Origin: Parvularia atlantis
Taxonomy: Eukaryota > Opisthokonta > Rotosphaerida
Assembly (NCBI GenBank): GCA_943704415.1
Contig: CALSCO010002381.1
Location: 1-42,078 of the forward strand
DNA: 42,078 nucleotides
Direction: 5' to 3'
The notes below the pieces were generated by a model that saw only the letters and a program-made list of their open reading frames with translations, searched no databases and had not been told where the DNA came from. The position numbers and the translations under genes are program-made. This document shows, in pieces, positions 1-42,078 of this stretch (its first letter is position 1; each line of letters begins with the position of its first letter).

Positions 1-22
1 GGGGGGGGGGGGGGGGGGGGGG
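1..22. repeat. Poly-G run at the window edge
   Basis: Twenty-two consecutive G residues open the window. They lie inside what would be the third intron of RPN10 on the minus strand, where they read as poly-C. A similar run of 23 G lies inside intron 1 of POLA2, and 13 G lie at 2255-2267, so such runs seem native to this genome. A sequencing or assembly edge artefact cannot be excluded here. Confidence 0.7.
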
Positions 23-501
23 CCTTCCAGCGTGCGTACTCGCGCAACGGGCGGCACCGCTCGCACCTGGGCCACCTGGATGCCGCTCGCGAGGTGCGTC
101 TGGCCCGCGATGCTCACGCCAAAGAGGCTCTTGAGGATCTTGCCCGTGTCCTCCGTCAGCGTCACGAGCACCTCGGGGCTCTTGCCCGCGAGCGCCATCA
201 GCCCGACCGTGTTCTCTGGGTTGGCCTGCGCCCGCGCCGCGCCCGTCAGCCCGCGTGCGCCCGCACGCCGCGCGCGCGCGCGCCCCGCGACCTGCAGCTT
301 GGCGACGCAGAGCATGTTGACCGCATCAGCCTGGGCGTCGAGGCGCGTTGGCGTGTAGTCGCCGTTGCGCATCCACTCGGAGTTGTCCACGCTGTGGTGT
401 TGTGTGCACGCGCGCGCGCGCGGGGGGTCGTCATCGACCTGCCCGTTCGCGGCCACACACGGCAGGCGCGCGCACCAGACGAGGACAGCCTCAAGACCCA
501 T
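1..501 (-). CDS. RPN10: 26S proteasome ubiquitin receptor RPN10 (PSMD4), 5' part
   Basis: RPN10 is the ubiquitin-chain receptor of the proteasome 19S lid-base interface. Three exons read cleanly: 476-501, 292-391 and 67-225, joined by GT-AG introns in frame. They give the first 95 residues, beginning MGLEAVLVCVDNSEWMRNGD, the hallmark start of the family's VWA domain, and continue with NPENTVGLM, a KSPEVLVTLT stretch and AGQTHLASGIQVAQ. A third intron starts at position 66 and runs into the edge, so the rest of the VWA domain and the UIM motifs lie outside. The start ATG (499-501) is 29 bases downstream of the TRM44 stop on the same strand. Confidence 0.95.
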   Translation of the reverse strand, partial: MGLEAVLVWCARLPCVAANGQVDDDPPRARACTQHHSVDNSEWMRNGDYTPTRLDAQADAVNMLCVAKLQVAGRARARRAGARGLTGAARAQANPENTVGLMALAGKSPEVLVTLTEDTGKILKSLFGVSIAGQTHLASGIQVAQVRAVPPVARVRTLEGPPPPPPP

Positions 502-530
502 GGCTGACGCGGCAAAGTTGCTTGTACACG

Positions 531-2154
531 CTACACTTGGTCATCCGCTGCGACCTCGACCTCAGCGGCACCGTGGGCCTCGTTGTGGCCTTCACCCTCG
601 CGGCCCTCACCCTCTCCTTCATCGTCGGCGTCGCGCCGCCGCTTGAGCCGCGCCTCGCGCTTCTCCCGCAGTTGCTGCTGCCGCTCCCGGTCCGGCACAC
701 GCGGCTGGAACCGCCCAAAGTGCGCCGCGCGCAGCAGGCCCGCGATTGCCGCGTCCACACCCGCCCGCCCCGCCTCGTCGTCCGGCGCGAACGTCCGCGC
801 ACGCCCCACGTGCACCGTGTTCTTGGTCGACGGGATGCGCACGTGCTCCTGCTCGACGCGGTACCCGCACGCCTCGCCCACGCGCGCCAGGTACTGCAGA
901 TACAGATGGTAGCGCCCGCCGGCCCCCGTGCGCGTGAACGGCCCACCCAAGTCGAAGAGGCAGCACGGCAGATGCACATACCTGCCGCCACGACGCGTAA
1001 GCACGCACGCGCGCGTACGCTCGTCGTCGTGCGCCGCACTTGGTGTGGTACCCGCTGCGGTGCGCGATGATCGGCACCCACGGCACGAGCTCGTCTGCGT
1101 GGTTGCCGATGATGTAGTCCACGCCGGGGAAGGCCAGTGTGCTCGGGTCGACCGTCTCGGCACGCAGGTCCACGGGCACTTCGCCAAAGTGTGCCCACAG
1201 CCCGCGACGGCTCTGCGCGGGCCGCGCGGGGTTCAGCGGCGTCGCACTAGCATGCAGAGAGCGCCCCACCTGGTCGATGCCCACGCCGCGGTGGCCCTCG
1301 CTCGTCAGCACGTACGTGAGGAACCCGTTGCCACAGCCGAGGTCCACAAAGCTCTGCTCCAGGGCGCACGTCAGCACCGCGTCGCCCGCGCACACGCGCA
1401 CGCGCAGGCCGCACCACCGACGTCGCCGGCGCCCAGAGACTCACGAGGTACGCCGCGATCGCCAGCTCCTCAAACACAAACTTGCGCGGGTCGGTCGTCT
1501 CGGGCCAGTGGTCGACCCAGTGCTTGTGGCGCGCCTTGAGCCGCGCGTACGCCTGCTCGTAGCGCTCGCGCGGGAAGAGCGTATCGTAGACGCCGCGCTT
1601 GGTGTAGGGCGCGTCTTGGCTGGCTGCGCGCGCGCCCCACTTGCGCAGGCGTTCGATCACGCCCGCCAGCAGCGTGCGCGAGCGCTCGAGCAGCTCGGCG
1701 CCGTCGACGCGCGGCTCGGCCACGACGCTGATCCGCGCCCCGCCCCCGGCCTGCTCGTGCTGCAGGCTGTACCACCGCACGTCCTGGTACAGGTACCGCA
1801 TGCGCCCGGCCGGGTCAAGCGGCTCGAACCGCACCACGACCGGCCGCCCGGGCGCCGCGGCCTCCCACGTCACGCGCTCCCAGAACGGCTCGTGCAGGTC
1901 GCCGCGCTTGGACACGAGCCGGCGACGCCACTGCCGCGTTGCACGACCACCGACATCGTTGTCGGGCTCGGCATCGACCTCGGCGCGCCGCAGGATGGAG
2001 AACACGAGCTCCGGGTGATCGATCCACTGCTCCTGGAGGGGCGCCAGGTGCACCGCGTCAGCGCGTTGGGCGGCTCGGGCGGCGCGCGCACAAGCACGCG
2101 GGTGAACGCATCCGCCGCGAAGGTGACGTCCGCCGTACCAATCACGCTTGCCAT
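531..2154 (-). CDS. TRM44: tRNA(Ser) (uridine44-2'-O)-methyltransferase TRM44/TRMT44
   Basis: TRM44 methylates the ribose of U44 in tRNA-Ser using S-adenosylmethionine. Four exons (2098-2154, 1418-2032, 1040-1353, 531-981) add up to an exact 478-residue frame. The N-terminal half has the family stretch TDPRKFVFEELAIAAYLVSLW. The methyltransferase half shows AdoMet motif FVDLGCGNGFLTYVLTSEGH, then IIGNHADELVPWVPIIA and YVHLPCCLFDLGGPFTR, and near the end RIPSTKNTVHVG, all in the family order. The tail is charged (DADDEGEGEGREGEG). The ATG at 2154 begins a 19-residue first exon. Intron donors are GTGCTT, GTGGTG (or GTGCGG) and GTGCGG. Identification rests on motifs I know from the family. Confidence 0.93.
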
Positions 2155-2525
2155 GTTCTGGTAACTGTGCGCAGAGGCCTTTCTGCTCTGTTGTGGTTTG
2201 TCGGCGAGGGGCGCGGTGCTGGCCGATGCGTTGCTGGGCGAGGCGCCGCCGGCCGGGGGGGGGGGGGCTCGCTTGTGTACGCTGTGCACGTTTGCACGCG
2301 TGCGCTGCGCCTGGCCGTGCGCGCGCTTTCGGTGCACCTGTGCTGGCGCGTGTTTTGGGCTGCCGGGAACCGCGGCACAACAACAACAAAAACAACCCGC
2401 GCCTCCTGCCGGCCTCGCCCCCTTCCGCAGTCCCCCGTCTCCCATGTGCACACGCACATCCACCCCGCTGCTCGGCCTCTCTTGCACCGCCCGGCTGAAA
2501 CGCGCCGTTTCACGGCAGCAGCGCA
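2155..2525. promoter_or_regulatory. Divergent intergenic region TRM44 / RasGAP
   Basis: At 371 bases this is the longest head-to-head spacer between host genes in the window. It holds a run of 13 G (2255-2267), a CA/AAC-rich stretch at about 2379-2399 and a pyrimidine-rich stretch at about 2400-2450. I see no RNA gene and no TATA box at a convincing position. Promoters and leaders of both flanking genes must lie here. Confidence 0.5.
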
Positions 2526-5500
2526 ATGCGTCGCGCGCTCGCACTGCTCGGCGCGGCGGCCGTCGCCGTCGCCGTGCGCGCGTGCTCGGACGTGCCCGTC
2601 GTCAGCAACAGCTTCCTGCAGTCACCCAAGCCCAGCTTCACCGACGGGACCGTAAGCATCTACTGGACGCGCGTGAGCGACCTCAGCTGCGCCGACCAGG
2701 AGATCTACCGCGTGCGTCCGCTGCGCGCCCTCGTGCGCGAGGCCCTCGCGCTCACGCGGCGCGTAGGTCGTCACGGCGCGCCAGCAGGGCCAGTTCAACC
2801 TAGTCGAGGTCGAAAACGTGCTGTGCGAGGTCACAGCCGACAACACGTGCATCATACAGACCGAAAAGCTGGTGCGCGAGGCGAGGCACACTGCGCGCCG
2901 CGGCCCCCTGACACCGCGCAACAGCTCGAGCTCAACCGCGACAGCAACACGTTCCGCACCGTCCTCTTCTTCGTCCTGCTGTACCCGCAGTCGTCCCAGC
3001 CGCAGAACTACACCTACGACGCCAACAACGGCCCGCCAGGCTTCAGCGTGTGCATGTCGCTCGACCCCACGCCCACGACGCTCATCGCGCCCGCCAACGA
3101 GACCGTGTACGACATCGCCGAGTCGGTGGTGCGGCACGCGGCTGGCGCGGCGACGTGCTCGCGCGCGCCCTGACGCAGCCGCGCCCTGTGCCAGACAAAC
3201 ACGACCGTGATCCCGTTCACCTTCCGCTGGAACGCCTCGGACAGCATCCTCGGCTTCGGGCGCTACTGCGGCGGCGCGCCGCTGTACCAGTACCGCTTGG
3301 CCATTTCCAAGGACCTCGGCAGCCTGGTGCGCGTGTGTGCGCGCGCACGCACGCGTGTGGCTGACTTGCGTGCGCACGCAGGACACGGAGGACGTCAACG
3401 CCCTGTTCCCTTACAGCCAGGATTTCTCGCAGACGAGCTCGCAGAATGCGATCCCGATCCGGTGCCTGCTGCGCGCGAGCGTGCCTGCGGCCTGCTGACG
3501 CACGCACGCGCGTGCGCACGGCAGCATCGGTCGCGGCGCGCAGGCCGTCTACGCGCTGCAGGACGTGGGCGTGTTCTACTGGCGCGTGTTTAACCGCAAC
3601 AACGTCGTCATGAAGGGCTCGCCTGTGTACCAGTTTGAGCTGCTGGTGCAGCCCGACCCGGTGAGCGCGCGTGCGTGCCGATGCGGTGAGCGGTGCGTGC
3701 TCATTCCCGCTTTTCGCCGCCGCCGCCGCACCAGTGCGATCCGCCGTGCGTGGCCCCGTTCGGCTACTGCAACGTGACCTTTGGCAGCACCGGCGGGTTC
3801 TGCAACTGCACCGCGGGCTACTCGGGCCCGACCTGCGCTACCCCGCCGCCGCCGACGGATGCCCCGAGCCAGACGCAGCCTCCGCAGGGTGCGCTGGCGG
3901 CTGCACCTCGCGCCGCACACACACATTTCTTGCTGATCCTCCCGCCGCTGCGCGCAGACGACTCGAACCGCGTCGCGCTCGGCGCCGGCGTGGGCGTGGC
4001 CGGGGGTGTCGTGCTCATTACGATCATCGTCGTAGTGCTGTACATCCTGCGCGAGCGTTGGCGTGCGCGGTGCGGTGACTTGCCGCGCGGCGTGCGCCCG
4101 TCTCACGCTCGCGCCGCGCGTGCAGGAAGGACCTTGAGATGTCGCTCATCCTCATTCAGGCGCCCGAGTACGCGTCGATCGCGTGGAGCCCGTACAACCT
4201 CGTGTTGGACACCAAGATCGACAGCGCTAAGAAGGCGCGCGGCTGCGCCCGCCGTGCGTCGCGCTGCGCATCGCGTTGACCGGGCCGCCGCTGTGCCAGG
4301 CTGCCTGGACACGCTTCGAGCAGCTCGTGCTGAGCCAGGACTTTTACGTGGTGCACTCGTTCGTGGGGTCGGCCAAGCTCGGCCAGATGGATGCGATGCT
4401 CGCGTGCCTCGTCTGCCTGTTCTGCCGCCACCACGCGGCGACGCAGCTCGTCGAGGTGCACACGAGTGCGAGCGCGACTACTGCTGCCGCTGACACACTT
4501 CACGCAGTCGCTCATGATCCGCGAGATTGAGACGTTTGAGATCAACCAGGCCAGCCGCGACCAGACGTCGGACGCGAGCGGGCTGATCCCCTTCCGCGAG
4601 GACAGCGCAGCGACCAAGGGTACGTGTGGGCACACACGCGCTGCGGGCTGACGCGCTCGCGCAGCGTTCAAGGTGTATGCGCGCGTGACGGGCCTGCCGT
4701 ACCTGTTTGAGACCCTCGGCCAGCTGATTAACGACTTTTGCTCACTGCTGGACGAGGAGGCCAAGAAGGAGGTGTGGCGCGGGCTCAGCCGCAGCGCACG
4801 ATCCGCTCACGCGCCCGTCGCCCGGAGCAGGAGAAGGTCTCGAGCGACGCGGCCTCGACGTACACGACCGAGTCGGCCGCGACGGGCGGGCGGCGCACGA
4901 CGTTTACGGCGGCGTCGATGGAGGTCGACCCATCACGCATGGGCGCGACCGACGACCAGACGACGAACCGGCTCGCGCTGCAGCTAATCTGCCAGAAGCT
5001 GTTCGTGAAGATCTACCGCTCGACCGCGGCCTTCCCGGTCGAGCTGCGGAGCCTCTGCGCGCGTGTCAAGGACAAGGCCAAGACGACGCCGACGCTCCAG
5101 AGCATCAACCTCAACCTTGTCCTGGCCAACCTGGTCTTCCTGCGCTTCATCAACCCGGCAGTGCTGTTGCCACAGCAGCACGGGCTGGTGAAGGGTGCGT
5201 GCGCGCTTTGCGAGGTTGGCGGCAGGAGTGGCTAAACGGCGCCCGTTCGCGCGCACACGCAGACGAGCCCATGCCCAGCACTAAGCGCCAGCTGGTGCTC
5301 ATCACCAAGGTGCTGCAGAACCTCGCCGGCGGGGTCGAGTTTGGCAAGAAGGAGCAGTACATGACCAAGCTCAACCCGTTCATCCAGCAGAACTCGGACA
5401 AGATGCAGGGCTTCCTGAACGACCTCGCGACGTCGGCCAACATCGACGGCACGTCGGCCACGGCCAACTACGCGGCGCCGATCACCGACGAGCAGGTGCG

Positions 5501-5700
5501 TGCGGCCGCGTCACGCCTCGGCCTTTGACGCTGCCGGTCGCCCCTTGCAGTTCAGCGCCGCGCTCGTGTTCCTCTATCGCCACATGACCCAGCACTTTGA
5601 AGAGTTCGGCGCCGTGCTCGCCCAGGAGGCGTCGCCGGTGCGCGCGGAAGCAATACGGTCGGGCCTGGTGCAGTGCATGGCCGACCTGGGCACGCTGTGA
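2526..5700 (+). CDS. Single-pass membrane protein with extracellular EGF-like module and cytoplasmic RasGAP domain
   Basis: Fifteen exons (2526-2711, 2767-2871, 2925-3125, 3195-3326, 3382-3461, 3525-3660, 3735-3888, 3958-4069, 4126-4234, 4300-4455, 4508-4619, 4665-4771, 4831-5194, 5263-5495, 5551-5700) give an exact 778-residue frame. Residues 1-18 form a signal peptide. A Cys- and Asn-rich ectodomain follows, then an EGF-like module (about 281-313: CDPPCVAPFGYC, then GFCNCTAGYSGPTC). A transmembrane helix lies at about 337-363 (GVVLITIIVVVLYIL), followed by a basic stop-transfer segment. The cytoplasmic part is a RasGAP domain: IREIETFEINQASRDQT, the arginine-finger segment FREDSAATK (Arg487), then LRFINPAVLLPQQHGL and KVLQNLAGGVEFGKKE. 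It should speed GTP hydrolysis by Ras-type GTPases at the membrane. Intron 4235-4299 must use a GC donor to keep frame. The exact 3' ends of exons 3 and 8 are uncertain by a few bases. Confidence 0.88.
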
Positions 5701-5749
5701 GGCTATTTCTATGTGCTCGTGTGAGGCAAACGGAAGACGGCGCGCAGTA

Positions 5750-8700
5750 TCACAACAGCGAGTCAAACTCGGCCAGCAAGCTGTTGGCCGGCTTCTTGGC
5801 CGCGGCGGCGCTGCCTGCGGGCGCGGGCGGGCCGGCCGCGAAGCTCGCAAAGTCGAACGCCGCAGCCGGCGGGAAGGCCGGTTGCGCCGCTGGCGGGGGT
5901 GCTGAGAACGTGGACGTGCTAAAGGCCGGGAAGGCGTCAAAGAGGTTGTTGGCGCTGGCTGGTGTGCTTGCGGGCTGCGACGGCCAGGCGGGCTGGACTT
6001 GTGCGGGCTGCGAAGGCCATGCGGCCTGCGAAGGCCATGCGGGCTGCTGTGTCGGCTGGGGCGGTAGTCCTGTCTGCGAAGGCTGCATCGGCTGCATCGG
6101 TTGTGCCGGCTGCATGGGCTGCGAAGGTTGCGCTGTCTGCATCGGCAGCATGGGCTGCATGGGCTGCGTCGGCTGCATCGGCTGCGTCGGTTGCATCGGC
6201 TTCGCGATCGGCTGCGACACTGGCTGCGCCACAGGCTGCGAAGGCTGCATCGGCGGCGCCGTGGGCTGCGCCACCGGCTGCGACACCGGCGGCGCCACGG
6301 GCTGCGCCGTCGGCTTGACGATCGCCTCCGCAGGCCCACTCGCAGGCGCCGTCGGCCGCGGCACGCTCGGCAGCGCCGGCGGCGCACCAGGCGACTGCCG
6401 TGCCGGCAGCGCAGGGGTCGCAGCGGCGACCGGACGCGTCGGCACGGGTGGCGACGTCACGCTCGCGCCGCCGTCGAGCTGCAGCTGGTCGTCGAGCCAG
6501 CCCATGAGGTTGCTGCCGGGGCTGGCGCTGCCCGCGACGGCCGCCGTGGCAGGCATGGGAATGAGCGACGGTGCCACGGCGGCGTTGGCCAGGGCGCCCG
6601 TGGCGTTGCTGGCGCCAGAGACAAGCTGGTTGAAGGTGGACAGGTCGTCGTTTTCGACCACGACGGAAGCTGGGTCGCACGCGTCAGCACAACCGGAGCA
6701 GCCACACGCGCACACGTACCCGCGCTCTGACTCAGCGCCTTGGCCTGGCTCTCAAGCGCCGCCTGTTGCTCCAGCTGCTGCAGCTGCTGCTCCTCGACGA
6801 GCTTGGCCAGCTCGCGCACGACGGCGACAAACGTGCGGAACTGGCGCGAGCGCCCGCACGTCAGCGACTCGCCGCCGCAAGCCGCTAGCGACAGCGCCGA
6901 ACCTGCTGCACGTTGAGCACAGGCTCCATCATCATGCGCCAGAGCTGCGGCATGATCTCGTACGCGATCGCCTCCTTGTCGAGGTGCTTCTTGGCCATCT
7001 CCTCGAGCACGCCCAGCGTGGCCATCTGCAACGGCGCGCCGGTGAGAATGGGCCTTGCGGTGGGTGAGCTCAGGCACACACCATGACGGCCGCGTCCGGC
7101 TTGCGCACGACGCGCAGTGCCGGGATGACTTTCTCGACCAGGATGGCCTTGTCCAGCACCTTGAGGATCGCGTGGATGCACATGAGCGTCGTGACGCTGC
7201 GCGTTTCGCCGTCAGCGCCCAGCGCAGCGGCGCGCTCGCGCACGTGCACGCACCGGACCGACGACACCTCGGACGTGAGCAGGAGTTGCTGTGCGAGGCA
7301 GCGCCCGCGGTCAGGCGAGAGGGCGCAGCCCACGCGGGTGCGCATGCACACCTCGAGCCGCGGGTACACGGAGACCTTGATCGTGCCGTAGTCGAGCGTC
7401 TCCATCACCTGCGGCAGGGCCTTGAGCGCGCGCTGCTGCACCTGCGGGTTTGGCGTCTCAAGCGCGTGGTAGAACAGGGGCATGACGTCTGCGCGAGCGG
7501 GCTGAGCGCGTGGGCGGACAAAAGCGCGAGCGGAGCGCGGAGCGCGGCCGCGGCACGCACGGTCCTTGATCTCGCTCTTGGGCGTCTTTTTGAGCAGCAG
7601 GTCGATGCGCTGGATGAGAATGATGGAGATCTGCGCCGGCGCGTGGTCAGCGCGCATGCCGCACGCTCGCGGTGCGTGCACCTGTGGCGGCTCGGCCACG
7701 GTGAAGAGCGGGCGCAGCGACGGCAGCACGCGCGAGGCGTACTCCTCGGTCGTGAGCTTCTCGCAGACGTAGAGGATGCTGAGCAGGAGGAACGGCGCGA
7801 GCTGCAGGTCCTTGAGCTCGTCCAGCAGCGTCGGGAGGATCTACGGCGCGACGCTTGTGAGGCGTGCGGCGGGCACACGCGGACGCGCACCTTGCGGAAG
7901 AGCACGCGGTCCGGGAACTGCGGCATGACCTTGGGCAGGGCGCGGAAGAACTCGGCCTTCTCGGCCGGCGTCTTCTGGACCATGGCGTCCATGAACAGAA
8001 TGGCCTGCAGCGGGCGCGGGTGAGCGAGAGAGCGTTGAGCGGCGGCGGTGCGCCCCGCGTACCTTGAGCAGCATGTTGTCAAAGAAGGGCGAGGTCGGGA
8101 TCTGCTTGGCGACGGGGCGCGTCTCGGAGCGCGTGCTGAGGGCCTGCTGCACGGTCGCGCGCAGGGGCGCAGGCAGGGCGGCCAGGTTGACCTGGTCGAG
8201 GCGCGCGACGGCGTCCTTGTACGCGGGCAACGAGTCGCGCACGGCGAGCGGCGAGCGCCCGCCATTGTAGAGCGCGTAGATGAGGCAGGCGAGGCTGAAG
8301 ATGTCCGAGGTGACGTCGCAGCGCGACTCGAAGACGTACTCGGGCGCGAGGTAGTCGAGGAAGGGCTGGGCAAAGGTCGGCAGGCCCGTGTCGTAGTGCT
8401 GGTACAGGAAGGCCTTCTGTGCGGGGCCCTCGTAGCGCGTGGCGCAGCAGAACGAGAAGCCGGCGATCTTCCAGTCGCCCTTGGCGTTGAGGAAGACGGC
8501 GTCGGGCGAGAGGTTGCCGTGGATGAGCTTGGCGTCGTCGTGCAGGAACTGGAGGCCACGCGCGAGCTGCAACAGGCCCTTCTGGATCTCGAGGTCACTG
8601 AGCTGGTAGCCCTGAAGCTCGGCGGGCACGGGCGCGAGGTTGGCGTGCTGCCCGAGCACGTTGGCCAGGCTCGCGAAGACGCGCTCGGTGGCGAAGGCGA

Positions 8701-9054
8701 GGACGCCGCGCGAGTCGTCAACGGGCTCGACCACCTCGAGCACGGCCGGGTGGCGCAGGCGCGCGAGTTGCTGCGCCTCGCGCTTGAGCGCCTCCCAGAC
8801 GACGTCCTGGGCGCGGCGCGAGAGCGCCGGCGTGTGCTTCTCGAGCCACTTGCGTTCGAGGATGAAGACCGAGACGCTGCGCTGCGTCGTCTTCTTGATC
8901 GCGTCGTGCACCTTCCACACGCCGCCGGGGCCGCCTGTCGCGACCTGCGCGCGCACGTCGTACTCCTTCACGAGCTGGGGCGGCACGACGCACGTGTTGA
9001 GGCGCGCGCGCGAGAGAGAGGGGCGGAGCGCCGGCGCCACACCTGGTTGCCCAT
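5750..9054 (-). CDS. SCYL2: SCY1-like pseudokinase 2 (SCYL2/CVAK104)
   Basis: SCYL2 is a clathrin-coated-vesicle pseudokinase of the endosome/trans-Golgi. A four-codon first exon (9043-9054, MGNQ) joins exon 8063-8974, which holds the kinase-like domain. Motifs include EYDVRAQVATGGPGGVWKV, ASLANVLGQHANL, HGNLSP in place of HRD, and GFSF in place of DFG, so catalysis is unlikely. HEAT-repeat exons follow (FFRALPKVMPQFP, IILIQRIDLLLKKTPKSEIK, VMPLFYHALETPNPQVQ), then a Gln/Leu coiled coil. A long Pro/Gln/Met-rich tail is built on QPMQP-like units (plus-strand 6080-6310). The C-terminus has NLFDAFPAF, FDFASF and LLAEFDSLL, which resemble clathrin or adaptor motifs. I trace about ten introns. The start matches the conserved MGNP-x-TREFDVG block in animal SCYL2, though animal proteins carry extra residues before it. 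Confidence 0.93.
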
Positions 9055-11582
<2,528 letters not shown>

Positions 11583-11864
11583 ACGGCGCGCGCACGCCGC
11601 GCCCGTCAAGTGTGCGCACCCGTCGTCGTCAAAAATCCACCCTCCATCTCCAACATCTCTCCTCCTTACTTTCTCTCATGCTGTCTTCGGTCCCTGTGGG
11701 GAGGGATATCTGAAGCCTGTCGCTCTCTCTCGCTCTCTCTCTTTCTTTCCTTTCTTTCCCGTCTTTCCCGAACCGGAAACCCAAAAAAAAAGGGAGGACC
11801 TGCCTGCCTCCCTTTGCTTTGTCTGTGTTGCGTTCGTGCCAACTTGGGGAAAAAAAAAAAGTGC
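11583..11864. other. Convergent 3' region between PABP and METAP2
   Basis: No gene is visible. The 282 bases hold a C/T-rich simple-sequence stretch (about 11718-11763), an A-run at about 11784-11792 and ten A at 11851-11860 just beyond the METAP2 stop, which read as T on the METAP2 strand. This is the widest tail-to-tail gap in the window and must contain both 3' UTRs. Confidence 0.5.
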
Positions 11865-13247
<1,383 letters not shown>

Positions 13248-13272
13248 GTTTGTGTGACACGCGGCCACACCC
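13248..13272. promoter_or_regulatory. 25-base bidirectional spacer METAP2 / helicase
   Basis: Only 25 bases separate the two divergent ATG codons. There is no room for two conventional leaders, so transcription must start inside one or both coding regions, or the leaders overlap. No core promoter motif is recognisable. Confidence 0.5.
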
Positions 13273-15228
13273 ATGGCCAGCGAGGCCTGGCGCGACGCAA
13301 CTCTACGGCTGCTCGCGCTCGAGCAGGATGAGGACCGGGCGCAGACGGCGACGCTGCTGGCGACCCGCCCGGCGCGCGAACTGCAGCGCCGCGGCGTGCT
13401 CGTGACCAAGCTGCGCGTCGCCGGCCTGCGCACGGGCCTCGGCGGGCGCAGCCTCGTCGAGCTGCAGACGGCCGACGCCGACGGCGCGCCGCCCGCGCAC
13501 CGCATGCGGCCCGGCGACCTTGTCGCGATCGAGGAGAGCGGCGGCGGCGGCAGCGGCGGCGGCGGCACTGCCGCTGGCGGTGAGGCGCGCGTGGGCACGG
13601 AGGGCGTGCTGCACCGCGTGCAGGACCGCCGGCTCGTCGTCGCGGTCGACGGCGCGCTGCCGGACGAGCTGCTTGACCGCGTCGTGCGCCTCGTCCGCGT
13701 CGCCAACGACTTGCCCTACCGCCGCATGGTCCAGGCCGTCGAGGCGCTGCCGCGCACGCCCAGCTGCGTGGCCGACGTCGTCTATGGCGACCGCGTGCCG
13801 GCCTTCACGCCCGACCGCGTGCCCGCGCGCCTCGAGCTGCACAACCAGGGGCTCAACGCGTCGCAGGTCGAGGCCGTGCGCTTCGCCCTGGCCGCGGAAG
13901 ACGTCGCGCTCATCCACGGCCCGCCCGGCACGGGCAAGACCACGACACTCGTGGAGCTCCTGTGCCAGCTGATCGACCGCGGGCACCGGCGCATCCTCTG
14001 CTGCGGCCCGTCCAACGTCTCGGTCGACAACGTGGTCGAGCGGCTGCACCAGGCGCGCGTGCGCGGCGTCGTCCGCCGCGGCCATCCTGCGCGCGTCCTG
14101 CCTAGTGTCGTCGACAGCACGCTTGAGGTGCTTGTGCGCGCGTCCGACGCCGGCGCGCTCGTGGACGACGTCCGGCGTGACATGGACGCGACGCTGCGCG
14201 CGCTGCAGGATGGGCGTAACCGCGCGCGCCGGCGTGAGCTGTACGCCGAGGTCAAGACGCTGCGGCGCGAGCTGCGTCAGCGCGAGGACGCCGCGTTCCG
14301 GCAGGTGCTGCAGGACGCGCGCGTCGTGTGCACCACGCTCAGCGGCGCGGCGTCGCACCGGCTGGCGGAGGAGCGCTTTGAGTACGTCGTGATCGACGAG
14401 GTTTCGCAGGCACTGGAGGCCGAGTGTTGGATTGCGGCACTGCGTGGTGAGCGCCTGATCCTCTGTGGCGACCCGCTGCAGCTGCCGCCGACGGTCAAGT
14501 CGCAGAAGGCCGCGGCGCTGGGCCTCGACCGGACGCTGTTTGACAGGCTGCAGCGGCGCCACGGCGAGCGCGTCGTGCGCATGCTCACGATCCAGTACCG
14601 CTTCAACGAGCTGATCTCGCGCTGGGCCTCGGACGAGCTTTACGGCGGGCGGCTGCAGGCGGACCAGCGTGTGGCCGCACGCGTCCTGGCGGACTTGCCG
14701 GGCGTGCGGGCGAGCGGTCCGGCCGACGCGCAGCCATTTCTGACCTGCCCGCTGTACCTAATCGACACGGCCGGCTGCGACCTGCTCGAGTCGGAGGGCG
14801 ACGACGGCGACTCCAAGTTCAACGAGGGCGAGGCGGCGGTGGCGGCGCGACATGTGCGCGAGCTCGTCGCGGCCGGCGTGCAACCGCGCGACGTTGCCGT
14901 CATCACGCCGTACAACGCGCAGGTGCAGGTGCTGCAGGCCCTGCTCGCGGCGACGCACCCCGAGCTCGAGATCGGCTCGGTCGACGGCTTCCAGGGGCGC
15001 GAGAAGGAGGCCGTGGTGCTGTCGCTCGTGCGCAGCAACGACGCCGGCGAGGTCGGCTTCCTGCGCGAGGACCGCCGGCTCAACGTGGCCGTGACGCGCG
15101 CGCGCCGGCTCGTCACGGTTGTGTGCGACAGCGCGACAATGGAGCACCACCCGTTCCTGCACCGCCTCTGCGAATACTTTGTCGCACACGGCGAGGTCAC
15201 CTCGGCCGCACTGTACGCTGACGAATGA
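13273..15228 (+). CDS. IGHMBP2/SMUBP2-like superfamily 1B (Upf1-like) helicase, intronless
   Basis: A single open frame of 651 residues. Motif I is GPPGTGKTTT (about residue 216), followed by CGPSNVSVDN (Ia). Motif II is VIDEVSQALEAE (Asp375). Motif III is ILCGDPLQLPPTVKS, IV is TIQYRFNELIS, V is VDGFQGREKEAVVLSLVRSN and VI is RLNVAVTRAR. These are typical of the Upf1-like family, and the short N-terminal region with QRRGVLVTKL fits IGHMBP2, an RNA/DNA helicase linked to ribosomes and tRNA. It stops after the helicase core, so the R3H and AN1 zinc-finger domains of animal IGHMBP2 are missing. Motif II has Val-Ser where relatives often have Cys-Ala. A Gly/Ser insert (GGGGSGGGG) sits in the 1B region. 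It is the only clearly intronless host gene in the window. Confidence 0.9.
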   Translation: MASEAWRDATLRLLALEQDEDRAQTATLLATRPARELQRRGVLVTKLRVAGLRTGLGGRSLVELQTADADGAPPAHRMRPGDLVAIEESGGGGSGGGGTAAGGEARVGTEGVLHRVQDRRLVVAVDGALPDELLDRVVRLVRVANDLPYRRMVQAVEALPRTPSCVADVVYGDRVPAFTPDRVPARLELHNQGLNASQVEAVRFALAAEDVALIHGPPGTGKTTTLVELLCQLIDRGHRRILCCGPSNVSVDNVVERLHQARVRGVVRRGHPARVLPSVVDSTLEVLVRASDAGALVDDVRRDMDATLRALQDGRNRARRRELYAEVKTLRRELRQREDAAFRQVLQDARVVCTTLSGAASHRLAEERFEYVVIDEVSQALEAECWIAALRGERLILCGDPLQLPPTVKSQKAAALGLDRTLFDRLQRRHGERVVRMLTIQYRFNELISRWASDELYGGRLQADQRVAARVLADLPGVRASGPADAQPFLTCPLYLIDTAGCDLLESEGDDGDSKFNEGEAAVAARHVRELVAAGVQPRDVAVITPYNAQVQVLQALLAATHPELEIGSVDGFQGREKEAVVLSLVRSNDAGEVGFLREDRRLNVAVTRARRLVTVVCDSATMEHHPFLHRLCEYFVAHGEVTSAALYADE

Positions 15229-15256
15229 ACAGAACAAACAGATGGCACAGCGCCCG

Positions 15257-16728
15257 TCAGTCGTAGAGCGTGTCGAGCGTGCTGATGAGGTGCGCAAGCG
15301 TGTCAACGGCCTTGGCGTCGCCGGGCGCGATGAGCTCGTCGACGGCACTGCGCACGCTTCACGTGAGCAGTGTACTCGCCGTCGCGCTCGCGCACCTGCC
15401 CTGCTGCGCGCCGTCGTCGTCGAGATGCGCCGCGTCGTCCAGCTGCGGCCACGACGCGCTGGCGACAGCGATGGGCTGTGGTGCGCCGCCCGCCGGCGCC
15501 ATGTAGAAGCGCGACGTTGCCACCGGCTCGGCAGACGCGGCAGCGGCAGGCGGCGCGACCATGCGCGAGATTGACCGACCAAAGGTCGTCAGGGCGCTGA
15601 GCACCGACTCGAGCGGGCCGTCCGCGAGCGCAGGCGCGGTTGCGGCCGCGGGCACGGGTGCAGCCGCGGGCGCCGGTGTCCCCGCCTGCGCGCGGATCGC
15701 GTCCATCCAGCCCTCCATCTCATCGTGGCTCGCGGCCGAGAAAAAGAAGACGCGCTCGAACTTGGGGCTCACGAGGCGGAACAGGAACGGCATGTCGTAC
15801 TCGGCCGTGGGCGCGACGGTCACCTGGTCCAGGTCGATTTCGTTGAGCGCGCGGTGATCGTCGGGCGTGCGGTAGTAGTACAGCCGGCCTGCGTTGCATT
15901 AGACGCAGCAACGAGCGCGACAGGCGCGCACCGCTGCTGATCGCGAAGAAGCGCCGGCGCCAGTTGCGCAGTAGGCCCTCGCCGCCGAGCTTGACCAGCC
16001 AGCCGGTGCGGTCCGGGTGCGGCAGCTCGTGCGGGCTGAGCAGGTTGAACGACGGGTGCTCGGCGGGCTGCGCTGCGGCGGGCTTGCGCTGGCGCAGCTC
16101 GTCCAGGTACGCGCGGCGCTCGTCCGGGCTGAGGCTCTTGACGCGGCGGGCGAGCTCGATGTGCTCGTCGCGCTGACGGCGGATGTCGTTCAGGTTGGCC
16201 GTGGCCTGGCATGCAGGGCGTGAGACACGGCGTGTGCACGAGCAGCACTGGCAGCACCGCGACGCGCACCTCGCTGATGAGCAGCGTCACGCGTGTGGTC
16301 AGCTCGGCACGCTCGGCCGCGGCCGCGGCGGCTGCGGGACGCGCGAGCACCGAGTCGCGCAGGTGCAGCAGCGAGCGCACGTTGTCCTCGAGGTGCCCGA
16401 GCGCCTGACGCCGCGCCGGAAGATGGTGAAACGCCGACGCGACACGGCGCGTCAAGAGCGGGCGCACCTCGCCGTACGGCACGGGGCCGCCCGCGGCCTC
16501 GCCCGCGGCAGCCTCCTCCTCCCTGAGCCGGTGCAGCGTGCTCTGCAGGCCCACGAGCGCGTGCGACAGGCGCGACGCGCGCACGGCCTTTGTTGTCGTT
16601 TGCGCTGGAACCGCGTCCTCGACGACGACCGTGAGCACCGGCGGCACCGGCGGCCCGTCCGCAGTCGACACGGCGGCCAAGCGCGCGGCAGCCACGTCGG
16701 CGACCACGAGCGGCTTTGCGTCGGCCAT
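15257..16728 (-). CDS. PH-domain protein with helical N-terminal half
   Basis: Four exons (16270-16728, 15932-16205, 15396-15888, 15257-15347) give an exact 438-residue frame. Residues 1-200 are mainly charged, Ala-rich helix (LVGLQSTLHRLREEEAAAGE, LGHLEDNVRSLLHLRDSVLA, NLNDIRRQRDEHIELARR). A PH domain spans about 219-315: TGWLVKLGGEGLLRNWRRRF, then GRLYYYRTPDDHRALNEIDL, ending SHDEMEGWMDAIRAQ, with the conserved Trp of the last helix. An Ala/Pro-rich linker and a short acidic C-terminus ending STLDTLYD follow. It probably binds phosphoinositides or a membrane partner. I do not recognise an orthologue. Its stop is 28 bases from the helicase stop. Confidence 0.85.
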
Positions 16729-16782
16729 CGTCCGTTCGGAAAACTGAGACAGATACACGTTGAGCAGCGGCACCACCTCCCT

Positions 16783-18209
16783 TCACAGCGTGCCCTCTTG
16801 GCCATGCACCAGGCGCGCCTTGAAGCGCCAGAAGTCCTGGTACGAGATCTCAATGTCCGGACGCATCTTGCGGCGGAGCTCGTCAAACTCCTTGGCCATC
16901 GTCTCCTGCGTTGTGCCGGTCACGTCGATGTAGTGGCAGTGCGCGCTGGCGTAGTGGCAGCTGATGGCCTTGCGGTAGCCTGCAGCGCGTCTCGTGAGCA
17001 GCGCGAGGCGCGGCGCGGCGCACGCGCACCGCTCGTGTTGTTCGGGCCCGAGCCGTGAATGAGCAGAGGATGGAAGAAGATGGTGTCGCCCGGGGCCATG
17101 ATCGCGTTCACGCGCGGCATGCTGGCGTACTTGTCTGCAAATGCGCACGCGCGCCTGCCGTGAGCGCCGCGCGCGCAGCGGGGACCCGCGCGCACCGAGG
17201 CCCTTGATCTCGTGGTAGGCCGCGTTGACCTGGTACTGCGGGTAGCCGTGTTCGAGCAGCTCGCCTGTGCAGCAGCAGCAGCAGCAGCAGTGAGCTGGTG
17301 TGCGCGCGCAGTGCAGGTTATGGCGCACCCTTGTGCGTGCCCGGGATGACTTGGAGGCAGCCGTTGTCGAGCGTGCAGTGGTCGATCGCGGTCCACGCGG
17401 CCACGATGCGGTTCGCCGGGTCGAAGCAGAAGTAGTGCTTGTCCTGGAGCGGCCGCGATCAGCTGCCGCGTAGCCCCGCCTCGCGCGCATGGCGCACCTG
17501 GTGCAGCGGGTGTGTGCCGCCCGTGACGCTGCCCGGCGGCTTGTTGATGAACATCGTGTGCACGCTCTTCACGTCCGGGCCGGTGAAGGCGACGACGTAC
17601 TTGAGGATCTCCGGGTGCTCGCAGTACGAGAACAGGACCTGGGGCGTCGCGACCGGCTTGTCAGCCCGACACGTCGCAGGCAGCCGCAGTGGGGGGCAAC
17701 GCACCGGGTCGTTCTCAAAGTCCTGCACCTTGGCGATCTGCGCCTCGCCCTTGGCCGACTCCTTGCTAATCTTCTTGGCGATGGACAGGTCGCGCATCTG
17801 CCGTTGCCCGCGCGCGCGCGTGCGCCACGTCAGCCGCGCACGTGAAGGGCCCGTCCGCGGGGACGCACAAAGGTGAGGAACGGCGACGCGTCCGGAACCT
17901 CCTTGTTGCACAGCTGGATGAAGCGCTGGCGGTACTTCTCGAGGTCGCCCTGCTTGACCAGGCCGCGCACGAGCAGGTAGCCGTTCTCCTCGTAGAACAG
18001 GCGCTGCTCGTGCGTCAGCTGCGGACGCGCACGAGCGACGTCAGCGTGATTCTCCGCACCCGCGCGCGCGCGCGCGCGCGCGTGGGCCTCACGATGTCGT
18101 TGTCGACCGTGTACTCGAGCTTGCCGGCGCGGCCCGCCGTGGCCGTCGCCGTCGCGGCCGCCGGCACCGGCTGCAGGTGCTGCTGGAGGTTCGTGACGCG
18201 CTGAGTCAT
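16783..18209 (-). CDS. PHYH: Phytanoyl-CoA 2-hydroxylase with PTS2 peroxisomal signal
   Basis: This Fe(II)/2-oxoglutarate dioxygenase starts alpha-oxidation of branched fatty acids in peroxisomes. About eight exons. Residues 4-12 are RVTNLQQHL, an exact PTS2 pattern (R-V-x5-H-L). The body follows human PHYH closely: [56 protein letters not shown] (first two iron ligands, split by an intron after Gln), [32 protein letters not shown] (third His ligand), [19 protein letters not shown], and [11 protein letters not shown] near the C-terminus. The ATG at 18209 is chosen because it puts the PTS2 at the very N-terminus. The start lies 61 bases from the divergent SPT8 ATG. Confidence 0.96.
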
Positions 18210-18270
18210 GCGGCGAGGCGTGCTGGTCACGTGCTGTTTTGTTTCCGATTTCTGACTTGCGCTTCAGGTC

Positions 18271-19956
18271 ATGGACGCGGAGGAGGACGGTGCAGCCGCG
18301 CGTTGTCACGAAGCCCGCGCTGACCGCCCCCCCGCGCACAGCCGCGCTCAGGCGGACGGCGCCAATGGCGAACCTGGACGTGGTGCCGCATGTGCGCCGC
18401 CGTGGCGACGCCTGCACCCGCGCCCGCGCTCACTGTGGCGCGTGCGCACAGGCGGCGTACTTCCACCCAGCCGACGTGCACACGACCGCCGTGACGCGCA
18501 ACTGGCGCTGGCTGTTTGCGGCGGGCAACGAGGGCGTGGTGCACAAGCTCGACTTTTTTGCGTCGCTCAACGGCAGGAGCAGCCTGTCGGTGCAGCAGCG
18601 GCACGGGCTCGTCGAGACGCTCAACAAGGTCAGACGGTCGAGCTGTGCGCGCGCGTGTGCAGATGGCTGACGGGGCACACCGCGCAGGCCGCCGTGCAGG
18701 TATCGCATTGGGAAAACGACACGCCGCGCAGCCCCGTCGTCGGCAACAGCCGGCAGCAGTACGCGCCGATCACGTGCTCGGCCGTGCACTCAGACGGGCT
18801 GTGGATGCTCACGGGGCAGAAGGCGCGCTTTGACGCTCGGGCGTGCGGCGCAACTGAGGCGCGCTGCTGCAGCTCAACACCGTGCCGGACAAGGCGAGCG
18901 TGCCCGAGGTGCCTGTCAAGCTGTGGACCGTGCGCATCTACGAGGGCCGGTGCATGCACGAGTTCAAGCACCACCGCTCGACCGTGTCGGCCGTCGCGCT
19001 CGAGCACAGCGAGCACGGCTTCGTGAGCGGGTCGTGGGACAAGACGCTGCAGGTGCTGCGCGGCGCGAGGTGACGGGTGGAGCGCTGACTGACGGGCGCG
19101 CGCAGCGGTGCGACCTCAACACGGGCCAGGTCACGCGCACGTTCCTCGCGCACACATCGAACGTCACTACGGTCGCCTTCACGCCCTGGGCGGCCTCCAC
19201 CACGACGCTGCTCTCGACCGCGCTCGACGGCGTGGCCTACTGCTGGGACATGCGCCAGGAGCGGCCCACGCGGACGTTCCAGCTGGCCGGGCTCGGGCAC
19301 CCGCCGTGGATCGTGTCGGTGGCGTGCGGTCTGCAGGTTGCATGCGCCTCGGTGGCTGAAGCGCGTGCGCTGGGTGGCAGGCGTGCTGGTCTGCCAACGG
19401 CGACGACGTCTACCTCGGGCGACGCAACGGAACCGGTGCGCCGTGGCCTACCTGCACGGCGAGCGAGGCGTGCTGACTGTATGTGCGCGCGCGCGCGCGC
19501 AGTGGACGAGTGGAGCGTGTCCAAGGGCTCGTACTCGCGCACGCTCAAGCTGCCGTCGGGTGCGGGCGCCGTCTCGGCGCTGGCGGCCTTCCCGGACGGC
19601 AGGCACCTCTTTGTGTGCGTCGGGCGGGCCGGGGCCTCACGCCTGGCCTGAAACCTCGTGCGCGTGGGCGCAGGTCGGCCGAGGACAACGTGAGGATATG
19701 GAACGTGGCCGACGTTGCGCCCAAGGGCGCCTCGCCGTTCCAGATTGTGCCGGCGCACAGCGGCGCGGTCGTGTCGTCCGTCTGTGCGTGCTTCCGTCCC
19801 GCGCGGCTGCAACGGCTGGAGCGGCTGACGCGCGCGGCCGCAGGCATCGACGACAGCATGCGCTACATGGCGACGTCCTCGGGCGACCGCGACCTCGCCG
19901 GCACGTCCGACCGCATGACCATCCTGTACGAAATCAGGCCACCGGCGGCTGGATGA
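18271..19956 (+). CDS. SPT8: SPT8-like WD40 subunit of the SAGA coactivator
   Basis: SPT8 links SAGA to TATA-binding protein. About ten exons with in-frame junctions. The protein begins MDAEED. The diagnostic N-terminal block VVPH-AAYFHPADVHTTAVT is followed by WLFAAGNEGVVHKLDFFASL and QRHGLVETLNK. Later blocks also match the fungal protein order: HWENDTP, HHRSTVSAVALEHSEHGFVS, GSWDKTLQ joined to RCDLNTGQVTRTFLAHTSNV, TTLLSTALDGVAYCWDMRQE, ANGDDVYLGRRNGT joined to VDEWSV, SAEDNVRIWNV, and a last block with TSDRMTILYEI. WD repeats are spread across many tiny exons. Intron 18823-18872 must use a GC donor (AAG|GCGCGC) to stay in frame. The stop is 19 bases from the convergent peroxiredoxin stop. 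Confidence 0.93.
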
Positions 19957-19975
19957 AAAACGACCGGCGTGTCGC

Positions 19976-20729
19976 TCACAGCTTGGCCAGCACTGACTCG
20001 GCGCTGCTCTCCTTGACCTGCGCATCGCTCGTCAGTGCGCCCGTCGGCCGCGGCTGTGGTGGCGCGCACCTTGTTGTCGTGGTCGACCAGCTTGTGCACG
20101 AGCGCGCCGTTGTCGACGACAAAGGCGTAGCGCTTGGAGAGGATGCCGGTGGGCGTGTCGATGACCATGCCGGTCTTACGCGTGAACTCGCCCGTGTGAT
20201 CGGCTGCGGCTCGCGCGTGAGCAGCCGTGCGCACACGCGCGGCGTGCCGCACAGAGGAAGACGATCTCTGTATTGGGAGTACTCGCTTGCTTCCACGCCT
20301 CCATCACGTACGGGCTGGCGACGGCGATGCACGCGATCTGCCCGGCCGTCAGTGCAACAGCGACGACAAGAGGGGAAGCGCGCTAAACCGTGTCGATGCC
20401 CTTGGCGCGCAGCGTGCCAACGGCCTCGGCCATGCCCGGCAGGTGGATCTGCGTGCTGCACGCCGCGGCTCAGCGCGGGCGACGCCTGCGCGCCCGGCGC
20501 ACCAGCCCGGCGTGAACGGTCCTGCGAGCGCATTTCAGCACGCGCATCGGGTCGCGTGCATCGGGCCGCGACCCGATGCGCGACACGTACCCGGCACGGC
20601 AAACAGCAGCACACGCTTGCCGTCAAAGATGCTCGCTGACGGCACAACCTTGACCGCGCCGTTGAGCGTCGTCGCGAACTTGGTCACGGGCACGCGCTCG
20701 CCCGTTTGGATCTCGACCTGCGGTGCCAT
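19976..20729 (-). CDS. Type-II (PRX5/PMP20) peroxiredoxin with C-terminal AKL
   Basis: This enzyme reduces hydrogen and alkyl hydroperoxides. Six short exons. The N-terminal sheet reads VVPSASIFDGKRVLLFAVPG. After an intron, PFTPG joins CTQIHLPGM, which contains the peroxidatic cysteine (PxxxxC context of the family). Next come RAKGIDT, IACIAVASPYVMEAW, TPTGILSKRYAFVVDNGALV and an end of ESSAESVLAKL. The last three residues, AKL, fit the PTS1 consensus, as in yeast PMP20 proteins, so a peroxisomal matrix location is likely. The acceptor for exon 3 was chosen because only it restores the cysteine in frame. The start ATG is at 20729. Confidence 0.9.
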
Positions 20730-20838
20730 CGATCGTGCGCGGAGTTGCGAGAGAAAACTAGTCAACTGAGCAGCTGCCGACTGACGCGTTGTACAGATCG
20801 TTTTGGGGGGGGAGGAAGGGAGCGGAGGGGGCGTCTGT

Positions 20839-21960
20839 TCAGCTGGCAAAGGCGAAGCGCGCGCCCGCCGGCGGGAGCGACGACGCGCGCGTGGCGAGCT
20901 CGCGCACGGCCCGCAGCTCCTGCGCCATCGTGTCCATCGCCGCCCGCAGCTGCACGTTCTCGTCCATCAGCTGCTCGCACCGCTCCTGCAGCTTCTCGAT
21001 CAGGTCGCGCCCCTTGCGGCGGTACTTTTCGGCCGCGAGGCGGTTGCGCTCGCGCTTGGCCACTTGGATCTCCTCCTGGGTCATGTTGGCGTAGTCGATC
21101 ACGGGCATGCGTGCCTTAATGCTCTCGTACGAGTCGCACAGCTCGAGCTCGAGCGAGCGCTTCTTGTTCGCCGCCGCGCTGCACGGCGCGTTTGCGTGGG
21201 CGCGCTTGCTGCCGGCCCGTGTTGCCGGCGTCGCCGCGAGTGACCCGATCCGGCACGAGAAGGCCCCGCGCGTCGGCCGCCGCAGCGCATCCCCGTCCGA
21301 GTCGGACTCGTCGCTCGTCTCCATCTTGACCGCGACGGCCGGGGCGAGGGCGGGCGCGAGGGTGGCGCCGGCGGCGGGACCGACTGGCGCGACCATGAGC
21401 GGCTCAACCGAGGGCGTGACGAGCGGGACAAAGCCGGGCGGGCCCGCGAGCGAGGGCGAGGCGAGCGGCCAGTCGAAGTCTGCGCGGCCGGCGTCAGCGA
21501 CCGCACCGGCCGATGGGAGCGTTGAGGGCGCACAGTGCGGCTTGACGTCGCCGCCAAGCGCGGGCGAGGCGAGGTCGGCGCCATACGTGACGGTCGTTGG
21601 CGCGGTCAGGGCTGGGCCAGCGGCGGCAACGTGCGGCGAGGCCTCGCGCTCAGAGTCCTGCCGGCCATCGCGTCAGAGAGAGACGTCGGAGGGGGGAAAA
21701 CAACGGCCGCACCTCCGAGGCCCAGTCGTACGACGACGCCGTCTCGGCGCCGGACGCGTCCACGTCGCCCGGGAGCGACGAGAGGCCGGCGAGGAGGACG
21801 TCGGCGTCCCACGCGTCGAGCGCGTCGAGCTCCTGCGGCGGCGGCGGCGTGAGCTGAAGGGTTGGAGGCCGGGCTGGGTCGCACGCACCTGCGACGGGTG
21901 CTGCTCCTGCAGCGCGGCGCGCTGGACCGCGAGGTGCTGCTGATTCGGGTAGCGGCACAT
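20839..21960 (-). CDS. bZIP transcription factor, ATF4/CREB-like
   Basis: Three exons. The ATG at 21960 has a strong GCCACC context. N-terminal residues are Gln-rich (NQQHLAVQRAALQEQ). An acidic, hydrophobic stretch (ELDALDAWDADVLLAGLSSL, and later ADFDWPLASP) looks like an activation domain. A Ser/Asp run (METSDESDSDGDA) precedes the C-terminal bZIP. Its basic region is KRERNRLAAEKYRRKGRD, with the invariant Asn and Arg. The Lys-Tyr-Arg at the position usually Cys or Ser recalls ATF4-type tyrosine. The zipper follows with heptad Leu/Met (LIEKLQERCEQLMDENVQLR). The target genes are unknown. It sits alone on its strand between peroxiredoxin and POLA2. Confidence 0.9.
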
Positions 21961-22177
21961 GGTGGCTTGCTGCGTGCGGGTGGTGCGGCGCGTCAGACGG
22001 GCAGCAGCGACGCGCGCGCGCACACACCCTGAGCGAGTCGTGGGCTCACGGGTCGGAAGCGGAAGAAGTGCCCGCACACACACACGAGGGCTGCGCTTTG
22101 AGGCCTAGGCCAGACGATTCCGTTGCCCGGTGACTCTTCGACTCACCGACATGCGTGACTCACCGCGGCCATGCTCG
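21961..22177. other. Spacer between bZIP start and POLA2 stop
   Basis: This tandem minus-strand spacer of 217 bases should contain the POLA2 3' UTR and the bZIP leader and promoter. Nothing else is recognisable. A short ACAC tract lies at about 22074-22084. Confidence 0.4.
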
Positions 22178-24904
22178 TTACAAGCGCACAACCTCCACGC
22201 GCACGCGCTCACTGACCTCGTGCGGGCGTTTGCTGCGGGGCGGGCGGCCGTCGCCGGGTGAGCGACGGGCGGCAGCGGCAGCGGCAGCGCAGGGTACGCA
22301 CGCATCCGGCGCCGCCGTCACGTCCAGCCGCGGCAGCGGGTACACGACGACGCGCGCAAACGTGCCGCCGGCGCGCTTGCGCGTGAGCCGGCCCGGGTTG
22401 ATGCACACGGTCGCGGTGGCGATGGGCTGGCACGGGTGTGAGATGGGCGGCGGCGGCCGGCCGGGGACGACGCGCACCTTGACGAAGCACTTGAGATCGG
22501 ACGGGAGCACGAGCAGGTCGGGCGTGACGGGCAGCGAGAGTGATGCCGAGTTGCCAAAGTCGAGCTGCGCGCCCGATGCGGTCGGGAAGAGCGGGTAGTA
22601 GCTGCACGCACTGCTTAGCCAGACGCCGCGAGCACGCGCACGAGCGCACGCACTGGCGCTGCTGCAGCACGTGCTCACTCAGCCGCGCCATGCGGTCGAC
22701 GTTGGCGTCGGCGGGCCCGCGGCTGCGGCGGCGCGTCAGCCCGGCGACGGCGACGGCCGTGGCGGCCGGTGCGCACCGCGAGACCTCCTCGCGCGAGAGG
22801 TGCATGAGGATGTCGTTGGTCGAGAGGCCGATCGTGACCTCGTTGATCGAGAACGTGACCGGGTTCGGGTAGCACAGCACCTCCTGCGCGCAGGCGTGAG
22901 AGCGACGTCGTTGGCATACGCGCAACGCCGCACCTTGGACAGGAAGCGCTCACCCACGGTGATCGGCGCCTGCGGGAACACAAAGTGGTGGTTGGCGTCG
23001 AGCAGTGACGGCACAAGGATGATCTGCGTCGCCAGGCCGCGCTGCTTGAGCGCCGTCAGCCGCGCGGCGATCTTGTCACTGCACCGCGCCACATCAGCCT
23101 CGCATGCCGGCGTTGGCGCCGGCACGCGCGCGCACCGGAACAGGTCGTCGAGCGAGCACGTGATGTCGCCGCCGCGGATCTTCGGGTGGTCCGCGTCCAC
23201 GAAGGGGCCCGTCTAGCGTTTCGCGCACAGCTGAGCCTGTGCGCTCCTTGCGCAGGCACTGCAGCGCACCAGCAGGAGCACGTCCGGCGCGTCCTTCTCG
23301 ACCACCGCCAGCAGGTCCGCGAACGGCTCGTACTCGAGGCTGTCCTCGAGCGCGTACGGCCCCGACGCTGCCGCACGGCTCAGACCACGCCGCTGCCGCT
23401 GCCGCTGCCTCGCGCACGCGCACGCGCACCGATGTACACCACGGCCGGCCGCCCGTTCTGCCGCTGCTCGCCGTAGTGATACTCGGTCAGCGTCTGCGCT
23501 TCGGTCTCCTCGTACGGCAGCGGACAGCCCTGCGCGGCCCGTGCATCAGCCGACGGCCCACAAGCAACGCGGCACCGCGCACCTGCACCAGCCGCTGCGC
23601 GCGGAACACGTCGCCGGTGCTGTTGGTGCCCGTGACGGCGACGACCTGGCGCGCACGGGCCTCAGACAGGCGCGCACCACCATGCTAGCCGCACCTGGCC
23701 GGGGAAGAACGAGAAGCTCGGCAGCGCGCTGACGTCGAGCTTGACGCGCCAGCCGTTGCCGGTTTCGCGCGATGCCTGCGCGGACAGGACGACGTCAGCA
23801 ATGCGAGACGCCCGGGGCACCGGCCGCACCTCCAGCATGAGCGAGTTGGCGTTGAGCTTGCCCTCGAACGCGTCGCAGCATATCCTGCCCGCCGTCGCGG
23901 CCTCCTCCTGCCGCGGCTGCGCCGGGTGCACGAGCTCGCCGAGGCCGTATTGCTGCGCGCACGCCTGGCCCAGCAGGTCGATCGTCTCGTCGAGCACGGC
24001 GGCCTTCTCGCGCAGCTTCTCAAACTGGTAGCGGTACGCCACCAGCTGCTGCTCCGGGTACACTAGCACGTCCACACGCTTGCGGTCGCAGTGGCCCGGG
24101 CCGGGCACCTGCAGCGGCTCGATGCGGCGCGCGACATACGACGCCTCAATCTTGCCCGCGTTCTCGCGGTACTTGTACGCGGTCGGCGCGGGGCCCTGCG
24201 ACGCTCCCTGCGAGAACGGGTCGCCCTGCGACGCGCCGACCGCGTCGGCCGCCGCCGTGTGCAGCGTCTTGCGCTTGTACGTCGACGACGGCGGGCTCTG
24301 CGGGCGCGGTCAGCAGCTGCGCAACCTGCATGCGCTGCGCACCATCAGCCCACCCAGCGACGCCGACGGGCTGCTGTTGCCGAGCACGCGGCTCTCGAGC
24401 CTGCCCGGGCGGCGCGGTGAGCTGCCGCCAGCACGCGCGGCCGGGTGCGCGGCGCCGCACATGCCGAGTGAGCCCTTGTCGTAGACGCGCGGGCTGTCGA
24501 GGCGGCTCTTGAGCGCGGCCTGCAGGTCGCGCTTGAGCGCGTCAAGGTGCTCGACCGTCGCCTGGTCGATCTGCCTCGTCCCCGCGCGTCAGCCACCCGT
24601 CAGCCACCCGCCGTCCCACGCGTGTGCCGGGCGCGTGCGCGCCTTGCGGCTCATGCAGTACAGGTCCCACTTGGTCGCGAGCTCCTCGGGGCTGAGGCGG
24701 AAGGCGTTGCAGATGGCCACGCACGCGTCCAGCAGGCGCGGCAGCGCGCGCTCGTCGACCTCGCCAAAGTTGATCGCATCGCGCAGCTGCTGCCTGCCCC
24801 GTGCGCGGCGCGGCGCGGCGTCAGGGCAAACGGCCGGTGCGCGCGTCCCTTTTTTTTTGGGGGGGGGGGGGGGGGGGGGGGCGCCAAACGCACACGGTCG
24901 CCAT
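22178..24904 (-). CDS. POLA2: DNA polymerase alpha subunit B
   Basis: POLA2 is the scaffold subunit of the primase-polymerase alpha complex. About twelve exons. Exon 1 is only MAT; intron 1 (24790-24895) contains the long C/A homopolymer tract. The N-terminal helical domain reads FGEVDERALPRLLDACVAIC. The phosphoesterase/OB part shows RICCDAFEGKLNANSLMLE, KLDVSALPSFSFFPGQV, VAVTGTNSTGDVFRAQRLVQ, GPYALEDSLEYEPFADLLAV, PDVLLLV, GPFVDADHPKIRGGDITCSL, IILVPSLLDANHHFVFPQAP, NPVTFSINEVTIGLSTNDIL, and finally LPVTPDLLVLPSDLKCFVK, CINPGRLTRKRAGGTFAR. These match the human protein in order. Intron 24571-24642 must use a GC donor. The start ATG lies 26 bases from the divergent APC10 ATG. Confidence 0.95.
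24850..24881. repeat. T9-G23 homopolymer tract in POLA2 intron 1
   Basis: Nine T followed by 23 G on the plus strand, read as C23-A9 in the POLA2 transcript. It fills much of an intron that otherwise has a normal donor (GTGTGC) and acceptor. The repeat should be unstable in length and may stall polymerases or sequencing. Confidence 0.9.
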
Positions 24905-24930
24905 GTTTTGGCGCGAACGAACTGAGACCG
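24905..24930. promoter_or_regulatory. 26-base bidirectional spacer POLA2 / APC10
   Basis: Two start codons face away from each other across 26 bases, pairing a replication gene with a mitotic-exit gene. The spacer contains TTTTGGCGCGAAC, which looks like an E2F/DP site (TTTSSCGC). E2F sites are a known control of POLA2 in animals and plants. A functional role here is inference. Confidence 0.55.
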
Positions 24931-25935
24931 ATGGACCCGCTAGCATCCGACGGTAGTGACGACGACGACGACCTACACGGATTCAGCGAGCTCAGCGCGA
25001 GCCCGGGCGGCGGGGCCGGCGACGACGACGACGACGACGGTGGCGGCGACAGCGATGACGAGACCGGGATCGCCGGGATCGCCGGCGACGGCGGCGACGA
25101 CGGCGCGGACGCGCTCGGCGAGGGCGATGCGACCGGCGCGGCCGTTGCGGGCAGCGATGCCGTGACGCCCTCGGCCGCGCCCGTGGCGTCGATCGACGAC
25201 GTCGAGGGTGCGCGCGCAGTGCCGGTGCATCGCGCACGTGGCCAACTGTCCGCTGCCCGCCCCAGAATTGCGGGGCGCGCGCGAGATCGGCAGCCTCGCG
25301 TCGTGGAGCGTCTCGTCGGCCAAGTCGGGCACGGGCGTGGCGCAGCTGCGCGACGACGACCTCACGACGTACTGGCAGTGCGCGATGCGTGCGCACGGCT
25401 GCGCGATGGAGACGATGCTCACGCATGGTCACGGTGCAGGTCCGACGGCCACCAGCCGCACTACATCAACCTGCAGTTTGCCAAGCGCACGCTCGTGACG
25501 GTGTGCGCGCACGTGCCCACTGTCGCGCGAACGCTCACGCGCACGCCGCACGCAGCACGTGGCCATGCATCTCGACAGCCAGCTGGACGAGAGCTACACA
25601 CCGCAGCGGATCGCGATCTGCGGCGGGACCAACCTGCACGACGTCGCCGACATATCCGAGATTGAGCTGGAGGAGCCGCGCGGGTGGCACGTCTTCCCGC
25701 TGAGTTTCTCGGGCGGGCGGCCCGTGTGCGTGCACCTGCTGCAGATCGTGATCGTGACCAACCATCAGAACGGGCGCGACACGCACGTGCGCCAGGTCAA
25801 GGTCTTCTCGTCGCGGTGCGCCGCGTCCCTGGTCCGGTGCGTTCTCACCGCCACGCGCGCAGCACGAACATCATCGACCCGGGCCTACCCGCGTTCACCA
25901 GCCAGGCCTTCCGCATGTACTCGATCTTACGCTAG
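24931..25935 (+). CDS. APC10: Anaphase-promoting complex subunit 10 (DOC1) with acidic N-terminal extension
   Basis: APC10 is the processivity and D-box co-receptor subunit of the APC/C ubiquitin ligase. Five exons. The DOC domain reads [104 protein letters not shown], then [14 protein letters not shown]. These follow human APC10 closely, including TYWQSDG and NHQNGRDTH. The end is Leu-Arg where human has Ile-Arg; this tail contacts the APC/C core. About 90 extra N-terminal residues are Asp/Gly-rich ([20 protein letters not shown]), which is not usual for the family. The first junction (DVE to LRG) restores the DOC frame. Confidence 0.95.
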
Positions 25936-25947
25936 CACGAGAACACA

Positions 25948-28712
25948 TCAGTACTGTTCTGCCATCATCAGCACAACGAGCGTCGTCCAGCCAGTGAACG
26001 GGTGGCAGCCGTGGCCCTTGCCCGTGACCGGGTGGTAGTTCTCCCACAGGTAGCCAGTCTTCTGGTACTGCTCGAAGACGTTGCCGACGACGTTGGCCCG
26101 CAGCCGCGTGTACAGCTCGCCCGCCGCGGCCTGGTGTGGCCCGGCCTGGTGTGCGTAGTGGTGCAGCCCGCGCAGCACGAGGAAGTTCATGTTGATCCAG
26201 ATTGCGCCGCGCCAGTACGGCGGATCGTGCTCGGTGTTGTACTTCATGTACAGGCTGCTCGTCGTCGCGAGCGAGCGCAGGCCGTAGTCGGTCCACAGCA
26301 GCTCCGGTTTGGCCAGGTCCGTGAGCAGGCGGCCGAGCTCGGGCGACGCCGGGTCTGCGTGCGTGCCCGGTAAGCGGGGCGCGCGCGCACGGGGCGGCAT
26401 GTCGCACCGAGCTGGCACAGCATGAGCGGGAAGAACGAGACGTAGCCCAGGTGCGGCACGAACTGCTCGCGCGGCCGCTCGCTCGCCACGCGCACCATCC
26501 GCCGCCCCTCGCGCCGTTCCAGCTGCACGCGCTCGGTGTGGTTGCCCCAGTCGGCGAACGCGCCCGCGCCCGCGTCCCAGTGCAGCCGCGCCAGGTTGCT
26601 GTCGCCGCTCAGACGCTCGTGCAGGCGGCGCCAGTCGTCCCCGCCCGCGCCGGGCACGCGTCGCATGATGTCGGCCGCGAGCGTCATCCAGCAGAGCAGG
26701 TCCACGTGCCGCTCGCTCGACGACGGGTGCGACGCACGCGGGTAGTCGTCCAGGCCTGACGTGAGCGTCTTCGGGTTGAGCTCGTGCACGGCCTTGGCGT
26801 CGCGCCCGCGCCAGCGGAAGTTGTTGGGCTGCTCCCCGGCCTGCGTTGACAGGTACCACCGCAGCCAGGCCTGGCGGCGCGGTCAGCCGCACGCGCCGCA
26901 CGCCACAAACAAGACGCACCTCTAGCCGCGGGTAGACGTGCTTCAGGAACGCGACCACCTGCGACGCGACCTCGTCATCCATTGCGACGCTGCCGCCGGC
27001 GCGCGCGGTCGCCTGCTCGAGCAGTGCCACTAGCGGCAGGAGCAGCGTGGGCGGGTTGGCGTTCTCGGGCCGCTGCACAACAAACTCGGCGGGGACCTTG
27101 CTGCGCGCCTCGGCGCCAAGGATCTGCTCACGCGCGATCCAGCCGTGCCTGTTCATGAGGTCGAGCCAGTGCGCGATCACGTCCATCGAGATCGTCGGGC
27201 TCCAGCGCCCGATCAGCAGCTGATGGAAGCCCTCGTCCCACAGGAACCCGCGCGGGAAGAACGAGCGCGAGGGCACGGCCGTGAGCAGCGCGAGCGGGCC
27301 GTACTCGCGCGGCTGCGCGTCGTTCGCGCCCTGCACGAGCGAGCGGCCGTAGTAGAAGCCGATGCCGCCGACGAGGTTGGCCAGCGCCGCCTGGGCAAAG
27401 TCAACCTCAGTCTCGTTGTAGCCCTTGGCGCGCAGGCCAAATGTGCGCTCGAAGCGCGTGTCAAATGCCACGCGGCGGTCCTGCAGCCGCTGCGTCAGCG
27501 CCGCGCCCACGAGGCTGTCGTGCTGGAAGCTCGATGCGCCCATCGTGAACCGCAGGTCGACCTCGAACGCACCCTGGCGACGCGCCGTCTTAGCAGTGGC
27601 AGTGTGCAGCAATAGCGCGTGCACGCTACCTGCAGCACGACCTGCCACACAATAAAGTTGCTGTTGGGCGCGAATGTGTCGGGCAGGTAGAACTTGTGGT
27701 GGCCGACGGCTGCGTCGCACGCGTCAAGGTGGTGAACAAGCGGCGGCAGCCAGCGTGCACCCGACGCGTCCTCCGACAGCAACGCCTGCTGCACCTGCTG
27801 CGTCAGGTTGTGCACGTGCTGCACGCGCGCGCCCCAGAAGTGAATCTCGGGCGGGTGCGCGTGCTCGCCCGCGGCGGCCTTGGTCAGCGCGAGCTCGCAG
27901 TCGAAGCGGCGCTCGATGCGCAGGCGCGCGTACGGAAGGCCCTCGACGTCGCCGTCTGCGCGCACCCGCCACCGTCAGCCGGCGGGCGATGCGGCCGCAG
28001 GTGCCGCGTGCACAGGTCAGCGGTGTGTTCATCTCGTTCAGGAAGTAGAAGAACAGCGACGTCGTCGTCTTGGGCTTGTCGCGCTCGCCCGTCACACGCG
28101 CGGCCCAGCTGCCGCCAAGACTGCCTGGCTCCTTGACGAAGCTCGTGGTCATGGCAAGGTCTGGCTGCGCGGTCAGCACGCGAGCCGCTCACCGTCAGCA
28201 CGAAGCGAGATCGCACCGCCGTCGACGATCAGCTGCTCGCCAAAGAGCTCGCCGTCGTGCCGCTGCCAGCCGTACTTTTGCAGGCCGTCGCCCTGCTCGC
28301 ACGTGTGGCGCAGGTGGTCCGCGCGGCGCGCGGCGGGCATCCACATCATGCCGAAGAGCAGGGCCTCGGACTGGCGCGTGCGCAGGCCAAAGTAGACCTG
28401 CGGCCGGTACGAGCCCCAGAGGTACGTCTGGAGGTGCGTGGGCGCGCGCAGCGGCTCGAACGCCGTCGCCGGCACGATCGCCGCGCGCTGCAGGTGCCCG
28501 GCCGCGAACAGGCGCGTGTCGCTCAGCACGGCCCAGAAGACCGCGACCCACGCCACGACGAGCACGACGAGCGCGACGAAGACGAGCGGCGACTCCCACA
28601 GCCACTGGATCCACGCGCGCGCGCCGCCACCCGCCGCGCCTGCCGCGCCCGACGGCGTCCTGTCAGCAGCCGCGTCCGCACGCCCGGCCGCGGCTCGGTG
28701 ACGCGCGGGCAT
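25948..28712 (-). CDS. MOGS: ER mannosyl-oligosaccharide glucosidase I (GH63)
   Basis: This enzyme removes the outermost glucose from N-linked Glc3Man9GlcNAc2 in the ER lumen. Six exons. The N-terminus is a short Ala-rich cytoplasmic tail followed by one membrane anchor (VFVALVVLVVAWVAVFWAVL), giving type II topology. The GH63 domain starts RAPTHLQTYLWGSYRPQVYF. Later come TTTSLFFYFLNEM, GAFEVDLRFTMGASSFQHDS, PSRSFFPRGFLWDEGFHQLL (a conserved acidic pair thought to be catalytic), DPPYWRGAIWINMNFLVLRG, and the end GCHPFTGWTTLVVLMMAEQY. The first true ATG is at 28712; codons just upstream in frame are not ATG. Its stop is only 12 bases from the APC10 stop. Confidence 0.95.
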
Positions 28713-28744
28713 CTTGACGGTCGCAGTCAAAGTTGACTGGCGCA
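28713..28744. promoter_or_regulatory. 32-base bidirectional spacer MOGS / patatin
   Basis: Divergent ATG codons lie 32 bases apart. The spacer reads as mixed sequence with TTGACGG and AGTTGACTGG. I recognise no core promoter element. Confidence 0.4.
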
Positions 28745-31124
28745 ATGGCGGCGAACGTCATCGTCTGGTTTGTCGAGGTGCGCGCGCGCTATGCGTGCGG
28801 CACGATGCGGACGACTGACCCGCGTCGCGCCGCAGATCCTCGTGTACTGGTCGAACGTGCGCGCACCGCCCGCATCCGCGTGCGCCGACTGATGCCGCGC
28901 ACGGCAGCGCGTCGTCAACTGGATCAGGTACCGCAACACAAAGCGGCGGCGCCTGCTGCGCAAGATGGAGCAGGCGGCCACGTACGAGGAGTGGATCGGC
29001 TACGGCGAGCAAATAGATGCGCTGCAGGGTTCGCGCCCTGCGCGTGTGCACGCGCTCGCTCGTTTCTCACTGGTAGCCGATCGCGCGCAGGCGCCAACGC
29101 GTGGCGCGAGGAGCTGCCGTGCGCGCTGTACGACACGAGCGTCATCCAGGCGCGCCTGCGCGAGTTTCGCGCGCTGCGCAGCGGCAACGCCGACCTCTGG
29201 CGCGTCATGTTTGCCATCCGCGCCGGTGCGCTGGGGGTTGGCGATCGGCTCGGTGTGCGTGAACCGGGCGCGCGGCGTGCGGCAGGGCTTATCCGCAACT
29301 ACGCCGGTATCGGGCACCAGCGGCTGTACTCGGTCTGCCACGTGGGCACGAAGCGCCAGATCGAGAGCTACTACAATGTGATGCTCACGGCGCTCGAGCA
29401 CGTCGCCACAGCGCCGGACGAGCGCCTGGACCTGCACGCCAAGCTCGAGTTCTTTGGCGAGTGCCGCCAAAGCTTTGGCCGCACGGCCCTGCTGTTCAAC
29501 GGTGGCGGCACGTTTGGTGCGTCGAGCAGTGGCGGCGCGGCGCGGCGCGGCGTGGCGTCACGTCGCTCACGGACGTGCACGCAAAAGGTCTGATCCACCT
29601 GGGTGTGGTCAAGGCACTGTTCACGATCGGCATGCTGCCGGACGTCATCTCCGGCTCGTCGCTCGGCGCGGTCATCGCCGCGTTCATCTGCGTGCGCACC
29701 GACGCCGAGCTGCCGCAGGTGGCTGGCGCGCCATCGCACGTCGCATCTCATGCGCGCGCGCAGATCTTCGAGCGCGGCAACATCAACATCCGCGCCTTCC
29801 GCCAGGGCGGGCGCAGCGACGGCCTACTGGACGCGCTGCAGCGCCGCCTTGTGCGCCTGTGGAAGCACGGCGTGCTGATGGACGTGCGCGTGCTCGAGGA
29901 CGTCGTGCGCGACAACATTGGCGACATCACGTTCGAGGTGCCGCCACCGACGCCACGCGCGGCCCCGCTCACGCGCGACACAGGAGGCGCACAGCCGCAC
30001 GGGGCGCATCCTCAACATCATGGTCAACAGCAGCGCCAAACACGAGTCGCCGCGCCTGTTCAACTACCTCACCGCGCCCAACGTGGTGCGCTTGCGGCCG
30101 CACAACGAACGCCGCGCCTCACCGGCATCTGCACAGCTCATCCGCTCGGCCGCCTGCGCCGCGCTCGCCGTGCCCGGTCTGTACGAGGACTCGCCCATCC
30201 TGAGCAAAGACCCGCGTGGCAACATCGAGACGTGGAACCCGCCGGGGATCAAGTGGGCAAGCCAGGTCGTGGAGAAGTGCGTGGGCTGCATTCCCGCACG
30301 CGCGCGTACGCTCAGCACCGCCGCTGTCCAGAGAGCTGCCGATCAAGCGGCTCGCGGAGCTGTTCAACGTCAACCACCTCATCACGGCGCAGGTCAGCCC
30401 AATCGTCATCCCGTTCCTGTCGTCCGCGGCGCCGACCGAGGCCATCACGTTTGCTGCGCGCGTACGCTGGCTCATGTTTTCCGAGTTCCGCCACCGCATC
30501 AACCAGGTGCGTCGTCGCGCGGCCCGCGCGGCCCAAGCGTCGGCGCTGACGCCGCGCACAGCTCACGCACCTGGGGCTGCTGCCGCCGTTCATGACGGGC
30601 ATCGTGCACACGCTGGCCGAGCTCAACAAGGGTGCGTTCCGCGGCAGACGCACTGGCGCGCACTCGTGTTCACAGTTCGAGCGCGCCAGGCGACGTCAAC
30701 ATCGTCCCGTCGATCGCCCTGCTCGACTACAAGAACATCATGTCGACCCCGAGCGACGACGTGATCCAGGCGTCGTGCGTCGCGTGCGGCCAGCGTCGCG
30801 CGCCTGCGCCTCACACGCGCCGGCCTCTGCAGCATACTCAAGGGCGAGCGCTCGACGTGGCCGCACCTCAACCTGATCTACCACCGCCTGTGCCTGGAGA
30901 AGAAGGTCGATGAGCTGTTCCTGCGGCTCAAGTGCGCTGCCGCTGCATTTGCGCATCCCGTACTGACTGACGCGCGCCGTCGCCACCACAGAGAGGAGCA
31001 GCAGCACCGGGCGATGCCCAAGTCGCCTGGGGGGCAACCGCTGAGCAGCCCGCACGGCAACGGCGCGTCGAGCGGGCTGGTCGTGCCAGCGGCGACGATG
31101 GCGCGGCGCAAGTCCATGAACTAA
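28745..31124 (+). CDS. SDP1/TGL-type patatin-like lipase
   Basis: Relatives (plant SDP1, yeast TGL3-5) hydrolyse triacylglycerol at lipid droplets. About 14 small exons. A membrane-facing N-terminus (MAANVIVWFVEILVYWSN) leads into the DUF3336 region (KMEQAATYEEWIGYGEQIDA, SVCHVGTKRQIESYYNVML). The patatin core follows: FFGECRQSFGRTALLFNGGG (oxyanion loop), LIHLGVVKALFTIGMLPDVI, then the nucleophile elbow SGSSLGA, RILNIMVNSSA, PRLFNYLTAPNV and LPIKRLAELFNVNHLITAQV. Where relatives have W-V-D-G-S with the catalytic Asp, this sequence reads W-A-S-Q-V (about 30247-30275), so the Asp of the Ser-Asp dyad is not seen. The C-terminus is basic and Ser-rich, ending ARRKSMN. Confidence 0.9.
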
Positions 31125-31125
31125 C

Positions 31126-31164
31126 GGCACGGCACGGCACGGCACGGCACGGCACGGCACGGCA
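31126..31164. repeat. (GGCAC)n microsatellite after the patatin stop
   Basis: Seven perfect GGCAC units plus a partial one start one base after the stop codon. They lie in the patatin 3' UTR, opposite the end of the diacylglycerol kinase gene. Confidence 0.95.
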
Positions 31165-31388
31165 GCTGCGGGGTGCGCGAGGACGTGTTGGGGCCGCGCG
31201 CACCCCGCTGTACAAGACAAAAAAGGGGAGGAGCATGGCAGAGCAGGCGTCAATTGTCGCCGTCGCCGTCGTTGTCGTCGTCGTCAGCGTCGCTGGCGTC
31301 GCTCGCGTGGTGCTGCGCCGGAGCAGCCGCGCCGTTTGCATCGGCCTTGCCGTCTGGCCTGTCCACTTTCTGCATTCTGTACGACGGC

Positions 31389-33494
31389 TCAGCAAGCGCC
31401 GCACGGTGCCGGCGCGACGCACGATGCCTCGGCTGGCGACGCTTCGGGCTGCGGCAGTTCCTTGTCCCTGCTGCCCACGAAGAGCGCCTCGGCTGACGCG
31501 CGCGTCTTGTTGCTGCGCGCGCGGGGCCAGTCAACGGCAGCGTGGCAGTCACAAGCGCGTGCGTGCCTCGAGCTGGCGCCGTACGGCAGCGCGTTCGGCC
31601 CGTCGCCCTCAGCGGCCTGCAGCTTCGCCGCCTTCTCGGCCTCGCGCGCGAGCACCTGCGCGCCCGCCTGAGCGACTGTGCCCGCGGAGGCGTGCATCGA
31701 CCGACCTTTTGGTCGTCCTCGGACGCGGTGAGCAGCCTGAGTGTGTTGTGGTGGCGGATCTCGATGCGCGTGAAGGCGAGCTTGCTCGGCTCGCCGTCGA
31801 CCTGCGAGCGCACATCAGCCCCGTCCAGTCTGCACACAGCACACGCCCGGCACCTGCAGCGGCAGCTCGGTCTGAGTTGTCGACGTGATCACGATGTGCG
31901 ACGGCTGCGCCAGGCGCACGGCCTGTCCCAGCCCGATCTTAATCTGGCCCTGCGCACGCGTGGTCAGCTGCACGCGCGCGCGAGGAGCGTGCACGCACCA
32001 TGTGGAACGACGAGCGCACGCTGAGCATCTCGAGCTTGCCGTCCGTGAACGACGCGTCCTGAAACGTCTGTCGCATGATCGTGAACGGCGCCCGCATCAG
32101 GCATCCGGTCGCGCGCACCTGCGCCTGGCCGCGCATGGGCCCAGACAGCTGCCAGAAGTTGGTACCACCGGCGTAGCTGGGGATGTTGAGGATGACGACG
32201 TCCTCCAGCTCGGGCAGCGTGAGCTTTTTGCCGTCGCACTTTGGCGTGCACCGCGTGTCAGCGGCGCCGCGCATCGGGGCTGCTGAAAAAGCGCACTTCG
32301 ACCTCGAGTTTCTCGTGCAGGTTCTTGCACGGGCGCGAGATGCTGTCCAGGAGCCCGTCCATGGCGTAGATCGCCTTGTTGACCGTGCGCGACTTGTACA
32401 GGCCTGGGTTCTCGCGCCGCCCCTGGTCGAAGCGTAGCGCCACGGCGGCCGAGACGCTGCCCGTCGCGTCAGGCGGCGGCTGGCGCGTGGCAGCACACGC
32501 CCTGCGGCCACGCACCCGACCGAGAAGTAGTTGTTGATGTAGAAGCGCTTGTTTTCGCCCGTCGCGAGCGTCACGTCGGCCACCCACCGGTCAAAGTCGA
32601 TGGTCGAGGCCGCGGCGGCCATGTCGATGAACTTGCCGATGTTGGTGCCATCGTAGCCCGGGCCCCAGCCGAGCACGCGCGCCAGGTCGTTGCCCGTGCC
32701 CATGGGCACCAGGCCCACGTCCACGCGCTCGCCCAGCCCGGCCTTCTCGATGCTCTCGAGCACCCACGCGATCGACCCGTCGCCGCCAGCGGCGATCACG
32801 CGGAACGGGCGGTTGAGTGAGCCGAAGAGGGCGAGGCTGCGGTCCGCGCGCGCCAGCGTGAGACGGCCACGTCCTGTAAGACGCCGCACGCACGCACGCT
32901 TTGCTCGGACCGTGCGCGATCAGGTCGACGACCTGCACAGGATGCAGCACCTCAAGGCACGCTTGCATCAGCCGCAGGCCCTTGTTGCCGCCGCTCTTCT
33001 TGTTGACCATGACCACGCACGGGTGCGCCGGCATCTGCTCAAGGTTCTGCGGGGCGCGCGCGCGCTCAGCCGGCCGGGGGGTTTCTGGCACCGGCACCGA
33101 CACGCACTGTGAACGCAAACTCGTCCGGCTTGTCGATCTGAGCGACGACGCACGCGTCGGGGATGCGGTGCTTGCGCGCGGCATCCTGCCCGCCCAGCAC
33201 GTGCGCAGCGATCAGTGGACGGGACGGGACGCGCACGGGCCGGGCGCACACCTGCTTCGCGGCCTTGCTGCGCTGTTCCGCCGAAAAAGGGTGGGTTAGG
33301 CACACGAGATTGCGTGGCGCGCGTGCGAACCCTGCGGCGCCGCCCGACACGCGCGCATGCCACGCCACACCACGCCACACCACGCCAGGCCACGCGCACG
33401 CGCCGTGCACCTTGCGGAAGCGCAGCGCCGCGAAGATCTCGGTCGTGCGCAGGTGCCCACCGCCGCTCGTGCTTGAAGCCGTGGTGCTGCTCAT
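31389..33494 (-). CDS. Diacylglycerol kinase without visible C1 domains
   Basis: This enzyme phosphorylates diacylglycerol to phosphatidic acid. About nine exons from the ATG at 33494 (MSSTTASSTSGGGH). The catalytic domain shows CVVMVNKKSGGNKGLRLMQA, QVVDLIAHGPSK, FRVIAAGGDGSIAWVLESIE (the ATP-binding GGDGS), VGLVPMGTGNDLARVLGWGP, RFYINNYFSVGV, RENPGLYKSRTVNKAIYAMD and VVILNIPSYAGGTNFW of the accessory domain, then IKIGLGQAVRLAQPSHIVI. No cysteine-rich C1 domain is visible, as in small plant-type DGKs. Intron 32239-32272 uses a GC donor. The 3' end is uncertain: the frame stops at 31389, or a further intron leads to an acidic tail ending at 31250. Both fit the sequence. Confidence 0.9.
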
Positions 33495-33547
33495 TCGCGC
33501 GGCGAAACAGCCAGTGTGGGCGCGGAACAGTGACACGCTCGTTGCGT

Positions 33548-35241
33548 ATGCTCGGCGAGGTCGCGCTGCTGGCTGCGCTCGTCGCGGCCGCGCTGCTGCT
33601 GTGGGAGCTCGCGCTGCGCCCGCTCGTCACCGACCGGCAGTGCGTATGCCCGGGCAGCGCTGCGCCGCACACTTAGCGCGCCCGCGCGCCGCCGTCAGCG
33701 TGCAGGCCGTCGTCGCCAGCGCGCCCAAGCTGTGGCCGCACCGCGAGATGCTCTGGCGGCACCGCGAGCGGGTGCGTAGCCCTTGCGCGGACGCGCGGCG
33801 GCGTCAAGCTTACGCGCACGTGCATGCGTGCAGATATGGGTGCGCAGGGACGAGACGCTCGCGCTGCTGCCCGGTGCGTGTGCGCAGGGCATCAGCACGT
33901 TCACCCGCTGATCCTCGTGCAGAGATGACGCGCGGCGACCGGCTGGACACGCTCGGGCCGTACCTCGAGGTGCTCATCGAGGTGTGCACACACACGCGCG
34001 CTCGAGATGCGTCGGCCGTGCGCTGACGGCGAGGCCGCAGGAGCAGGACCTGCTGCTGCCGCACTCGCGCGAGCTGATGCGGCACATCGACGGTGCGTGC
34101 GCCCGGCCCAGCTCGCAGCCGCATGTGCGTGACGCCAAGCTGCGCGCAGCGATGCGGCCGCACATGGCTGAGTTTGTGCGCTGGCGGCACGTGCTCTTCC
34201 CGCACCTGGGCGCGCTGCTGCGATACGCCGACGCGCTGGTGTCGCGCATGGTGGGTGCGCGCGCACGGCTGCTGCAGCTGCTGTTGCTGACGCGGCTGTG
34301 CAGGGTGAGCTGCTGGCCGAGACGGAGACGCTCGCGCCGCACATGCCGCAGGCGTGCATGCCCCTTCGTCGCAGCGAAGGCGCGTCTGACACTCGCGTTA
34401 GATCGTGCGCTACATCGACGTGCTGGCGCCGTACCTGGACGGTCCGCCCCGCTGTCTGCATGCGCGTGCGGTGCTCGCTCGCTCACGCTCGCGGCAGACC
34501 TGCTGGCGATGAAGAAGCAGCTGCTGCCGCACCTTGGCGTGCTGCTCCACTACGGCGACACGATCGTGCCACACGTGGCGACGCTGATGCGACCCGACGT
34601 GCGCAACAAGATGCTGCCGCACCTCGTGCGCGGCTCGCTCGGGAAGCCCTGCGCACCGTCCCTGACCGCGCGCCAGGACGTGCTCGTGCGCAACATGCCG
34701 TACTACGCCGAGTACGTCCACCACCCGCGCTTCCCAGAGCTGATCGACCACCTGGACGCGCTGGCGCCGTACATTGACCGGCTCGCTCCGCACGCGGCCA
34801 TGCTCGTGCGGGCGCCGTGCCACGTGCCACGCGCACAGCACGGCGCTCATGTCGTGGTCGCCGCAGCTGCCGCACCTCGACCGCATGCTGCCGTACACGC
34901 CGATCTTTGTGCGGCACATGGACACGCTCCTGCCGCACATGGTGCGCGCGCCGCTGTACTCCACTCGGCGCCGTGCCGACGCTGGCCGCGTGGCAGGGCA
35001 AGACGATCTTGCACATCGACGCGCTCATGGACGCGTTCGAGGTGCGGCCGCACGCTGGCCTGGCGCGCCGCCTGACGCCCGTCGCGCGGGCCAGTGGACG
35101 CTGCCGACGATGCACAACGTGATCGAGCTGCCGGGCGTGGCGAGCGTGCTGCCGATGATCGGTGCGGTGCTCGGCGCGGCCAAGCGCTCGCCAGCAGCGG
35201 GGCCCGCCAAGCGCACGGTGTCGCGGGCGTCCCAGGCGTGA
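33548..35241 (+). CDS. Membrane-anchored protein with PHL/PYxDxLxPH repeats, unrecognised family
   Basis: The N-terminus MLGEVALLAALVAAALLLWE is a signal anchor. About eleven small exons then encode degenerate units of about 18-20 residues with a Leu-Pro-His-Leu core: LFPHLGALLRYADALV, YIDVLAPYLDDLL, LLPHLGVLLHYGDTIVPHV, LIDHLDALAPYIDRLAPHA, LPHLDRMLPYTPIFVRHMDT and LLPHM. The pattern L-x-P-H/Y-x-x-x-L repeated with Asp suggests stacked amphipathic helices. I do not recognise the family and assign no function. The C-terminus is Lys/Ser-rich (AKRSPAAGPAKRTVSRASQA). Intron 34352-34401 uses a GC donor (CAG|GCGTGC). One junction near 34805-34835 could not be fixed. The gene is divergent from DGK (53 bases) and convergent with rhomboid (34 bases). 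Confidence 0.75.
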
Positions 35242-35275
35242 GCAGACCCAATCACTGCATCGTGCACAGCGCACA

Positions 35276-36233
35276 TCACAGCAAGCGCCCCCTCCGCAGC
35301 AGCAGGCCCGTGGCGGCGCCCACGAAAGCCCCGCCGACGTGGCCGCCGTGCGCGATCCCAGAGTTCTCCGCGTTGAGGTAGAGCATATCCCAGCCGACGT
35401 AGGCACCCATGAGCACAAACGCCGGCGCGGGCAGGACGCCAAAGAGGACGAGCGGCGTCCACGGGTACCGCACGGCCAGCGTGACCTGCGAGCACGCTGT
35501 TCAGTCACCCGGTCGCCTTGTATTGCCGTGAGCGCGTACCAAGATCGCCATGACGGCGCCGGACGCGCCCAGCGCGGGCTGGTCTCTGCGGCGCCGCTGC
35601 GGGCTGCCCAGCAGCGTCTGTGCGACGTAGAACACGTTTCCGGCGAGGCCGCCCACGACGTACAGCGCGAGGAAGCGCCGCGGTCCGATGTGCGACAGGA
35701 CCTGCGTGACGCGCGGCGTGAGCGGGCCGGCCGCGCCCATTCCTGCGCGGCGGCGCGCACGGTCTCGCCGGCGAGCAGCCCGGCCATGTTGGAGACGAAG
35801 TGCCACAGCTGCGCGTGGCTGAAGGCGCCCGTGAGCAGGGTCCAGGGGCGGTGCAACGCGTTGTCGACGTCGACGAGGAAGTGCTTGCCCATGAACAGCT
35901 GCGCCGCCGCCGCCGCCGTAAGCACGCACGTCCGGCAGCACGCACGCCTCCAGCACGCACCACGGGCTCGATGGCGGCATCCTCCTGCACCTCCAAGGCA
36001 AACTTCCACGCGAGGAGGACGCCCGTGTTGGCGCCGATCAGGCCCACGAAGACCGCGTTGGGCCTGCGGTCGAGCCAGTCGGGGCGCCTGTAGCCGCCGG
36101 GGCGCACGGCCACGCCGCCGGAGCGCGCGGACGTGCCGCGCAGCCACTGCCACACGGACACGGCCGGCCCCGCGCCCGCGCCGCCGACGACGCGTCCGCG
36201 CCAGGACGAGAAGCGCGCCGTCAGCGCGGCCAT
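35276..36233 (-). CDS. Rhomboid-family intramembrane serine protease, PARL-like
   Basis: This enzyme cleaves membrane proteins within the bilayer. About four exons from the ATG at 36233. The N-terminus is Arg/Ser-rich (TARFSSWRGRVVGG) and could be a mitochondrial presequence. Next come AVFVGLIGANTGVLLAWKFA (first helix), LLTGAFSHAQLWHFVSNMAG (the His-x4-5-His-x3-Asn loop of rhomboids), RRFLALYVVGGLAGNVFYVA, then the catalytic serine in ALGASGAVMAIL and the catalytic histidine in NSGIAHGGHVGGAFVGAATG. Both dyad residues are present, so it is probably active. The length (about 250 residues) and the GASG context fit PARL, but a Golgi/ER rhomboid is possible. Confidence 0.9.
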
Positions 36234-36287
36234 CGCGCGACCAGACCTGTGACACACACTGTGCTTGTGCCGCGTGGTGCAACTGCT

Positions 36288-37701
36288 ATGAGCGAGCCTG
36301 CCGAGCCTCAGCCGCCTACGGTCGTGGCGCAGCCGCAGCAGGCGCCCGTGGACCCCTCGCGGTACCTGTGCCGCATGTACGAGAACAAGTTCCCCGGGCA
36401 GGACGAGCTGGTGATGGTCAAGGTCAAGCGGATCGAGGACATGGGCGCCTACGTGGTCCGCGCCTCGCCTGCGCCTCGCCGCCGCGCCTCGCCCGCGCCG
36501 CGCGAGCCCGCCGCTGACACACGCGTGCGTGCGCGCGCGCGCAGTCGCTGCTCGAGTACAACAACGTTGAGGGCATGATCCTGCTGAGCGAGCTGTCGAG
36601 GAGGCGCATCCGCTCTATCCAGAAGCTGATCCGCGTCGGCCGCGACGAGGTCGTCGTCGTGCTGCGCGTGGACGAGGAGAAGGGTGCGCGCCCGAGCACC
36701 CCCCGCGGGTCGCCCGCTCGCTGAGCGCGCGCAGGGTACATCGACCTGTCCAAGCGCCGCGTCTCCGAGGAGGACATCCAGAAGTGCGAGGACCGGTACA
36801 ACAAGTCCAAGTCGGTGCGCGGCGGCGACCCGTGCACGTGCTGCGGCCCACGCGCAGCGTGCGCCCCACCAGGTGCACAGCATCATGCGCCACATCGCCG
36901 AGAAGGTCGACCTGACGCTGGAGGAGCTGTACGTCATGGTCGGGTGGCCGCTGTACAAGAAGTTTGGACATGCATACGACGCGTTCAAGCTGGCGATCGC
37001 GTGCGTGCTGCGGAGCTGGCCCGTTGCACGTGCGTGCTGACGGGCCGTGCGCCCGGGTGCGCTCAGCGAGCCCGAGAAGGTGTTTGAGGGCATCACGATG
37101 CCGCCGCACGTCTACAGCGAGGTCATCACCAACATCCGCCGCCGCATGACGCCGCAGCCGGTCAAGATCCGCGCCGGTGCGGCGCGCCGGGCCGGTCGCG
37201 GCGGGCGCTGATGGGGCGCGTGCAGACATCGAGCTGACGTGCTTCACGTACGAGGGCATCGACGCCATCATCGAGGCGCTCAAGGCGGGCGAGGCCGTGT
37301 CGTCGGACGAGATCGAGATCAAGGCACGCACAGGCAGGCGCGCCGGGCGCGCGGGCGCTGACCCGCCTGCCTGTGCGCGCACAGATCAAGCTCGTCGCCG
37401 CGCCCCTATACGTCATGACGTCGCAGTCGCTCGAGCGGCAGCTGGGCATCGACAAGATGGAGGCCGCGCTGGCCAAAATGACCGAGCTGATCAAGCGCAA
37501 GGGCGGCGACCTGATCGTCAAGTCAAAGGTGCGCACGGGGCGGGTGAGGGCGCGGGCGCTGTGCTGACCCGCGCGCTCGTGCCACAGCCGCGGGCCGTGA
37601 GCGAGACAGACGAAAAGCAGCTGCAGGAGCTGATGAGCAAGGCCGAGGAAGAAAACCAGGAGCGCGCGGGTGACGACGACAACAGCGACGCGGAGGAGTG
37701 A
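36288..37701 (+). CDS. EIF2S1: Translation initiation factor eIF2 alpha subunit
   Basis: eIF2-alpha is the regulatory subunit of the ternary-complex GTPase. About eight exons. A 24-residue Pro/Gln-rich N-terminal extension precedes the S1 domain ([45 protein letters not shown]). The serine in ELSRRRIRS (residue 74 here) corresponds to human Ser51, the target of stress kinases, and its surroundings are unchanged. The helical domain includes [20 protein letters not shown] and [19 protein letters not shown]. The C-terminal domain includes [20 protein letters not shown], then after a GC-AG intron (37324-37384, AAG|GCACGC) [20 protein letters not shown]. The protein ends with an acidic tail (DDDNSDAEE), as usual. 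Confidence 0.97.
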
Positions 37702-37763
37702 GGCGACTGCGCGTGTGCTGCCTGGGCTTGCTCAGCGGCAGAAAGCGATTTAGATTTCTCTCT

Positions 37764-37785
37764 CACACACACTGGCACACACACA

Positions 37786-37829
<44 letters not shown>
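37764..37829. repeat. (CA)n microsatellite in the eIF2-alpha 3' region
   Basis: A nearly pure CA/AC dinucleotide tract, with two interruptions in its left third. It lies between the convergent stops of eIF2-alpha and the hydrolase gene. Confidence 0.97.
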
Positions 37830-37830
<1 letters not shown>

Positions 37831-37847
37831 GCCAACGATGGCCGGGC

Positions 37848-39029
37848 TCAGAGGTCGGTCTTGGCGGCTTGGAGCGAGCGCACGAGCGCGTCGAGCTCCG
37901 AGGCCAAGAACGCGGCGCCGGCGCCGTGCAGGAGGTTGTCGTGCCCGCAGTGCGGCGCGAGCTTGAGCGGCGCGTCGTAGAGCGCGGCGCTGGCGGCGAG
38001 CACCATGGGCGGGACGAGCCGGTCGTGCCGGCCGCCGTAGACGTGCACGCTCATGCGGTGCCGCGTGATCTTGAGCGGGTCGACGAAGCGCGTGAAGCCG
38101 AGCTCGAGCGGCACCTGCCGAGGGACAAAGTCAGTCGGCGCTTGCGCACGCACGCGCGAGGAGGGGGGCGCACGCACCACGAGCGACTCGACCGGCTCGA
38201 GCAGGCGCGGTGCGCTCGCGTCAGGCTTGGCAGGCGCGAGGAGGCCGAGACGCGCGAGGGCCGTGCGCACGAAGCTGGTGACAAGGTCGGCGAGGACGAC
38301 GACCCACATCCACTCACTGGCGGGCGCGTCAGTGGCGGGCAGCGGCGGGCAGAGGGTCGTGTACACGCACTAGGGCGCTAGGTGCAGCCACTGGAAGCAG
38401 CGGTGCCAGCCCTGGGTGGGAGCGGGCGCGGCGACGAGGGCGATGGCGCGCAGGTCGAGGTCGCGGTCGTCGGCGTGCAGCTCGGCAAACTTTTGCACGA
38501 TTGCGCCGCCCATCGAGTGGCCGACGACGACGAGCGGCCGGCCGATCCAGCGCGCGGCGAGGCGGACGTCGGCGGCGTAGTCGGTGAGGGATGTGCGGAG
38601 GACGCTCGTGCCGCCTGTGCTGCTGCCGCCGTGGCCGCGCAGGTCCACGGTGTACTGGGCGGTGGGGCATTTCAGCACGGTGCGTGCGCACGAGGCCGCA
38701 GGCAGGCACGCACCACGAGGTGCCCGCGGTGCACGAGGTCGACGGCGAGCTCGTCCCACGAGAGGGCGTGCGTGTGCTCTGACGTGTGCGGGCCGTGTGA
38801 GTCGGGGTGCGCGCGAGGGCGCGGGCGCGGGCGAGGGCGCATGCGAGGGTCACGCACCACCGTGCACGAGCAGGACTGCGACGGTGCCCGTGGCCGCGAG
38901 CACGGCCGCGTCGGCGTCGTCCGAGGGCGGGGTGTGGGCGCGCTGCCAGCGACTCACGGGCGCGTAGATGGTCACGCGCAGGCGGTCGTGCAGCACGACG
39001 GCGGTGCGGTCGACGTCGAGGTCGTTCAT
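37848..39029 (-). CDS. Alpha/beta hydrolase-fold protein
   Basis: About five exons from ATG 39029. Features in order: VTIYAPVSRWQRAH, TVAVLLVHG (oxyanion region), HALSWDELAVDLVHRGHLV, YTVDLRGHGGSSTGG, the nucleophile elbow PLVVVGHSMGGAIVQKFAEL, AIALVAAPAP, a cap region with a hydrophobic helix (EWMWVVVLADLVTSFVRTAL), then HVYGGRHDRLVPP (likely catalytic Asp) and HCGHDNLLHGAGAAF (catalytic His). The full triad is present. The substrate is unknown; the family includes lipases, esterases and epoxide hydrolases. The cap-region helix suggests a membrane or lipid substrate. Confidence 0.85.
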
Positions 39030-39234
39030 GGCGCGGGCTGCTGTTGCTGTTTGTTGGAGGGTGGTGTCGCTGCTTGCTTAAAGGTAGAAATCTCGGCGCG
39101 GCTTCGTCACGGCCTTATGAGGGCGGGCGTGGCACCGACACGTGGGTTGACACCGAGCCGTCCGCCGCCATGATGCACCTCGCTGGCGGTGGCCGTTTCT
39201 TTTCTTCAGCATCGGAGCACCCGAGTCCGCGCGC
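39030..39234. promoter_or_regulatory. Divergent spacer hydrolase / sterol methyltransferase-like gene
   Basis: A 205-base head-to-head spacer holding both leaders. An out-of-frame ATG pair at about 39169-39174 lies upstream of the methyltransferase start and could act as an upstream reading frame. No other element is recognised. Confidence 0.4.
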
Positions 39235-40545
39235 ATGTCGGCCGCGAGGACCGAGTTTGACGCCGCGGCGGCGTGGGCCAACGTGACCCAGACCGTGACC
39301 CAGTCGGCCAACGCCGTCGTGGCCACCGTCGGCTGGCCCGCGCTCGCCGGCACGGCGGCGGCCGGCCTGCTCGTGCTCGCGCTGCTCGACCGCCTGCTCC
39401 GCGTGGGCGGCGCCGGCGCGAGCACGGTGCCGGGCAAGCAGAACCTGGCGCTGTCGTTCTTCAAGGTGCGTGGCGCGTCTTGCCCCGCCGGCGGGCGTGA
39501 CAGATCTCGCGGACGCGCGCGCGCGCGCGCACAGATGCTGTGGGAGTTCCGCGGGCGCGACCTCGTCGCGTTCCTGGACGAGCACAAGCGGCTGTTTGCC
39601 GAGGCCAAGCGCACGGGCGACCACGCGGCCGTGACGTCGCACTTCTACGACCTGATGGGCGCGTTCATCGCGATGTACTACGGCCCGTGCTTCCACTTCG
39701 CCCCGCCCGAGCGCCCCGGGCAGACGCGCGCCGAGGCGATCCTGTCGCTGCACGAGCGGATCGCGCGCGTGCTGGGCCTGTCGGCGGGCAAGCGCGCGCT
39801 CGACATCGGGTGCAGCATCGGCGGGATGATCCACGACCTCTCGTTTTTCTCGGGCGCGGGCATCACCGGGCTGACGCTCTCGGGCGAGGAGGTGCGGGAG
39901 GGCACCGAGTGGCTGCAGCGCGACGGGCTCGACCACCACTGCGAGATCGTCCAGGGCGACGCACAGGAGATGCCCTTCCCCGACGGCCAGTTTGACGCGG
40001 CCTACGCGGTCTACGCGCTCAAGTACTTCACCAGCCTGGACAAGGTCCTGGGCCACGTCAACCGCGTGCTCAAGCCCGGTGGCCTGTTCCTCGTGTACTG
40101 CATCATCAAGACGGACAAGTACGACGAGAGCAACCCGGAGCACCGCAAGATCGTGGGCGACTTTGAGTACTCGTGCGGCATGCCCTCGCTGCACACACGC
40201 CAGGCCATGGTCGACGCCGCGGCCCGCGCTGGGCTCGAGTGCGTGACCAAGATGGACATCTCGCGCGATGTGCCGTGGTACTACGAGTTTGACCTGCCCG
40301 CGCTGCACTTCTGCCTGACCAACCCGATCGCCCTCACGGCCCTGTCGGTGCTCGAGAGCATCTTCGTCCTCCCGCGCGGCTTCCGCAACTGGCTCGCGGT
40401 GTTTGTGCGGGGCAACGTCATGGGCATCTACACCGCGGGCAAGATGGGCATCCTCAGCGGCTCGGACCTGATTGTCTTCCGCAAGCCCGCGGCGGCACCG
40501 GTGCCGGTGGGCGCGGCGGCGACGCCTTCGTCGCGGCGCAAGTGA
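39235..40545 (+). CDS. Sterol C-methyltransferase-like SAM-dependent enzyme, membrane anchored
   Basis: Exons 39235-39465 and 39535-40545 give 413 residues. A hydrophobic segment (PALAGTAAAGLLVLALLDRL) near residue 35-55 suggests ER anchoring. The core resembles SMT (ERG6) proteins: FHFAPPERPGQTRAEAILSL, AdoMet motif KRALDIGCSIGGMIHDLSFF, GLTLSGEEV, EMPFPDGQFDAAYAVYALKY, RVLKPGGLFLVYCIIKTDKY, ESNPEHRKIVGDFEYSCGMP, then DISRDVPWYYEF and a hydrophobic SMT-type C-terminal domain. The classic YEYGWG sterol-binding motif before FHF reads instead AMYYGPC, and the glycine loop is GCSIGG rather than GCGVGG. It may therefore methylate a different sterol position or another lipid. Confidence 0.88.
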   Translation: MSAARTEFDAAAAWANVTQTVTQSANAVVATVGWPALAGTAAAGLLVLALLDRLLRVGGAGASTVPGKQNLALSFFKVRGASCPAGGRDRSRGRARARAQMLWEFRGRDLVAFLDEHKRLFAEAKRTGDHAAVTSHFYDLMGAFIAMYYGPCFHFAPPERPGQTRAEAILSLHERIARVLGLSAGKRALDIGCSIGGMIHDLSFFSGAGITGLTLSGEEVREGTEWLQRDGLDHHCEIVQGDAQEMPFPDGQFDAAYAVYALKYFTSLDKVLGHVNRVLKPGGLFLVYCIIKTDKYDESNPEHRKIVGDFEYSCGMPSLHTRQAMVDAAARAGLECVTKMDISRDVPWYYEFDLPALHFCLTNPIALTALSVLESIFVLPRGFRNWLAVFVRGNVMGIYTAGKMGILSGSDLIVFRKPAAAPVPVGAAATPSSRRK

Positions 40546-40908
40546 CCAGTTTGTCTGTGCGTGCGCTCATGTGCGTGCGCTCGCGTGCGTGCGCTCGCGT
40601 GTGTGCGCTCGCGTGTGTATGCGTGGCTACTACCGCGGAGTGCACAGTCGATGAGAAACAACATTCAACATTCACGATCATTCAACAACATTCCAACAAC
40701 CTGTTCAACGGTGGCGTGTGCGCACGTTAATACGTAGCGGCACATGACACGCCGTTTCGCCTTCCGGCGGTCTGGCCAGACGCTAGAGAGAGAGAGAGCG
40801 AGAGAGTTGTCTTTTATTCCTCCAGCATGGCTCTCAGCCATCCGGGTTCGACCACACACAGAGAGATGAGTTACGAGAAAACAACCAACTGAAAACGAAC
40901 AGAAGAGG
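40546..40908. other. Gene-poor stretch with simple repeats
   Basis: No gene is supported. The stretch contains the decamer array at 40557-40626, an A/T-richer segment (about 40650-40700) with repeated ACATTC words that is probably the 3' UTR of the upstream gene, a GA dinucleotide run (40785-40806) and a GGTTCGA box at 40847. Composition is less GC-rich than the host genes. This is the transition from the gene array to transposon-derived sequence. Confidence 0.6.
40557..40626. repeat. GTGCGCTCGC-like decamer tandem repeat
   Basis: About six imperfect 10-12-base units built on GTGCGCTCGCGT lie directly after the methyltransferase stop. They resemble the GTGCG-rich intron sequence of this genome and may be slippage products. 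Confidence 0.8.
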
Positions 40909-41106
40909 GTGGGTGGGCCAGACCCGCTCGCCGGACCAGGTGTCAGGCGAAACGCCGTCGTCGCTCTCCCGAAGGATCACTCCAACAAACCATTTTCATC
41001 CCCAGTGTCGTCCGTTCTGGACGCCCAAGCACGCGACCCTGTAGCACAAGACGTGGCTACCCACCAAGGCCACGATGGGCCCTCGGCCGAACCCATCCCC
41101 GAGGCC

Positions 41107-41459
41107 GTCAAGCGCTACGACTCGCGCCTCATCCGCGACCGCCGCGGCAACTACTACCTTGCCGTCACGCTCCCGCTCGAAGTGAAGCCCGTGCCCGAGC
41201 ACCTGCGCAACCCCAACGGCGTGCCTGAGCGCACGGCTCCTATGGATCCTGGTGTCAGGACCTTCCAGACCATCTTCAGTCCGAACGGGCGCGTCGACAC
41301 GCTGTTCCGCCTCGATCGTCTGCAGGGCAAGATCGACTCCAAGGACACATGTGCCCGCGAGCGCTACCTCCTCCGCCGCGTCGCCGCGCGCATCCGCGAG
41401 CAGATCGAGAACAGGGTCGACGACGTCCACCGCAAGCTCGCAAAGCACCTGGTCGAGAA
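41107..41459 (+). pseudogene. Fragment of a Fanzor / IS607-type TnpB-like RNA-guided nuclease
   Basis: One frame, open from 40909 without an ATG, becomes recognisable at 41107. It reads RYDSRLIRDRRGNYYLAVTL, the strand segment before RuvC-I in TnpB-like proteins, then MDPGVRTFQTIFSPNGRV, the RuvC-I motif with its metal-binding Asp (codon 41245-41247). Next are FRLDRLQGKID, RERYLLRRVAARIREQIENR and VDDVHRKLAKHLVEN, the helical stretch between RuvC-I and RuvC-II in IS607-type TnpB and Fanzor. In relatives a Gly- and Asp-containing segment of roughly ten or more residues separates the first two blocks, and it appears to be missing here. Similarity ends exactly where the putative LTR begins (41460). 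RuvC-II, RuvC-III and the zinc finger lie outside or are lost, and no N-terminal domain is visible. It is broken as it stands. Confidence 0.8.
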
Positions 41460-41642
41460 TGTAAGACTTCGTGGTTCGTAAGCGACGGAAGACACACAAC
41501 ACAGGGGGTGGGGCACGGTTTAAGAGGGGACTGGGCGGTGGGTGACGTAGGCCGAGATGGCTGAGGTAAGCGGGGTCGGGGCTGACGTAGGCCGAGATGG
41601 CTGAGGTAAGCGGGTGAGGTAAGACGATGACGAGAGATGACA
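41460..41642 (-). repeat. Putative LTR (TG...CA, 183 bases) of the adjoining chromovirus
   Basis: Read on the minus strand the segment begins TGTCATCTCTCG and ends CGAAGTCTTACA, a standard TG...CA terminus. It sits immediately after the pol-type coding sequence, where a 3' LTR belongs. Inside it a 32-base unit is present twice (41543-41574 and 41583-41614) at 40-base spacing. The partner LTR is outside the window, so the boundaries are inferred from the termini and from the abrupt end of the Fanzor similarity. Confidence 0.65.
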
Positions 41643-42078
41643 TGCCGCGCCTTATCCGAGCGGGTGTTCGCGGTCGTACGCGTCGGTGAAGGTGCGCGGC
41701 AGCCGGCTTCGCGGCTCCCAGGTGTCGTAAGATGCGTCGTAGCCGGTCCAACGGACGAGGTAGCGGTAGCGGAAGCCTCGGCCGGCCCGGCGGCGGCCCA
41801 GCAGTTGGTCAATGTTGAAGTAGCCCGCTGGCGGTGGGTCCGAGTCGGTCTCGGTCGGTGTGTCGGGATGATCATCCGCCGGCAGTTCGGGTTCTCGGGC
41901 GGGCCGGGAGACACGTCATCGGCGAGGTGTGCGGCACGGGCGGACGCGGGCTTGAGGCGTGTGACGGGCACGAGTTGCGTGCGATCAGAGTCGTTGAGGC
42001 GGATTTTGTAGTTGAGCGGGCCGACGCGGTCAACGATCGTCCAGGGGCCGGTCCAGGGCGACTGCAATTTGCGCGAAG
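41460..42078 (-). mobile_element. Ty3/gypsy chromovirus fossil, 3' end only
   Basis: The minus strand carries the C-terminal part of an integrase (GPWTIVDRVGPLNYKIRL, about 41998-42064) and a chromodomain (about 41700-41820, with FNIDQLLGRRR, RYLVRWTGYD and DTWEPRSRL), followed by the putative LTR. That order is the 3' end of a chromovirus. The rest runs past the window edge. The visible part looks broken, with about one break. Still-recognisable domains and a legible LTR suggest a moderately young insertion, but age cannot be set without the second LTR. Confidence 0.85.

What the first reader, a model, noticed from the sequence alone, without database searches (positions are those of the whole stretch)
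41107..41459. Fanzor (eukaryotic TnpB-like) nuclease fragment
The segment MDPGVRTFQTIFSPNGRV, followed by the Arg-rich helix and VDDVHRKLAKHLVEN, is the RuvC-I neighbourhood of IS607-type TnpB/Fanzor proteins, which are known RNA-guided DNA nucleases in Acanthamoeba and other eukaryotes. The catalytic Asp codon is intact. The fragment lies in gene-poor, repeat-rich sequence at the end of an otherwise orderly gene array, as expected for a transposon-borne gene. Full copies elsewhere in this genome could be a new Fanzor lineage with its own guide RNA.
Basis: partly seen in the sequence, partly recalled or inferred. Interest (0 to 1): 0.85.

Follow-up and report, generated by a model that had tools for sequence, protein, structure and literature searches.

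The report
Broken Fanzor2 gene from IS607-like transposon
A short piece of a Fanzor gene (a eukaryotic relative of the RNA-guided DNA cutter TnpB) lies here, cut off by a retrotransposon; it is a dead remnant of a bacterial-type jumping gene that has left many shortened copies in this GC-rich eukaryote's genome.

Summary
Window 41080-41459 (+) encodes about 126 residues of a Fanzor2/TnpB protein with the RuvC-I aspartate intact (DPG, codon 41245-41247). A profile of 120 relatives gives E = 4e-29, the only significant hit among 646 window frames.

It is a relic. Its N-terminal part is replaced by the left end of another element (40631-41000) and a 78-bp piece shared with contig C560. RuvC-II, zinc ribbon and RuvC-III are cut off at 41460 by a 183-bp LTR of a minus-strand chromovirus.

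The genome holds its source: an IS607-like family with a MerR-HTH/serine-recombinase TnpA, a Fanzor2 with the alternative-glutamate motif, and a conserved non-coding right end that could encode the guide RNA. 40 places were scored for each end. No complete copy was found, but contigs break inside the element, so intact copies cannot be excluded.

A second, TIR-flanked family with a Fanzor1-like tail is also present; its pieces are joined to the IS607 family at three kinds of junction. A new member of a known kind; the junctions are the most interesting part.

The parts
39235..40545 (+). host gene upstream: SAM-dependent methyltransferase of the CMAS/Methyltransf_11 type (neighbour, not part of the element)
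   Evidence: Methyltransf_11 1.2e-18, CMAS 1.3e-13; PDB relatives are methyltransferases
40631..41000 (+). left end of a second dispersed element (TIR transposon whose other copies carry a Fanzor1-like C-terminal ORF)
   Evidence: 35 further matched stretches in the genome, e.g. C524 92%, C495 89% (37 rows less the window itself and C560, which matches only 41001-41078); window 40631-40695 recurs inverted at the right end of the C162 copy: 53 identical, 8 mismatched, 6 gapped columns
41001..41078 (+). 78-bp stretch 96% identical to contig C560; joins the TIR-element end to the TnpB piece; reads TAG where C560 reads TCG
41080..41459 (+). Fanzor2/TnpB fragment: stretch before RuvC-I, RuvC-I with catalytic Asp (codon 41245-41247, DPG) and the following Arg-rich helix
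   Evidence: profile E 4.3e-29; 93-94% protein identity to copies in C533 and C141; alignment A1
41456..41459 (+). AGAA, inferred 4-bp target-site duplication (only one side is visible)
   Evidence: a 4-bp duplication GTAT flanks the solo LTR in C533; the other side of this insertion lies off the contig
41460..41642 (-). 183-bp LTR (TGT...ACA) of the chromovirus, inserted in the TnpB gene
   Evidence: 98.9% identical to a solo LTR in C533 with TSD GTAT
41652..42076 (-). 3' end of a Ty3-type chromovirus: integrase C-terminal domain (about 41948-42049) and chromodomain (about 41691-41819); runs off the contig
   Evidence: PF22938 5.8e-7, PF00385 4.9e-10; no second match of 41646-42078 in the assembly

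Best explanation
The fragment is a dead piece of a Fanzor2 gene from an IS607-like transposon family of this eukaryote. The family's layout, put together from partial copies, is: left end ACCGT(G/A)GAGACC; TnpA with a MerR-type helix-turn-helix followed by a serine recombinase domain; Fanzor2 (DPG in RuvC-I, E six residues before the first CxxC, zinc ribbon, RD in RuvC-III); roughly 130 bp of conserved non-coding right end; terminal AAGAGGCG. No TIRs or target duplications were seen. By analogy with studied IS607 and Fanzor2 systems (inference), TnpA moves the element through a circular form. Fanzor2 plus an RNA read from the right end into the flank would cut the emptied site, so that the element is copied back. 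Shortened derivatives that keep both ends could be moved in trans (inferred). The window copy was joined to the left end of a TIR element and a 78-bp filler (seen in the contig), and cut by a chromovirus insertion at 41460 (ends seen, order of events inferred). It has no function.
For: Profile hit and DPG. Of 120 relatives 117 carry DPGxRTF, 120 E-x6-CxxC and 115 the full Fanzor fingerprint. Ten same-genome copies carry ESYTSKTCGWC. 40 right-end matches scored of 59 candidates and 40 left-end of 56. TnpA: Resolvase domain 1.5e-6 in C55 and four PDB matches, one named an IS607 family transposase (IS1535), the others ISC1904, ISC1926 TnpA and a serine recombinase; MerR 4.1e-4 in P0002. Sharp ends with unrelated flanks: left end found in 23 of 29 loci searched, right end in 18 of 22. 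Shortened copies with both ends: C67, C339, C141, C62. LTR with TSD and uninterrupted paralogues. Relatives with organism names are fungal or insect, and the best PDB match of a full-length relative is TnpB-like protein L79, which I recall as mimiviral.
Against: No assembled copy seen holds a complete TnpA or a complete Fanzor2. The layout is a composite of broken copies. The right-end RNA is unproven: fold z-score -1.91 with 12 of 200 shuffles as good, 0 of 37 consensus pairs with compensatory change, and no Rfam family above threshold there. A shared GG core was not established: 11 of 22 left ends read GG before AGACC, 8 AG and 3 TG (C86 set aside). MerR in P0002 is below its curated cut-off. 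The junctions at 41001 and 41079 lie near the end of one contig and could be misassembled.
Confidence: 0.87

Rival explanations
1. The TnpB piece is cargo of the TIR element: a Fanzor2 captured by a eukaryotic cut-and-paste transposon (a Fanzor2* in the sense of PMC10711439), later hit by the chromovirus.
For: The TIR element's left end lies directly upstream, and such captures are described in PMC10711439 (passages). No IS607 left end or right-end core was found in the window with up to 5 errors (one 18-base right-end look-alike with 4 errors lies inside the LTR at 41512).
Against: The right TIR cannot be seen (contig end). No second copy with the same junction was found. The TnpB is 93-94% identical to copies in C533 and C141, which carry the IS607 left end, and it begins mid-gene, so it would be a broken capture.
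Confidence: 0.2
2. It is a bacterial or giant-virus TnpB, present through contamination or a viral insertion.
For: TnpB/Fanzor2 genes of this clade also occur in large viruses and cyanobacteria (PMC3627910, PMC10711439; passages). Two IMG/VR contigs encode relatives at 41-43% identity to P0003.
Against: The contig is eukaryotic (poly(A)-binding protein with RRMs and MLLE, GH63 glucosidase, chromovirus). The right end alone was scored on 40 contigs. Relatives named as fungal and insect proteins are among the closest 120.
Confidence: 0.03
3. A chance or low-complexity frame in GC-rich DNA.
For: GC-rich DNA gives long spurious frames: 215 ORFs of at least 100 aa in the window. Library E-values are modest.
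Against: Profile E 4.3e-29, the only significant one of 646 frames; 93-94% identical copies elsewhere.
Confidence: 0.01

Closest known systems
Fanzor2 in eukaryotic IS607-like elements (ACa-1/-2 of Acanthamoeba castellanii, ISvMimi, ISvAR158; Bao and Jurka 2013, PMC3627910, passages read)
   Same: DPG RuvC-I, alternative glutamate, C4 zinc ribbon and RD motif; IS607-type TnpA; no TIR or TSD
   Different: no intact gene assembled here; many shortened copies; the host is an unnamed eukaryote whose window is about 70% GC
Pro-Fanzor TnpBs of IS607 elements, mostly cyanobacterial (PMC10711439, passages read)
   Same: DPG plus alternative glutamate; IS607 TnpA
   Different: here in a eukaryotic genome beside LTR and TIR elements; relatives with organism names are eukaryotic
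Fanzor2* captured by TIR transposons (Chloropicon, molluscs; PMC10711439, passages read)
   Same: Fanzor2 piece next to the end of a TIR transposon
   Different: only one end is visible and the gene piece is truncated; capture as a unit is not shown
Fanzor1 in TIR DNA transposons (SpuFz1, PMC10432273; PMC3627910; passages read)
   Same: the second family has TIRs and a tail with WNRDVNAARN
   Different: only C-terminal pieces were seen, with the glutamate/TS motif altered in C520

Membership tests
Fanzor2 | RuvC-I with DPG | tested here: met
   MDPGVRTF at 41242-41265; 117 of 120 relatives have DPGxRTF
Fanzor2 | alternative RuvC-II glutamate, E six residues before the first CxxC | tested here: met
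   met in ten same-genome copies (ESYTSKTCGWC in C538, C569, C357, C323, C113, C507, C28, C576, C339, C541) and 120 of 120 relatives; C63 reads ESFTSKTA; absent from the window copy, which is truncated
Fanzor2 | complete D-E-D triad and zinc ribbon in one open frame | tested here: not met
   window copy truncated at 41459; no single match runs from RuvC-I to RuvC-III. So: a Fanzor2 relic, not a working Fanzor2
Fanzor2 | omegaRNA/reRNA from the right end of the element | tested here: inconclusive
   conserved non-coding right end but no covariation, weak fold score, no expression data
Fanzor2 | RNA-guided DNA cleavage | not testable with these tools
   needs protein and RNA
IS607 family | TnpA with N-terminal HTH followed by a serine recombinase domain | tested here: met
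   MerR 4.1e-4 in P0002 (below its cut-off), Resolvase 1.5e-6 in C55 (above its cut-off); PDB matches ISC1904, ISC1926 TnpA, IS1535 and one serine recombinase (that the first two are IS607-type is recalled); HTH-like end, then recombinase start, in one frame in C55. Only partial genes assembled
IS607 family | no TIRs, no target-site duplication, little target specificity | tested here: met
   flanks of C67, C339, C141, C62 show no duplication, by eye; flanks unrelated
IS607 family | crossover at a GG dinucleotide at both ends | tested here: inconclusive
   GG lies near both ends, but before AGACC only 11 of 22 left ends read GG, 8 read AG and 3 TG (C86 set aside)
Fanzor1 (second family) | E-x6-CxxC and RD tail in a TIR transposon | tested here: inconclusive
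   PF07282 2.8e-4 (below cut-off), WNRDVNAARN present, relative P0123 has NEFRTSITCSRC; in C520 the glutamate/TS stretch is altered
Chromovirus (Ty3 type) | chromodomain after the integrase C-terminus, before the 3' LTR | tested here: met
   layout of chromoviruses recalled

The most novel reading that the evidence does not exclude
One genome in which an IS607/Fanzor2 family and a TIR/Fanzor1-like family exchange parts. In contigs C415 and C520 the IS607 left end plus the TnpA helix-turn-helix is joined, at the same junction but with different left flanks, to the Fanzor1-like tail. This composite has therefore apparently moved as a unit. PMC10711439 reports that no Fanzor1 appeared to be encoded in IS607 transposons, so this could be the missing intermediate, caught in the act, between the Fanzor types and their carriers.
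Probability: 0.15. Interest if true: 0.65.

Novelty: new member of a known kind. Interest (0 to 1): 0.4.

Why it matters
It adds a host and a high-copy family to the eukaryotic IS607/Fanzor2 elements, with clear ends that tell where to look for the guide RNA and the target motif. If the joins with the TIR family are real, this genome would let the proposed passage of Fanzors between transposon types be read directly from sequence.

Tried and rejected
Small indels as scars of Fanzor cutting: the IS607 copies show about one indel per substitution, but so do the controls. Ratios: IS607 left halves 1.16 (19 copies, 161 pairs), right halves 0.93 (10 copies, 45 pairs), LTR-like repeat 1.0 (4 copies, 6 pairs), TIR-element end 1.94 (10 copies, 39 pairs). 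So this is not specific to Fanzor elements; idea dropped. Of 22 left-part sequences prepared, 20 were aligned (C61 and C337 were not found by their pattern); C86 was left out of the count, and pairs with fewer than 80 matching bases were skipped there.

Covariation in the right end: 16 copies, 37 pairs, 0 compensatory; the copies are too alike to test. Two Rfam matches in L077 1-500 (Flavi_TBFV_SL6 at 68-110, 23.5 bits against a gathering score of 38.3; mir-2518 at 441-500, 23 against 61) are below threshold, outside the non-coding right end, and taken as chance. Rfam found nothing in the window at gathering scores.

Microhomology at internal-deletion junctions: looked at by eye only, not counted, so not claimed.

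C560 (ORF MAAAAAAQRRPFWTPK...) as the missing Fanzor N-terminus: no Pfam support (best 0.098); left open.

A scan of GTDB genomes confirmed one weak relative, in a Burkholderiales bin. No structure prediction and no tree were run.

Full report
What was checked. The window is a whole contig (C574, 42,078 bp) of an unnamed 16.25-Mb, 616-contig assembly. It is about 70% GC and eukaryotic: it encodes a poly(A)-binding protein with RRM and MLLE domains, a GH63 glucosidase, a protein kinase and a SMUBP-2-type helicase. The finding lies in its last 1.5 kb.

The protein piece. Frame 40870-41478 (+) holds the reported peptide. A profile made from the 120 relatives P0003-P0122 hits this frame at E = 4.3e-29 over residues 71-199, and the next best of 646 window frames at 0.014. 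Pfam and NCBIfam agree weakly: OrfB_IS605 3.1e-4 and guided_TnpB 3e-6, both below the curated cut-offs. Aligned with relatives, the piece starts just before the conserved YDSRL, holds RuvC-I (MDPGVRTF, Asp codon 41245-41247) and the Arg-rich helix, lacks about 12 residues that relatives have after RuvC-I, and ends before RuvC-II. The DPG motif, with a glutamate six residues before the first zinc-ribbon cysteine, is the published Fanzor fingerprint (PMC10711439, passages read). Among the 120 relatives, 117 have DPGxRTF, 120 have E-x6-CxxC and 115 the whole pattern. The 120 are the best-scoring of 1372. Those with organism names are fungal (Diversispora, Lipomyces) and insect (Lygus) entries. 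The best solved structure for a full-length relative is TnpB-like protein L79, E 2.6e-28.

Why this copy is dead. On the right, the match to other copies stops at 41459. From 41460 to 41642 follows a 183-bp repeat with TGT...ACA ends, 98.9% identical to a repeat in C533. There it is flanked by GTAT on both sides and interrupts a sequence that other copies hold uninterrupted, so it is an LTR with a 4-bp target duplication. Beyond it, on the minus strand, lie a chromodomain and an integrase C-terminus: the 3' end of a chromovirus that runs off the contig. On the left, 40631-41000 is the end of another dispersed element, and 41001-41078 is a 78-bp stretch otherwise matched only in C560. The residues VRLRGS and those before about 41080 are therefore not TnpB.

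The family it came from. A protein search of the genome gave 8 matches including the window itself, the best two others at 93-94% identity. P0002, a database protein that joins an IS607-type HTH to the TnpB C-terminus, gave 57 matches. A query of the non-coding right end gave 40 scored matches from 59 candidates at 89-100% identity; a left-end query gave 40 from 56 at 85-100%; both include the query's own place and are lower bounds. In 17 of the 20 stretches fetched the contig begins or ends there, the sign of a repeat that the assembly could not cross. The left end (GAGACCTTTTCGCGC...) was recognised in 23 of 29 loci searched, with ACCG within ten bases before it in 21 of those 23. The right end (AAGAGGCG) was recognised in 18 of 22 loci, with unrelated flanks (five chance rows disregarded). 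Of the four right-end misses, C569 carries a variant end, TATGAGGCG. C67 (about 560 bp), C339 (about 528 bp), C141 (about 817 bp) and C62 (about 506 bp) have both ends and, by eye, no duplicated flank. Pieces of TnpA show a MerR-type HTH and a serine-recombinase domain in the IS607 order; four PDB chains match: ISC1904, ISC1926 TnpA, the IS607 family transposase IS1535, and a serine recombinase. That IS607 elements lack inverted repeats and target duplications and have an inverted domain order is stated in the abstracts of PMC6188088 and PMC4058570, of which I saw only the beginnings.

How it probably works. Seen: the anatomy above. Inferred from studied systems: TnpA excises and inserts the element; the right end is transcribed into a guide RNA that reads into the flank; Fanzor2 cuts the emptied site so that repair copies the element back. 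Shortened copies keep both ends and the right-end sequence and could be moved by proteins made elsewhere. The guide RNA is not established: the fold is only moderately stable (z -1.91; 12 of 200 shuffles as good), 16 copies show 0 compensatory changes in 37 pairs, and Rfam has no match there above threshold.

A second family and odd joins. The element whose left end lies at 40631-41000 has inverted ends: window 40631-40695 against the far end of the C162 copy gives 53 identical, 8 mismatched and 6 gapped columns. Its tail encodes ...TCCQCHSAM...WNRDVNAARNIAYLWKCYMAG, PF07282 at 2.8e-4, below the cut-off, with 27 matches in the genome including the query itself. The only database relative found, P0123 (JGI, 41% identity), has the intact NEFRTSITCSRC form. 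No PDB match. In C415 and C520 the IS607 left end and HTH run into this tail at the same junction (523 identical, 9 mismatched, 24 gapped columns between the two), although their left flanks differ. In C63 a piece of the same element, inverted, adjoins the Fanzor2 C-terminal part. With the window, that makes three kinds of junction between the two families. PMC10711439 found no Fanzor1 in IS607 elements but did find Fanzor2 in TIR elements (passages). The joins could also be nested insertions followed by deletion, or misassembly near contig ends.

What is known in print. Bao and Jurka (PMC3627910, passages) listed Fanzor2 in IS607-like elements of eukaryotes and viruses, including Acanthamoeba, and described internally deleted Fanzor1 copies in Chlamydomonas. 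Four searches of the open-licence library showed no title on shortened IS607/Fanzor2 families in a eukaryote; one search listed 40 of 82 papers and one search listed 15 of 38, so this is a weak statement.

Verdict. A real, well-supported Fanzor2 relic belonging to an abundant but, as far as assembled, broken IS607-like family: a new member of a known kind.

Noticed in passing
L110 (C415:1-575) and L111 (C520:1-715): IS607 left end plus TnpA HTH joined to a Fanzor1-like tail at the same junction in two places with different left flanks
   Followed up: partly
window 40631-41000; L087 (C162), L083 (C524): A second Fanzor-bearing family: TIR element with a Fanzor1-like C-terminal ORF, 27 protein matches in the genome including the query
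   Followed up: partly
L063 (C26:56072-56637) and L042/L050 (C566:12314-12457): Two further, diverged Fanzor lineages, one with ALDLGVRTF and a frameshift, one with a stray zinc ribbon (TRTCGVCG...DRDVNGARN)
   Followed up: partly
IS607, LTR and TIR repeats of G000: Dispersed repeats differ by about one indel per substitution (0.93 to 1.94) in the repeat types compared; unexplained, possibly a trait of this genome or of its assembly
   Followed up: partly
IS607 copies, just inside the left end and about 8-12 bases inside the right end: Short variable insertions at nearly fixed subterminal places of both ends (e.g. C520, C32, C302, C365, C569)
   Followed up: no
L083 (C524), first 500 bases: AT-rich tandem array of TTTCTAGGGAAATGAC in an otherwise GC-rich genome
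   Followed up: no
P0002 (862-bp ENA contig): Open 222-aa frame that fuses the IS607 TnpA HTH to the TnpB C-terminal half without RuvC-I; looks like a deletion product with an intact frame
   Followed up: no
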